DNA from: Bacteroidales bacterium
GTDB taxonomy: Bacteria > Bacteroidota > Bacteroidia > Bacteroidales > UBA932
Reading direction: 5' to 3'
Assembly (NCBI GenBank): GCA_017631875.1
Contig: JAGBSL010000012.1
Coordinates: 1 to 52,307 of the forward strand
Length of the DNA: 52,307 bases
Part shown: positions 1 to 52,307 of the stretch, piece after piece
Layout of the letters: every line of letters begins with the position of its first letter
Numbering within the stretch: position 1 is the first letter of the stretch
Notes under the pieces: generated by a model
What the model saw: only the letters and a program-made list of their open reading frames with translations
Told to the model about the DNA's origin: nothing
Databases searched by the model: none
Program-made: the position numbers and the translations under genes

Positions 1-339
1 TTCGACTTCAGAAAGCTCGACAAGACAGAACGGATGATCACCAGCATCCAGACCACCATCATCAAGAAGTAGCTGGACTGGATCGGCACGCCGGACATGA
101 GCAAGGTGATCGGCCTGCTTGGTGAAAGGAGCGACCTGTTCATCTCCATGATTGAAAACGGAGACTTCCCTATCGAGTTCATAAGCAAATGCGCCAAGGC
201 CCGATTCAAGATCGGACGCTGCGGTTTTCCCGGCCATGCATACGACATGGTCATTTCAGGCAGCCAGACCGCTGACCTGCGCTCTGACTCATGCCGCATA
301 TTCGACGGCATCGTAGAATACCTCAACAAGATCGGATAA
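1..339 (+). pseudogene. DUF6913-like gene, 3' part, interrupted by in-frame TAG
   Basis: The reading frame is open from the left edge to a TAA at 337-339 except for one TAG at 70-72. Both sides of the TAG are in the same frame and have the same G/C-rich third codon positions, so they look like one ancestral gene. The part after the TAG (LDWIGTP..., KARFKIGRCG, YDMVISG, and the C-terminal VEYLNKIG) matches my memory of the small Bacteroidales family DUF6913, where a 'dLnWfG.P' segment precedes a SKAkFkvG core and a YLN.I end. Its function is unknown. An ATG at 97 could restart an 80-residue fragment but has no visible ribosome binding site. The stop overlaps the next start as TAATG, so the two genes are translationally coupled. 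It could be a true nonsense mutation, a sequence error, or a suppressed amber codon. The 5' part lies outside the window. Confidence 0.6.
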
Positions 340-1319
340 TGAAGAATTTTCTCAAATACCTTACAGTCGGCGTCAAAGGCGCGTGCATGGGCGCGGCCGA
401 CGTGATCCCAGGCGTATCGGGAGGCACAATCGCCTTCATCATGGGCATATATGACGAGTTCGTCGGATCAATCGCACGCATCGATGCGACTGCAGTCAAG
501 ATGCTTTTCAGCGGACGCATCCGCGACTTCTGGAAGCACATCAACGGCACGTTCCTCGTGTCACTGGTCCTCGGCATTGGCGTCAGCGTCGTGGCTCTCG
601 CCGGCCTCATGCAGACTCTGCTGACAAATTACCCGATCCAGACATGGGCATTCTTCTTCGGTCTCATCGTCGCTTCATCCATCTTCATCCTTCGTGGTAT
701 TTCGGGATGGAAGGCAGGTGATTTCGGCTTCCTTGCGCTGGGTCTCGTGCTCGGAGTTGTCGTATGCACCCTCTCCCCTACCCAGACCCCTGACGCGCTG
801 TGGTTCATCTTCCTCAGCGGCGCCCTCGCTATCTGCGCGATGATCCTCCCGGGCATCTCAGGCAGTTTCATCCTGCTGATCCTCGGCAAGTATCAGTTCA
901 TCATGGGTTGCATATCAGACCTCGTTGCAGGAGTAGATTTCGGACGTAATCTATTGATTTTAGGCGTATTCATGGTCGGCGCAGTAGTCGGCATACTCGG
1001 ATTCTCAAAGTTCCTGCACTGGCTCCTCGCCCGCTGGCACCGCGCCACCCTCATCGTTTTGGCAGGCTTCATCATCGGCTCACTCGTGAAGGTATGGCCA
1101 TGGAGCAATCCTTCAGCCATTTTGACATCCCAGTTCCCTGAACTCGCACCGATCGCAGAAAGCATGCATGGCGATCTGCCTGCAGAGATCGTGAGCCAGT
1201 ACATGGCCTCGGCTGACCTGCACATCGGAGGAGCAATCGTATTCGCCCTTGTCGGATTCTTCCTTGTAACCGGCATCGAGATAGCAGGCAAACTGATATC
1301 ATCAAAGAAAAAGGCATAG
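339..1319 (+). CDS. DUF368 membrane protein, PopT-like undecaprenyl-phosphate translocase
   Basis: This is a polytopic inner membrane protein of 326 residues. The start at 339 is chosen because it overlaps the preceding stop (TAATG) and gives MKNFLKYLTVGVKG; a longer frame from 291 only reads through the upstream gene. Family hallmarks are the two related re-entrant-like motifs GAADVIPGVSGGT near residues 18-30 and CAMILPGISGSF near 168, each followed by hydrophobic helices. DUF368 proteins are reported to return undecaprenyl phosphate, the lipid carrier for peptidoglycan and O-antigen, across the cytoplasmic membrane (PopT, in Vibrio cholerae). The family call is firm; the substrate is inferred from that work. 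Nothing in the window pairs with it functionally. Confidence 0.88.
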   Translation: MKNFLKYLTVGVKGACMGAADVIPGVSGGTIAFIMGIYDEFVGSIARIDATAVKMLFSGRIRDFWKHINGTFLVSLVLGIGVSVVALAGLMQTLLTNYPIQTWAFFFGLIVASSIFILRGISGWKAGDFGFLALGLVLGVVVCTLSPTQTPDALWFIFLSGALAICAMILPGISGSFILLILGKYQFIMGCISDLVAGVDFGRNLLILGVFMVGAVVGILGFSKFLHWLLARWHRATLIVLAGFIIGSLVKVWPWSNPSAILTSQFPELAPIAESMHGDLPAEIVSQYMASADLHIGGAIVFALVGFFLVTGIEIAGKLISSKKKA

Positions 1320-1361
1320 ACGTTGAAATGGTAACTGTCGACGAATTTAACAGACAGTACC

Positions 1362-1826
1362 ATGAAACGAATCAGAAACAAACCTGCAGCTGTGGCCCTT
1401 GGGGTCATGGCTGTTTTTGGTATGAACTCGTGTATCTACGAGAGCGACCTCAATGACAGATTCTTCCGCACGCTCTGGGAGTGCACCGAAGTCCCCCTCG
1501 GGCCCTTCCAGGCAGATGAACTGGAACTTGAGTTCATGTGCGGCGGAACGGTCCGTCTGCAGAGCGACGCCCTCCCCTCCCCAATCTACGGCACATATGA
1601 AACCGACGGGGAAAACGCCTTCTTCCAGAACCTCACGATAGAGATCGAAGGATACACGGTCACGTTCATCGACGCCAGCGTTTCATGGAGAGGTGAGGGG
1701 TCAGGGGCCAAGGCAGCTTCCGGGTCAGCTTCTGGCTACGGCGACACCCTCTTCCTGCGATGGCGGATTGAGAACTCCGTATACCCCTTCACCACACCGA
1801 TGCACCGTCTTACAAGTTATAATTAA
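1362..1826 (+). CDS. Putative lipoprotein of unknown function
   Basis: This 154-residue protein starts MKRIRNKPAA, has a hydrophobic stretch to about residue 22, and has a lipobox-like GMNSC with the cysteine at residue 24. It is therefore probably exported and lipid-anchored. The mature part is acidic and beta-rich (alternating hydrophobic residues, EIEGYTVTF, TLFLRWRIE), resembling the small DUF4847-type lipoproteins of Bacteroidales, but I do not recognise a family with confidence. It lies 42 nt after the DUF368 gene in the same direction and may share its transcript. A tRNA promoter begins right after its stop codon. Confidence 0.65.
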   Translation: MKRIRNKPAAVALGVMAVFGMNSCIYESDLNDRFFRTLWECTEVPLGPFQADELELEFMCGGTVRLQSDALPSPIYGTYETDGENAFFQNLTIEIEGYTVTFIDASVSWRGEGSGAKAASGSASGYGDTLFLRWRIENSVYPFTTPMHRLTSYN

Positions 1827-1835
1827 CAAAAGTCC

Positions 1836-1865
1836 TTGCAAATCCGAAAATTATAACTATCTTTG
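1836..1865 (+). promoter_or_regulatory. Bacteroidota-type promoter for tRNA-Arg
   Basis: A TTG at 1836-1838 lies exactly 19 nt before TATCTTTG at 1858-1865. This matches the Bacteroidota consensus of a -33 TTTG/TTG and a -7 TAnnTTTG. It would start transcription near 1872, about 43 nt before the tRNA. Confidence 0.8.
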
Positions 1866-1914
1866 CACCCACTTTCGGAATCAGCCATGTTGAAACGAAA
1901 GAAAATATGGGTCT

Positions 1915-1988
1915 GGTCCGGTAGCTCAGCTGGATAGAGCAACAGCCTTCTAAGCTGTGGGTCGTGGGTTCGAATCCCGCCCGGATCA
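1915..1988 (+). tRNA. tRNA-Arg (anticodon TCT)
   Basis: The cloverleaf folds fully. The 7-bp acceptor stem GGTCCGG pairs with CCGGATC (one G-U). The D arm reads GCTC...GAGC. The anticodon stem ACAGC/GCTGT encloses CTTCTAA with anticodon TCT at 1949-1951. The T arm is GTGGG-TTCGAAT-CCCGC, and the discriminator base is A at 1988. It decodes AGA. The CCA end is not encoded. It has its own promoter upstream and a strong terminator directly downstream, so it is a single-gene transcription unit. Confidence 0.97.
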
Positions 1989-1993
1989 CGAAC

Positions 1994-2030
1994 ATCGCCA
2001 TTCTAGTCGTCTAGAATGGCGATTTTGTTT
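1994..2030 (+). terminator. Rho-independent terminator of tRNA-Arg
   Basis: A perfect 13-bp stem, ATCGCCATTCTAG at 1994-2006 with CTAGAATGGCGAT at 2011-2023, has the loop TCGT. It is followed by a T-rich tract and starts 5 nt after the tRNA. Confidence 0.93.
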
Positions 2031-2063
2031 TATCTTTTCCCACATTTGTCCCACATCTCCCGA

Positions 2064-2325
2064 TATAATTGACAAAACTGGTTGGCAAAACCCTTGCAAT
2101 CTATTAATCCCTCCTCGTAATACCATCGTTCAAGGAAATCGCTGTTTTGGTGAACGATGGTAGCAAATTGGGGGATTTTAGAGCTGATTTTGATACCATC
2201 GTTACAAAAACATATACTTTCATGTAACGATGGGAGGAATTCTAAGGAATAGCAAAAGTGGTTGGTGCGGACACTTTCCCACCAACCACTTTTGTCATAA
2301 TTACCAACCAAAAATGTCAATTATA
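2064..2325. repeat. Nested-palindrome intergenic element with imperfect terminal inverted repeats
   Basis: This fills most of the 420-nt gene-free stretch between tRNA-Arg and the kinase gene. Imperfect terminal inverted repeats (about 20 of 25 positions) lie at 2064-2088 and 2301-2325, sharing TATAATTGACA and TGGTTGG. Inside are three hairpins. The first is a 12-bp stem at 2121-2132/2151-2162. The second is an 11-bp stem at 2196-2206/2223-2233, and both use the core CCATCGTT. The third is a perfect 15-bp stem at 2253-2267/2280-2294 that reuses TGGTTGG. A short open frame exists but looks like chance. It may be a MITE-like element or a structured RNA; I know no name for it. Confidence 0.6.
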
Positions 2326-2382
2326 CCCATCTCCCCAAAGAAGGTTTTTCCCGTACAATTAATCCGACCTGATCGGAAAACC

Positions 2383-2424
2383 AGATAAATGACCGCCGCT
2401 CAACATGCTTTTACATTCTTTTGC
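2383..2424 (+). repeat. Direct repeat copy A (partner at 6487-6567)
   Basis: AGATAAATGACCG followed by CCGCTCAA and, after a diverged stretch, ATTCTTTTGC. The same three blocks occur in the same order and orientation at 6487-6567, where an extra hairpin sits between the first two blocks. The right end of this copy covers the last codons of the histidine kinase gene. Confidence 0.55.
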
Positions 2425-3853
2425 TCAATGTGAAATCAAATCTCAAACCTCCCGAAAGTCTGTTCTCTACGGTAATGGCACCTCCGTGGAACTGGACTGC
2501 ATGCTTGACAATTGAAAGGCCAAGGCCGGTGCCACCCTTCTGGCGAGAACGTCCTTTATCTACGCGATAAAATCGTTCGAACAATCTTGATAGCTGTTCT
2601 TCATTAACGCCACATCCGTCATCTTCGAACAGGATCCGACAATAGTCATCGTTGTTCTCCGCCAGTGCTATGTATATGTTTCTGCCGCCGGAATAGGCCA
2701 GAGCATTTTCGGTAAGATTTCTGAAGATTGAACCGATCAAGGAAAGGTTGCCGTCAATCACTACAGTCTCATTGAAATCTACATGCAAGGTAAACCTCTC
2801 ATCTTCCGACATTATTTCCAGCTCATCTCCGATCTCCTCGATGATAGCGTTGATGCTTACCGGTTCCCTGCTGATGAGCTGGCTTCCATCTTCCATACGG
2901 GTGATCAGGGAGACGTCGCCCAGCAGTCTGCGCAGCCTCTCATTATGTGTGTAGCACCTTTCAATCAGCTCCTGACGCTTCTCCTCGCTAAGATTTATTC
3001 CTGACAGGAGAGTCTCCAGACAAACCTGTATCGATGCGACAGGAGTCTTAAGCTCGTGATTGATATTGTTTGTCAGCTGTCTTTTGATTCTGATCTTTTC
3101 CTGTTCCTGACGTAGCGCCGCTTCATGTGCTATGTCCCTGTCCTTTATCGTCTGCTGCCATTGGCCGTACAGCCTGACAATATGGTTGGAAATCGATCCG
3201 AGCTCGTCATTGCTGAACTGCTCATCCTCATCAAACGACTCACCCTTTTCCGCTTTGGCGGCAAATCTGTTCAGACGCTCGATATTCCGGCCCAGTCGCC
3301 TTGTAACGAAATAGCCTAGAACATTCATGGCAACACTGATGGCCAGCAGCATTCCGAGGAAGCTCCAGTCCGTTCTTAAAAGTTCGCGCAATGAAGCCGT
3401 ATACGGCATTGCAGTGCGCACGATAACCTGGTCGCCCTTAGTAGCCGAATAGAAATATTCCCTTCCGTCGCTTGCGGAATGTCTCCCTATCCTATATCCG
3501 GTCCCATCCTTGAGCGCCTGTGCAACTTCCGGGCGCTGACTATGGTTGTCAAGGGTGCTGACAGGCAATATGTTGTCATAAACCACCTCGCCAGAGAGAT
3601 CGATTACGGATATTCGCAACTCGTCAAAAGGCATGTCATGAGTATCAAAATAGTCATTGAGCGACAGACCATTTTCGACCGTACCGATCAACTGCCTGTT
3701 ATATATCTGTAGCTGCGCGTTCAACACTTCTGACTTATACTGTTTTTCACGATAGTATTGAAATCCTACAAAGCTCAGCACTATAGTACAGGTGAAACCA
3801 AGCAACATCAGAAAGAGTCGCTTATGGTATGTGAGTTTAATAGCTGAAACCAT
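2411..3853 (-). CDS. Membrane sensor histidine kinase (PhoR/RprX-like)
   Basis: This 480-residue sensor kinase has a transmembrane helix at about residues 13-32, a periplasmic sensor region to about 163, and a second helix at about 165-185. A HAMP-like linker follows, then a HisKA domain with phosphoacceptor His266 in NNINHELKTP. The HATPase region has an N box (FRNLTENALAYS), G1 (EDDGCGV), F box (FERFYRVDKG) and G2 (GGTGLGLSIVK). All catalytic motifs are intact. The start codon lies inside the last codons of the response regulator gene, a 17-nt overlap, so the pair is translationally coupled. The divergent neighbour is a Na/Pi symporter with a PhoU-like tail, so a phosphate-sensing role like PhoR is plausible but inferred. 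An RprX-type envelope sensor is the alternative. Confidence 0.9.
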   Translation of the reverse strand: MVSAIKLTYHKRLFLMLLGFTCTIVLSFVGFQYYREKQYKSEVLNAQLQIYNRQLIGTVENGLSLNDYFDTHDMPFDELRISVIDLSGEVVYDNILPVSTLDNHSQRPEVAQALKDGTGYRIGRHSASDGREYFYSATKGDQVIVRTAMPYTASLRELLRTDWSFLGMLLAISVAMNVLGYFVTRRLGRNIERLNRFAAKAEKGESFDEDEQFSNDELGSISNHIVRLYGQWQQTIKDRDIAHEAALRQEQEKIRIKRQLTNNINHELKTPVASIQVCLETLLSGINLSEEKRQELIERCYTHNERLRRLLGDVSLITRMEDGSQLISREPVSINAIIEEIGDELEIMSEDERFTLHVDFNETVVIDGNLSLIGSIFRNLTENALAYSGGRNIYIALAENNDDYCRILFEDDGCGVNEEQLSRLFERFYRVDKGRSRQKGGTGLGLSIVKHAVQFHGGAITVENRLSGGLRFDFTLSKRM

Positions 3854-4544
3854 AGCCGAATCCTGAACGTGTAACTATATAAGATCCATATTTTCCGATC
3901 TTGGTGCGAAGACGTGTGATGTTGACATCGATGGTACGGTCAAGCACCACAACCTCGTTGCTCCACACCCTGGCAAGTATCTGTTCGCGGCTGCATATCT
4001 TTCCCCGGTGAGATATGAGATATGCAAGCAGTTCAAACTCCTTCTTGGTCAGCTTTATTTCAACACCATCAACCAGGCATCTCTTGAATTCAAGATCAAG
4101 CTGCAGGCCCTCTATCTGCAGGATCTCCGGCTTTTCGGCGGATGCGTTCACAGGTTTGTTTCCAGATGTCCTGCGAAGGACACTCTTTACTCTGGCTATG
4201 ACATTGCGGACAGTATACGGTTTCATGATGTAGTCATCCGCACCGAGATTCAGGCCCATGATCATGTCGTCTTCCGTATCCTTTGCCGTACAGAAGATGA
4301 TAGGGATATGGGATGTCTTTATATCAGCCTTCAGCATCTTGGCCATCTTGATTCCGCTTATCTCACCCATCATGATGTCCAGCAGTATCAATGAATATTC
4401 CCTCAGATCAAGGGTCAGCGCCTGCTCTGCGCTGAATGCTATATCCACGTCATATCCTTCGTTTTCAAGATTGAGCTTCAGGACTTCGCAAAGAGTCTCC
4501 TCATCATCAACGATCAATATTTTCTCAGTTGCCATAATGTTCAT
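3837..4544 (-). CDS. OmpR/PhoB-family response regulator
   Basis: A cytoplasmic 235-residue DNA-binding regulator. The receiver domain (1-125) has the acidic pair Asp13/Asp14, phosphoacceptor Asp56 in LILLDIMMG, and the conserved Lys in MKPY. It is followed by an OmpR-type winged helix (about 140-235) with LTKKEFELLAYL, the recognition-helix region VLDRTIDVNITRLRTKIG, and a C-terminal wing GFGYGFSY. It overlaps the kinase gene downstream by 17 nt. The start may be residue 1 (4544) or Met4 (4535), since both lack a clear ribosome binding site. A -7-like TATTTTTG lies just upstream. It is probably the partner of the adjacent kinase. The link to phosphate comes only from the neighbouring transporter. 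Confidence 0.93.
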   Translation of the reverse strand: MNIMATEKILIVDDEETLCEVLKLNLENEGYDVDIAFSAEQALTLDLREYSLILLDIMMGEISGIKMAKMLKADIKTSHIPIIFCTAKDTEDDMIMGLNLGADDYIMKPYTVRNVIARVKSVLRRTSGNKPVNASAEKPEILQIEGLQLDLEFKRCLVDGVEIKLTKKEFELLAYLISHRGKICSREQILARVWSNEVVVLDRTIDVNITRLRTKIGKYGSYIVTRSGFGYGFSY

Positions 4545-4557
4545 ATGAGTTCGGATA

Positions 4558-4565
4558 CAAAAATA
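4558..4565 (-). promoter_or_regulatory. Candidate -7 box for the two-component operon
   Basis: TATTTTTG on the minus strand matches TAnnTTTG and lies 14 nt before the response regulator start. No good -33 element is seen at the expected spacing. Confidence 0.4.
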
Positions 4566-4644
4566 TGCAAAAATCTGACTTGAAGACCATCAGAAATCTC
4601 AATCTCAGGTGATTTCATTGAAGCATAACGGATTTGTAACAATT

Positions 4645-6456
4645 ATGAAACATTTATGGGATTTCTTTGCGGAAAATTTAGTTTGGAATATGAATATAAT
4701 GCAAGTCTTTACATTGTTAGGAGCATTGGGAATGTTCCTTTACGGAATGAACCTGATGAGCTCAGGACTTCAGAAGGCGGCAGGCGACAAGCTTCGCGGA
4801 CTGCTTTCTTCAATGACGTCAAACCCGTTCAAGGGAGTGCTGACGGGATTGGGAGTGACTACGGTGATCCAGTCATCTTCTGCAACTACCGTAATGGTGG
4901 TCAGCTTCGTAAATGCAGGCCTTCTGACACTGACTCAGGCTATCGGAGTGATAATGGGCGCTAACATCGGAACCACAGTAACAGCCTGGATGGTATCGTG
5001 GCTGGGCTTCAAGGCTGACATCTCCGTTCTTGCCGTACCGATGATGCTGCTTGGTTTCCTGTTCTCCAATTCGAAGAAGGACAACAGAAAGAACATCGGC
5101 GAGCTGATCGTCGGCTTCAGCCTGCTGTTCCTCGGTCTGTCATTCATGAAGAACTCCGTCCCAGACCTCAGGCAGACACCGGAAGTCCTTGAGTTCGTAA
5201 GTGCATGGTCAGCGCACGGCTTCGGATCTGTATTGATATTCCTGGTTTTCGGCACAGTGCTCACCCTTATACTCCAGTCTTCATCAGCAACAATGGCAAT
5301 CACGCTCATAATGCTCAGCATGGGATGGATACCGTTCCCGATGGCATGCGCTATGGTTCTGGGTGAAAATATAGGTACTACAATCACTGCCAACATCGCC
5401 GCTTCGGTCGGCAATACACAGGCTAAGCGAGCAGCGATGTCGCACACGATCTTCAATGTCTTTGGCGTAGCATGGGCCTTGATTCTCTTCAAGCCATTCC
5501 TGGGCCTTGTCGGCTTTATCATCGAGCATCTTTTCGGTCTTCCGAACCCGAATGCAGACACCTTTGCGGTTATTGATTCGGCTTCAAGCGAGGGCGCGGC
5601 GGCGCTGTATGGACTATCGATGCTTCACACATTGTTCAACCTGATCAACACTCTTATCATGGTCTGGTTCACGAAGTTCATTGCGAAGGCCGTGACATGG
5701 ATCATTCCGGCGCCAAAGAATCAGGAGAAGGAGGTATTCAGGCTCAAGTACATTTCTGCAGGTCCGCTTGCAACTCCAGAGCTGTCAGTCGAGCAGGCAT
5801 TCTGCGAGATCATCCACTTTGCACAGATCTCAAAGAACGGTGCAGCATATGCAAAGGAGGCTATAAATGCCGCAGAGACTGATAAGTTCGAGGAACTTAG
5901 AGAGAAACTCGTCAAGTATGAAGAGATTTCAGACCGTATCGAGTTCGAGATAGCCACATTCCTTAATGGCGTCACTTCCGATGAGGTCAGCGAAAGCACA
6001 TCGGTCAAGATCAAGTCAATGTACAGGATCATCGGTGAGATGGAGTCTCTCGGAGATTCGGGTGAGGCTATCAGCAGAATCCTCTCAAGGAAAAACATCC
6101 ACAACAAGGTGTTCGACGCCGAGTCTGTCAAGAATCTCAATATCATGGCAGATGCTGTAAACGAGGCTTATGACGCAATGATAGCGAACCTTACAGCAGC
6201 GTGGGAGGGCAGACTTGAGAATATAATCAATGCATACAATGCAGAGGATAAAATCAACAACCTCAGAGATATGTTCAGAGATGCGGTGATCGAAGGAGTT
6301 GACTCCGGAGATAAAAATTACCAGACCAGCGTATACTTCATGGATATCCTGAGCGAGTACGAGCGCATGGGTGACTTCATGATCAACATATCACAGAATC
6401 TCATAAAGGCGTATAACCTTCACTATAAATTTCCCACTTCGACTGAAATTGACTGA
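4645..6456 (+). CDS. Na/Pi cotransporter with C-terminal PhoU-like domain
   Basis: This inner membrane protein of 603 residues has the two Na/Pi-cotransporter repeats. The signature QSSSATT occurs at residues 76-82 and again as QSSSAT near 211, and each is followed by a G(A/E)NIGTT motif. The membrane part ends near residue 370. The remaining ~220 residues are cytoplasmic, helical and charged, as in PhoU domains. This is the usual layout of bacterial NptA/YjbB-like proteins, which move inorganic phosphate with sodium. I start at ATG 4645; an in-frame GTG at 4609 is less likely because the added residues are poorly hydrophobic and precede the first helix. It is divergent from a two-component system that may regulate it. 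No classical terminator follows, only the hairpin in repeat copy B. Confidence 0.9.
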   Translation: MKHLWDFFAENLVWNMNIMQVFTLLGALGMFLYGMNLMSSGLQKAAGDKLRGLLSSMTSNPFKGVLTGLGVTTVIQSSSATTVMVVSFVNAGLLTLTQAIGVIMGANIGTTVTAWMVSWLGFKADISVLAVPMMLLGFLFSNSKKDNRKNIGELIVGFSLLFLGLSFMKNSVPDLRQTPEVLEFVSAWSAHGFGSVLIFLVFGTVLTLILQSSSATMAITLIMLSMGWIPFPMACAMVLGENIGTTITANIAASVGNTQAKRAAMSHTIFNVFGVAWALILFKPFLGLVGFIIEHLFGLPNPNADTFAVIDSASSEGAAALYGLSMLHTLFNLINTLIMVWFTKFIAKAVTWIIPAPKNQEKEVFRLKYISAGPLATPELSVEQAFCEIIHFAQISKNGAAYAKEAINAAETDKFEELREKLVKYEEISDRIEFEIATFLNGVTSDEVSESTSVKIKSMYRIIGEMESLGDSGEAISRILSRKNIHNKVFDAESVKNLNIMADAVNEAYDAMIANLTAAWEGRLENIINAYNAEDKINNLRDMFRDAVIEGVDSGDKNYQTSVYFMDILSEYERMGDFMINISQNLIKAYNLHYKFPTSTEID

Positions 6457-6486
6457 CGAGGGATAAAACAGTCAAAACTCCTTATC

Positions 6487-6567
6487 AGATAAATGACCGG
6501 TGCGCCAAATATCCGTGAATATATGGCGCACCGCGATGCCGCTCAATACGCTCATATATTCTTTTGC
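6487..6567 (+). repeat. Direct repeat copy B with inserted hairpin
   Basis: AGATAAATGACCG at 6487-6499, then CCGCTCAA at 6539-6546 and ATTCTTTTGC at the end match copy A at 2383-2424. Between the first two blocks lies an extra ~39 nt holding the perfect 9-bp stem GGTGCGCCA/TGGCGCACC (6499-6507/6524-6532). No T-tract follows, so it is not a standard terminator. Confidence 0.55.
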
Positions 6568-6708
6568 AAACAAATTTTTCTTGTATTTCACATCTGAACA
6601 ATTTAAATTTACACATCAGACTAACACATATAAGGGAAACATTCGAACCTGCATATGGGAAGCACAAAATCACTGAATAATATCACCGGGTTTAACTAGA
6701 AAAAGAAG

Positions 6709-7221
6709 ATGAACGGCACTTATGATAACTATCATCGCAGGCTAAGGAAATTCAGGATAAGCATTCAGGTCCTGATGATTCTTTCCGTATGTGTTCTTAC
6801 CGCCTTGTCGATATTCAGAATATACATGCTAAACGGGTTTGAAACTCAATGGCCGTTCCAGAGAGCGACAAAGTGCCATGTTCACGAGGATAAAAACTTG
6901 CTTGGCATGCATGGCATTTCATACTCCTATGAGGTAGAGGGGAAATCCTTTGATGGATTCCAGCCTATAGCAAATAAGAATATACCGGGTCCTTCGACAT
7001 ATCAGATATATTATAACTCAAGGTACCCTCGGTTTAACTATGTTTCATCATATAACCTGGTTAAACTTTCCGGGATTAAAACATTGACTATTTCATTTGA
7101 TTGCCTGCTATTATATCTGTTCCTGCTTCCATACCTTCATCGCTTTATCCCCACCGCAACGGAAATAAGAGATAGAAGATGGAAGGAAAAATACGGAACA
7201 GAAAAAAAATACAATCAATAG
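6709..7221 (+). CDS. Small membrane protein, DUF3592-like
   Basis: A 170-residue protein with a transmembrane helix at about 17-40, an extracytoplasmic loop, a second hydrophobic stretch at about 125-142, and a basic cytoplasmic tail ending in EKYGTEKKYNQ. The loop has the pattern SYSYEVEGKSFDG ... YQIYYNSRYPRFN. This resembles the DUF3592 arrangement in which a 'Y.Y.v.G....G' strand precedes 'V.YnP.nP'. The function is unknown. The gene is more A/T-rich than its left neighbours. Its last 7 nt overlap, tail to tail, the end of the next gene on the other strand. Confidence 0.7.
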   Translation: MNGTYDNYHRRLRKFRISIQVLMILSVCVLTALSIFRIYMLNGFETQWPFQRATKCHVHEDKNLLGMHGISYSYEVEGKSFDGFQPIANKNIPGPSTYQIYYNSRYPRFNYVSSYNLVKLSGIKTLTISFDCLLLYLFLLPYLHRFIPTATEIRDRRWKEKYGTEKKYNQ

Positions 7222-8387
7222 AAAGTAGGATCACAATATCTGTCTCTGCAGTCGGGATCGTTGAAGTATGGGAATTGGGACATGAACTCATCGACCGATG
7301 GTCTTTTCTGGCCTTCATCTCTGATAGTCGCCTCAAATGCGATGTCATCCATCAGACGTATTTTTATGTCCTTTTCAATCGCGACAGGCAACTGCTTCAG
7401 GTACTGATCCAATTCTCGGAATTTGGCAGGATATCTGGCAAACACCTCATATAGACCATAGGCCACTGCTTCAGCCGAACACTCATCTTTATTGTCCAGA
7501 CAGTACACGAACAGATATGCATAGTCTTCCGGAGATGACGAAGGTTCCTTATAAAAATCCATCAACACAGTATGTTCTGCGAGGTAATCAAGAGAAACAG
7601 TGTCACGAATCTCATTGAAACAGTCCTGGAAGCCCATCAGATCTTCACTGACCACATAGTGAAGCGATATGTTTCCCAAGCTGTCAATCAACATCTCGGT
7701 CTGATATCCGCAATCGGTGTCATGCATATACATTCCGGTAGAAGCAACCAACTTATCTCCCTCAACGCTGAACCAGACTTTATCAGTCGGTGCGAGAATA
7801 TAGATTTCTGGATTGGGGATTCCTTCGAATGATGTGGACTGTATACATTGCCCTGCGATGAACCTGCCTTTGTAAAACACGCGGTAGTGAATGGAATTAT
7901 TCATCACTGTGATAATCTCACCCGGAGCCACCTCCAATGTCCCTGCAACCATATCATTGGGGACGACATCATATACAACACAATAATTGCCATATGTTTC
8001 CCCTTCCAAATCCAATGTGATAACGCTGTTCTGCAGAGCATCGAAGACAGCGTTGATTACGCTCGTGGCTTGAGGGCGCGACGCCTTTATATCGTGGTAT
8101 ATCTTTTCCACGTCGATACCGTCATGTATAGGATTTCTCAAATGCTCCAGAATGCGTGACTGAATATCAGAGTCTAGCGTACCTATTACATCTACCACAA
8201 TGTAATTTTTCTGTTCAAGCAATTTGAACAGTTCTTCATTCCAACATTCGCTGGCCTCCACATTAGAGACTTCCGGAACTTCCATCAGAAACTTGCGGAT
8301 AAGTTTATCATCTTGCTTTTGCGCAAATAGAAATATAAATGCAAAGGCCACTGACATCAGACCCAAAACTATCCAGATCCGTTTCAT
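7215..8387 (-). CDS. Membrane-anchored or exported protein of unknown function (390 aa)
   Basis: The N-terminus MKRIWIVLGLMSVAFAFIFL is a single hydrophobic anchor or signal peptide. The remainder is acidic, with no repeats, no membrane segments and scattered cysteines. I do not recognise the family. A middle section (YRVFYKGRFIAGQCIQ, NPEIYILAPTDKVWFSVEGDKL) looks beta-rich. It lies 13 nt after the barrel gene that starts at 8994 and is the last gene of a leftward group of envelope proteins starting with the nuclease gene at 11292. It overlaps the convergent small membrane protein gene by 7 nt, with no terminator visible between them. Confidence 0.65.
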   Translation of the reverse strand: MKRIWIVLGLMSVAFAFIFLFAQKQDDKLIRKFLMEVPEVSNVEASECWNEELFKLLEQKNYIVVDVIGTLDSDIQSRILEHLRNPIHDGIDVEKIYHDIKASRPQATSVINAVFDALQNSVITLDLEGETYGNYCVVYDVVPNDMVAGTLEVAPGEIITVMNNSIHYRVFYKGRFIAGQCIQSTSFEGIPNPEIYILAPTDKVWFSVEGDKLVASTGMYMHDTDCGYQTEMLIDSLGNISLHYVVSEDLMGFQDCFNEIRDTVSLDYLAEHTVLMDFYKEPSSSPEDYAYLFVYCLDNKDECSAEAVAYGLYEVFARYPAKFRELDQYLKQLPVAIEKDIKIRLMDDIAFEATIRDEGQKRPSVDEFMSQFPYFNDPDCRDRYCDPTFY

Positions 8388-8400
8388 AGTAAGATATTTA

Positions 8401-8994
8401 TTAGAATATTATTCCTATATGCAGACACACGGTGGTGAGCATTTTGTCTATGAGATGGTGTTCCCACCCTTTGGTACCGGGATATCGGTCGGTGTGACGG
8501 ACATGCTGGAAACGTGGGCCTGCCGATGCGAACAGGCGGATCTCGTCACCAACTTTCACGTCGATTCCATAGCGCGTGCTTGCCATTAAACCGTATATGG
8601 ACCGTTTAGATATGTCTTTGTCATCTTCTCCACCGAAGTTGAGCACCCATCCGGCATCCAACAGCAGATATGGCGACACCTTCTGGTGCGAACGGAAATT
8701 GTATTTGAATTCACCATAAAGAGGAATCATATATTGAGGACAGTATTGGTCATCCTTCAGCCCTGTTCTGTACAGCGCATTGGAGTATTCGAAACCAGTG
8801 CCGACTCCCATAAATATTGAAGGAGTCATGCGCCATCCGTTAACCATGCCGACTCCAAATAAGGATTTGTAGTAGTCGGTCAAGCCTGCAAATGCATATG
8901 CCTCAACCCTTTTTTCATAGCCTTTTTCAAATGCCTGGGCTGCCTGAGCCGTAATCAGGCACATGGAAATCGCGAGAATGATAACTTTTTTCAT
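8401..8994 (-). CDS. Small outer membrane beta-barrel protein
   Basis: This 197-residue protein has a clear signal peptide (MKKVIILAISMCLITAQAAQA). It is followed by short alternating strands rich in glycine and aromatic residues (GVGTGFEYSNA, YMIPLYGEFKYNF, YLLLDAGWVLNFGG, RLFASAGPRF) and ends in IGIIF, a hydrophobic C-terminus with a final aromatic residue, as in barrels recognised by the BAM complex. It resembles the PorT/OmpA-like 8-strand barrels of Bacteroidales. The partner or substrate is unknown. It follows the 43-residue membrane peptide gene and precedes the 390-residue anchored protein, probably in one transcript. Confidence 0.72.
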   Translation of the reverse strand: MKKVIILAISMCLITAQAAQAFEKGYEKRVEAYAFAGLTDYYKSLFGVGMVNGWRMTPSIFMGVGTGFEYSNALYRTGLKDDQYCPQYMIPLYGEFKYNFRSHQKVSPYLLLDAGWVLNFGGEDDKDISKRSIYGLMASTRYGIDVKVGDEIRLFASAGPRFQHVRHTDRYPGTKGWEHHLIDKMLTTVCLHIGIIF

Positions 8995-9034
8995 GGTTTA
9001 AATCTGCTGAATCTCAATTTTCCTATAGAACGGT

Positions 9035-9166
9035 TTAGAACACCTTTATTCCGAGACAGTAAGCCACGATTCCGATAATTCCTATCACTATAGGTACTAC
9101 TGTGTAGGATATGATATGGATTACAGCTCCTGTAGAGATCATCTTTACAATGGTAATGATATTCAT
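9035..9166 (-). CDS. 43-residue hydrophobic membrane peptide
   Basis: A short open frame in the gap between two envelope protein genes. It starts at 9166 behind a good ribosome binding site (AAAGGA, then two bases, then ATG) and ends TAA at 9035. The peptide starts MNIITIVKMISTGAVIHIIS and is almost wholly hydrophobic, with a long run (VVPIVIGIIGIVAYCLGI) that can span the membrane and a basic end (KVF). The spacing, ribosome binding site and composition suggest a real gene. It sits 6 nt after the stop of the 255-residue barrel gene in the same direction. The function is unknown; small membrane regulators or toxins are possible. Confidence 0.6.
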   Translation of the reverse strand: MNIITIVKMISTGAVIHIISYTVVPIVIGIIGIVAYCLGIKVF

Positions 9167-9172
9167 AGTCCT

Positions 9173-9940
9173 TTAAAAATAATAAGTCAGACCAAAAAAC
9201 GAAGCTCGTGCCTTGTCTGTGTTGAAATGCTGCTCAAAGAAGAGGCGGAAGTGTCTCACATCAAATCCGGCTCTCAAGGAAAAATTGGCAATGTTCTGCG
9301 CATCGGCGTAATAGCTCTGTCCCCCACCTACTGCGACTCCGACATATGGCACTGTCCAATTCTTAAAGATCAAGAATCCCAGTCTATTCAGTTTGCAATC
9401 CAATGATGCATAGGCGGTCCAATACCTGTAGTTCTCCTGCAGTTGCATATTCAAAGGCATTGCATATGAAAATCCCAGACCGACCTCAAGTGGGGTCCTC
9501 CAGATACCGTATCTTCCTTCCAGACCAAACACTGTCATGGCGCCACCATACATGTTCGAGAAACCATAGCAATTGAACGCTTTCCAGTCGATCTCCCATC
9601 TTTTGAAATGATTGTATTCGACAATTGCATCTGGTTCCAGCGTGATATTCAGTTCGAGATCGCGATCCAGATTGACTTCCGCGCTGCTGTCTTTATATCC
9701 AACAGCATAGAACTGAAGCTTGACCAATCCTGCCGGCAGATTTAAGGAATAAACGCCATTCATGTCTGCGTAAGTTCCATGTCGGACCATATGCACACTC
9801 ACGAACGGCACCGGTTCTCCTGTCTGGGCATCAGTTATCAAACCGCTGAGCCTGTACGTTACCTCCAAGGAGTCGTTCTGAGCATAAAGCCCCAACTGAC
9901 CAATAAGACATGTAATAAATATCCATAAGAGTCTTTTCAT
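9173..9940 (-). CDS. Outer membrane protein: carboxypeptidase-regulatory-like domain plus beta-barrel
   Basis: A 255-residue protein with a signal peptide (about 1-20, ending LYAQ). A carboxypeptidase-D regulatory-like beta sandwich follows at about 27-105 (LSGLITDAQTGEPVPFVSVH, GVYSLNLPAG, YAVGYKD). A barrel-like C-terminal half ends in FFGLTYYF, with a terminal Phe. It looks like a miniature of the SusC/TonB-dependent receptor N-terminal module attached to a small barrel. Such proteins sit in the outer membrane; the ligand is unknown. Its start overlaps the stop of the upstream 173-residue gene by 4 nt (9937-9940), so translation is coupled. Confidence 0.75.
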   Translation of the reverse strand: MKRLLWIFITCLIGQLGLYAQNDSLEVTYRLSGLITDAQTGEPVPFVSVHMVRHGTYADMNGVYSLNLPAGLVKLQFYAVGYKDSSAEVNLDRDLELNITLEPDAIVEYNHFKRWEIDWKAFNCYGFSNMYGGAMTVFGLEGRYGIWRTPLEVGLGFSYAMPLNMQLQENYRYWTAYASLDCKLNRLGFLIFKNWTVPYVGVAVGGGQSYYADAQNIANFSLRAGFDVRHFRLFFEQHFNTDKARASFFGLTYYF

Positions 9941-10458
9941 ATGCGTTTTGCGTTCGATCGAGGGTTCAGATAAAGATTATGTGATTCCACGATACGTCTT
10001 AAACGGGTTTCTTCAAGAGGGCAGATGACATGCATGTAGTAGTCCCAACCGAAGTCGATCTGCACCTTGTGCTTCAGGTTTACCAGCACGCACCAGGTCT
10101 CGTTTCGCAGGATGTCCCTTAACACATCGCGCAATTGTTCTCCCTTGATCCTGTCTTTGTAGCGGTGTCCTTTATTTTGATAATCCCCGACATAACCAAT
10201 TGTCATATACTTACACTGCGATGTCTCCACGATTTCGACAGCGCACTCGACATAGCGGTTCTCAACCTCAAGATAGTCTTCCATGGTAAGGACAACACCG
10301 CCAAATGCTTTCCCGATATCGCTGAAATCCGTCCACTCTTCCCTGCAATACACGCCATTATCGTCATATCCCTCAGGCGGATATTTGACGATTTCATGCG
10401 TGCGCCTAGCCCAATATAAACTGTCCAGGCGTCGATGTATTCTTTCTTCCAAGTTCAT
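9937..10458 (-). CDS. Cytoplasmic protein of unknown function (173 aa)
   Basis: This soluble, charged protein has no signal peptide or membrane segment, unlike all its operon neighbours. It starts MNLEERIHRRLDSLYWARRT and has a central region YVECAVEIVETSQCKYM and WCVLVNLKHKVQIDFGWDYY that suggests alternating strands. I do not recognise the family. It is placed between the secreted nuclease gene (48 nt upstream) and the barrel gene it overlaps by 4 nt. This position would fit an inhibitor or immunity-type partner for the nuclease, but that is only a thought from gene order. Confidence 0.6.
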   Translation of the reverse strand: MNLEERIHRRLDSLYWARRTHEIVKYPPEGYDDNGVYCREEWTDFSDIGKAFGGVVLTMEDYLEVENRYVECAVEIVETSQCKYMTIGYVGDYQNKGHRYKDRIKGEQLRDVLRDILRNETWCVLVNLKHKVQIDFGWDYYMHVICPLEETRLRRIVESHNLYLNPRSNAKRI

Positions 10459-10506
10459 AATCAGTCCGTTTCTTTATATTCAGCATTTTCTTGTCGCACC
10501 GGTCTT

Positions 10507-11292
10507 TTACAGGCCCCAGAACTTCAATTTGAAGTGGGATTCCACGATGGCTTCCATAGTGTCGTTCATGCCTGGGAAGAGGTCTCTTGATATCATTTTC
10601 TCGATTGTATCTACTGAGTATGCGTAAGTGCGGAGGGTGTTCTTATTGGGTTCATTGTCCATATAGAAGGCTATGGATTCGTAGGCTGGCCCTATGGGAA
10701 CCAGCAGGGCTTTGAAGAATCCGTCCGGTATCCACACCTTATGCTCGCCGAGGGTACCGAACTTTCTGTCTTTGAAGACGGGGCCGCACACTATATACAC
10801 CTTGCCGTATTTCTCGGCCATCCTTCTTGCAAGATTTTCAGTCTTCAGCCAATCGCCTCCGTTCAGCGTACGGTTCTGAGGACAGACGTTGCTCAGATAG
10901 AAGGACTCCTCATACGCCTGAACGGACCACTTCATATCAGCTTTAGGAGCCATGTGACCCTTATCCCAATTCTGATCATTCTTATAGTCCTCGCGCCATG
11001 ACTTCCTGCCCTTCACCAATGGATCCCAGCAGAAGCTGGATTTTCCCTTGAACTCTCCCTGGAGTTCAGCCGATGTCAGTTCGTAGGCAACCCAATCGGG
11101 ATTAAGGGTTGTTGAATTATAGGAAGTTGTATACCCGACATGCTCTATGACCTGTTCATCGGCAGAATATGCAGGCAGTTCAAGACGTACGGGCTTATCA
11201 CGGCGGAGTTGTGTCGCGTCAGAAGATCCTGCTGAAAAACTTGAGATTAAAAGCAGGCTGAGTGCAGATATGTAAAACAGGCGTTTGTTCAT
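10507..11292 (-). CDS. Secreted DNA/RNA non-specific endonuclease (beta-beta-alpha metal nuclease)
   Basis: A 261-residue exported nuclease with a signal peptide (1 to about 22). The active-site motif DKGHMAP has the general base at His113, a K-for-R variant of the family's DRGH. It is followed by YLSNVCPQNRTLNGGDW, whose Asn144 corresponds to the metal-binding Asn of Serratia nuclease. Family members degrade DNA and RNA outside the cytoplasm for nutrition, biofilm turnover or competition. The length is typical of Bacteroidota homologues. A -7 box lies 29-36 nt before the start. It is the first gene of a leftward group of envelope proteins. Confidence 0.92.
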   Translation of the reverse strand: MNKRLFYISALSLLLISSFSAGSSDATQLRRDKPVRLELPAYSADEQVIEHVGYTTSYNSTTLNPDWVAYELTSAELQGEFKGKSSFCWDPLVKGRKSWREDYKNDQNWDKGHMAPKADMKWSVQAYEESFYLSNVCPQNRTLNGGDWLKTENLARRMAEKYGKVYIVCGPVFKDRKFGTLGEHKVWIPDGFFKALLVPIGPAYESIAFYMDNEPNKNTLRTYAYSVDTIEKMISRDLFPGMNDTMEAIVESHFKLKFWGL

Positions 11293-11320
11293 ATTTTAAT
11301 ATGGATCTAAATTATGTATT

Positions 11321-11328
11321 CAAAGTTA
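11321..11328 (-). promoter_or_regulatory. Candidate -7 box for the nuclease operon
   Basis: TAACTTTG on the minus strand matches TAnnTTTG and lies 28 nt before the nuclease start, 3 nt beyond the stop of the giant helicase gene. No TTG is found at the -33 position. Confidence 0.5.
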
Positions 11329-11331
11329 GGA

Positions 11332-14300
11332 TTATTTTACGGAAATCCTGTCACTGTTCGACATATCGACAAGCGAAAGCCTTGCGGCCAGTTCTATTCC
11401 CGACATCATTGCCATGTACACATTATCTCCAGTCCTGCTGTAGCCGAAGGTCTTTCCCATCTCGCGGATGAGGCTTTCGAACGGCATTGCTCCCTGCTGC
11501 TTAAGTACATACAAGGCTGCATTCTTGGACTCCATGTCAGGGATGTGCATCGCCTCTCTTTCGTTGGAGTACCTGATCAGGGAATAGCTCTGAGGATCCT
11601 GGGAGTCCTTCCAGTAAACAGGACCTATTTCCTCGGTCTTCTTCAGATTCATGCTGTCGATAATCGATTGCATACGTGCAGCCACTCTCGGACCCATCCT
11701 GACAATGTCTATTGCCCTTAGCACCCTCTTGCAAAGCAGATCATGCTTTATCGGAGCCTCGGCTTCAATCACTTCTGCGATGTAGCCCTTGATGATGTCA
11801 TCATAGAATCCGCTCGCAATACCGTCGGCCGTAAGCGGGAATGAGACCAGTTCTGCAAATGTGTATGGCACAAGCCCGCTTGCGGACTCCGGTTCATGGG
11901 AAAGCGGTTCCACATCCTTATCAACCTCGGCACCAACTTCCTCAACGGAAGCGCCTACCGCAGTGAATCCGGAATTATAAAGCCTTATCGGTTCCTCTTC
12001 CACCTCGACATATCGTCCCGCAACAGCATCCTCGATCTTCGAACAGATCTCCGCCACTGCCGCTTCCTTATCGGTCCACCAGTCCATAGCCCAGAGTCTC
12101 CAGATATTCCAGCCGAGCTTACGGAGCACGCCCACCTGGACGATCTCACGATCCCTTGCCGAACGAGACGATGCATAATTGTATCCATCACAGAGGATAC
12201 CGAAGATATAAGTATCAGGATCTGAAGGATTTACAACAGCTACATCCACCTTATAGCCCGAGCTTCCGATATTGGTACGCACCTCGTATCCCTCCTCACG
12301 GATTGCCTTTGCGACAGCCTCCACGAGACCGTCTGACGAGCCTGCAGCCGGAGCTTCAGACGAGCTCAAAGTCTCACCCCTTTCCGCATATTCCAGGAAC
12401 TCCTTGAGACCTGCAACGCCCTCGGCCTGGGTCCTTCTGAGGTCGATCTGCTCGGAGCGGAGCGTAGAGAACACCTTCATCTCATAGCGTGCTCGCGACA
12501 CCGCCACATTGAGTCGTCTCCAGCCACCGTCCCTGTTCAGCGGTCCGAAATTAAGCGTCACCCTGCCGGCCTTATCCTGTCCGTATCCGATAGAGAAGAG
12601 GATCACATCCCTCTCGTCACCCTGCACGTTCTCAAGGTTCTTGATGAAGATAGGTTCCTCGCACTCGAAAGCCACCTTTTCAAGATCAGGTCGCCTGACG
12701 AACAGATCGTTGAGCATATCCTCGAGAAGCGACTGCTGATTGGTATTGAAAGTAACCACACCGATACTCATCTTCGACAGTATCGGATCAGACAGCCTGC
12801 GTTCTATCTCCTTCATGATAGCCTCAGCCTCTGCTCTGTTCTGTCTGCTGCCTCCGCGGTCATACACACCATCCACATGCTGATAGCCGATCTTAGTGCA
12901 CAAGTCATCCGGAGACGGGAACGTGTGAAGCTTGTTCTCGTAGTATTTGCTGTTGCTGAATGCTATGAGGCTTTCGTGCTTGCTTCGATAATGCCATCTG
13001 AGGTACTTGGACGGCAGGTTCAAGGCAAGACAGTCATCCAGGATGCTCTCCAGATCCTCGATATGCGGATTATCCTCGTCGAAGGTATTTGCATTGAAGA
13101 AGGTCGTAGGAGGAAGCTGCTTAGGGTCACCTACCACGATAATACTGCTTCCTCGGGCTATTGTTCCGACAGCTTCACATGTAGGCATCTGGGATGCCTC
13201 GTCAAAGATAACAAGGTCGAATTTCATTCCACCCGCCTTGATATACTGCGCTACGGACATCGGGCTCATGAGCATACATGGGCACATCCTATGCAGGAGA
13301 TCTTGAATGCTTGCAAAGAAGTTGCGAAGCGAAATGCCCCTGCATCCGTTCTGGATGTTACGCTGAAGGATACCCACCTCAGAGGTTCGCGAGGCTTCCC
13401 TCTGCAATGCAGGAAGCGAAGATGCAATTTTAGCGAAAAGTTCCTCCCTGGTCAATGTCTCGAAGTCCTTGCAGAGTCCTCTGAACCTTCTTATCTTCTC
13501 CTCGAACAGTACTCCATGGAAAAGCTGAAGCTCCTGCTCTTGTGTCAGGACATACTCAGCGTAAGCCCTATAGAGCACCTTATGGAAGGCATCCTTGAGG
13601 ACATCCGGTCCGTATGAGCCAGAGGAAATCTGCTTGGCTATCTCACTGAATCCTATATCCACAACACTATCCAAATGCCTGTTATAGAGAACCCAACTGC
13701 GTATCTTGTCCTTACCCGAGTGCCATCTGGAAACAAACTCTCTCGCGCATGCAAACACATCTCCAGAAGGTTCCGGCATACGTGCTCCTAGAGTATCGAC
13801 AGCTCTTGCAAGACGGTAACGAAGCATCTCCCTTTCATCAAGAATGCAATTGAAGACGTCATATCCCTCAGCCGTAAGAACGCCGGCAAGAGTACCCAGA
13901 ACCGCATCCACACGCTGCTGACCGGTCATACGCTTGCCGACAGCAGTCCTGACATTCCTTGCCATGACACAGGACTCCCTTACCTTGTTCCAGTCTGTAT
14001 CATATCCGTTAAGGACATTCCTGATAAAAAGGTTTCCTAACTTAAGGTCTGTGATGAAGCGGTCCGCCTCCTGGAACGTCCTCAACTGCTTGAGGACAGC
14101 AAGCACCTGCTCGGCCGGAACTGGCTTGGAGCAATATGAGGCAAGTTTCTTGAGGAAACTCCTGCTGGCAAAGAATTTTACCAGAGCCATCTTCGACTGG
14201 ATATCCCTCCACTGGGCATCATACGCCTTTGCATCGACTTCAAAGATGTCCTCGCCGTATTCGGCGGCAAGCTGCTTCCTCAGCGAATCGCGGAGCACGC

Positions 14301-17127
14301 CTTTTTCAACTGCCTCCTCGATGGCAGCAAGCGAGTTCTCCTGTTCAGCCAGAATTGCAGAATGAACGCCTTCCGTAGACAGCGGATAGCACAGTTCCAT
14401 GAGAAAATCATATTCATCTTTCAGGATTTCTCCGCCTGCGACATTGAAGGCCTTTTCACGGAACACCTTGACCTTCTCTTCCAACGAATCGATAAGAGAA
14501 AGTATCTCAGGCAGGGAGTTCAAAGCTGTCTCTACGGAACCGTCATACTCCGTAGTGCCGATTCCTCGAAGAGGATTCTCAGAAGGGTTTCCGATGATGG
14601 CAAGCACTGTCTTAAGTTCATCCAGCGCGATCTCCATCCTTGCAACCATCTCACCGGTTACGGTCTCCGCTTTTGATGCCGTCATGGCAAATTCAGGACA
14701 CTCTTCGTCTATGGAAGCATATCTCGATATGCAGTCATAGAGCGACATACCCAATGGATATGCCTTATGCAGCGCCTGGACGCATGCATTCATTTCGTCG
14801 CGCACGCTGTTGATATGCTCTGCCTCGATACAATACTCCTCAGGAGACCTGGTCATGGCGACTTCCGTAGTGCGCTTAAGCTGCGCAAGGACACTGGACT
14901 TCTTGGCCTTGTTGGAATGGAGTTCCAGACAGAACGGACCCAATCCTATTGAGTTAAGCCTGTTCTGCACCACCTCCAGCGCAGCCATCTTCTCCGCCAC
15001 GAAAAGCACCTTCTTTCCTCTGTATAAGGCATTTGCAATGATATTGGTGATAGTCTGGGACTTTCCTGTGCCCGGAGGGCCATGAAGGATGAAGCTCTTG
15101 CCGCTGAGGGCAGCGGTTATCGCCTCGATCTGCGACGAGTCTGCGCTTATAGGCAGGAGCAGGTCACCGGCTCTGAACTTCTTGTCCAGGTCATCAGTCT
15201 CATTGATTTCCACATTAATGGTAGGGTCCACCACGCCGCTCATCAGGCTGGAGACGATAGGACTCTCTGCGAGTATGTCGGAGTGGGTGTGGATATCATT
15301 CCACATTATGAACTTGTTGAAGGAGAAGTTACCCAAGACAGCCTGATCGACCACATCCCAGTTCTTCTGCTCCATGATCTTCGTCCTTACCGTATTGAAT
15401 ACCAGCGAAATGTCTATGCCGCTTCCATCCTTCGGCAGCGGATCGAGGCCTCCTATGGTGATATCGAACATCTGGCGCAGAAGCTCCAGAAGCGTGATGT
15501 TCAACATCGTATCCTCATCCCTGCTCCTGAGCATATAGCCGCTGGAAGCAGACCTCCTGACCAGCTCTACAGGCACAAGAAGAATAGGAGCATATCTAGG
15601 CTTCTGGCTGGAAGGATTCTCATACCATCTGAGCAGACCAAGAGCCAGATACAGCGTATTGGCTCCGTTCTCCTCCATAGAAGTCTTGGCAGTCCTATAC
15701 AAGTGTGTAAGGGATGCCCTCAACGGGCCCTCCTCAAGATATGCATGTATCCTGTTCTGCCTGAGTTCCTGCTGGATGACCTCGTGGATCGGGTCAGTCG
15801 CATTGACAGACTTATAGAGGCCGTTGCTCAGGAGCTCACAATCCCAATCCTGAGGCTTAGGACACACTCTGAAATCCTCGTTATTGGCCAAGGCATCCTC
15901 CAGCATGCCGATATTGGCAGAGATGAAAGGTATCGTGCCCTTTGTCATCCTGAGATTAAGCAGATTATTCCTGAGGGTCAGGTCCAGGAGTTTCCTCTCC
16001 CAGATGGTCTTCTTGCTGACTACCGCCTCGACATCTATGACAAGGTCAGTCGCGCTCATATCTGTCGGAGCAGCATTAGCCCTAGGTTCATCACAGTCTT
16101 CGACCACGTAGTTTCCTTCATCATCGACGGTCCTGAGCGGCAGAGGCCTGATCTGGCCTATCCTGGCCCTGCACACATCAAGGAAGTACGAGAATCTATC
16201 AGGATTCATTATCTCATGCTTAGCCGCATCGCAAGCCTTGTCGAAGCTCGCCTTGCTGCCCTCGTTCATGGCCGTACACTCCACGACAAGTATCTCGTTC
16301 ATACCATCGGCCATACGCTTGGAAATCAGCGCAGGATCATCATTTATGCTGTCAGGGAACGAATCCGGAATCAGCCAGCAGCCGGCAAAGGCATGATTGT
16401 CGGTCAAGACCACCAACGGATGCAGACCGGCCGCCTCAAGGCAGCTGGCATACAGCATCGTCATGTCAAGGCAGTTACCCATCTTGAGGGTCATGATCTC
16501 ATCTACGGTCCTGATCCTCTGGCCTTGCGACTCAAAGCTGGCCGGCGCCACACAATAAGTGATCGCCTTCTCGGCAATGGCTTCATAGATTGCAGCCATC
16601 TGGTATTTCACCCTATTAGGATCCCTGCTGATGTAGGCATCCAAAGACGGATTGCCCGTCCACCTGCCAAGGAACTCGGACGCACGCTTGTTGATGACGG
16701 CCACTCCCGGATGGTTCGGAGTCGAGAATGCCGCCAGACTTTCAGGCATGACGCCCGAGCCACTCCACTCATTGAAAGTGAGGATGGATATATTGCAATG
16801 CTTTTCGGCAAGCAGCTCGTCGCTGGATCTGGCCGTAAGGTTTATGGTGCCGGCGATCCTTTCGGTAAGGCTGGCAAGATAATCCGTCGAGAGCGTTATC
16901 GGCACCACGGAAATCCTCTTGGACGTGCCCGGAGCAAGCGAATCCAGATGCTGGGAATACTCCAGCGCAAACTGCGGCTCGAAATTAACGGAAAGATCGA
17001 TGTCATCGACCTGCTCGTCACCTGTGTTCCTTAAAACGATTTCACGGATAACCGGCACATGATTCTGCTGCAATGCAAAATTTATCACCGGAATATAGCT
17101 CAAACTGATTTCCAGACCTTTACTCAT
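11332..17127 (-). CDS. Giant transglutaminase-DUF4011-SF1 helicase-Vsr-like-DUF3320 protein (Hhe-like defence candidate)
   Basis: One frame of 1931 residues. After a beta-rich N-terminus comes a transglutaminase-like domain (about 175-250) with Cys219 in MGNCLDM and His245 in DNHAFAGCW. DUF4011 begins about 374 (WERKLLDLTLRNNLLNLR). The helicase has Walker A GPPGTGKS at 683-690, Walker B FDEASQMP near 1305 followed by VVGDPKQLPP, and C-terminal motifs QGDERDVILFS and RRLNVAVSRAR. A Vsr/DUF559-like nuclease fold (about 1600-1700; GYKVDVAVV, KLGWNIWRLWAMDWW) and a DUF3320 region near the C-terminus follow. The DUF4011-helicase-Vsr order matches, as I recall, the single-gene anti-phage protein Hhe. 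An ATP-driven nuclease acting on foreign DNA is likely. A short leader and a -7 box precede it. Confidence 0.85.
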   Translation of the reverse strand: MSKGLEISLSYIPVINFALQQNHVPVIREIVLRNTGDEQVDDIDLSVNFEPQFALEYSQHLDSLAPGTSKRISVVPITLSTDYLASLTERIAGTINLTARSSDELLAEKHCNISILTFNEWSGSGVMPESLAAFSTPNHPGVAVINKRASEFLGRWTGNPSLDAYISRDPNRVKYQMAAIYEAIAEKAITYCVAPASFESQGQRIRTVDEIMTLKMGNCLDMTMLYASCLEAAGLHPLVVLTDNHAFAGCWLIPDSFPDSINDDPALISKRMADGMNEILVVECTAMNEGSKASFDKACDAAKHEIMNPDRFSYFLDVCRARIGQIRPLPLRTVDDEGNYVVEDCDEPRANAAPTDMSATDLVIDVEAVVSKKTIWERKLLDLTLRNNLLNLRMTKGTIPFISANIGMLEDALANNEDFRVCPKPQDWDCELLSNGLYKSVNATDPIHEVIQQELRQNRIHAYLEEGPLRASLTHLYRTAKTSMEENGANTLYLALGLLRWYENPSSQKPRYAPILLVPVELVRRSASSGYMLRSRDEDTMLNITLLELLRQMFDITIGGLDPLPKDGSGIDISLVFNTVRTKIMEQKNWDVVDQAVLGNFSFNKFIMWNDIHTHSDILAESPIVSSLMSGVVDPTINVEINETDDLDKKFRAGDLLLPISADSSQIEAITAALSGKSFILHGPPGTGKSQTITNIIANALYRGKKVLFVAEKMAALEVVQNRLNSIGLGPFCLELHSNKAKKSSVLAQLKRTTEVAMTRSPEEYCIEAEHINSVRDEMNACVQALHKAYPLGMSLYDCISRYASIDEECPEFAMTASKAETVTGEMVARMEIALDELKTVLAIIGNPSENPLRGIGTTEYDGSVETALNSLPEILSLIDSLEEKVKVFREKAFNVAGGEILKDEYDFLMELCYPLSTEGVHSAILAEQENSLAAIEEAVEKGVLRDSLRKQLAAEYGEDIFEVDAKAYDAQWRDIQSKMALVKFFASRSFLKKLASYCSKPVPAEQVLAVLKQLRTFQEADRFITDLKLGNLFIRNVLNGYDTDWNKVRESCVMARNVRTAVGKRMTGQQRVDAVLGTLAGVLTAEGYDVFNCILDEREMLRYRLARAVDTLGARMPEPSGDVFACAREFVSRWHSGKDKIRSWVLYNRHLDSVVDIGFSEIAKQISSGSYGPDVLKDAFHKVLYRAYAEYVLTQEQELQLFHGVLFEEKIRRFRGLCKDFETLTREELFAKIASSLPALQREASRTSEVGILQRNIQNGCRGISLRNFFASIQDLLHRMCPCMLMSPMSVAQYIKAGGMKFDLVIFDEASQMPTCEAVGTIARGSSIIVVGDPKQLPPTTFFNANTFDEDNPHIEDLESILDDCLALNLPSKYLRWHYRSKHESLIAFSNSKYYENKLHTFPSPDDLCTKIGYQHVDGVYDRGGSRQNRAEAEAIMKEIERRLSDPILSKMSIGVVTFNTNQQSLLEDMLNDLFVRRPDLEKVAFECEEPIFIKNLENVQGDERDVILFSIGYGQDKAGRVTLNFGPLNRDGGWRRLNVAVSRARYEMKVFSTLRSEQIDLRRTQAEGVAGLKEFLEYAERGETLSSSEAPAAGSSDGLVEAVAKAIREEGYEVRTNIGSSGYKVDVAVVNPSDPDTYIFGILCDGYNYASSRSARDREIVQVGVLRKLGWNIWRLWAMDWWTDKEAAVAEICSKIEDAVAGRYVEVEEEPIRLYNSGFTAVGASVEEVGAEVDKDVEPLSHEPESASGLVPYTFAELVSFPLTADGIASGFYDDIIKGYIAEVIEAEAPIKHDLLCKRVLRAIDIVRMGPRVAARMQSIIDSMNLKKTEEIGPVYWKDSQDPQSYSLIRYSNEREAMHIPDMESKNAALYVLKQQGAMPFESLIREMGKTFGYSRTGDNVYMAMMSGIELAARLSLVDMSNSDRISVK

Positions 17128-17146
17128 ATTATTATACTTGCGGATT

Positions 17147-17154
17147 CAAAGTTA
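17147..17154 (-). promoter_or_regulatory. Candidate -7 box for the giant helicase gene
   Basis: TAACTTTG on the minus strand, 19 nt before the start codon, leaves only a very short leader. The -33 region is not recognisable. Confidence 0.5.
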
Positions 17155-17199
17155 TAATATGATACGGAATCATTGGAATTTTGTGATGCATTATTTAGC

Positions 17200-17232
17200 A
17201 AAAAAACTCCCGGAACTTTGCAGTCCCGGGAG
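17200..17232 (-). terminator. Rho-independent terminator of the M13 peptidase gene
   Basis: Read on the minus strand, CTCCCGG (17226-17232) pairs with CCGGGAG (17207-17213). It is followed by seven T residues, the + strand A-run at 17200-17206. It separates the peptidase gene from the giant helicase gene. Confidence 0.88.
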
Positions 17233-17240
17233 CATTTCGG

Positions 17241-17281
17241 CCCTGCTCGGGCCGGGCCAAAAATTCGAAGAATTTTTGGCC
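17241..17281 (-). repeat. Paired hairpins behind the M13 peptidase gene
   Basis: A perfect 12-bp stem GGCCAAAAATTC/GAATTTTTGGCC (17255-17266/17270-17281, loop GAA) abuts the peptidase stop codon. A second stem GGCCC-gagca-GGGCC partly shares its bases, so the two could be alternative folds. The second hairpin with its tail GGGCCGAAAT recurs at 43181-43200. Confidence 0.6.
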
Positions 17282-19314
17282 TACCAGATCACCACTCGTT
17301 CCTCCTCTGGAAGGAACATGGCTCCGTCGGTGATGCCGAAGGCATCGTAGAAGGTCTGGATGTTGCGGAGGGTCGCGTTCACGCGGTTCTTGCCGAGCGA
17401 GTGCACATCGACCTTTGTCAGGCGGGCAGCCTCCTCGTCGCGGATGTTCTGGCCCCAGATGGTTGCGTATGAAATATAGAAGCGCTGCGCTGCTGTGAAA
17501 CCGTCAATCGGCTCAGGCTCGCCGGCAGTCTCGAATGTGTTCTGGAGTGCTGTGTAAGCCACTCTGAGACCACCCTGGTCAGCGATATTCTCGCCAAGAG
17601 AAAGAGCTCCGTCAGCCATAAGGGCAGGCTGACCGTCCTTTGCAGGGAGAATCACGATCTTGTTGAACTGATCCACGAGGATATCTGTGCGCTCCTTGAA
17701 TGCAGCGGCATCAGCCTCTGTCCACCAGTTGGCCATGTTGCCGTCCTTGTCGAACTCACGTCCCTGATCGTCGAAGCCGTGTGTCATCTCGTGTCCGATC
17801 ACCACTCCGATAGCACCGTAGTTCACAGCATCATCGGCAGATGGATTGTAGAACGGAGGCTGGAGGATAGCTGCAGGGAAGCAGATCTCGTTGGTTGTAG
17901 GGTTGTAGTATGCATTTACTGTCTGAGGTGACATGAACCATCTTTCGCGGTCCACCTCTTTACCGAGGTCAGCAAGATTGTCCGCTGTGTACCAAGCATT
18001 TGCACGCTTGACATTCTCCCAATATGAAACCTCAGGATCGATTGTAAGGGTCGAATAGTCCTTCCACTTGTCAGGATAGCCGATCTTCACTGTGAATGTG
18101 TTGAGTTTCTCATGAGCCTTGGCCTTTGTCTCGTCCGACATCCACTCGAGGGCATCGATGTGCTGGCCAAGCGCCACCTGGAGGTTCTTCACCATCTGGG
18201 TCATGCGCACCTTGTCGCTCTCAGGGAAATACTTCTTCACGTATACCTGGCCGATTGCATCCGAAAGGAGTCTGTTAGGCACTCCCATCGCGCGCTTCCA
18301 GCGCGGACGCATCTCCTGCTGGCCTGACATCTGACGGCCGAAGAAGTCGAAATGGGCAGCATAAAGCTCATCACCAACATAACCTGCAGCGCTGGCAATG
18401 ACGCTTGCAGCGAGATATGTCTTCACTGTCTCAATATCCTCGTTGTTATAAAGTCCTATAACGGCCTCAATGACCTCAGGCTGGCCTACGATGACCTTGT
18501 CAAACTCACCTATGCCCATCTGGCCGAAATATGCGTTCCAGTTGAAATCTGGATACTTTGCAAGAAGTTCCTCCTTGGTCATGGCATTGTAGTTGGCTGT
18601 CACGTTGCGAAGCTCCACATTGCTGCGGAACGCCTCTGCCATCTTGGTCTCGAACGCGAGCACCTTCTGGGCTGCAGCGGCAGCATCTTCCCAACCGAGC
18701 ATTGTAAATGCCTTGGTAAGCCACTGCACATATCCCTCGCGGAGGGCCTGATTTGCAGCCTCGAGGTAATAGTCACGGTTGCCCATTCCAAGACCGGCCT
18801 GGTCGATATAGAGCACGTTCATGGTGCTGTTGAGAAGGTCAGCGCTCACGCCTGTGCTGAACATCGGATTGCTTGAGCATGTGTGGATGATTGCGAGAGC
18901 ATAAGGAAGGTACTCACGGCTGTTCACCGACATGAGTCTGTCTATATCAGCCTTCAAAGGAGCCACGCCCTCAGTATTCAGACGCACTGAATCGAGACCC
19001 ATATTATAAAGGTCGGCGATCTTCTGATCCACAGTGCCCGGCTTTGCCTTAGACTTGGCGATATCTGCGAAAAGCTCATTCAGACGCACCTCGTTGGTCT
19101 CACGCAGCTGGTCGAATGTACCATAGCGTGCGAACTCTGGCTTCAGCGGATTCGCAGCCTGCCAGCCACCGGTTGCATACTGATAGAAATCGTCATTGAG
19201 AGCCACGCTCTCATCAAAATTTGCAGGATTGATAGCAGGCACCTGCTCAGCCTGCTTCACGTTACAACCCACCATAAGTGCAATTGTCGAAAAGGTTAAC
19301 AGTAGTTTCTTCAT
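17281..19314 (-). CDS. pepO: M13-family metallopeptidase (PepO/neprilysin-like), lipoprotein
   Basis: A 677-residue zinc endopeptidase. The start at 19314 (MKKLLLTFSTIALMVGC) gives a lipoprotein signal with its cysteine at residue 17; a longer frame from 19341 would overlap the promoter. The hallmarks of M13 are all present: the substrate-binding NAYY, the zinc motif HEMTH in VIGHEMTHGFDDQG (about residue 508), and the third ligand in GENIADQGG. It ends with the family's usual W. M13 enzymes cleave small peptides, and here the lipid anchor places it in the periplasm or on the cell surface. A -7 box lies about 25 nt upstream and a strong terminator follows, so it is a single-gene unit. Confidence 0.95.
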   Translation of the reverse strand: MKKLLLTFSTIALMVGCNVKQAEQVPAINPANFDESVALNDDFYQYATGGWQAANPLKPEFARYGTFDQLRETNEVRLNELFADIAKSKAKPGTVDQKIADLYNMGLDSVRLNTEGVAPLKADIDRLMSVNSREYLPYALAIIHTCSSNPMFSTGVSADLLNSTMNVLYIDQAGLGMGNRDYYLEAANQALREGYVQWLTKAFTMLGWEDAAAAAQKVLAFETKMAEAFRSNVELRNVTANYNAMTKEELLAKYPDFNWNAYFGQMGIGEFDKVIVGQPEVIEAVIGLYNNEDIETVKTYLAASVIASAAGYVGDELYAAHFDFFGRQMSGQQEMRPRWKRAMGVPNRLLSDAIGQVYVKKYFPESDKVRMTQMVKNLQVALGQHIDALEWMSDETKAKAHEKLNTFTVKIGYPDKWKDYSTLTIDPEVSYWENVKRANAWYTADNLADLGKEVDRERWFMSPQTVNAYYNPTTNEICFPAAILQPPFYNPSADDAVNYGAIGVVIGHEMTHGFDDQGREFDKDGNMANWWTEADAAAFKERTDILVDQFNKIVILPAKDGQPALMADGALSLGENIADQGGLRVAYTALQNTFETAGEPEPIDGFTAAQRFYISYATIWGQNIRDEEAARLTKVDVHSLGKNRVNATLRNIQTFYDAFGITDGAMFLPEEERVVIW

Positions 19315-19338
19315 GATATTATTTTCAAGCTTAGTCCA

Positions 19339-19346
19339 CAAATGTA
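19339..19346 (-). promoter_or_regulatory. Candidate -7 box for the M13 peptidase gene
   Basis: TACATTTG on the minus strand fits TAnnTTTG and lies 24 nt before the chosen start at 19314. It supports that start over the upstream ATG at 19341. The -33 element is not clear. Confidence 0.5.
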
Positions 19347-19360
19347 ATCATTTTTCTGCT

Positions 19361-20746
19361 CTACTCCAGTATGCTTCTCACAAGAGATACTCCAGCCTGC
19401 TTCATCTGCTCTTCGGTAGTGACTTCCAGATATGTCAGATTCAGTGGGCAGCCTACCGCTGTGGACACTTCTGACTCAAGCATGATCAGATCGTCGATAC
19501 CCGCATTCAAGAACGCCTCAATCCGTGGAACCTTATATAAAAGTTCCGAATCCTTTTTCTTGAAATAGATATAATCCGCAGTAATGGCAAAAGCTCTGGC
19601 GGTCACTTCATAATCAGACTTCTTCGTTATCGAGTTTATTTCGTTGAAATGCCTTATCCAAGACGCATCGTCTCTGATCTTCCGCATTCTTCTGGTATTG
19701 AGCCATCTGTTTTCCGACCAGCACGACAGTTCCATATCACGGATATCCCCATAGTCATCCGAAGTGCACAACGTGGCTCCTACCTGCATACCTTCAGACA
19801 GACATCCTTTCTGCACAAGTTCCCCTATACCATCGGAAGGGACCAAAAGAGCAAGTATCCGATCATTGTCATAGAAGAGATTCATCTCATATTTCCTATA
19901 AAATCTGTCATTGTAATCCTTCAGAAGCTGCCTGACCGTGTATACGCTGTTATCTTCGGATTCAAAATGCCATATGGTCTTCTGGTCTTCCGCCTCGACA
20001 TCTTCCCAGTACCCGTTAATATCCAGATATGCGCGCTGTATATCATTCACTGCTTCAAGCAGATTCCCAGGCGAACTGTTATTGTACAACACAAGCAATA
20101 TCTCCGACAGAGAATAGATCATCATCAATCTATTCGGCCGCACATCACTTTCCAACAGTTCTTTCCGCTTCCTGTCGACAATGGCATACCTTTGCAGCGA
20201 TGAAGAATGCTCCAAAGCCTCATCCATCTTCACGAACATCCGTTCGCAGTCCATGCGAATGTCAAGCACATCGCCCGAATCCTTCCTATTCTGGAACGAA
20301 GGTATGATGTCCCATAGTATGAGGAGCATTATAGGCAACACATAATCACTGACATCCACATAATCATGCTGCATCTTTTCCAGATCCGCAAGCAGCTGCT
20401 TGTCTGAATTATCAATTTCTCCTGAGCAGAAAAACTCGATCAAAGCAGCAAAGCCATCTGTATTGCTGTTAAAATACTTATGCCTTCGGAACTCTGCCAC
20501 ATATTTACTTGCAGATATGTAATCTGTCAATAAGGAAATCAGGTCCAGATCAGAACTTATCTTTTTTGCATATACTGCATCCAAGGCCGAGAGTATAGCC
20601 TGCTTTATAAAGTGGTTATTACCTCCTATCCTTCCGAAGTTCCTTGTGCCTTCGCTATATCCGAGTGCCTGATACAGTTCTTCATCGGTACTGAAGAGAA
20701 GTCGTGTTCTTGATATGCCGTTAAGATAATCCTGATGGGTATACAT
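19361..20746 (-). CDS. Protein of unknown function (461 aa)
   Basis: I take the start at ATG 20746 (MYTHQDYLNGISRTRL). The open frame continues far upstream, but that extension is antisense to the neighbouring plus-strand gene and passes through the promoter region. The protein is soluble, acidic and mostly helical, without signal peptide or recognised motif. Segments such as LEKMQHDYVDVSDYVLPIM and NRLMMIYSLSEILLVLYNN are amphipathic, and the second half (FESEDNSVYTVRQLLKDYND) has mixed alpha/beta character. It is more A/T-rich than the peptidase and hut genes, which may point to lateral acquisition. It is divergent from a two-gene operon of small membrane-associated proteins. Confidence 0.65.
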   Translation of the reverse strand: MYTHQDYLNGISRTRLLFSTDEELYQALGYSEGTRNFGRIGGNNHFIKQAILSALDAVYAKKISSDLDLISLLTDYISASKYVAEFRRHKYFNSNTDGFAALIEFFCSGEIDNSDKQLLADLEKMQHDYVDVSDYVLPIMLLILWDIIPSFQNRKDSGDVLDIRMDCERMFVKMDEALEHSSSLQRYAIVDRKRKELLESDVRPNRLMMIYSLSEILLVLYNNSSPGNLLEAVNDIQRAYLDINGYWEDVEAEDQKTIWHFESEDNSVYTVRQLLKDYNDRFYRKYEMNLFYDNDRILALLVPSDGIGELVQKGCLSEGMQVGATLCTSDDYGDIRDMELSCWSENRWLNTRRMRKIRDDASWIRHFNEINSITKKSDYEVTARAFAITADYIYFKKKDSELLYKVPRIEAFLNAGIDDLIMLESEVSTAVGCPLNLTYLEVTTEEQMKQAGVSLVRSILE

Positions 20747-20791
20747 AGATGGTGATGTCTCTAAAATATGCTTTAAATATACTAATAAATG

Positions 20792-20799
20792 CAAATTTA
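20792..20799 (-). promoter_or_regulatory. Candidate -7 box for the 461-residue protein gene
   Basis: TAAATTTG on the minus strand, 45 nt before the chosen start at 20746. It supports that start over longer readings of the frame. Confidence 0.45.
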
Positions 20800-20852
20800 A
20801 CCATATTTCGTCCTCAGCGACATTCAAGCAGACAAAACCTGCAAAACCTTGA

Positions 20853-20860
20853 TACCTTTG
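20853..20860 (+). promoter_or_regulatory. Candidate -7 box for the 20880-21701 operon
   Basis: TACCTTTG fits TAnnTTTG and lies 19 nt before the start at 20880. No convincing -33 TTG occurs at 19-nt spacing. Confidence 0.5.
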
Positions 20861-20879
20861 CAAAAAACAAAACAAAATC

Positions 20880-21284
20880 ATGAAAACAGTAACCACTGCC
20901 GCCGATTTAGGAAAGGCAATCAAGAATGGAGAAAGCGAGATCGCGATCGAAGGTGATCTGGCACAGAAAGTAATCAGAATCAAGGCAACCGGTAACGTGG
21001 CCTGGGCCATTGCTCTAGGAGCCGTAACAATAGGAATCGCCGCCATCCTGGCGTCGCCTAGCGTGGTAACGGGCCCTGCAGGAATAGTCGTTGAAGGAAC
21101 ACTTGTGACGCTCGCTACAACCACATGCGCAGCTGCTGTTGCCATCTGGGGAGTAAAGACCACCGTCGCCGCAATATCCATTGGAGTTGGAGGGCAAAAC
21201 GTCAAGGCACTGCGCAGACTTAAGGATAATTACGAAATCGTCCAGAAGGGTTCGTCCAAAGTAATAATAAGAAAAACAAAATAA
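20880..21284 (+). CDS. Small membrane-associated protein of unknown function
   Basis: A 134-residue protein. The N-terminus is short and charged (MKTVTTAADLGKAIKNGESE) and runs into an IEGDLAQKVIRIKATG strand. Two glycine/alanine-rich hydrophobic segments follow at about 39-60 and 66-100. The C-terminus is basic (LRRLKDNYEIVQKGSSKVIIRKTK). I have seen this arrangement in small hypothetical proteins of many bacteria but know of no function. The glycine-rich hairpin of helices could insert in a membrane. It is the first gene of a two-gene operon, 12 nt before the YkvA-type gene, and may act with it. Confidence 0.75.
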   Translation: MKTVTTAADLGKAIKNGESEIAIEGDLAQKVIRIKATGNVAWAIALGAVTIGIAAILASPSVVTGPAGIVVEGTLVTLATTTCAAAVAIWGVKTTVAAISIGVGGQNVKALRRLKDNYEIVQKGSSKVIIRKTK

Positions 21285-21296
21285 ATAACTACAATC

Positions 21297-21701
21297 ATGG
21301 AAAACAACACACCAAAAGACACAACTGAGTATCAGAAGCATTATTCTGATAAGGGACTGCTCGAGAAGATCGGCGGAGTTTTCAAGAAAGCGGGACTCAA
21401 GATCATTTACTATGCCTTACTGCTGTATTACGTCCTCAAGGACGAGGACACACCGTCACAGCAGAAGCTGATAATAATAGGCGCACTGGGATATTTCATC
21501 CTGCCGGTCGACCTGGTTCCGGACTTCATACCGGTCGCAGGCTTTGCTGACGACGCCGCCGCTTTGCTCGCATGCCTGAAGGCTGTCGGATCAAATGTGA
21601 CACCAAAGATCAAGGCACAGGCCACCCAGAAGCTCAGCGATTGGTTCGACAACGTCGACACCACTAAGCTTGGAGAGTACGACCAGAATTACAATGAGTA
21701 A
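21297..21701 (+). CDS. YkvA/DUF1232-family membrane protein
   Basis: This 134-residue protein has the DUF1232 signature PVDLVPDFIP at residues 70-79, followed by AGFADDAAALL. Hydrophobic stretches lie before and around it (IIYYALLLYYVL, LIIIGALGYFIL). The family is widespread and poorly characterised; members are small inner membrane proteins. The N-terminal KHYSDKGLLEKIGGVFKKAG is amphipathic and may lie on the membrane surface. It follows the preceding small membrane protein gene by 12 nt and converges with the 154-residue acidic protein gene, 15 nt away, without a visible terminator. Confidence 0.88.
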   Translation: MENNTPKDTTEYQKHYSDKGLLEKIGGVFKKAGLKIIYYALLLYYVLKDEDTPSQQKLIIIGALGYFILPVDLVPDFIPVAGFADDAAALLACLKAVGSNVTPKIKAQATQKLSDWFDNVDTTKLGEYDQNYNE

Positions 21702-21716
21702 TTACTGCTGGTCAGA

Positions 21717-22181
21717 CTACTGAAGCACGACGTTCTCTTCGATAAGATCGAGGAGATCGTCTATATCCTCGTATGTCGCTGCTGTGGTGAGGACTGTCAG
21801 GAGCTTACAGGCATCCTCTGAGCCGACTGCAGAGCAGATGAAGTTACATGCGAGGTTATCTTCAGTCTCAAGCTCGAAGCCGAAGGCTGTCCTGCCAAGG
21901 AAGTCATACTCACAGATCGGGCTCTCATCCGGCTGAGGACCATTCTCACCGATAAGGTCGGCATATGTATCCTCTGCCTCAATGAGGGCATCGGAGCCCT
22001 CAGGCATAGGGCCGTAGCTGATCACCACTGACCTTGGATCACCCTCAACAGCAGTGATATCTATCATCGCACACTCTCTGCCGTCAGGTTCTGTGTACAT
22101 CTCAGTCTCCACGCGCCAGATTTCCGGCACCTTAAGCTCGACTCCGCCGAAGCAGACTCTCATCAGTTTTATCTCGTTCAT
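21717..22181 (-). CDS. Acidic protein of unknown function (154 aa)
   Basis: A soluble, very acidic protein with no signal peptide (starts MNEIKLMRVCFGGVELKVPE). The first half alternates strands (VETEMYTEPDGRECAMIDIT, RSVVISYGPMP). The C-terminal helix has DDLLDLIEENVV. I do not recognise it. It lies 30 nt downstream of the AddA-like helicase gene in the same direction, so it may be co-transcribed. A DNA-mimic or accessory role could be imagined from its charge, but nothing in the sequence proves it. Confidence 0.6.
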   Translation of the reverse strand: MNEIKLMRVCFGGVELKVPEIWRVETEMYTEPDGRECAMIDITAVEGDPRSVVISYGPMPEGSDALIEAEDTYADLIGENGPQPDESPICEYDFLGRTAFGFELETEDNLACNFICSAVGSEDACKLLTVLTTAATYEDIDDLLDLIEENVVLQ

Positions 22182-22211
22182 ATATGTTTTGATTTCAATT
22201 CTTCAAAGTTA

Positions 22212-25200
22212 TTAATTTACCTTGACAATCAGACCGATTATTGGGTAAAGTATAAGTACACTCGCCACCTTTTCTCCCGCTGCATCAAGAGCATCACGAT
22301 AGATCTTCATCTGCGACGCATACTCGTCTGCGCACTCTTGCAAGGCAGTTTCCGAGGTTCCACTGAATGTCTTATAATCCACGATCACGCAGCGGTCCTT
22401 CGTCTTCCATACCATATCCATATCACCGTTGAAGACGCGTCCCTCAGCATCCTGGTAAGTGAACGGAAGCTCATGTTCAACGCCTCTTTCAGGGGCACCA
22501 TACGTTTCACGCAGATAATCGCACAGGTCGTCGAAACGCGCAAGAAGCACTTCGGCGTTACTTGAATCGAGGCCATATGCCTGGAGAGTGCGCTGGGCAG
22601 CGGCAAGCCTCCTGGTCTTGTCAGGATGGGTGCCCACAGCATATATAGCATGAACACAATCTCCAAATTCATTGTCCTCAAGATTACCATGCGATATCTT
22701 TATGCGAGGATACGTCTTCACTGTCTCCGGCGACGCCAACGCTATCGCCTCCGAGTCCTTATACTTGCTCGGGATGTGACATTTCTCACAATAAGTTTTC
22801 GTCGCCGCTTCTTCTGGAAGAGAAAAGCCTGCGTCCTTGATTCTTGAAGGCAGTGAATCAGCGCCTTCATACCTCACCACCTCTGGCGTACACTGATAGC
22901 AGAGTGACTTGATTCCTACTCCCCAGATGTCGAACTCTCCGCTACCGACCGCCGAGTAGTCTATATCTGCTGCTGACGGGCAGCATTGTTGGAGTTTCTT
23001 CATTCCTGCTCCGACACTGCCGACTGTGAACACAAAATCTCTGGCACGGGTCAGGCCGACATAAAGCAGACGGCGTTCCTCTCCGAGGGTCTTCGCTGAC
23101 ACCCTATCAAACAACTGCCGCATAGCCTTGTCTGCTATAACTGCCTCCGTAAGCCATACTGGTTCATGAAATGACAAGGCAGGAACATAAACATCTCCCT
23201 GAAACCCGGAAAGCGAACGCAGAGATATCTTCTCGTCCATGTCTCCGTCAATATCAGTAAGGAACACTATCTTCCACTCAAGACCTTTTGCCTTATGATA
23301 TGTCAAGACCTTGACGCCGGTATCCTGATTGTCGAACTTCGGTTCAGGCTTGTATGACTTTATGTAATCCAGGAACGACAAGAGATCGGAAGCCATTGCA
23401 AACATTGATGCAGAGCTGTCGAACTGACGGGCAATCTGGCGGACAAGGTCAATATTGGCCCTTCTGAGATCACCATCACCCCAACATGAAACGAAACCAT
23501 ACAGGTCAAACCTGGCGATCATGGCATCAATGACATCCACCACCGACAGAGTCCTGACCGACTTGAAGAACTGACGCAGAGCGCCCCAGGAATTGTCATG
23601 ATCCGGATCAGAAACCTTAATAAGAACTTCACGCAAATCGTATCCATCGATCAATGACATCAGTTCAGCCTCGGACTTATCGTCCTGACGGCCGGTCGCA
23701 AGTCTGAGCAGAGAAAGAAGCAGAGACACCTCCGCCGAGTCCTTGAAATCGCTATCTACAAATGAGACAGGTACTCCGTTCTTCTTGAGCGAAGCAGCCA
23801 CCTTTACTGCACTAGAGTTACTTCTGACTAGGACTGCGATATCAGAAGGTGATACTTTCAATCCTTCCAGAGCAGAATACTTTCCGTTGAGAACAGTGGT
23901 TATACCCGAGGCCAGCGCCGCAGCCCTTTCATCATCGTTTCCCCCTTCAACGTGGAAGTGATGAATGACAGGATAAGCTGTCTCATACGCCTCTCGTCCT
24001 GGCTCCAGCCTTATGTTCTTTTCCTCAAGGTCCGAACCAAACGCCTTTATGAACACCTTGTTGGAAAGGTCCACCAAAGTCGGATGCGAACGATATGAGC
24101 TATCCAGAATTTCCGAGGACAGACCCGTCTCGTCCTTCTTGAAGCCGGTAAAGGAAGCCTCATCTTTCTCGTCTTCCGGGAAGTTTGCAGAGAACTCGTT
24201 CACAAGTTCCACATTACTGCCTCTGAATCCATAGATTGCCTGTTTCGGGTCACCCACAAACCAGCTCTGTCTGACATTATCCGAAAGGATATCGAATATG
24301 CGGATCTGCACCGGGTTACAATCCTGGAACTCATCTACGAAGAGGTAATCAATTGACGATCTTATGTCTTCAAGAACCTCCTTCATGCCAAGCAACTCCA
24401 GGAAGATCACTTCCATATCACTAAAGTCGACGACTCCTCTTTCTCTCTTTAACTTCCGATATCCGTCCATCCACCTGAGGGCAATGTCGCATATCTTTCC
24501 CGCACATTCTGAAATTCTTGATGCATCTTCCGGGATTATACGCATGATGGCGTCAACCAAAGCATCATGAGATGCAGTTACAATTGCCTCATGAGTATCC
24601 TTCATATCCTTTTTGAGACCGAAAGGTTTATTATCCAGATCATCACACATACCCTTCAGCGTAGCAAGCGTAAAGGTACTGTTTTCAAGTATGGATCTGG
24701 CAACTCGAGCATGCCTTTGCGCCTTGTCTAGCGATCTTTGTGTATAAAAGGTATCATCTTCACAATAAACAAGATAACCCTCAGCGCACTCTCTCGCATG
24801 CTTGATCTTTGCCTCATTATGGCTAAGATCAAGCATCGCAGACAACATGGAAACCGATTTGTCGCGAATGGCCTTAAGACACGTTTCCTTATCACGTTCA
24901 AACATCAATGACTCTGAGATCTTGATCAGATGATCCTTCCAGAAATCATCATAGTAGCCTTCCTTCCCTTTGGTTATGCCGAACATCCTGACATATTCAC
25001 GGAAGAATGTCATATCGTCGGCCGTAACCACTCCAGAGAGCGATTCCATGAGCAGTTTCTTTGAGTCAGCTTCCGCCACAGGGGTGACTCCCGGTGACAT
25101 GCCGCAGAGGTACCAGTATCTGGTGATGTATGCTTGTGCTATCGAATGGATAGTGCCGATCATGGCTGCGTCCAGAGCAACCGCTTCCTCAAGGTAACCG

Positions 25201-25391
25201 GCCTCCATAAGTTTAGCCGCAGCTCTTTCCTTGAATTCTCCGGCAGCAGCCTTGGTAAATGTCGTAAGGATCATCCTCTCTGGAGAGCCCTTCTCTCCCA
25301 TCTTTCCAGACACTATGTCTGTGATAATACCCACGAGTCTGGTTGTCTTTCCCGATCCCGCACCGGCAGATATGTTATGTATGTTCTTCAT
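22212..25391 (-). CDS. AddA-like UvrD/RecB-family helicase-nuclease
   Basis: A 1059-residue SF1 helicase with a C-terminal RecB-type nuclease. The helicase motifs are complete: Walker A SAGAGSGKTTRL (8-19), Ia LTTFTKAAAGEFKER, Walker B FVDEFQD, III VGDPKQAIYGFRG, IV SYRSHP, V YHKAKGLEW and VI LYVGLTRARD. The nuclease core is near residues 985-1010 (NGDMDMVW, then VIVDYKT), so the D...DYK catalytic set is intact. The size fits AddA. With the gene 8 nt upstream it would form a two-subunit enzyme that unwinds and degrades double-strand breaks and restores RecA-dependent repair. It also limits linear phage DNA. Whether it is the cell's only such enzyme cannot be told here. Confidence 0.88.
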   Translation of the reverse strand: MKNIHNISAGAGSGKTTRLVGIITDIVSGKMGEKGSPERMILTTFTKAAAGEFKERAAAKLMEAGYLEEAVALDAAMIGTIHSIAQAYITRYWYLCGMSPGVTPVAEADSKKLLMESLSGVVTADDMTFFREYVRMFGITKGKEGYYDDFWKDHLIKISESLMFERDKETCLKAIRDKSVSMLSAMLDLSHNEAKIKHARECAEGYLVYCEDDTFYTQRSLDKAQRHARVARSILENSTFTLATLKGMCDDLDNKPFGLKKDMKDTHEAIVTASHDALVDAIMRIIPEDASRISECAGKICDIALRWMDGYRKLKRERGVVDFSDMEVIFLELLGMKEVLEDIRSSIDYLFVDEFQDCNPVQIRIFDILSDNVRQSWFVGDPKQAIYGFRGSNVELVNEFSANFPEDEKDEASFTGFKKDETGLSSEILDSSYRSHPTLVDLSNKVFIKAFGSDLEEKNIRLEPGREAYETAYPVIHHFHVEGGNDDERAAALASGITTVLNGKYSALEGLKVSPSDIAVLVRSNSSAVKVAASLKKNGVPVSFVDSDFKDSAEVSLLLSLLRLATGRQDDKSEAELMSLIDGYDLREVLIKVSDPDHDNSWGALRQFFKSVRTLSVVDVIDAMIARFDLYGFVSCWGDGDLRRANIDLVRQIARQFDSSASMFAMASDLLSFLDYIKSYKPEPKFDNQDTGVKVLTYHKAKGLEWKIVFLTDIDGDMDEKISLRSLSGFQGDVYVPALSFHEPVWLTEAVIADKAMRQLFDRVSAKTLGEERRLLYVGLTRARDFVFTVGSVGAGMKKLQQCCPSAADIDYSAVGSGEFDIWGVGIKSLCYQCTPEVVRYEGADSLPSRIKDAGFSLPEEAATKTYCEKCHIPSKYKDSEAIALASPETVKTYPRIKISHGNLEDNEFGDCVHAIYAVGTHPDKTRRLAAAQRTLQAYGLDSSNAEVLLARFDDLCDYLRETYGAPERGVEHELPFTYQDAEGRVFNGDMDMVWKTKDRCVIVDYKTFSGTSETALQECADEYASQMKIYRDALDAAGEKVASVLILYPIIGLIVKVN

Positions 25392-25399
25392 GATCCTTG

Positions 25400-27988
25400 T
25401 TAATTAAGTTTACCCTTCAAGACCTTGTTCTCACCATAGGAATTGTCTTTGATCTTCTTCAACTTGATGTTACCCTTGGAGTCAGTCACCTCTGTGTACA
25501 TATCTTCTCCCTCTACCAGGATGCCGTTGCGCAGATTCTCCATTACTTCCTCATAAGCCGTAAAGAGTGCGTCCAGCGACTTCTCATATCCGCATTTCGA
25601 CTTTATCTCCTCACCACCAATGAATGGATACGCTGTCAGAAGTTCCGAAGTAGCCAGCATATAGAATCCTACGGCACGTACCTCTCCTGCCGGAAGACGT
25701 CTCTCCTGAACCATCTTCTCCACCAGTGCCCTGTACATCACAAGCTGATAATCCTTACCACCCTTAACCTGCATATATCTTTTTTCCCGGCCAGAATTAC
25801 CGTGGTATTTCAAGTCAAATATGACATAATTTCCTTCTTCATCCTGAAGCAGCAGATCCAGACGTGCATTGAGAGCAATATCTGTTTTGTGACCAGGACA
25901 AGTAATGGTGCCAGAGACATCAAGTTCGGATCCGAATATCCTGAGACCATTGTCCTTCATCAATCCAATCCATGTCGGGATCGAATGCATCTGAAGCTGG
26001 GTCTTGAGGAATCTGCACAGAATCTCGTTTTCCGGCTGATTAAGCTCAAGTCCGCAATGTTTTACGGCAGCGGCGAATATGCTGTCATATTCTTTATTGA
26101 AGACTTCCTCGAACTGAGCGGCAGTGCATCTGCGATTGGCGTCCTTGGCTTTGTTGTATATACTCTCGAACACATAATGGGCTACGTTGCCGAGGGTAGC
26201 GGATTCATTGCTGGAACTGTCATCCCAGAGTCCCATCAAGTACGACATGGCATAGTCGAAGGGACGTTCCAGAAGTTTCTCAAGCGATGACGGACTCAAT
26301 GGCTTCCCCAAACGGCCATCGAAGAATCCAACGCCTAAATTATGCTGCAACTTCTGAGTCCTTGGATCTCTGAGTTCATCATGCACAAGAGATGATTCAT
26401 CGATTTTGACATACGGGATTTCGTCTTTGCCCATGGCACCGACCAGTATCTGATGCTTCGCCGGTATCTCCGTTCCCACCTTGTCGCAAAGAACCATAGT
26501 CAGACTTCTCACATTTGAAAGCGAAGCATTGACAGACTCCCTGGACTGCACCAGAAGGGTTCTGCGAGTCGGTATATCCATAACTTCCTTGAGCTTCTCC
26601 ACATCCGCATCTGAAAGAAATGCGTATGGGTATGGTTCCTTCGAAGGGACTGGATCCATCCATACGGCCGCCTCCACCGGCGCCGCTATTGTATCAACAC
26701 CCGGCGCTACCTTCATGGCACCGACCTCTTTCCTGTGCAGACTGACTTTCTGCGGGCTATAGGAATAATCAGAAAGCTTCTTGAGTTCTTCAGGACCGAT
26801 ATGCTTTCCCTTATAGCCCAAAAGGTCGAGAATGCTCACGAACGCATCACAGATCTGTCCCAACTGCTTACCTTCTTCTTTTCCCTTGGCCCATTTCCCT
26901 AATGCCTTGACAAGCTTGATGACATGGTCACAGTCGATATCGGTGCATGAATTCACGAACGGCAACCATACCTTTATATCCTCAACAGACGCGTCGCCTG
27001 TGACATATTGATTCAGTATGTCATCAAATGACTTACCGCTGATTTCATTGGTACCCAATCCACCTTGTCTTTTGATGTGGTCCAAAAGCTTATGACGAAG
27101 ACCTCCTCTTCCCTCTGCGTCCTTAAACTGATCCAGCGGATGTGGACATGCGTTCAGATATGATACCACGTTGGAAAGATGGTATTTTGGGCAGCACAGC
27201 TGCATCAGATCCACAAACAAATGCGGAATCTGGTGATTGGATGCTGATGATTCCGAGCCAGTGGTAGGTTTGCCGAGGGCGCGGAGCGACCAGTCAAGCG
27301 GTGCGGCATCCGAGCAGATAACAAGGTCCTGCGGACGGTTCAGCGATACCCACATGCATGCGTCCACATAGTCCTTGAAACGCTTCACCTCTATATTTTG
27401 AGGAAGTTCCTTACCCTTTGCAGGGTATGTGACTTTCCATCCCTCTGCCTTGAGAAGATCTGTCAGTGTCCTCCATACAGGCTCCAGCGCCTCATACGGA
27501 ATCACAGATTCCAGCTCCATAGGCATGATGCCCGAGCCCGGGATAGCGCTGATAACCTCTCTGACCTTGTCACTGAAAGTCCTGCATCCCGATGTGCGGA
27601 ACGATTGCTCAAGCGCGCCAAGCTCCTCCATTATCGCCTTGGCATTGCTGCTCAGGCCCTCAGGAAGAACCGTCTCAGGAGTCCACCCGCACATCACCAG
27701 GGCGTCCCTCCACGCAAGGAGTCTCTCTGCTACCGCAAGAGGCTCTATTTCAAAAGATTCCTTGTAAAAAGGGTCAGCTTCTTCTATAACGTCCTTTATG
27801 ACCTTGTACCATGAACATAAAATTTCATGCTGAGGCTGGTCAAGTCCCGTTAGGCCCAGACGCATGCTAAGTTCGTCTATAAGTCCCATCGGGCCGACAT
27901 ACTTCCGGCTTGTCATACATTTGCCCAACCCTGGGTCCGGAGTCCATACTCCGCTGTCATAATAAGGATTGAAAATCAGTTTTATCAT
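25400..27988 (-). CDS. AddB-like PD-(D/E)XK nuclease subunit
   Basis: This 862-residue protein sits 8 nt upstream of the AddA-like gene. Its C-terminal third is a RecB-type nuclease: SPSSLEKLLERPFDYA, GNVAHYVFESIY (motif I His), then LNARLDLLL and VIFDLKYH near residues 705-720, and YQLVMYRALV. The first 550 residues look like a degenerate helicase scaffold with YVGPMGLIDELSMRLG near the start. I see no Walker A and no cysteine cluster for the iron-sulphur site that B. subtilis AddB has. It is shorter than many AddB proteins. The start at 27988 follows a -7 box by about 55 nt. Confidence 0.8.
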   Translation of the reverse strand: MIKLIFNPYYDSGVWTPDPGLGKCMTSRKYVGPMGLIDELSMRLGLTGLDQPQHEILCSWYKVIKDVIEEADPFYKESFEIEPLAVAERLLAWRDALVMCGWTPETVLPEGLSSNAKAIMEELGALEQSFRTSGCRTFSDKVREVISAIPGSGIMPMELESVIPYEALEPVWRTLTDLLKAEGWKVTYPAKGKELPQNIEVKRFKDYVDACMWVSLNRPQDLVICSDAAPLDWSLRALGKPTTGSESSASNHQIPHLFVDLMQLCCPKYHLSNVVSYLNACPHPLDQFKDAEGRGGLRHKLLDHIKRQGGLGTNEISGKSFDDILNQYVTGDASVEDIKVWLPFVNSCTDIDCDHVIKLVKALGKWAKGKEEGKQLGQICDAFVSILDLLGYKGKHIGPEELKKLSDYSYSPQKVSLHRKEVGAMKVAPGVDTIAAPVEAAVWMDPVPSKEPYPYAFLSDADVEKLKEVMDIPTRRTLLVQSRESVNASLSNVRSLTMVLCDKVGTEIPAKHQILVGAMGKDEIPYVKIDESSLVHDELRDPRTQKLQHNLGVGFFDGRLGKPLSPSSLEKLLERPFDYAMSYLMGLWDDSSSNESATLGNVAHYVFESIYNKAKDANRRCTAAQFEEVFNKEYDSIFAAAVKHCGLELNQPENEILCRFLKTQLQMHSIPTWIGLMKDNGLRIFGSELDVSGTITCPGHKTDIALNARLDLLLQDEEGNYVIFDLKYHGNSGREKRYMQVKGGKDYQLVMYRALVEKMVQERRLPAGEVRAVGFYMLATSELLTAYPFIGGEEIKSKCGYEKSLDALFTAYEEVMENLRNGILVEGEDMYTEVTDSKGNIKLKKIKDNSYGENKVLKGKLN

Positions 27989-28042
27989 GGTCAGTCAGTT
28001 ATTACTCTCAATCTATCTCACCCTGTACCGTGCGAGGGATAA

Positions 28043-28050
28043 CAAATATA
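28043..28050 (-). promoter_or_regulatory. Candidate -7 box for the AddBA-like operon
   Basis: TATATTTG on the minus strand fits TAnnTTTG, about 55 nt before the start at 27988. The -33 region has only a partial match. Confidence 0.5.
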
Positions 28051-28083
28051 CGTAATAAGTAGATACATTGTTAACCCATAGAG

Positions 28084-28114
28084 CAAAAAAAGAGTCAGTT
28101 CCTTGACTGACTCT
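28084..28114 (-). terminator. Terminator of the lipocalin gene
   Basis: A 9-bp stem, AGAGTCAGT (28091-28099) with ACTGACTCT (28106-28114), precedes, on the minus strand, a run of T residues. It begins 9 nt after the lipocalin stop. Confidence 0.92.
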
Positions 28115-28123
28115 CATGATACT

Positions 28124-28669
28124 TTACTGTTCCGCTTCCCATGCGGCGATGTTGCGGCTCTGGTCCACCCAGATCAGTTTGGATGTGTCATACCCTCTAG
28201 CCTGGGCCTCATCCAGGACCATCTGCAGAAGTGCAGGATCCGGCTTCGGCGTGCGGGACAGGATCCAGAGATAGTTCTCCGACTTGCTTCCCACCAACGA
28301 GATCTGGTAGTTCTCGTCCACCATCATGACATTGTAATCGGAATAGAAGAACAGGAAGAATGAAACCCTCAAGGCGCCTGGCTCACCGTTCGGATCAGGA
28401 TACTTGGCCTTGCCCTCGGCCAGCTTGAACTTGCCGTCCTTCCATCCGGTGTTCAGCACTATCACCTTACCGTCATCCTGAAGGATGTACTGGGCCATGG
28501 TATTGTCCATGCCCCTCTCGAAACTGTGGTCATAGCGTGCAATCTCATACCACTCTCCAAGATAGCGGTTCAGGTCAAATTCCTTTACTGTGGAATTGTC
28601 GAAATCCTTGGTACATGCCCATACAGGAAGCGCAGCCGCAAAAAGGCTTAAAATCATCAGACGTTTCAT
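28124..28669 (-). CDS. blc: Blc-like outer membrane lipocalin
   Basis: A 181-residue lipoprotein. The start at 28669 (MKRLMILSLFAAALPVWAC) gives a signal peptide with its lipobox cysteine at residue 19. The first lipocalin motif appears as YLGEWYEIARYDHSFERG (GxW at 38-40), the typical bacterial Blc form. Later motifs are MMVDENYQISLVG and LWILSRTP, which follow the barrel strands, and the C-terminal helix LLQMVLDEAQARGYD is also typical. Bacterial lipocalins bind fatty acids or lysophospholipids at the inner face of the outer membrane and are linked to envelope stress. It is a single-gene unit closed by a strong terminator. Confidence 0.93.
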   Translation of the reverse strand: MKRLMILSLFAAALPVWACTKDFDNSTVKEFDLNRYLGEWYEIARYDHSFERGMDNTMAQYILQDDGKVIVLNTGWKDGKFKLAEGKAKYPDPNGEPGALRVSFFLFFYSDYNVMMVDENYQISLVGSKSENYLWILSRTPKPDPALLQMVLDEAQARGYDTSKLIWVDQSRNIAAWEAEQ

Positions 28670-28888
28670 AACACTACATTTAAAAACTAACGCCTGACGC
28701 CAAGTCAAAAACCGTTCCTACGCCAGTTGGCTCGACCGCATACTCAAAGCCCGTGGCAGGCAACCACTTAGCTCTCAACTACTTAGGCAATCATTATCCG
28801 TTACTTTTACACGCTAACTAAACCTTAAAACACTAATACGCAGCAACTTAACCGCCACAACCCAAACCTATACATCGCAACAAAGGGA

Positions 28889-29275
28889 TTAGATTTCGTT
28901 CTCCAAGCGGGAGATCAGTCCCTCGTCTGCGGGAAGCCACCGGACTGAACGGAGAGTATCGCGGGTAAGCCATGCGGCGGCTTCATGTTCGTTAAGCTGG
29001 AGCGATTCCGACTGCAGGGTGCAGATGAAGCAGTGCATGGTCAGATGAAAGTCAGGGTAATCCCACTCAACCGTTTCAATTAGATCGCCAACCTGTATTT
29101 CTGCATCGAGTTCCTCTTTGATTTCGCGCACCAGAGCTTCCTGCGGAGTCTCCCCCGGCTCCATCTTGCCGCCGGGAAATTCCCACCATCCCTTCCATGG
29201 ACCATATCCACGCTGCGTCGCAAAGACTTTTCCTTCCTTGACTATTATCGCTGCTACAACTTCTATTGTCTTCAT
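28889..29275 (-). CDS. MutT-type Nudix hydrolase
   Basis: This 128-residue cytoplasmic enzyme starts at 29275 (MKTIEVVAAIIVKEGKVFA), behind GAGGAA. A longer frame would read through the promoter. The Nudix box is complete at residues 36-58, from GKMEPGE through REIKEEL. The preceding GYGPWKGWWEFPGG is typical of MutT, NudG and related (deoxy)nucleoside triphosphate pyrophosphohydrolases. These remove oxidised or modified dNTPs, giving NMP and pyrophosphate. Substrate choice cannot be read from sequence. It is divergent from the DUF4412-like gene and shares a palindromic promoter region with it. Confidence 0.93.
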   Translation of the reverse strand: MKTIEVVAAIIVKEGKVFATQRGYGPWKGWWEFPGGKMEPGETPQEALVREIKEELDAEIQVGDLIETVEWDYPDFHLTMHCFICTLQSESLQLNEHEAAAWLTRDTLRSVRWLPADEGLISRLENEI

Positions 29276-29301
29276 GATTATTCCTCTTTTGATATTCTTT
29301 A

Positions 29302-29321
29302 CAAAGTTATTGTTAACTTTG
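29302..29321. promoter_or_regulatory. Palindromic divergent promoter (two back-to-back -7 boxes)
   Basis: CAAAGTTA at 29302-29309 is the minus-strand -7 box TAACTTTG for the Nudix gene. TAACTTTG at 29314-29321 is the plus-strand -7 box for the gene at 29343. Only 4 nt separate them. On the minus strand a TTG lies exactly 19 nt upstream of its -7 box, giving a full consensus. The plus side has a TTG 22 nt upstream. Confidence 0.75.
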
Positions 29322-29342
29322 CTACAACCAACACTTAATAGC

Positions 29343-30005
29343 ATGAAAAGGATTCTAATGATTGCGGCACTGTGCCTGATAGGCATGGGAGCTATGGCAC
29401 AAGGCAAAAAAGGAAAGGAAGCGGAAGCACCGGTACCGATGTACGAAGTGAAGTCAGGCATTGTGACAATGGAGATGGAGATGATGGGACGAAAGGTAGT
29501 ACAGGAAATCTACTTTGACGACTTCGGAGCGAAGCAGGCAATGAAGATGGAGATGCGAGGAAAGAAGATAAGAGCCATAGAGATAGACGGCGAGAACATC
29601 ATGATTGACGACGAAGCCATGACTGCATTCAGAATGCCAGCCATGGGCATGGGAGGCAACGAAAAGATCAACTTCCTTGACAAGTCAGAGAAGAATATCA
29701 AGAAGAACAAGATCAAGGAACTTGGAACAGAAGTAATTGCAGGTAAGGAATGCACCAAGTACTCTGTAGCCATCTTCATGATGGGACAGGTTGTAAAGCA
29801 GCAGGTATGGGTATACAAGGGCATTACCCTAAAGACTGCCATCAGTACCGATTACGGCGAAATGGGAATGACAGCCACGAGCATCGTCGAGGACGTGGAG
29901 ATTCCTGCAGAAACGTTCGAGGTCCCGGAGGGAGTTGAGATCCAGACAATGAGCCGAGGAGGACATATGGGAGGAGGCAACATGGGCGGCGGCCCGGAAT
30001 TCTAG
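29343..30005 (+). CDS. Secreted DUF4412-like protein
   Basis: A 220-residue exported protein. The start at 29343 gives a signal peptide MKRILMIAALCLIGMGAMAQ. The upstream extension of the frame is antisense to the Nudix gene. The mature part begins with a basic linker, then strands such as KSGIVTMEMEMMGRKVVQEI and KIRAIEIDGENIMIDD. A C-terminal section ETFEVPEGVEIQ resembles DUF4412 proteins. The end is rich in glycine and methionine (MGGGNMGGGPEF). The high methionine count (MEMEMMG, AMGMGG) might bind metal or react with oxidants, but this is speculative. A bidirectional terminator follows. Confidence 0.75.
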   Translation: MKRILMIAALCLIGMGAMAQGKKGKEAEAPVPMYEVKSGIVTMEMEMMGRKVVQEIYFDDFGAKQAMKMEMRGKKIRAIEIDGENIMIDDEAMTAFRMPAMGMGGNEKINFLDKSEKNIKKNKIKELGTEVIAGKECTKYSVAIFMMGQVVKQQVWVYKGITLKTAISTDYGEMGMTATSIVEDVEIPAETFEVPEGVEIQTMSRGGHMGGGNMGGGPEF

Positions 30006-30009
30006 AAAT

Positions 30010-30042
30010 AAAAAATCTGCATCGGTCCGATGCAGATTTTTT
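30010..30042. terminator. Bidirectional terminator between convergent genes
   Basis: A-run and TCTGCATCGG (30010-30025) pair with CCGATGCAGA and T-run (30027-30042). The stem is near-perfect, with a T-tract on either strand. It serves the secreted protein gene on the left and the 231-residue gene on the right. Confidence 0.93.
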
Positions 30043-30043
30043 A

Positions 30044-30739
30044 TTAGAATCTAAGAGCCAGAGTCATGCCGGCAGTCGGCTGAACACCTGAAGCAGTGTG
30101 GACGTAATTCACTGAAGGATAGAGATCTACATCAAGACCATAGTACCCTGACTTCCTTAGATCTTCCATGTACATGTTCTTTACTTTTGCTACGCGGACA
30201 CCGTCTACGATAGAGCAGATGTCTATAGCAAGTATACCGGCAAGTCCCATGAGCACAAGCGTGTCCGATTCTGCAATTGCAGATAAACCTATAAGTATAT
30301 TGCAGCCGACATGTCCACCAAGATAAGCGAATCCGCGTCCCCATTCGCCGCAGATCATCTGACCTAGACCCGGAATGAAGAAGGAAGCGATGCCCGAGCC
30401 GGCAGGACTATACCTGTCAAATGGGGACTTCTGATAGAGACGGTAATCATAGACCTCTGCCATCTCCTTGTATTTCATAGGAACCATAGCCAAAGACTGC
30501 TTCTGGTCGAACACCTCGTTGCGTCCTGTTGCATAACGTATCATGAGGATTTCGTTCTTAAGCATCGTGTATGTCACCCCTTCAGGTTCGTCCCATAGGC
30601 GGAACCTTACATAGTCCGGGCCTACCTCATCAACGATTGCAGGTATATCCTCACCGTTTCTCTTAGTCACAAAGTCCTGGGCAGCAGCGGAAACCGCAAA
30701 GAATGCCAGGGCAGAAAGAATCATGATCAATCTTTTCAT
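30044..30739 (-). CDS. Exported membrane protein, DUF5683-like
   Basis: This 231-residue protein has a signal peptide MKRLIMILSALAFFAVSAAAQ. A small beta-rich section follows (KRNGEDIPAIVDEVGPDYVRFR). A hydrophobic part then carries SGIASFFIPGLGQMICGEWG and DICSIVDGVRVAKVKN, the 'PGLGQ.. G..' pattern seen in DUF5683/TM2-like Bacteroidota proteins. The C-terminus GMTLALRF ends in Phe, as barrels do, though the middle looks helical. The function is unknown. It has a full consensus promoter and an individual terminator. Confidence 0.75.
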   Translation of the reverse strand: MKRLIMILSALAFFAVSAAAQDFVTKRNGEDIPAIVDEVGPDYVRFRLWDEPEGVTYTMLKNEILMIRYATGRNEVFDQKQSLAMVPMKYKEMAEVYDYRLYQKSPFDRYSPAGSGIASFFIPGLGQMICGEWGRGFAYLGGHVGCNILIGLSAIAESDTLVLMGLAGILAIDICSIVDGVRVAKVKNMYMEDLRKSGYYGLDVDLYPSVNYVHTASGVQPTAGMTLALRF

Positions 30740-30761
30740 ATCCAGTTAATTTAGTCGATTA

Positions 30762-30791
30762 CAAATTTATACATATTTCCGGTCTCGGCAA
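30762..30791 (-). promoter_or_regulatory. Bacteroidota-type promoter for the 231-residue protein gene
   Basis: On the minus strand, TTG (30789-30791) lies exactly 19 nt before TAAATTTG (30762-30769). Transcription would begin about 15 nt before the start codon. Confidence 0.75.
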
Positions 30792-30871
30792 TAGATGCAA
30801 AACCATTTGATTATATTGCACCGCAGTCCGGATTTTTTACTATCTTTACAAATTATTGTAAAGCCATTACA

Positions 30872-31933
30872 ATGGGACTGTTTATTAAGAAAAATATCGC
30901 AGGACTCGTCGAAAAGGCCGGACTGCTCAAAAGCCGCCTCTGTGTGGCGGGCTGCGCACTTCTTGTGCTATGTAACATCCTCGGATTCACCCTTCTTGTT
31001 GAAGGAGTATCGGCAATTTTCCTAATCATCTCAAACGCACTTACAGTGACCTTTACGGTCCTTGCATTCTCTCCAGCAGGCACTCTCCTGCAGAACGCCC
31101 TGACCAAGAAGCAGGCTGAACTCGACAGCAAGCAGACGCTTGAAAAGCGTATTGAAGCGCTTGAGCGCGAGAATAACGAGCTCATAGGGAAACTGGACAC
31201 GAGACACCAGACCGACGGAATGCCGGGCAACATCAGTTTCACATTCAAGCTTGAGAAGATGGAATACGCCAAGAAGGGCTACATGGTCAAGGAGAACGAC
31301 CTCGAAAGCCTGATGCAGGACGAGAAGTACCAGGACATGATTCCGGGAAAAGGAGGCTGGACAAAGATGCTGGAGTTCCTCAAGCTCAAAGACAAGGGTC
31401 AAAGGAAGATTCTCTACATCAAGAAAGCATACTACAAGGCATCCATCGGCATAGACTTCGGCAAAATCAAATACGCCATCGACGGCGACTACATTTATTT
31501 TGCAGGAGTCCGTTTCTCAAAACTGCATGACATATCAAGTGAGCTGGAACACGACTCGCAGGACGTCGAACGAATGATCATCCTCAACGAGACCGAAAAG
31601 GGAGTGAAGGTGGAGAGTGATCCGGAGTACTCCGAATTCATCAAGGCATACAGCGCAGTACAGGAAAGCCAGACACAGGAGGCGATCGAGGCTGACGTCG
31701 AGGCGATATGCACCCAGTACACCTCAGTGCTCCAGAGCAACCTTGCGAAGAAATTCAAGTTCATCAGATTCGTTGGGGACGAGGAGGTGCTCGGCAGCAC
31801 ATTGACCTGGTATGCACTCAGCGAGGGCGCAGCCGACAGGCAGGTCAGCGTCGTGGCCTCGAACATGCTCATGCTGGCCGACGTGATCCAGCAGACAACC
31901 GAAGCGGAAGAACAGGAAATAATCATAAAATAA
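30872..31933 (+). CDS. Membrane protein with coiled coil, unknown function, first gene before ftcD
   Basis: This 353-residue protein has two hydrophobic segments at about 21-43 and 46-68. A heptad-rich coiled coil follows at about 75-110 (LTKKQAELDSKQTLEKRIEA, LERENNELIGKL), then a cytoplasmic domain with mixed strands (KYAIDGDYIYFAGVRFSKLH). I do not recognise the family. It lies 14 nt upstream of ftcD, and no promoter-like box is visible in that gap, so the histidine degradation genes may be transcribed from its promoter; a TATCTTTA at 30841-30848 is the nearest candidate. A link to histidine metabolism is suggested only by this arrangement. Confidence 0.7.
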   Translation: MGLFIKKNIAGLVEKAGLLKSRLCVAGCALLVLCNILGFTLLVEGVSAIFLIISNALTVTFTVLAFSPAGTLLQNALTKKQAELDSKQTLEKRIEALERENNELIGKLDTRHQTDGMPGNISFTFKLEKMEYAKKGYMVKENDLESLMQDEKYQDMIPGKGGWTKMLEFLKLKDKGQRKILYIKKAYYKASIGIDFGKIKYAIDGDYIYFAGVRFSKLHDISSELEHDSQDVERMIILNETEKGVKVESDPEYSEFIKAYSAVQESQTQEAIEADVEAICTQYTSVLQSNLAKKFKFIRFVGDEEVLGSTLTWYALSEGAADRQVSVVASNMLMLADVIQQTTEAEEQEIIIK

Positions 31934-31947
31934 CACATAGAAAACTT

Positions 31948-33651
31948 ATGGAAAGAATCATCGAATGCGTGCCTAATTTCAGTGAAGGCCGCAACATGGA
32001 AGTAATCAATTCGATCGTCGCTTCGATCGAGAAAGCAGGTGGTGTAAAGGTTCTGGACGTCGATCCGGGCGAGGCTACCAACCGTACAGTAGTAACATTC
32101 GTGGGAAGCCCTGAGGCTGTCCTCGAGGCTGCATTCCAGGGCGTGAAGCGTGCCGGCGAGCTCATCGACATGCGTCAGCACCATGGTGCACACCCACGTT
32201 CAGGTGCTACTGACGTACTTCCACTCATCCCTATTTCCGGTATTACACTCGAAGAATGCGCTGAACTGGCAAGAAAGCTGGCTGAGCGCATTTATAATGA
32301 ACTCGAGATCCCATGCTACTGCTATGAGGCCGCAGCCCAGAGACCTGAGCGCAAGAACCTCGCGGTATGCCGCGCAGGTGAATATGAGGCTCTGCCTGAG
32401 AAGATGGGCGACCCTCAGCGCCAGCCAGACTTCGGTCCGGGCGAATACACCGAGCGCACAGCGCAGGCAGGTGCTACCAACGTAGGTGCGCGCGACTTCC
32501 TCATCGCGGTGAACTATAACCTCAACACGACTTCGACCCGCCGTGCAAATGCGATCGCATACGACGTACGCGAAAAGGGTCGTCCGAAGAGAGAGGGCAA
32601 CCCTATCACCGGTAAGATCGTGAAGGATGAGAACGGCAAGACCGTGATGATTCCTGGTACATTGAAGGGCTGCAAGGCAATCGGCTGGTTCATCGACGAG
32701 TACGGCATCGCACAGGTATCGATGAACATCACAGATATCAACACCACCCCACTCCACGTTGCATTCGACGAGGTATGCCGTGCGGCACAGGCCCGCGGCC
32801 TCCGCGTGACCGGTACTGAGATCGTAGGTCTCGTACCAAAGCGCACCCTCATCGAGGCAGGCCGTTACTTCCTCGAGAAGCAGCAGCGCTCAACAGGTAT
32901 ATCTGACGAGGAGATCATCAAAATTGCAGTGAAGTCAATGGGACTTGACGACCTCAAGCCATTCGAGCCAAAGGAGAAGGTAATCGAGTACCTGATCGAG
33001 GACGAGGCGACTGCAGCAGCAAAGGAGAGACTCGTGCGCATGACCTGCAAGGGCTTTGCAAACGAGACCGCTTCTGAGTCACCTGCTCCAGGCGGCGGAT
33101 CTATCTCAGCATACATGGGCGCTCTCGGAGCTGCTCTTGGAACAATGGTGGCTAACCTTTCATCTCACAAGGCAGGATGGGATGCACGCTGGAAGGAGTT
33201 CTCTGACTGGGCAGACAAGGGACAGGCTGTGATGAACAGACTCCTTGCCCTGGTTGACGAGGACACTGCAGCGTTCGACAAGATCATGGCCGCTCTCGGC
33301 ATGCCTAAGGGTTCTGACGAGGAGAAGGCAGCGCGCGCCGCTGCTCTCGAGGCTGCAACCCTCTATGCTACTGAGGTTCCATTGAAGACCATGAAGGCTT
33401 CTCTTGAGGTGTTCCCTATCGTGAAGGCTATGGCTACAGAGGGTAACCCGGCATCGGTTTCTGACGCAGGTGTTGGTGCGCTCGCAGCACGCAGCGCCGT
33501 CCTCGGAGCACAGATGAACGTACGCATCAACGCAGCCGGCCTCGCTGACAAGGCTGCAGCCGAGAAACTCTGCGCAGAGGCTGCTGAAATCGCAGCAGCC
33601 GCAATCGCCGCTGAGGCCGAAGTCCTTGAAATAGTTAACGCAAAGCTCTAA
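31948..33651 (+). CDS. ftcD: Glutamate formimidoyltransferase / formiminotetrahydrofolate cyclodeaminase, fused
   Basis: A 567-residue bifunctional enzyme. The start at 31948 gives MERIIECVPNFSEGRN, the conserved N-terminus of the family. The formyltransferase half (1 to about 325) holds DMRQHHGAHPRSGATDVLP and the GARDFLIAVNYNLNT segment. The C-terminal half (about 345-567) is the helical cyclodeaminase domain with SPAPGGGSISAYMGALGAAL. It transfers the formimino group of formiminoglutamate to tetrahydrofolate, releasing glutamate, then forms methenyl-tetrahydrofolate and ammonia. The two activities are separate proteins in some bacteria but fused in animals and in Bacteroidota. It is followed by hutU after 7 nt. 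Codon use is strongly biased, suggesting high expression. Confidence 0.96.
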   Translation: MERIIECVPNFSEGRNMEVINSIVASIEKAGGVKVLDVDPGEATNRTVVTFVGSPEAVLEAAFQGVKRAGELIDMRQHHGAHPRSGATDVLPLIPISGITLEECAELARKLAERIYNELEIPCYCYEAAAQRPERKNLAVCRAGEYEALPEKMGDPQRQPDFGPGEYTERTAQAGATNVGARDFLIAVNYNLNTTSTRRANAIAYDVREKGRPKREGNPITGKIVKDENGKTVMIPGTLKGCKAIGWFIDEYGIAQVSMNITDINTTPLHVAFDEVCRAAQARGLRVTGTEIVGLVPKRTLIEAGRYFLEKQQRSTGISDEEIIKIAVKSMGLDDLKPFEPKEKVIEYLIEDEATAAAKERLVRMTCKGFANETASESPAPGGGSISAYMGALGAALGTMVANLSSHKAGWDARWKEFSDWADKGQAVMNRLLALVDEDTAAFDKIMAALGMPKGSDEEKAARAAALEAATLYATEVPLKTMKASLEVFPIVKAMATEGNPASVSDAGVGALAARSAVLGAQMNVRINAAGLADKAAAEKLCAEAAEIAAAAIAAEAEVLEIVNAKL

Positions 33652-33658
33652 CATACAT

Positions 33659-35680
33659 ATGAACAAATTCCACGAAGATATATTGGCAGGTATTCCGGCG
33701 ATACTTCCGGAGCCGAAACCTTATGACACAACAGTGAGCCACGCCCCTAAGCGCAAGGAGATCCTCAGCGCGGAGGAGAAGGTGCTGGCTATCAAGAACG
33801 CTCTCCGTTACTTCCCTGCTGAGAACCATGCGGTTCTCGCAGAGGAGTTTGCGCAGGAGCTCAAGGAGTACGGCCGCATCTACATGTACCGTCTCCGTCC
33901 TGATTACGAGATGTACGCGCGCCCTATCGACGAGTACCCTGCAAAGTCAAAGCAGGCTGCTGCGATCATGGCGATGATCCAGAACAACCTCGACTATCGC
34001 GTTGCCCAGCACCCTCACGAGCTTATCACATACGGTGGTAACGGCGCAGTGTTCCAGAACTGGGCTCAGTACCGCCTCGTGATGCAGTACCTCGCGACTA
34101 TGACCGACGAGCAGACTCTCGTGATGTACTCAGGCCACCCACTCGGACTCTTCCCTAGCCACAAGGACGCTCCGCGCGTGATCGTGACCAACGGTATGGT
34201 GATTCCGAACTACTCGAAGCCTGACCATTGGGAGAAGTTCAATGCTCTCGGCGTTTCGCAGTACGGCCAGATGACCGCAGGTTCATATATGTACATCGGT
34301 CCTCAGGGTATCGTTCACGGAACGACAATCACCGTGATGAACGCGGCTCGCAAGCAGCTCAAGGCACGCGGCCTCGCAGGCACTGAGGAGAACATGAAGG
34401 GCATGCTCTTCGTTACTGCCGGTCTCGGCGGTATGTCAGGCGCACAGCCAAAGGCCGGCGTCATTTCGGGCGTTGTGAGCGTATGTGCGGAGGTTAACCC
34501 TCATGCAGCGCACAAGCGCCACGACCAGGGCTGGGTTGACGAGATTCATGAGGACCTCGACGTGCTCATCCCTCGCATCCGCAAGGCAATGGAGGACAAG
34601 GAGGTCATCTCGATCGCATACCTCGGTAACGTCGTCGATCTTTGGGAGAGACTTGCTGAGGAGAACGTACACGTAGACCTCGGTTCAGACCAGACATCGC
34701 TTCACAACCCATGGGCGGGAGGTTACTACCCTGTGGGATATTCATATGAGGAGTCTAACCGCATGATGGCCGAGGAGCCAGAGAAGTTCAAGGAGTGCGT
34801 GCAGGAGTCTCTCCGTCGCCACGCTGCTGCAGTCAACAAGCTGGCTGACAGAGGAATGTACTTCTTTGACTATGGTAACGCGTTCCTTCTTGAGGCATCG
34901 CGCGCCGGCGCTGACGTAGTCCGCGAGGACGGCCGCTTCAAGTATCCTTCATACGTACAAGACATCATGGGACCTCTCTTCTTTGACTACGGATTCGGCC
35001 CATTCCGCTGGGTATGTATGTCAGAGAACCCTGAGGACCTCGCAAAGTCAGACGCTATCGCAGCTAAGGTGCTCCGCGAGATCATGGCAGAGGCACCGGA
35101 GGAGATCCAGGGTCAGATGATGGACAACATCCGTTGGATCGATGAGGCTGGACGCAACAACCTCGTGGTAGGTTCACAGGCACGTATCCTCTATGCTGAC
35201 TGCGAAGGCCGTACTAAGATCGCCCTTGCATTCAACGAGGCCATCAAGAACGGAGAGATTTCAGCTCCTATCGTTCTCGGACGTGACCACCACGACGTAT
35301 CAGGTACAGACTCACCGTTCCGTGAGACTTCAAACATCTATGACGGATCGCAGTTCTGCGCCGACATGGCAGTGCACAATGTCATCGGCGACGGATTCCG
35401 CGGCGCTACATGGGTATCTATCCATAACGGCGGCGGAGTCGGCTGGGGCGAGGTAATGAACGGTGGATTCGGTATGGTCATCGACGGATCGGCCGATTCG
35501 GACCGCCACATCAAGGACATGCTCCTGTGGGACGTGAACAACGGTATCGCACGCCGAAGCTGGGCCCGCAACGAGGGCGCCATGAACGCGATCAAGCGTG
35601 AGATGGAGCGCACTCCGGGCCTGAAGGTCACCATCCCTAACATCGCAGACGACGAACTCATCAGAAACATTTTAAAGTAA
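33659..35680 (+). CDS. hutU: Urocanate hydratase
   Basis: This 673-residue enzyme is the long form, about 120 residues longer than the proteobacterial enzyme. It adds water to urocanate to give imidazolone propionate, using tightly bound NAD+. Conserved stretches are TYGGNGAVFQNWAQYRLVMQ, GQMTAGSYMYIGPQGIVHGT, the nucleotide-binding FVTAGLGGMSGAQPKAG, FDYGNAFL and the C-terminal VSIHNGGGVGWGEVMNGGFG. Its stop and the hutH start overlap as TAATG, so the two are translationally coupled. Position between ftcD and hutH matches histidine-utilisation operons in this group. Confidence 0.97.
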   Translation: MNKFHEDILAGIPAILPEPKPYDTTVSHAPKRKEILSAEEKVLAIKNALRYFPAENHAVLAEEFAQELKEYGRIYMYRLRPDYEMYARPIDEYPAKSKQAAAIMAMIQNNLDYRVAQHPHELITYGGNGAVFQNWAQYRLVMQYLATMTDEQTLVMYSGHPLGLFPSHKDAPRVIVTNGMVIPNYSKPDHWEKFNALGVSQYGQMTAGSYMYIGPQGIVHGTTITVMNAARKQLKARGLAGTEENMKGMLFVTAGLGGMSGAQPKAGVISGVVSVCAEVNPHAAHKRHDQGWVDEIHEDLDVLIPRIRKAMEDKEVISIAYLGNVVDLWERLAEENVHVDLGSDQTSLHNPWAGGYYPVGYSYEESNRMMAEEPEKFKECVQESLRRHAAAVNKLADRGMYFFDYGNAFLLEASRAGADVVREDGRFKYPSYVQDIMGPLFFDYGFGPFRWVCMSENPEDLAKSDAIAAKVLREIMAEAPEEIQGQMMDNIRWIDEAGRNNLVVGSQARILYADCEGRTKIALAFNEAIKNGEISAPIVLGRDHHDVSGTDSPFRETSNIYDGSQFCADMAVHNVIGDGFRGATWVSIHNGGGVGWGEVMNGGFGMVIDGSADSDRHIKDMLLWDVNNGIARRSWARNEGAMNAIKREMERTPGLKVTIPNIADDELIRNILK

Positions 35681-37152
35681 TGACACATATAATTTCCAAT
35701 AAGCACCTGACCATAGAGAAGGTCAATGAAATCGTTTCAAAGGGTCTCAAGCTTGAGCTCAGTCCCGAGTCCGAGGCAGCCATCGTGAAATGCCGCAAGT
35801 TCCTCGACAGCAAGATGGAGGACATCGGAAGACCTGTCTACGGAGTGACAACCGGCTTCGGTTCGCTCTGCAACATCTCTATCCCTGCTGAGGATCTCTC
35901 GCAGCTCCAGCACAACCTCGTGATGTCGCACGCATGCGGCACAGGCGAGACAGTGCGCCCTGAGATCGTGAAGCTCATGCTCCTTCTTAAGGTCCAGTCA
36001 CTCTCTTACGGCTACTCTGGAGTGCAGCTCGTTACTGTACAGCGCCTTATGGACATGTTCAACAACGACGTGCTTCCTGTGGTTTACCAGCAGGGCTCGC
36101 TCGGAGCTTCCGGCGACCTCGCTCCGCTCGCCCACCTCTGCCTCCCGCTCATCGGCATGGGCGAAGTGCTTTACAAGGGTGCTGTGCGCCCATCAGCTGA
36201 GGTCTGGGCAGAACTCGGCTGGGAGCCTATCAAGCTCCAGTCAAAGGAGGGTCTCGCACTTTTGAACGGTACCCAGTTCATGAGTTCGAATGCCGTATGG
36301 TCACTCATCCAGGCAGAGCGTCTGTCTGACTGGGCCGACAAGATCGGCGCAATGTCTCTCGAGGCATTCGACGGCCGCATCGAGCCTTTCTACCCACAGG
36401 TTCACGAGGTACGTCCGCACAGAGGCCAGATCGAGACTGCTGAGCATTTCCGCAAGCTCCTCGAGGGCAGCGAGATCATCAAGCAGAAGAAGGTTCATGT
36501 ACAGGATCCATATTCATTCCGCTGCATCCCGCAGGTACACGGAGCTTCGAAGGACACCATCAGATATGTGAAGTCTGTGATCGAGACAGAGATCAACAGT
36601 GCGACTGACAACCCTACAGTATTCCCTGACGAGGACCTCATCATCTCGGCAGGTAACTTCCACGGCCAGCCTATCGCCATCCCTATGGACATGCTGACCA
36701 TCGCACTCTCGGAGCTCTCGAACATCTCAGAGCGCCGTATCTACAAGCTGATCTCAGGTCAGAGAGGTCTTCCTAACTTCCTTGTGGCAAAGCCAGGTCT
36801 GAACAGCGGCTTCATGATTCCTCAGTATACTGCGGCTTCTATCGTGAGCCAGAGCAAGGGTCTCTGTATGCCTGCTTCAGCTGACTCCATCCCTTCTTCA
36901 CAGGGTCAGGAGGACCATGTCAGCATGGGTGCAAATGCTGCAACAAAGCTCGTTCGCGTAGTCGAAAACACTGAAAGAGTTTTGGCTATCGAGCTCTTCA
37001 ATGCAGCGCAGGCTCTCGAGTTCCGCAGACCGTTGAGATCGTCATGGGCGATCGAGAAGATCTTCGCCGGCTACCGCAAGGTGGTACCGTTCATCGAAGA
37101 TGACCGCTACATGCACCCGCTCATTGAGAAGTCCATCGAGTTCATCCGCTAA
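35680..37152 (+). CDS. hutH: Histidine ammonia-lyase
   Basis: A 490-residue enzyme that removes ammonia from histidine to give urocanate, the first step of the pathway. The Ala-Ser-Gly triad that cyclises to the MIO cofactor is at 143-145 in GSLGASGDLAPLAHL. Catalytic Tyr54 lies in YGVTTGFGSL. Other family motifs are FLVAKPGLNSGFMIPQYTAA and SSQGQEDHVSMGANAA. Its start overlaps the hutU stop by one base. A hairpin repeat begins immediately behind its stop codon and separates it from hutI. Confidence 0.97.
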   Translation: MTHIISNKHLTIEKVNEIVSKGLKLELSPESEAAIVKCRKFLDSKMEDIGRPVYGVTTGFGSLCNISIPAEDLSQLQHNLVMSHACGTGETVRPEIVKLMLLLKVQSLSYGYSGVQLVTVQRLMDMFNNDVLPVVYQQGSLGASGDLAPLAHLCLPLIGMGEVLYKGAVRPSAEVWAELGWEPIKLQSKEGLALLNGTQFMSSNAVWSLIQAERLSDWADKIGAMSLEAFDGRIEPFYPQVHEVRPHRGQIETAEHFRKLLEGSEIIKQKKVHVQDPYSFRCIPQVHGASKDTIRYVKSVIETEINSATDNPTVFPDEDLIISAGNFHGQPIAIPMDMLTIALSELSNISERRIYKLISGQRGLPNFLVAKPGLNSGFMIPQYTAASIVSQSKGLCMPASADSIPSSQGQEDHVSMGANAATKLVRVVENTERVLAIELFNAAQALEFRRPLRSSWAIEKIFAGYRKVVPFIEDDRYMHPLIEKSIEFIR

Positions 37153-37224
37153 GCGTTTCACGTAAAGCACTACATATCAACATCTTAAGCAAATGTCCTG
37201 CATTCCTTGCCATGCAGGACATTT
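37153..37224 (+). repeat. 3' hairpin element, copy 1 (behind hutH)
   Basis: It begins GCGTTTCAC directly after the hutH stop. After 23 variable bases comes TTAAGCAAATGTCCTGCAT (37185-37203). Loop TCCTTGCC (37204-37211) is followed by ATGCAGGACATTT, which closes a perfect 13-bp stem (37191-37203/37212-37224). There is no T-tract, so read-through into hutI is possible. The same element, with the loop inverted, lies behind the ferritin gene. Confidence 0.75.
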
Positions 37225-37269
37225 ACACAAACGATTGAACATCAATCAATTACAGAAGCACACTACAAA

Positions 37270-38523
37270 ATGAAGACTGTAATATACAACATAGGGACAC
37301 TGGCTGGTATACTGCCGGCAGACGTGAGGAAGCTTGAGGGCTCACAGATGAACACTGTGGAGTGCATCGAGAATGCTTACCTGGTCATCGAGGACGGGGT
37401 CATCACGGAGTTTGGGCAGAGCCAGGGGGGTAGCACGGTTTTGAATACCGATACAACCACCGACATTGAATTCATCGATGCGAAGGGCGGATATGTGATG
37501 CCGGCTTTCTGTGACAGCCATACTCACATCGTTTATGCCGGATGCCGTGACGGCGAGTTCCGTGACAAGATCGCCGGACTGAGCTATGAGGAGATCGCTG
37601 CCCGCGGCGGCGGAATCCTCAACTCAGCTGACCTGCTGCACAACACCTCGGAAGACGAGCTCTATGAGCAGTCAATGGTGCGTGTGCGCGAGATCATGGC
37701 CATGGGTACCGGAGCAGCAGAGATCAAGAGCGGATACGGTCTGACTGTGGAGGATGAACTCAAGATGCTTCGCGTGATCAAGCGCATCAAGGAGACTGCC
37801 CCGCTGACAGTCAAGGCAAACTTCCTTGGAGCACATGCAGTCGGACGCGCATACAAGGGACGTCAGACAGAGTATGTGGACCTGGTGTGCAACGAGATGC
37901 TCCCTGCAGTGGCAGCAGAAGGCCTTGCAGACTATGTCGACGTGTTCTGCGATGCCGGATTCTTCACAGTCGAAGATACAGACAAGATATTGAGCAAGGC
38001 AGCAGAGTACGGCATAACCCCGAAGATCCACGCCAATGAGCTTGAAGTTTCAGGCGGCGTACAGGTCGGAGTGAAGCATGGAGCCCTTTCAGTTGACCAC
38101 CTTGAGAAGACAACAGATGCTGAAATCGAGGCTCTGCGCGGAAGCGGCACTATGCCGACCATGCTTCCGGGATGTTCATTCTTCCTCGGAATCCCATACG
38201 GCAATGCCAAGGGTTACATTGAGGCCGGACTCCCTGTCGCACTCGCATCGGACTACAACCCGGGCTCGAGCCCAAGCGGCAACATGCGCTTTGTCATGGC
38301 CCTCGGTTGCATCCGCATGCGCCTGACTCCTGAGCAGTCATTCAACGCCTGCACAATCAACACAGCATACGCTATGGGCGTGAGCGACCAGCTCGGCTCG
38401 ATCACCGTCGGCAAGAAGGCCAACCTGATCATCACCAAGCCGGTTCCATCCCTCGCCTTCATACCGTACAGCCACCAGACTCCGGTCATCGACCGCGTCA
38501 TCCTCGGCGGGGTCCAAATCTAG
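37270..38523 (+). CDS. hutI: Imidazolonepropionase
   Basis: This 417-residue amidohydrolase opens the ring of imidazolone propionate to give N-formimino-glutamate, the substrate of FtcD. The start at 37270 (MKTVIYNIGTLAGI) is preferred over an upstream in-frame ATG that would include the end of the hairpin element. Metal-binding His84 and His86 are in CDSHTHIVYAG. Further motifs are GAAEIKSGYGLT, FLGAHA, PKIHANEL, SVDHLEKT and ALASDYNPGSSP, which carry the remaining ligands. It completes the pathway with hutH, hutU and ftcD. A strong terminator follows. Confidence 0.97.
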   Translation: MKTVIYNIGTLAGILPADVRKLEGSQMNTVECIENAYLVIEDGVITEFGQSQGGSTVLNTDTTTDIEFIDAKGGYVMPAFCDSHTHIVYAGCRDGEFRDKIAGLSYEEIAARGGGILNSADLLHNTSEDELYEQSMVRVREIMAMGTGAAEIKSGYGLTVEDELKMLRVIKRIKETAPLTVKANFLGAHAVGRAYKGRQTEYVDLVCNEMLPAVAAEGLADYVDVFCDAGFFTVEDTDKILSKAAEYGITPKIHANELEVSGGVQVGVKHGALSVDHLEKTTDAEIEALRGSGTMPTMLPGCSFFLGIPYGNAKGYIEAGLPVALASDYNPGSSPSGNMRFVMALGCIRMRLTPEQSFNACTINTAYAMGVSDQLGSITVGKKANLIITKPVPSLAFIPYSHQTPVIDRVILGGVQI

Positions 38524-38554
38524 GCAAAGCGTAAAAAGCTATCGATCAATAAAT

Positions 38555-38598
38555 TATAAAACCTCCTTGCTCCCCTTTGACGGCAAGGAGGTTTTATA
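38555..38598 (+). terminator. Terminator of the hut operon
   Basis: A 16-bp perfect stem (38555-38570 with 38583-38598) carries ACCTCCTTGC/GCAAGGAGGT flanked by A/T pairs. The 12-nt loop is TCCCCTTTGACG. The descending arm ends in a T-rich tract. Confidence 0.92.
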
Positions 38599-38685
38599 TT
38601 ACACTGATAATCAAACGTTTAAACAAAACATAGAAATCAGGCACTGGAGTTGTAATCATGACCGTGAACTTTAAAACAAAGAGAC

Positions 38686-39168
38686 ATGATTACAAGTAAA
38701 TTGCAGAAGGTCATCAATGACCAGATTACGGCGGAGCTGTGGTCGGCACATCTGTATCTGCAGATGGCGTATTTTCTCAAGATGCAGGGATGGGAGGGAT
38801 TCTCCCACTGGATGAAGGTGCATTCGGAAGAGGAGAAGAAGCATGCTATGGACATGGCGGATTACCTCACTGACAGAGGAGGCCAGGTGAAGCTCCAGAT
38901 GGTGAACCTCGTGCCGGAAGGATGGGGATCTGTACAGGAGGTGTTCGAGCATTCGCTCAGTCAGGAGAAGATGGTGTCAAAGATGATCGACAAGATTGTC
39001 CTGCACGCGATCGAAGAACAGGACTTTGCGACAGAGAACTTTTTCAGGAGGTTTGTGGATGAGCAGGTGGAGGAGGAAGCGTTGTTTGCAGGAATTGTGG
39101 ACAGGATGAAGAGTGGCGGGAATGCCGGGCTGCTTTTCCTGGATAAAGAGCTTGGCAAAAGACAGTAG
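38686..39168 (+). CDS. ftnA: Non-haem ferritin
   Basis: A 160-residue iron-storage protein of the FtnA type. Ferroxidase-centre residues sit in ITAELWSAHLYL (first Glu), HSEEEKKHAM (Glu and His), SLSQEKMVSKMI and AIEEQDFATENF. It assembles into a 24-subunit shell that oxidises and stores iron. The length and the C-terminal LLFLDKELGKRQ are typical of Bacteroidales FtnA. It has its own unit between the hut terminator and a downstream hairpin. The second copy of the hairpin element starts at the last base of its stop codon. Confidence 0.96.
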   Translation: MITSKLQKVINDQITAELWSAHLYLQMAYFLKMQGWEGFSHWMKVHSEEEKKHAMDMADYLTDRGGQVKLQMVNLVPEGWGSVQEVFEHSLSQEKMVSKMIDKIVLHAIEEQDFATENFFRRFVDEQVEEEALFAGIVDRMKSGGNAGLLFLDKELGKRQ

Positions 39169-39239
39169 CGTTTCACCCAACCATGTGAGACTGAGCGAGT
39201 TAAGCAAATGTCCTGCATGGCAAGGAAGGCAGGACATAT
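39168..39239 (+). repeat. 3' hairpin element, copy 2 (behind ferritin), loop inverted
   Basis: GCGTTTCAC begins at the last base of the ferritin TAG. TTAAGCAAATGTCCTGCAT starts at 39200, exactly 32 nt on, as in copy 1. The loop GGCAAGGA (39219-39226) is the exact reverse complement of the copy 1 loop. The descending arm AGGCAGGACAT has one mismatch in the stem. Confidence 0.75.
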
Positions 39240-39312
39240 CACTAAACTACTGAGTATCAGTGCTTTCTGCATCACACTAAAACAGTAAACCTTGGGTGCC
39301 AGACCCAATAAC

Positions 39313-39357
39313 AAAAAGGCCTGAAGACATCACGAGATATCTACAGGCCTTGATTTT
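39313..39357. terminator. Bidirectional terminator between ferritin and the EF-hand protein gene
   Basis: AAGGCCTG (39316-39323) pairs with CAGGCCTT (39344-39351), with a 20-nt loop. An A-run lies before it and TGATTTT after it, so it could serve both converging genes. Confidence 0.7.
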
Positions 39358-39372
39358 ACTGTTAAAATAGAA

Positions 39373-41625
39373 CTACTCTGCAGGAACAGCATCAACTACC
39401 ACTGTGTCAGAAACTGCTGTTGAGTCTGTGCACTCTACGACCTCGGCAGGAACCTCAGTCTTGTTGTAGCGTGGGAGCGGTGAGCCGAGTCCTGCCCATG
39501 CCAGCAGGTTGAACATCCAGAGGCCGCCTGCTACAACCACGAGGGCTGCGAGAGAGATCGCCCACTTCTTCCATGGAGCAAGGCCCTTCTTTGCGAACGG
39601 ATCCTTAAGCTTCATCTTAGGGAACTTGGCAGCGTCTGTGAGAGTTTCTCCGAATGGAATGCTGATCTTCGAAGCCGCATTGACAGCCCATCCGTTTGCA
39701 TTGAGGAGCGGTGCGATGTTGCGGCGGCGGAGCTTGAGCCATGCGAGGATCATTGCAGGACCTGAAATCACGAGCATGATGCCGACAAATACAAGGATGA
39801 GTTTCCACCATTCAAGATCAGAAAGGCCATCAAACAGAGCCACAAGGGCACTACCGATCATACCTAATGCCATACCGATAGCAGCAAAGATACCGGCGAA
39901 CTTGGCGATGTCGAACGGTGGAGCCGCTGCTGGCTTGCCGTCAGCGCCCGCTGCAGGAACTGCAGTCGGAGCCGCATTGATCTTGGCTGTAGCGTCTGCC
40001 ATCATCTTGGCATCCTTGTCTGCAGCGCTCTTATTGATGAGGTTCTCTACTGTCTTTGCCATTCTACGGTATGGAGACCAGAATGACTGTGCGATGCTGA
40101 TTGGGTTGTCAACAACCTTAGTGATCACTGCATCCCACTCGAGACCTGAGTTATCATAGTAGATGGCGTTCTTACCTGCAACGAGGTCACCGATCTCGCC
40201 CACAGTCACAGCTGCCACGATAGCGAGCTTGCCTGGCTTCGACTTGGTAGTACAGTCGCAGTATACGAGGAACATTCCGCTGGCTGCAGCCGATGCGTTG
40301 TGCTTTGCAGCATCAGCAACCTGCATACAGAAACGGCACTCTCTCTGGTCAATGATGAGGCGTCCTGACTGGAAGATAGCAGAAACCCCCTTTTCCTTTG
40401 TATAGAAATCACTAAGAGTCACGAAGTTACGGAGGAGTCTGTAGAAATCACGGAGAATGTGGAGGAACTTGTCCACCATCTCGATGTTTGCAGCCTCCTC
40501 AGAAAGAGCCGCGTCCTGAGCGACGAGCTCAAGGAGAGCAGCCTTCTTGTCCTCAGCGAGGAACTTCTTGACAGTCTCAAGACCGAGAGCCTCAACTGAA
40601 GCACCTGCCTTGGCACCCTTCCAAGCTGTGTAAGCAGCGAAAGCAGCACCGACAGCAGCCCAGTCAGCCTCAGTAAGCACCTTCTTGTCAGCAAAAGCTA
40701 CTGACTTCACGAGGTCAAACTGAGCAGCCCATGCCGGGTTGACCGGCTCCGAAAGATCGATCTCAGCCTTACCTGTCACGCGTGCGATAGGATATGCAGC
40801 GATCTCGTCCATCTTACCTGTGAGGTTCTCTGCGCTGATTGCCTGGATACCCGCAGTCTGCACATCAAGAGAAGCAACGCTCTCAGGAGAGAATGCAGCA
40901 AGCTTCGAGCGCATGAAGAAATCCTTCACCTTAGCATCGAGCGCATTGTAAGCAGCAATCGCAGCATCAGTCTTGTCAGCGAACGGAGCCTCAACAGCTG
41001 CGTCGCACCATGCAGCATAATCAGCGAGTGCCTTATAGAAGCCTTCTATCATCTCGGCGTTCACGCCCATTGCGCCGCTTCTGTCAGCAACGCCGCCCAT
41101 AGCGGCGACTGCAGCAGCGATCACAGCCTTTACGTCAGCGTCGTCTGACGAGCCCTCAGTTATGATGCCGTCACCATTGAAACGTGTCTTCGCAAAAATA
41201 GCAGCAACATCCTTTGTGTCAGCGAGAGAGATCACATCACCCTCCTTGCCGAGGTTCTCAAGGATCTGCTTTGCTGCAGCATATATCTTCTTTCCGTCAG
41301 CATTCTCCTGATCGATAGCGTCGAGTGAGATAGAATCCTGACCTGCAGTAAGGACATTGAGGTCCTTCACGACTGCTGAGAGCCACTTCGATGTAGCGAT
41401 CACATCGTTTACACGGATCTTTCCGTCAGCGTCTGTATCCATGTATGCAAGGCTCTTCTCGCAGATCTCGAGACCCTTTACCGGACATGAAAGGACAGTC
41501 CACATCTTAGGATCGAGCTCATCGAGATGAGCGATGTCCTCGCCTGTAGAAATTTTCACACGTGAAGCTCCGCCGATATTGGCGAACTCCCACTTGTACT
41601 TCTTTTCTTTGTTAATGATTGCCAT
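39373..41625 (-). CDS. Large membrane protein with EF-hand, unknown function
   Basis: A 750-residue protein with a canonical EF-hand loop DTDADGKIRVND at 63-74, having calcium-ligand positions 1, 3, 5 and 12. A degenerate second loop, FNGDGIITE, lies near 149. The middle is alanine-rich and helical. Two transmembrane helices lie at about 575-640, a basic stretch follows, then a third helix (LAALVVVAGGLWMFNLLAWA) near 695-715 and an acidic tail. There is no N-terminal signal peptide, so the EF-hand part may be cytoplasmic. I know of no function. It lies 41 nt downstream of the 487-residue protein gene in the same direction, so the two probably work together. Confidence 0.75.
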   Translation of the reverse strand: MAIINKEKKYKWEFANIGGASRVKISTGEDIAHLDELDPKMWTVLSCPVKGLEICEKSLAYMDTDADGKIRVNDVIATSKWLSAVVKDLNVLTAGQDSISLDAIDQENADGKKIYAAAKQILENLGKEGDVISLADTKDVAAIFAKTRFNGDGIITEGSSDDADVKAVIAAAVAAMGGVADRSGAMGVNAEMIEGFYKALADYAAWCDAAVEAPFADKTDAAIAAYNALDAKVKDFFMRSKLAAFSPESVASLDVQTAGIQAISAENLTGKMDEIAAYPIARVTGKAEIDLSEPVNPAWAAQFDLVKSVAFADKKVLTEADWAAVGAAFAAYTAWKGAKAGASVEALGLETVKKFLAEDKKAALLELVAQDAALSEEAANIEMVDKFLHILRDFYRLLRNFVTLSDFYTKEKGVSAIFQSGRLIIDQRECRFCMQVADAAKHNASAAASGMFLVYCDCTTKSKPGKLAIVAAVTVGEIGDLVAGKNAIYYDNSGLEWDAVITKVVDNPISIAQSFWSPYRRMAKTVENLINKSAADKDAKMMADATAKINAAPTAVPAAGADGKPAAAPPFDIAKFAGIFAAIGMALGMIGSALVALFDGLSDLEWWKLILVFVGIMLVISGPAMILAWLKLRRRNIAPLLNANGWAVNAASKISIPFGETLTDAAKFPKMKLKDPFAKKGLAPWKKWAISLAALVVVAGGLWMFNLLAWAGLGSPLPRYNKTEVPAEVVECTDSTAVSDTVVVDAVPAE

Positions 41626-41666
41626 ATGATTGAAAATTGATTAGAATCGCATAATATCTTGCGAAT

Positions 41667-43130
41667 TTAATCAATTTTCATGATATCCAATACACCGTCA
41701 CGTGTCATTGATATCCTAAAGTGATGATATTCAGCCTTGCCGTCATGCTGGAGCTGGAACACGATGTTGACATAGTAGATTTTCTCGACCTCCACACTAG
41801 TGATCCTGCCGTCGGCATCGACCGAATCGATAGGCACCACCGGGTTGTCCATCTTATGCGTAAAGCGATGCAGGTGCAGACGGAGGATCTCATTGATACC
41901 TCTCATCGGATAATCATCATTCTCGGCCAGGGCAACATCGTCAATGGTCACATGCTTACGGTACAGGAGTATCTTCTCCTCGAATATACGTGACTCATCC
42001 TCCACGGCCGAAGCCTTCTCACGCATACGCATGACCTCGGCAGGAGTCTTTGACGACGATATGAAGTCGAATCCCTCCTTTATCTCGCCGACGCGGTTCT
42101 GTCCAATGGTCACGACGGCCTTCTTGTCGTAGTATTTATTGCCGAGCTTATGAGCGAAATAGTAACGCAGGAGGTCCTTGATGCGGTCCTTGAGCATGTA
42201 GCTGACCACAAGGACGATGAACAGAGGCCATGTGATGTTTCCATACTTCACCTGCGTATGCCATGCCACCGCCGTCGCGAATATCATGGCCACGCCTGCC
42301 GCAAGGCTATAATAGATCTGCTCAAGAGCGACTCCGTCCTTCTTCTTGTCCAGACGGATATACAACTCGCTCTCAATGAATTTCTTGAGCATGCCGCGAT
42401 GGTAGATCAGCTCTCTGTCATGAACTTCGTCGTTCTTCATGACGCCATAACCCTGCGACACTTTATAATTATGTTCACGCACGATCAGACCCATGAAGTC
42501 CTCGCGGATCTTGGCATATGCCTCCGCATTGAGGGAAGCATCGATTGCGCGGATGATCCTTATGGTTCTGAGTTCCACGACATGACTCATGAACTCGTCG
42601 CACATGCGGAACAGAGTACGGGTCTTGTCAGAAACCGTCGGCACATCAATTATCTGGTACAGCGCACGGAACTTCTCCAGCACGAGGGATGAGCTGCCGA
42701 CATAATCGGCCACGAGGTAGTCAGCCGTCTCAAGCGAACGGACCGAACGAAGATGGGCCGCATGATCGCGCAGAGCGCTCTTGAATATGGCGGCGAACAT
42801 CTTCAGATGGTATTCGTATGCATCGATGGCCTCGGGGCTCGGGTTATACACCACACCCTCCAGGGCACGGCGGAGAGAGGCCAGAGGCTGTGAGTCATCG
42901 CAAGCGATCTCACGCAGAAGATATACCGGAGTGATCAGCCTGATGTTGGACTTCACGTCGCGGTAGAACTGCTTCTTGCCGTAGTTCTCCGAATTGATAT
43001 CCAGACTGTTAGGCACGAACATCCACGCGTTGACCGAAAAGTCATCGCGCTTGCCATCCTCCTTGCAGTTGAATCCGAACTTGAACTCAACCGAAAAATT
43101 ATCGTGCTTCTTCGCCTGTATAGAGATCAT
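41667..43130 (-). CDS. Membrane protein of unknown function (487 aa), partner of the EF-hand protein
   Basis: No signal peptide is present (MISIQAKKHDNFSVEFKFGF). A helical cytoplasmic N-terminal part (about 1-270) is followed by two transmembrane helices (about 273-315; SLAAGVAMIFATAVAWH and LFIVLVVSYML). The second soluble part is rich in charged residues and ends in strands (VEKIYYVNIVFQLQHDG, FRISMTRDGVLDIMKID). I do not recognise the family. The N-terminal FGFNCKEDGKRDDFSVNAWM may be a small beta domain. It is the first gene of a two-gene unit with the EF-hand protein. The region upstream holds an array of small hairpins instead of a recognisable promoter. Confidence 0.7.
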   Translation of the reverse strand: MISIQAKKHDNFSVEFKFGFNCKEDGKRDDFSVNAWMFVPNSLDINSENYGKKQFYRDVKSNIRLITPVYLLREIACDDSQPLASLRRALEGVVYNPSPEAIDAYEYHLKMFAAIFKSALRDHAAHLRSVRSLETADYLVADYVGSSSLVLEKFRALYQIIDVPTVSDKTRTLFRMCDEFMSHVVELRTIRIIRAIDASLNAEAYAKIREDFMGLIVREHNYKVSQGYGVMKNDEVHDRELIYHRGMLKKFIESELYIRLDKKKDGVALEQIYYSLAAGVAMIFATAVAWHTQVKYGNITWPLFIVLVVSYMLKDRIKDLLRYYFAHKLGNKYYDKKAVVTIGQNRVGEIKEGFDFISSSKTPAEVMRMREKASAVEDESRIFEEKILLYRKHVTIDDVALAENDDYPMRGINEILRLHLHRFTHKMDNPVVPIDSVDADGRITSVEVEKIYYVNIVFQLQHDGKAEYHHFRISMTRDGVLDIMKID

Positions 43131-43166
43131 GGTTTACAATTTAAACATCGTGCGGTGGATTAATAA

Positions 43167-43228
43167 GTCCCGAAGGGACCGGCCCGGGTAGGGCCGAAAT
43201 ACCCCTTTAGGGGTCGACCGCAAGGTCG
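43167..43228. repeat. Array of four adjacent mini-hairpins
   Basis: Four 5-bp stems follow each other almost without gaps: GTCCC-gaa-GGGAC (43167-43179), GGCCC-gggta-GGGCC (43181-43195), ACCCC-ttta-GGGGT (43201-43214) and CGACC-gcaa-GGTCG (43215-43228). The last has a GNRA loop. The second, with its tail GAAAT, matches the hairpin behind the M13 peptidase gene. Confidence 0.7.
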
Positions 43229-43240
43229 GGGGTTTGAACA

Positions 43241-43269
43241 TACTCCGGGGTTAGAATAACCCTGGAGTA
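43241..43269 (-). terminator. Hairpin at the end of the DASS transporter gene
   Basis: TACTCCGGGGTT (43241-43252) pairs with AACCCTGGAGTA (43258-43269) with one wobble or mismatch. It includes the stop codon. No T-tract follows, so it may protect the 3' end as much as terminate. Confidence 0.5.
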
Positions 43270-44861
43270 TAACCTAACCAATGGAGCACAGTCTCACCCC
43301 AAACGAGGATCATAAACCATGCTATGAACATCATTATGATACCGAATTTGAAGGTGTCGCTCCAGCTGTAGTGGTTTGTAGTATATAGCAGCGCTGCCGG
43401 CTTGCTGTTGAACGGCAGCACGTAAACGTGTTCGATCAGAAGGGACACAGGGAACGAAAGGCTGAGCGGCGGAAGGCCGAACTGCTGCTCCACACCGATG
43501 GCGATCGGCACGAATACAAGTGTCCTCATGTTCTTGGACTGGAAGATCAGCGCACTGAAAAGCATCAGTCCTGTAAGAAGAAGGTACATCACGAAGAACG
43601 GAGTGTTGGCAGTGATGCCGAGCGCGTCCATTCCCGCTCCGACCATGACAGCAGGAAGATCGGTGGCATTGAGACCTGATCCGATCACGTATGCTCCCGC
43701 TGAGAAGATCATAAGATGCCAAGGGATATCTACATCATTCCACTTGACAACACCGATTCCAGGCATCAACGCAATGATGGCACCGATCAGCACGACAACC
43801 TCAGCTGAAATGCCGTGCAGACTCTCTGTCACCCACATGATGACCACGCCGACGAAGATGGCCACCGACTTGAACTCATCCTTGGTCATCTTACCCATGG
43901 CGCTGAGTTCCTGACGCAGGCGATCCATACCACCGGCGATCTGAGGCTTCTTCTCCTCAGGCTTGAGAGGGAATATCAGCTTCGCACCTACGAACCAGCC
44001 GATAAGAAGCAGGATCATCGCAAGCGGGAAGGCTGCAGCCAGCCAGTCAGAGTAGATCAATGACACCGAGCTATAGGCACCGGTCAGGAGAGAGACAGCC
44101 AGAAGGTTGGCTCCCGAGCCGGTCATGAATGCACTCGCACCGATGTTGATCTGGAAAAGGTTCTGGAGCACGAGGTTACGGCCGAAGTTGTTTCGGTTGC
44201 CCTGGCTTGCTCCGAAAATTGCCGCCACGACCATGAATATAGGAAGAAGGATTGTCGCCTTGACTGTCGTAGCGGAGATGAAGAGAGACAGGACGACATT
44301 GATTACGAGGAAGCTGAAGAATATGCCCGACGCGCTCTTACCGAACTTGAGCACGAACCAGAGGGCGAATCTCTTGGCAACCTTCGTCTTGACAAGCATG
44401 CTGGCGAGAACGAAAGACAGGATGTTGAGCCACATCACCGGATGTCCGAGCTGTGCGAACGCATCCTTCTGGGTAGTCACGCCGCAGATGATTACGGCCA
44501 TGATCACCATGAGCGAAGTCAGGTAGCTCTGCACCGCCTCTGTAATCCACAGCACGATAGACGCACAGAAGATGGCGAGCATGGCGTAGCATGCCTTGAT
44601 GAAGGCCGCCTCACCGATCACGGCGAGTCTTGCCTGTGCCTTGCTTGAGAGTCCTGAGAAATCAAGGTTGTCAAACAAAGGGATGTCAATCACCCAATAT
44701 ATAAGTACGAATACAATGGCAGCGATAGGTCCGCCAAGACGGGCCATCCACTTCTCGAATCCGGACTTCTCCATCTTCGGAAGCTTCTCCACCTTGTAGT
44801 TATTCATATCCAGCGGGTCAAAGACCTGCTCCTGTTCCAGTTCTGTGTGCTTGTCGGTCAT
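43251..44861 (-). CDS. DASS/SLC13-family sodium:anion symporter
   Basis: This 536-residue inner membrane protein has about a dozen hydrophobic segments after a ~45-residue charged N-terminus. The two SLC13-type signature regions appear as FISATTVKATILLP, in the first half, and as LPFNSKPAALLYTTNHYS, in the second. The family imports dicarboxylates, citrate, sulphate or phosphate with sodium; the exact anion cannot be read here. It is the last gene of a seven-gene leftward cluster and is separated from the CYTH gene by 141 nt holding a large inverted repeat. The cluster's PiT, DUF47, Porin O/P and CYTH members argue for phosphate or a phosphorylated anion, by context only. Confidence 0.88.
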   Translation of the reverse strand: MTDKHTELEQEQVFDPLDMNNYKVEKLPKMEKSGFEKWMARLGGPIAAIVFVLIYWVIDIPLFDNLDFSGLSSKAQARLAVIGEAAFIKACYAMLAIFCASIVLWITEAVQSYLTSLMVIMAVIICGVTTQKDAFAQLGHPVMWLNILSFVLASMLVKTKVAKRFALWFVLKFGKSASGIFFSFLVINVVLSLFISATTVKATILLPIFMVVAAIFGASQGNRNNFGRNLVLQNLFQINIGASAFMTGSGANLLAVSLLTGAYSSVSLIYSDWLAAAFPLAMILLLIGWFVGAKLIFPLKPEEKKPQIAGGMDRLRQELSAMGKMTKDEFKSVAIFVGVVIMWVTESLHGISAEVVVLIGAIIALMPGIGVVKWNDVDIPWHLMIFSAGAYVIGSGLNATDLPAVMVGAGMDALGITANTPFFVMYLLLTGLMLFSALIFQSKNMRTLVFVPIAIGVEQQFGLPPLSLSFPVSLLIEHVYVLPFNSKPAALLYTTNHYSWSDTFKFGIIMMFIAWFMILVWGETVLHWLGYTPGLF

Positions 44862-44879
44862 AGTTTGTTGGTTATTTAA

Positions 44880-44994
44880 AAGATTGCCACGTCGCTACGC
44901 TCCTCGCAATGACGTATGGATAACATCCCTCCTCTGTATGGGACAGGTCATTCACCACGTCATTGCGAGGCCCTGTAAGGGCCGTGGCAATCTT
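44880..44994. repeat. REP-like inverted repeat pair
   Basis: The left arm (44880-44915) runs AAGATTGCCACG...CGCAATGACGT. The right arm (44957-44994) is its inverse, with the outer 12 and inner 11 bases identical and different middles (TCGCTACGCTCCT versus a GGCCC/GGGCC hairpin). The outer and inner blocks look like the widespread 'GTCATTGCGAGG...GTGGCAATCTT' intergenic repeat of many bacteria. It lies inside the cluster, between the CYTH and DASS genes. Confidence 0.85.
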
Positions 44995-45002
44995 CAGAAT
45001 AA

Positions 45003-45476
45003 TTATTTAGCCCAATTCTTATATGGGTTCTTCATGAGCATAGAGTTGTAGTACTTGACGTCTCCAGTAACCTCCTCACCGAGCCACTCTGGCTTTGCAA
45101 AAGCCTCGTCCTCAGAAGAAAGCTCAACCTCAGCCACTGTAAGGCCTTCGTTGTCACCGTAGAACTCATCCACCTCATAAGTGTGCTCGCCAGCCTCAAC
45201 GAGGTAGCGTGTCTTGTCGATCACGCCTGGCTCACAAATTTTCAGAAGTTCTTCAACTTCTGAAACAGGGATCTCCTTCTCCCACTCATAACGGCTTGCT
45301 CCGCTTGCAGAGCCGATGCCCTTGATGGTGATGAATCCCTTCTCACCCTTGATGCGAACGCGTACTGTGCGCTCAGGAACTGAGCTGAGGTAACCCTGAG
45401 TGATGCGAGTTGCCTTCTTTGCAAACGGCTTGAAGTCGCCTGCAACCAAGAATTTTCTTTCTACTTCCTGTGCCAT
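45003..45476 (-). CDS. CYTH-domain inorganic triphosphatase-like protein
   Basis: A 157-residue protein of the short CYTH/TTM type, close in size to the Clostridium tripolyphosphatase. The start at 45476 (MAQEVERKFLV) puts the hallmark ExExK motif as EVERKFL at the N-terminus. Further tunnel residues lie in RTVRVRIKGEKGFITIKG, YEWEKEIPV, KTRYLVEAG, EVDEFYG and VAEVELSSEDE, and the C-terminus has the common VTGDVKYYNSMLMKNPY. Such enzymes hydrolyse tripolyphosphate or nucleoside triphosphates in the cytoplasm with divalent metal. It follows the 212-residue gene by 4 nt. Confidence 0.92.
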   Translation of the reverse strand: MAQEVERKFLVAGDFKPFAKKATRITQGYLSSVPERTVRVRIKGEKGFITIKGIGSASGASRYEWEKEIPVSEVEELLKICEPGVIDKTRYLVEAGEHTYEVDEFYGDNEGLTVAEVELSSEDEAFAKPEWLGEEVTGDVKYYNSMLMKNPYKNWAK

Positions 45477-45480
45477 GATA

Positions 45481-46119
45481 CTACTCGTTTGCAAGTGGCT
45501 TGTCAGACATACCGATCACACGCTTGATAGCCTGGAGGTAGTTGATGTTCTCAACACCCTCGAGACCGCAGTCAGCGATGGTCTTCTTGATATCCTCGAT
45601 CTCAGTAGACTCTGAGTTGATGGTCACGATCTTAGCACCGTTGATGAGAACGTTACCAACCTCGCAGATGGTGTTGTTCACCATGTAGCCGAAACGCTGC
45701 TTGTGCACGCGTACAGCTGCGAGATCAGGATTAGCCTTCACCATGCCGATGAACTCCTCGTAAGTGTACTCATCCTTGTCAAGAGCAGGCATCTCCACCA
45801 TGAATGCAGGGAAAACCTCGTTCTCAAGCACTGCGCGTGAGATTGGGAACTCACCCTTCATGAGAGGGTTCCACTGCTCGAGGCCGTCAACTGTCTGGAC
45901 ATAAGTCTTGATGTCCATCTTGCCGTTGCGGATCTTGGTGTTGTTGATGTCATTCTTGCGTGAGATGATATAGATCTCATCGCTCTCGCGCTCCCATACC
46001 TTTTCAGGTACAGGAACCGAAAGACGAGCCATTCTCTTGTGTGCCTCGCAGAAGCACTGTCCGAATGAGCGGAACTCAAAGCGTGGCTTTGAGATCTCAC
46101 CGATTTTCAATTCTGCCAT
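45481..46119 (-). CDS. Probable CYTH/TTM-like protein (212 aa)
   Basis: This soluble protein starts MAELKIGEISKPRFEFRSFG, where FEFRSF could correspond to the ExExK strand of the TTM fold with changes at key positions. Further likely tunnel strands are SDEIYIISRKNDINNTKIRN, GKMDIKTYVQTVDG, AAVRVHKQRFGYMV, ICEVGNVLING and VTINSES. The gene is 4 nt upstream of the true CYTH gene, and this pairing favours a divergent triphosphate tunnel family member, possibly one that binds rather than cleaves polyphosphate. The assignment rests on pattern only; it may be an unrelated fold. Confidence 0.55.
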   Translation of the reverse strand: MAELKIGEISKPRFEFRSFGQCFCEAHKRMARLSVPVPEKVWERESDEIYIISRKNDINNTKIRNGKMDIKTYVQTVDGLEQWNPLMKGEFPISRAVLENEVFPAFMVEMPALDKDEYTYEEFIGMVKANPDLAAVRVHKQRFGYMVNNTICEVGNVLINGAKIVTINSESTEIEDIKKTIADCGLEGVENINYLQAIKRVIGMSDKPLANE

Positions 46120-46146
46120 AGTTCGTTACGATTCTACAGGGGAGAA

Positions 46147-46773
46147 TTACATTTCAGGAGTCTGCTCGATGTCAGCTACCTTAGCACCGTTTGCAGCGCC
46201 CTTTGTAGGGTCAGCGTATACGAACTCACCTGTTCCGTCTGGTACGCGTGAGAATGTGTGCTTCTTGTCGTTATTGAAGCCAGAAACCTGGTTCCAACCT
46301 GCACCTTCCTCACCTCTCTTGAACTCGCTGAGCTTCTCATCTGCTGCGCTATAGAGCTCGATGAACACGTTCTTCTTACCTGAAAGACCACCCTTGAACA
46401 CGTGGTTTGCAGACTCGTATACGTATGCTGGATCTCCATCCTCAGCTGGATCTGCGAGGTCAGAGCTCTCGAGAACCACAAAACCCTTAGCTGCGATAGT
46501 CATACCCTTGGCACCTGTCCAAGTTGTAGACTTGCCACCTTCCTTTGAAGAGTCATACTTAACTACGTATACACCCTCGAGTGAGAGCTCCTTGTCAGTT
46601 GTGTTGTAAAGCTCGATGAACTTGTCAGCACCTGAAAGCTCGTTGAGAACGATACCTGTTACCTTGGTCTCGTTTCCACCGTTGTTGCCGCTACCGTCAA
46701 CCTGAGGATCATTCTTAGTACATGCACTGAGTGCAACTGCAGCTGCTGCTGCGAATACGATAAACTTTTTCAT
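46147..46773 (-). CDS. Lipoprotein with lamin-tail domain
   Basis: A 208-residue lipoprotein. The signal MKKFIVFAAAAAVALSAC has the lipobox LSAC, with Cys18. After a Gly/Asn linker the lamin-tail (LTD) domain begins with VTGIVLNELSGADKFIELYN and continues with LSLEGVYVVKYD, AAKGFVVLES and NVFIELYSAADE. LTD domains are immunoglobulin-like and occur on exported bacterial proteins, often with nucleases or phosphatases. Here the domain stands alone. It lies between the Porin O/P gene and the CYTH pair and may work at the cell surface or periplasm with the porin. Confidence 0.88.
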   Translation of the reverse strand: MKKFIVFAAAAAVALSACTKNDPQVDGSGNNGGNETKVTGIVLNELSGADKFIELYNTTDKELSLEGVYVVKYDSSKEGGKSTTWTGAKGMTIAAKGFVVLESSDLADPAEDGDPAYVYESANHVFKGGLSGKKNVFIELYSAADEKLSEFKRGEEGAGWNQVSGFNNDKKHTFSRVPDGTGEFVYADPTKGAANGAKVADIEQTPEM

Positions 46774-46816
46774 GATTGTTTAAAATTTAATGGTTTATAT
46801 TGGTTTGTCTTGATTT

Positions 46817-48229
46817 TTAGAAAGCAACCTGGAAACGGCATGCGATCATGTGATAATCGATACCCTTGCCGCTGCCTCCGTTAAGGATGTCGCCTGGATA
46901 TGCGCATACATTACCGTTTGCATCATAGCCTGTGCTGTAAGGCTTCTTGGCAGTCTTATCTGTTCCGTCTTGCTCACCCTTACCGTTAGCAAATACGTCC
47001 TGGTCGTTATACTGGTAGTTGATCACGAACTTCACGTTTCTGGTCACGTGGAAGTTGAGACCAAGAGAGTATGCATAAGCAGAACCTCCCATCACATACT
47101 TGGACATATTGAGGTCGAGGTACTCTACGCGTGCGCAAAGCTCGATGTCTCCCCACTCCTTACCTGCGTTGATACGAGTGTACTTAGCTCCGCCGGCATC
47201 ATAGTTCTGATGACCACCGAAGAGGAGGTAACCTGCCTGAACATACCATCCCCAAGCCGGAGCAAAATTAGGAGCCTCACCGTTCATGTCGATATACTTC
47301 TGGTCGTCAACGTATGGAAGACGTGCGATGTAAGCACCCTCCCAACGGAGACCCTTGTAGTGACCTGCAAGCTCGAATGTATAAGCAAGCTCGTGATCAA
47401 GATACTTGATAGCGTCTGTGTCCATGAACTTCTTACGGTTGATACCTGTAGTGTTACGAGTGCTGTAACGTACTGCGTTGTAACCGTCAGTTGAAGAAGT
47501 CTTAGGATTTCTATAAGAAACCGCAGCACCAATGTGGAGAGAAGCGTCCTTCATCTTGTGAAGCGGACGATATACCACCTTACCTGTGTAAGACATACCG
47601 CAGTTCAGACCGTAATCCTTGTTTCCGTCCTCGATGAATGTCTGAGTCTCAGCACCCTCGAGCTCAGGTCCGAAAGCACCTGCGCTCACCCAAAGAGCCG
47701 GCATAGAATACTTTACGTTGAGACCCATGTGGCGTGAAGGAGCCAGGTAGCTCACCATTGGACGCTCCATGAACTGGAGGTAACGTGAAGTGGTGTTTCT
47801 CTGGATCGAGAAATTCTCCTTGAAGTTACCGAGCTTGATCTCGAGACCCTTTACACCGGTGAATGCGATGTAAGCATCCTTGATCTCAGGAGTACCTGAA
47901 GTCCAGTCAGTGTCGAGCTCACCGTACCAGTTCTTGTCGAGCTGAGCCTTCACTGCGAAACGGGTACGGCGCATGAGCATACCGTTACCGATCTGAGTGA
48001 GGTTCTTGTCGTATCCGAAGAATACGGCAGCGTCTCCCTGTACACGGATGTCGAACCAGAACTTGTAGTTCTGAGCCTTGTTCTGGAACACCATGATACC
48101 GTCCTGAACAGTAGCATCGACAGGGTAAGAATTCACCTTCTGTCCATACTGATTCACCTCTGCCTGCTGAGCGAAAGCAGCAATAGAAGCCATCAGTGCA
48201 ATGATTGAAGTTAAAATTACTCTTTTCAT
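46817..48229 (-). CDS. Porin O and P family outer membrane porin
   Basis: This 470-residue exported barrel has a signal peptide ending AAFAQ and a short linker. Many amphipathic strands of the phosphate-selective porin O and P family (PF07396) follow: YKFWFDIRVQGDAAVFFGYD, RRTRFAVKAQLDKNWYGELD, IKDAYIAFTGVKGLEIKLGN, KENFSIQ and RPMVSYLAPSRHMGLNVKYS. It ends in IACRFQVAF, with a terminal Phe for BAM recognition. In Pseudomonas this family passes phosphate (OprP) or polyphosphate (OprO). It lies 29 nt after the PiT-HTH regulator gene and 43 nt before the lamin-tail lipoprotein gene. Confidence 0.92.
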   Translation of the reverse strand: MKRVILTSIIALMASIAAFAQQAEVNQYGQKVNSYPVDATVQDGIMVFQNKAQNYKFWFDIRVQGDAAVFFGYDKNLTQIGNGMLMRRTRFAVKAQLDKNWYGELDTDWTSGTPEIKDAYIAFTGVKGLEIKLGNFKENFSIQRNTTSRYLQFMERPMVSYLAPSRHMGLNVKYSMPALWVSAGAFGPELEGAETQTFIEDGNKDYGLNCGMSYTGKVVYRPLHKMKDASLHIGAAVSYRNPKTSSTDGYNAVRYSTRNTTGINRKKFMDTDAIKYLDHELAYTFELAGHYKGLRWEGAYIARLPYVDDQKYIDMNGEAPNFAPAWGWYVQAGYLLFGGHQNYDAGGAKYTRINAGKEWGDIELCARVEYLDLNMSKYVMGGSAYAYSLGLNFHVTRNVKFVINYQYNDQDVFANGKGEQDGTDKTAKKPYSTGYDANGNVCAYPGDILNGGSGKGIDYHMIACRFQVAF

Positions 48230-48258
48230 TGTGTTAAGTGTTAATAGTTAATAATGAG

Positions 48259-49887
48259 TTATATAGATTTGATAAAATTAACAAGATTATCACCTTTGCC
48301 GAGGCCGAGCTTCTGGCGGAGCCTGTAGCGGCTGATCTCAACGCTCTTCGGGGTTATGTTCATCAGGGTCGCTATGTACTTTGACGAGAATCCCAGTCTG
48401 AGCAGGGTCGCAAGGCGTCTTTCCTGCTGCGTCATGTTAGGGAAGTTCTCCGAGAGCTTCGCATTGAAATCCTCATGGAGCGACTCTGCCTGGGCATAGA
48501 AATACTGCGAATCCACATCGCTGTCGTACGAAAGCCTCTGCTTTAGTGCCGAGCTCAATTCTGCCACCAGCCTGTCCTTTTCCTTCGGGTCATCAGTCTT
48601 CGCAAGGCGGCTGACCATGTCATCCAGAGACTCCAGGAACTCCTTCTGCTCTACGATGCTCAAGGCAACATTCATCACCTCCTGCCTCTTCTGCTCCACG
48701 GCGTTGTGCAGGGCCTGGTTCTCCGAAAGTACGACCTTGAGTTCCATGTCGCTAAGGGCACGGCTGTGCTCATATATCTGCTGACGCTGTGCATACAGGA
48801 TGCGGTCCGTTGCTTCTCTCTGGCTGCGCTGACCTCTTGCATAACCCGCAAATGCCAGGGAAACAAGGATGAGAAGCGATGCCGCCATGACAACGAAACT
48901 CACCATCGCATCCTCGGCAGCAACGCCCTTTATCTTCAGCATCATGAATGTAAGAAGGAAAGCTCCAGCAGGAGCTGCAACCATGGCAATCCCCTCCCTT
49001 ACATAATACTCGTCGGAAACCATGCGCGAGCGCTGAGCGGCCTCCGCACCGGCAATCGACGACATCACGAGCGCAGACACCGAAAGCGGTGCTGGAGACA
49101 TATATATAATATGTGTAGTAGCGTCAAACGAGAAGAACAGAAGGGTCGCTGCAACTGAGAGCCCGACCGAAACCACCGAATAGATGGAGAACTCGGCAAA
49201 GAGAGCCGAATAGTCCTCGCTTGCGGACTGGCCTACAAAGCGGGACAAGATCATGAAGATGGCAGCGATTACAACTGCCAAGACGATTACAACCTTCTCA
49301 CTTGCAATCATATGACCGACACCTGTCACGAAACCTCCCCAATTGAATCCGACTGCAGCCGCAGTCAGGATTATACATATGATCGCGATAAGCCTCATAT
49401 AGTGCGAGAGGGTTATCATATGAATGTGCGTCCTTGAAAAGATGCCACGAAGCAGGGCCCTGATGCCTGCCGAGAGAATGAACGCCATGACTGGAGCGCC
49501 GATGAATGACATCATGAATCCTCTTTCAAGTCCCTGACCATCAACAAGCCTCCATGCTGCCAGAGCGCCGACGAATGCATAGACGACGGAGGCCTTGATG
49601 GAGAAGAACTTCAGGGTCAGAAGAATTATGAATGAAGACATGAGGGCAAGAAGTACGGAACTGCAATCCATCGAGGCCGGACCGATATGGGTGAAGGCTG
49701 AAACAGCCACGGAACCTTTAGCGCTGATGAAAAGGGCAGGAAGGAAGAACAGCAACACCACGCGGTGCAGATTTCTGGTCCTTATTGCACAAGTCGGCGA
49801 GTACACCCCGAAAAGGGTGTCCTGCTCATTGGTGAAGAACCAAAGAGACACTGCAGACATGAACAATATGAGACAGAAGATTCCCAT
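48259..49887 (-). CDS. Degenerate PiT phosphate permease fused to a LuxR-type HTH (membrane-bound regulator)
   Basis: A 542-residue fusion. Residues 1 to about 345 form a polytopic domain with the two-half layout of PiT permeases. In the first half, an N-terminal helix leads to YSPTCAIRTRNLHRVVLLF, then FSIKASVVYAFVGALAAWRL and GFMMSFIGAPVMAFILSAGI. In the second half, GHMIAS, FVGQSASEDYSALFAE, and PAPLSVSALVMSSIAGAEA follow. The permease signatures GxNDxANA and PxSxTH are not conserved, so transport is doubtful. Next comes a coiled coil (about 365-450) and a GerE/LuxR-type HTH at about 478-542 (MTQQERRLATLLRLGFSSKY, SVEISRYRLRQKLGLG). It sits 2 nt behind a DUF47 gene, the normal partner of PiT. 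I infer a phosphate-responsive transcription factor. Confidence 0.8.
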   Translation of the reverse strand: MGIFCLILFMSAVSLWFFTNEQDTLFGVYSPTCAIRTRNLHRVVLLFFLPALFISAKGSVAVSAFTHIGPASMDCSSVLLALMSSFIILLTLKFFSIKASVVYAFVGALAAWRLVDGQGLERGFMMSFIGAPVMAFILSAGIRALLRGIFSRTHIHMITLSHYMRLIAIICIILTAAAVGFNWGGFVTGVGHMIASEKVVIVLAVVIAAIFMILSRFVGQSASEDYSALFAEFSIYSVVSVGLSVAATLLFFSFDATTHIIYMSPAPLSVSALVMSSIAGAEAAQRSRMVSDEYYVREGIAMVAAPAGAFLLTFMMLKIKGVAAEDAMVSFVVMAASLLILVSLAFAGYARGQRSQREATDRILYAQRQQIYEHSRALSDMELKVVLSENQALHNAVEQKRQEVMNVALSIVEQKEFLESLDDMVSRLAKTDDPKEKDRLVAELSSALKQRLSYDSDVDSQYFYAQAESLHEDFNAKLSENFPNMTQQERRLATLLRLGFSSKYIATLMNITPKSVEISRYRLRQKLGLGKGDNLVNFIKSI

Positions 49888-49889
49888 CC

Positions 49890-50537
49890 TTACAAAGTCC
49901 TTTTGATTGCCATTACCGCCAGCTGATCTGCGACATCCTCCGCACCTTTTGCAAGGTTCTCGATGTGCAGGGCGAAATATCTGAGGTGGAATTTCTCAGA
50001 GAGCTTCAGAGACGGCATGTTATGGAAAACCGTCCTCTTGATTGTCTGGGCATACTTCACAGCCTCCTTCTCGTAGAAATAGGCACGGCTGATCTTGTCA
50101 GGCACCTGCTCGGGATTTCTGAAATATGCTGTCGCTGCAGGAATGACGGACTCCACTGCCAATGTAGAGAATTCGGTAAGCTTGATGAATTCCTGATTCA
50201 GTTCCGACGGGATGAAGGGAGTCTCGATCTCGAACTGGAAGAGACTGTCGTTGAGAAGGTCGGTGATATGCCTTGTCTTTTCGAAAAGGCGCATCATGTC
50301 AGCACGGGAACGCACAAGGGCTGTCTGGGTGTAAAGAGAGTTCTCGATCTCGCGTCTGAGCACAGCGGCATCAGAGTCGATTGCCGACATGCGCATGAGG
50401 TTTGTATTGAACTCATCGGTGTTTGAATACAGATAATTTCTAACACCTTCCTTGAAGACCACGACAGACTGGCCCATAAGGTCAAAATACCTGTCGATAT
50501 CCTCGATGAGTCTATTGGCTTTTCTGCGTCCGAACAT
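49890..50537 (-). CDS. DUF47 family PhoU-like protein
   Basis: A 215-residue all-helical cytoplasmic protein. Typical DUF47 features are LIEDIDRYFDLMGQSVVVFK at the N-terminus, SDAAVLRREIENSLYTQTAL with the acidic metal-binding region, RADMMRLFEKTRHITDLLND, EKEAVKYAQTIKRTVFHN and HIENLAKGAEDVADQLAVMA at the C-terminus. DUF47 proteins resemble PhoU and are usually encoded next to PiT permeases, where they are thought to gate or sense transport. Here the next gene, 2 nt away, is the PiT-HTH fusion. It is the first gene of the seven-gene cluster, with a -7 box about 25 nt upstream. Confidence 0.93.
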   Translation of the reverse strand: MFGRRKANRLIEDIDRYFDLMGQSVVVFKEGVRNYLYSNTDEFNTNLMRMSAIDSDAAVLRREIENSLYTQTALVRSRADMMRLFEKTRHITDLLNDSLFQFEIETPFIPSELNQEFIKLTEFSTLAVESVIPAATAYFRNPEQVPDKISRAYFYEKEAVKYAQTIKRTVFHNMPSLKLSEKFHLRYFALHIENLAKGAEDVADQLAVMAIKRTL

Positions 50538-50561
50538 ACCTTTATATTATATATCAGGCGA

Positions 50562-50569
50562 CAAATATA
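50562..50569 (-). promoter_or_regulatory. Candidate -7 box for the DUF47/PiT-HTH cluster
   Basis: TATATTTG on the minus strand fits TAnnTTTG and lies 24 nt before the DUF47 start. No TTG is present at the -33 position, which may mean that an activator is needed. Confidence 0.5.
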
Positions 50570-50607
50570 GCAAAATCTTGATTGTAGAGTATACCGATGA
50601 AATAAGA

Positions 50608-50637
50608 GAGGTGGAAACATCCGCTCGCTTCCACCTC
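50608..50637 (-). terminator. Possible terminator of the lipoprotein gene
   Basis: GAGGTGGAA (50608-50616) pairs perfectly with TTCCACCTC (50629-50637). On the minus strand it is followed by the moderately T-rich CTTATTTC. Confidence 0.5.
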
Positions 50638-50722
50638 GTAGATGTCTAATTATCAATACTTTATAGCAATTTTTCAGAATACGGAAATTGACCACATATA
50701 GAGGAATTGTAGAGTTTTTTTC

Positions 50723-51151
50723 TTAGTCTATAGGGGTCATTTCAACGTGAAAATCCGCTGCTTCATGCGCTGAAATCAGCTTTTCCTCATGCGCATATGT
50801 ACCGTTTTGAGCACCGTCGACATCATCACACTGAAGGAAGAAAAGCTCGGTCTTTTCGTATGGATAAATCGTGATTTCCTCCTCGACCTTACCGTCTGCG
50901 GAAGTATAGAAAGTCTTTGAAGACTCGTTTATAAAGATATGCTGGACTCCGCTTGTCGAAGCATTCTCCGATGCTGGAGTAAGCGTCACCTTTATGCCTC
51001 TGATCGGTTTCCCTGTCTCGGCATCCTCGACCAGTCCTTCGATCCAATGAGTCTCAGGATCGACAGGAATTCCGTAACAGGCAGTAACCATGGTCGTGCA
51101 GCCAAGAAGAGCCAGCAGACGGCCGAAATACTTTATGAACAGTTCTCTCAT
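50723..51151 (-). CDS. Radical SAM-associated putative lipoprotein
   Basis: This 142-residue protein, with start taken at 51151, begins MRELFIKYFGRLLALLGCTT. The signal ends in VTACYGIPVDPE, with Cys25 as the likely lipid site. The 'YGxPv' just after the cysteine and the following EGLVEDAETGKPIRGIKVTL match the small Bacteroidales lipoproteins that NCBI names radical SAM-associated putative lipoprotein. No radical SAM gene is visible in this window. A carboxypeptidase-regulatory-like beta fold makes up the rest. It is divergent from the MarR gene with interleaved promoters. Confidence 0.62.
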   Translation of the reverse strand: MRELFIKYFGRLLALLGCTTMVTACYGIPVDPETHWIEGLVEDAETGKPIRGIKVTLTPASENASTSGVQHIFINESSKTFYTSADGKVEEEITIYPYEKTELFFLQCDDVDGAQNGTYAHEEKLISAHEAADFHVEMTPID

Positions 51152-51200
51152 AGTCTTATGGATTTTGAACAGGTTATAGATGCATGATGACAACGCATTG

Positions 51201-51230
51201 TTGCAAATATAAGCAGAAACATTAACTTTG
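51201..51230 (+). promoter_or_regulatory. Bacteroidota-type promoter for the MarR gene, interleaved with a divergent -7 box
   Basis: TTG (51201-51203) lies exactly 19 nt before TAACTTTG (51223-51230). On the other strand TATATTTG (51204-51211), the -7 box for the lipoprotein gene, lies between these two elements. The two polymerase sites therefore overlap. Confidence 0.75.
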
Positions 51231-51249
51231 TAGGAAAGTCCTCAATAGT

Positions 51250-51681
51250 ATGCTACTGTCCAAAGAAATCGCCGTAGAGCTCAACCATACAGGCTGCAGG
51301 CTCAAGCAGTTCATCGCTGCAAAGCTCCGCAAGGCACAGGTGCCACTCACCCCTGAGCAGTTCATGCTCATCGACCTGCTGTGGAATCACGGTTCCATGT
51401 CCCAGCAGCAGCTGGCTGACCTGATGAAGAAGGACAAGAACTCCGTAACGCAGCTGATTGACGCTATAGAGCGCAAAGGCTTCGTTATACGCCAGCAGAA
51501 TGCCCAGGACAGGAGATCCAACACCATTGTCCTGACAGAAAAGGCAATGGGGTTACGCGACGAGGCTAAACAGAAAGGAATTTCCATCCTGGACGAGATG
51601 CTGGAAGGAATCAGCGAAGAGGAACTCCACTCCTTCCTGTCCACACTCCAGAAACTCAATGACAACATGGAAAGCGAATAG
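51250..51681 (+). CDS. MarR-family transcriptional regulator
   Basis: A 143-residue winged-helix protein of typical MarR length. After an N-terminal dimerisation helix come LTPEQFMLIDLLWNHGSMSQ, the HTH with QQLADLMKKDKNSVTQLIDA, the wing QDRRSNTIVLTEKA, and a long C-terminal helix. MarR dimers usually repress their own gene and a divergent neighbour and release DNA on binding small phenolic or other ligands. The interleaved promoters with the lipoprotein gene fit joint control of both. The gene ends in a strong hairpin. Confidence 0.95.
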   Translation: MLLSKEIAVELNHTGCRLKQFIAAKLRKAQVPLTPEQFMLIDLLWNHGSMSQQQLADLMKKDKNSVTQLIDAIERKGFVIRQQNAQDRRSNTIVLTEKAMGLRDEAKQKGISILDEMLEGISEEELHSFLSTLQKLNDNMESE

Positions 51682-51699
51682 TCGCCTGACATATAAAGT

Positions 51700-51740
51700 A
51701 TAAATCCGGTACCTGACATTGCAGCAGATACCGGATTTAT
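51700..51740. terminator. Terminator of the MarR gene
   Basis: ATAAATCCGGTA (51700-51711) pairs perfectly with TACCGGATTTAT (51729-51740), with a 17-nt loop. The A/T-rich ends and following TTGATTTAG give a weak T-tract on the plus strand. Confidence 0.75.
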
Positions 51741-51802
51741 TGATTTAGGGTTCAGGTTCTATTTGTATGGATTTAATTAGTAAATACCTTTACTTTCTTT
51801 TG

Positions 51803-51833
51803 CAAAGATATACATTTTACTGGAAAGCCCAAA
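51803..51833 (-). promoter_or_regulatory. Orphan consensus promoter on the minus strand
   Basis: On the minus strand TTTG (51830-51833) lies exactly 19 nt before TATCTTTG (51803-51810), a full consensus. No coding frame follows. The transcript, starting near 51796, would run into the 51700-51740 hairpin after about 60-95 nt, so a small RNA is possible. Confidence 0.6.
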
Positions 51834-52063
51834 GGTTGGGCCTAAGTTTCTATCATTTACAATGTCCGGCCGCTTACCATTAACAGCAGTGCTCTTCATA
51901 AGTCACAATAGATCAAGAACTTACAAAAAGCCGTGTCGTTAATTAGTGGTTTAAAGGAGGGGGTAACGGCACACACGCAAACGAAATCATTAACTGTCAA
52001 CCATTTAGAGAAAACCAGTGCCGTTAATCGGAGTGTGGACAGTGACTTATATACACAAAAAAA

Positions 52064-52085
52064 CCGGATGACTTTCGTCATCCGG
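52064..52085 (-). terminator. Rho-independent terminator reading left
   Basis: CCGGATGAC (52064-52072) pairs with GTCATCCGG (52077-52085) around a TTTC loop. On the minus strand a run of seven T residues follows. There is no intact gene to the right for it to end; it lies 7 nt beyond the tRNA-Ser-like 3' end. Confidence 0.88.
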
Positions 52086-52092
52086 CCTTTCA

Positions 52093-52107
52093 GCGGAGAG
52101 AGAGGGA
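52093..52107 (-). other. tRNA-Ser 3'-end remnant, possible attachment site
   Basis: On the minus strand the 15 nt TCCCTCTCTCTCCGC equal the T-stem 3' half, acceptor 3' strand and discriminator G of a Bacteroidota tRNA-Ser. The rest of a tRNA is absent upstream. A terminator follows. This is the usual look of the att copy left at the far end of an element integrated in a tRNA 3' end. Confidence 0.5.
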
Positions 52108-52242
52108 AGCTCCCGGACGCTAAATTAGAGTCTTAAATATTTTATTATCAATAACTTATTTTAAGCAATAGACTAATAGAGTCTCTAATGTATGTTCTTT
52201 AATATAAGTAAAATTTGGTCCATAATTTGGTCCACATCGCAC

Positions 52243-52307
52243 ATGAAAACAGGAAGTATATACTACTTCAAAGCAGCTGCAAATTCCAATAATTCCTCGG
52301 CAATTAC
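52243..52307 (+). CDS. N-terminus of a protein, cut by the window edge; possible integrase
   Basis: An ATG at 52243 opens a frame, MKTGSIYYFKAAANSNNSSA, to the window edge with no stop. Tandem AATTTGGTCCA repeats lie just upstream. There is no clear ribosome binding site, which is common in this phylum. The position beside a tRNA-Ser 3' remnant is where tyrosine integrase genes usually lie, and this is the only reason for that suggestion; 21 residues are too few to recognise a family. Codons are more A/T-rich than in the chromosomal genes to the left. Confidence 0.4.
   Translation, partial: MKTGSIYYFKAAANSNNSSAI

Follow-up and report, generated by a model that had tools for sequence, protein, structure and literature searches.

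A gene from a Bacteroidales bacterium encodes what is, as the best explanation of the evidence as a whole, probably a membrane-tethered transcription factor derived from a PiT-type phosphate transporter. The window analysed here is the whole stretch of 52,307 nt from contig JAGBSL010000012.1 of assembly GCA_017631875.1, and all positions refer to it. The gene and a preceding gene for a PhoU-like DUF47 protein lie on the minus strand with 2 nt between them, at the coordinates first given (Table 1). The initial annotation had described a PiT-like membrane domain and an HTH in one frame behind DUF47, and open reading frames, Pfam and the predicted fold bear out that observation. A wider proposal can be built on observations of architecture, fold, descent, a conserved operon, signature change on a tree and phased boxes specific to that operon. 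According to it, a nutrient transporter would have become a DNA-binding transcription factor stepwise, with intermediates still alive, reading phosphate status, binding phased boxes at its own operon and working with a PhoU-like partner; we regard the case for this full scheme as evenly balanced.

Table 1. Positions of the fusion gene, its domains, the surrounding operon and upstream elements in the window
Feature	Position	Strand	Remarks
TATATTTG, agrees with TAnnTTTG	50562..50569	-	Bacteroidota -7 consensus
Distal box CTCTACA, within CTCTACAATTCCTCTATA, imperfect 11-bp tandem	50708..50714	-	
Proximal box CTCTACA, 13 nt before TAnnTTTG element	50583..50589	-	
DUF47 (PhoU-like, PF01865) gene, 2 nt before fusion	49890..50537	-	Pfam E 7.6e-6, above cut-off
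Fusion ORF: PiT-derived membrane protein with C-terminal LuxR-type HTH	48259..49887	-	542 aa
PiT-fold domain, residues 1-324	48916..49887	-	
PiT signature 1 position, residues 18-27: FTNEQDTLFG replaces GANDxxNxFG; acid kept is E21	49807..49836	-	column map, motif tables
PiT signature 2 position, residues 180-189: GFNWGGFVTG replaces GANNIANVMG; N182 kept	49321..49350	-	column map, motif tables
Additional TM helix, residues 328-346, after PiT core, then basic stretch	48850..48906	-	
Predicted long helix / coiled coil joining membrane part to HTH, residues 350-478	48454..48840	-	AF2
LuxR/GerE-type HTH, residues 481-542	48262..48447	-	Pfam
Porin O/P family (PF07396), gene after fusion	46817..48229	-	E 1.2e-30
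LTD-domain protein (PF00932)	46147..46773	-	E 5e-9; lipoprotein-like start by eye, LPAM_1 only E 0.19
Conserved operon protein without annotation, 212 aa	45481..46119	-	82% mean column identity, 14 Bacteroidales rows
CYTH / triphosphate tunnel enzyme (PF01928)	45003..45494	-	E 9e-16
DASS-family anion symporter (PF00939), end of conserved block	43251..44861	-	E 2e-48; TIGR00785 just below cut-off

Architecture and ancestry of the fusion protein

When 60 aligned window-family rows, all lacking an intact signature, were used for structure prediction, residues 1-324 took a PiT fold like that of TmPiT (6l85). Direct sequence searches found no PiT: the window protein alone has no PF01384 (PHO4) match in a Pfam scan, no PiT was returned when solved structures (PDB) were searched by sequence with this protein or with a six-row window-family membrane profile, and hhalign of the window-family profile against one 746-aa PiT gave nothing. 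The kinship of the window protein is therefore established only via relatives, profiles and fold. A relative 67% identical to it has a PHO4 match with an E value of 7e-7, under the family cut-off, and several of the nearest relatives of that protein carry PF01384 in precomputed annotation. The window-family profile matches intact fusion members in hhalign (E 5e-12), and an intact fusion matches TmPiT in sequence (E 8e-24). Among 39 fusions, GerE was detected in 38 and PHO4 in 33 at E <=0.01. On these sequence and fold comparisons the membrane domain is of PiT ancestry, and the PiT likeness claimed for it initially has held up in the predicted fold and in the profile match to intact fusions.

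The C-terminus matches GerE (PF00196) above the curated cut-off (E 3.3e-6), in agreement with the HTH assignment made initially. In the linker region AF2 places a helix over residues 327-430 and more helices after it, parts of them at low confidence. A hydrophobic helix follows the PiT core in all fusion rows examined, mostly with basic residues next to it, whereas the four PiT-only rows that were checked all stop without an additional TM helix. In the window protein this helix starts past the part aligned with TmPiT; in eight signature-less rows (the G832-like group) a further helix starts exactly at the end of the aligned core, and could be the last core helix instead. Because both termini of PiT proteins are thought to be outside, an additional TM helix would place the HTH in the cytoplasm.

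The membrane profile was run against 295 genomes of the order and matched in 19; several of the matches are intact PiT proteins (signatures GANDAAN and GANNIAN) that carry a similar coil and HTH. When an intact fusion was used as query in a second scan of the order (344 genomes), 30 genomes matched at E <=1e-45; in 18 of these the match spans almost the whole query, and one of the 18 has an in-frame stop. A family scan around G002 identified an HTH-bearing ORF in 20 of 199 genomes (15 signature-less and five intact). These order and family scans were chosen for the fusion counts over a phylum-wide scan with the intact fusion, in which the matches listed were mostly other coil-HTH proteins and HTH-less PiT genes. 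Two loci were left out of the counts: L110 in G080, with an in-frame stop, and L095 in G265, which a contig end truncates; in-frame stops were reported in the L110 fusion gene and in the PiT-only genes L104 and L105. Of 120 listed database members, a few bear automated names such as 'phosphate/sulfate permease/DNA-binding CsgD family transcriptional regulator', so annotation pipelines already detect the fusion. No published PiT-HTH fusion was found at the level of titles and the beginnings of abstracts, a search in which most subscription literature fell outside the coverage. One contig labelled as a Burkholderiaceae MAG (L007) has a fragment 72% identical to the window protein, and is probably misbinned Bacteroidales.

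Signature residues, descent and constraint

At the aligned places the window family has TxE for AND, GxNWGG for GANNIA (GLNWSG in one row), and PLSVS or PLSMS where PiT has PVSST. Residues T19 and E21 are invariant in the 60 window-family rows, as are N182, W183, G185 and G189. Across the 26 signature-less rows, the G, the A and the second N of signature 1 are absent at their places, apart from a single row with A where the G would be; no row retains the final N of signature 2, and the T and Q of the PVSTSQ motif are gone in all, or all but one. The lost positions are replaced differently in different lineages. The D position of signature 1 holds D in 10 and E in 16 of these rows, and the N of the second-half GAN is N in 26/26, as it is in 21/21 intact rows. 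The initial statement that the permease signature is not kept is thus correct for most positions, but not for this acid and this asparagine. Because they are retained in all 26 rows, the old site appears to have been re-tooled rather than wiped, and with one acid and one asparagine kept it probably serves as a sensing pocket. Phosphate transport was most likely lost in the window's clade, judging from the replacement of most of the Na/phosphate signature.

For the phylogeny, 44 rows were used, of which 21 have the signature intact, three altered (first signature GSKD, GTND and GAQG) and 20 lost. The tree was built from DUF47 and the coil-HTH part, with the membrane domain excluded, and rooted at midpoint. 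All 20 signature-less rows form one clade (support 100/98), the intact rows lie in a neighbouring clade and outside the signature-less clade, and the three partly altered rows require two further changes. The presence of intact, partly altered and signature-less members on this tree supports the initial idea of a transporter domain having been turned into part of an HTH regulator.

Mean pairwise identities were compared between two sets of 14 rows that we selected, one from the 20 signature-less rows and one from the 21 intact rows; the three partial rows were left out. The intact rows average 64% in the membrane domain, 40% in the coil and 61% in the HTH, against 24%, 42% and 73%, respectively, in the signature-less rows. 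In four near pairs, the membrane domain has dN/dS values of 0.12-0.18 and the HTH values of 0-0.02. Constraint has shifted from the transporter part to the DNA-binding end, and the membrane domain is still under selection. The same four pairs led us to reject the reading of a decaying transporter gene en route to loss. The disappearance of most of the signature and the fast divergence of the membrane domain would suit it, but the dN/dS values, together with open frames and an operon order maintained in the signature-less rows used, make it very improbable.

The genomes were also inspected for other phosphate transporters; several are incomplete assemblies, so absences are weak. The PF02690 Na/Pi transporter is present in 19/19 signature-less genomes versus 18/24 intact or partial ones. 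Another PiT occurs in eight of the 19 signature-less genomes, with none seen in 11, and PstB (TIGR00972, E 1e-90 or better) in nine of 43 genomes, one of them signature-less, a count that adds little here. Since the signature-less genomes have other phosphate importers (PF02690 in all, another PiT in eight), loss of transport by the fusion would be affordable; since 11 show no other PiT, a residual transport role is possible. Transporter redundancy as the reason for signature loss is thus partly supported.

These data bear on whether the membrane domain is still a transporter, of another anion or with a re-tooled site, while the HTH merely autoregulates expression. Purifying selection on the domain is consistent with this, as are the signature 1 acid and the first asparagine of signature 2 kept in 26/26 rows, the conservation of the replaced positions in the window family and the persistence of PVSST as PLSVS. 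We nevertheless consider it quite unlikely, given that the G, the A and the second N of signature 1, T and Q in PVSTSQ and the final N in signature 2 each survive in at most one of the 26 rows, that identity in the membrane domain has fallen to 24%, and that all 19 signature-less genomes have another Na/Pi transporter.

A separate 746-aa PiT gene was seen in G001 and G002 (L009 and L008, respectively). It is divergent from what looks by eye like a response regulator gene, and the C-terminal half of its product, also by eye, resembles PhoU. It is likely the main phosphate transporter of these genomes.

The conserved operon and its upstream boxes

The window DUF47 protein scores 25.9 bits against PF01865, with a cut-off of 24.4. 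The pairing with DUF47 claimed in the initial annotation proved general: the gene is directly upstream in 39/39 HTH-length fusions, with a gap of -4 to 205 nt. A porin O/P gene is directly downstream in 36 of the 39, the exceptions being G151 (contig end), G691 (CYTH gene instead) and G274 (646 nt in view). In 19 extended loci, some cut by contig ends, we found the LTD gene 13 times, the 212-aa protein 15 times, CYTH 14 times and the DASS symporter 10 times, and the order LTD, 212-aa protein, CYTH, DASS held wherever all were present.

The nearest PDB entries to the CYTH protein are 3typ (E 6e-20) and 2fbl (NE1496, E 2e-19), the latter being what we take to be the inorganic triphosphatase of Nitrosomonas europaea. 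By this likeness the operon protein is likely an inorganic triphosphatase, and the named parts of the operon would fit phosphate or condensed-phosphate handling. According to PMC3440374, a CYTH enzyme from Nitrosomonas europaea acts as a specific inorganic triphosphatase.

The 212-aa protein at 45481-46119 has no convincing match in Pfam or PDB. A CYTH-like reading of it, made by eye, was dropped, as it had no support in Pfam or PDB and a four-row AF2 model was of no use (pLDDT 36.6). After the DASS gene come two large ORFs on the minus strand (39373-41625 and 41667-43130) that have no Pfam match and are membrane proteins by eye; they stay near the DASS gene in the near relatives L002, L003 and L005.

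Upstream of DUF47 little is conserved among near relatives apart from CTCTACAATTCCTCT. In 14 non-redundant signature-less upstream regions there are 26 copies of the heptamer CTCTACA, where 1000 simulations averaged 0.38 and never exceeded 3; the corresponding figures for 17 intact regions are 20 copies, a simulated mean of 0.42 and a maximum of 3. CTCTACA is the top 7-mer with at least two G/C in the signature-less set (11/14 sequences) and in a separate set of intact and partial members (10/18). The form was widened after viewing the sequences, from CTCTACA to CACTACA and then CCCTACA; the intact set was tested with CTCTACA as derived from the other clade, and the last test applied the final form without change. 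CHCTACA was found in 33 of 36 fusion operons, against none of 23 PiT-only DUF47 operons and six of 126 other genes. The 36 operons exclude the near-copies L001, L002, L004, L135, L167, L168 and L173. The PiT-only control began with 27 loci picked for a detected DUF47 upstream, of which four with less than 150 nt of upstream sequence were dropped, and the other genes are those ORFs of the 19 extended loci that span at least 150 aa and have at least 300 nt of sequence before them. When the fixed pattern was finally applied to the two HTH-bearing fusions most distant from the rest, each had two boxes, which brings the count to 35/38 (L094 and L097 were absent from the first box counts and were added in this final test); the truncated L095 has two boxes as well. 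No CHCTACA box was found in three of the 38 fusions, G691, G748 and G831. G691 is the only fusion without a GerE match, whereas G748, for which only 206 nt were available, and G831 have a good GerE match and, by eye, the near-forms CTATACA and CTTTACA.

Adjacent boxes are spaced by 11, 22, 32-33, 41-43, 54-56, 65-66 bp and so on, and three late loci gave further spacings of 41, 55 and 97. The best-fitting period is 11.5 bp when the full set is used and 10.7 bp in a thinned set; 2000 random placements never reached this periodicity, in a test that only partly removes relatedness between loci. Sites are mostly in one orientation (68 forward, 12 reverse). The tandem box has seven matches in six genomes: two exact and one with a single mismatch at the operon (G764, G827 and G835), and four, each with one mismatch, off the operon, equal to the four of a reversed-pattern control; four of the six genomes scanned have no exact tandem. 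Within the 52-kb window, ACTCTACAATT with at most one mismatch occurs twice, both times before DUF47, and 12 of 100 shuffles also reach two; bare CHCTACA occurs 16 times against 14.2 expected, which is chance level. As these window counts are near chance, the evidence for the boxes is comparative and not window-based.

The Bacteroidota -7 consensus is TAnnTTTG. In 23 of 36 loci such an element precedes DUF47 by 25-43 nt; PiT-only operons have one somewhere upstream in 18/23 cases, with the boxes absent. Because the boxes lie upstream of this promoter-like element, an activator role is favoured, while repression by the fusion is possible. The CHCTACA boxes are a candidate operator, strongly associated by sequence with fusion operons, and their specificity to these operons supports the regulator part of the initial reading.

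The boxes might instead serve another regulator, such as a PhoB-like response regulator. LuxR-type proteins usually use inverted repeats, and 11-bp direct repeats resemble Pho boxes; the boxes are direct phased repeats with the orientation bias noted above, as this alternative would predict. It is unlikely, however, when exact tandem boxes in the six genomes stand at the fusion operon only, and both the PiT-only DUF47 operons and the GerE-less fusion of G691 are boxless. A reading of the CTCTACA boxes as genome-wide Pho boxes was likewise weakened by the confinement of exact tandems to the operon.

Between the two boxes of the window, at 50608-50637, lies an inverted repeat, GAGGTGGAAGC...GTTTCCACCTC, followed by TCTTATTT. 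It looks like a terminator of the gene at 50723-51193 or a regulatory hairpin.

Proposed mechanism and related systems

We favour a mechanism in which a still intact ancestral PiT domain would have acquired the extra TM helix, the coiled coil and the LuxR-type HTH and so become a single-chain transporter-regulator, encoded next to its PhoU-like partner DUF47. The clade of the window would then have had most of its Na/phosphate signature replaced, with the PiT-like domain probably kept as a sensing pocket. The HTH, oligomerised via the coiled coil, would bind the boxes, and membrane-tethered multimers would suit phased sites. The fusion would thereby control its own operon (DUF47, itself, porin, lipoprotein, triphosphatase and DASS symporter). 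Less certainly, its activity may depend on phosphate status, which either the PiT-like domain would read or DUF47 would relay. Phosphate as the ligand, DUF47 as modulator, and an HTH switched by sensing rather than constitutively bound are parts of the initial proposal that we infer. The release of the HTH that this proposal allowed for finds no support in these data.

A different role is conceivable for the PiT-like domain, that of a mere anchor, with the signal coming from DUF47 touching the coiled coil or from another partner. This is a possible but somewhat doubtful reading. DUF47 adjoins the fusion in 39/39 cases, and in the signature-less clade DUF47 is 59% identical versus 24% for the membrane domain. 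On the other hand, a PiT-sized domain is a lot for selection to maintain as an anchor, and the former site still has two of its polar residues throughout.

The nearest described kind is the CbrA transceptor. CbrA is called rare and combines an SLC5 transporter with a histidine kinase (PMC13022988), its parts being SLC5 transporter, STAC and histidine kinase (PMC13022988, PMC7096432); the SLC5 domain is said to take up histidine (PMC13022988). CbrA resembles the fusion in having a transporter and a regulatory output on one chain, and a small partner just upstream, CbrX there and DUF47 here. It differs in transporter family and in output, which is a kinase in CbrA and a same-chain DNA-binding HTH in the fusion; a Pfam scan of the window fusion found no histidine kinase domain, its output being GerE. 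The histidine uptake ascribed to the SLC5 domain also contrasts with a transport signature mostly lost in the window's clade.

Other known proteins share single parts of this design. CadC and ToxR are membrane-tethered one-component regulators with a single TM helix and a periplasmic sensor; they also tether a DNA-binding domain to the inner membrane, but are not transporter-derived. Many ORFs of Bacteroidota, for example of 538-1054 aa, have the same coil and LuxR-type output with other N-terminal parts. PiT/PHO4 proteins (PF01384; TmPiT, 6l85) share with the window protein the fold of residues 1-324, ancestry, the DUF47 gene partner, one acid and one asparagine, whereas in the window protein the rest of both signatures is replaced and an extra TM helix, a coiled coil and an HTH are added.

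A transporter-derived protein that binds its own promoter may, if such binding is demonstrated, merit a class to itself. Discussion of phosphate sensing in bacteria largely centres on Pst-PhoR-PhoU; the fusion would link a phosphate-transporter fold to a promoter by another route, in a single chain, and its candidate operator can be tested directly. The PiT/SLC20 fold has also been proposed as a phosphate sensor in animals, and a living series from transporter to regulator could offer a handle on the residues that separate transport from sensing in this fold. The fusion also hints at a function for a conserved Bacteroidales operon with a porin, a triphosphatase, an anion symporter and an unnamed, highly conserved protein.

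DUF47-PiT pairs without an HTH have the same DUF47 and PiT core but lack the HTH, the boxes and, in the four rows checked, the extra TM helix. In L101 (the same locus as L041), L104 and L105, an HTH-less PiT follows DUF47 and is itself followed by the CYTH gene or that of the 212-aa protein, so the link of PiT with these genes is independent of the HTH fusion. L120 (G691) has intact PiT signatures, a C-terminus without a GerE match, no boxes and the CYTH gene next in place of a porin, and looks like a return towards a plain transporter.
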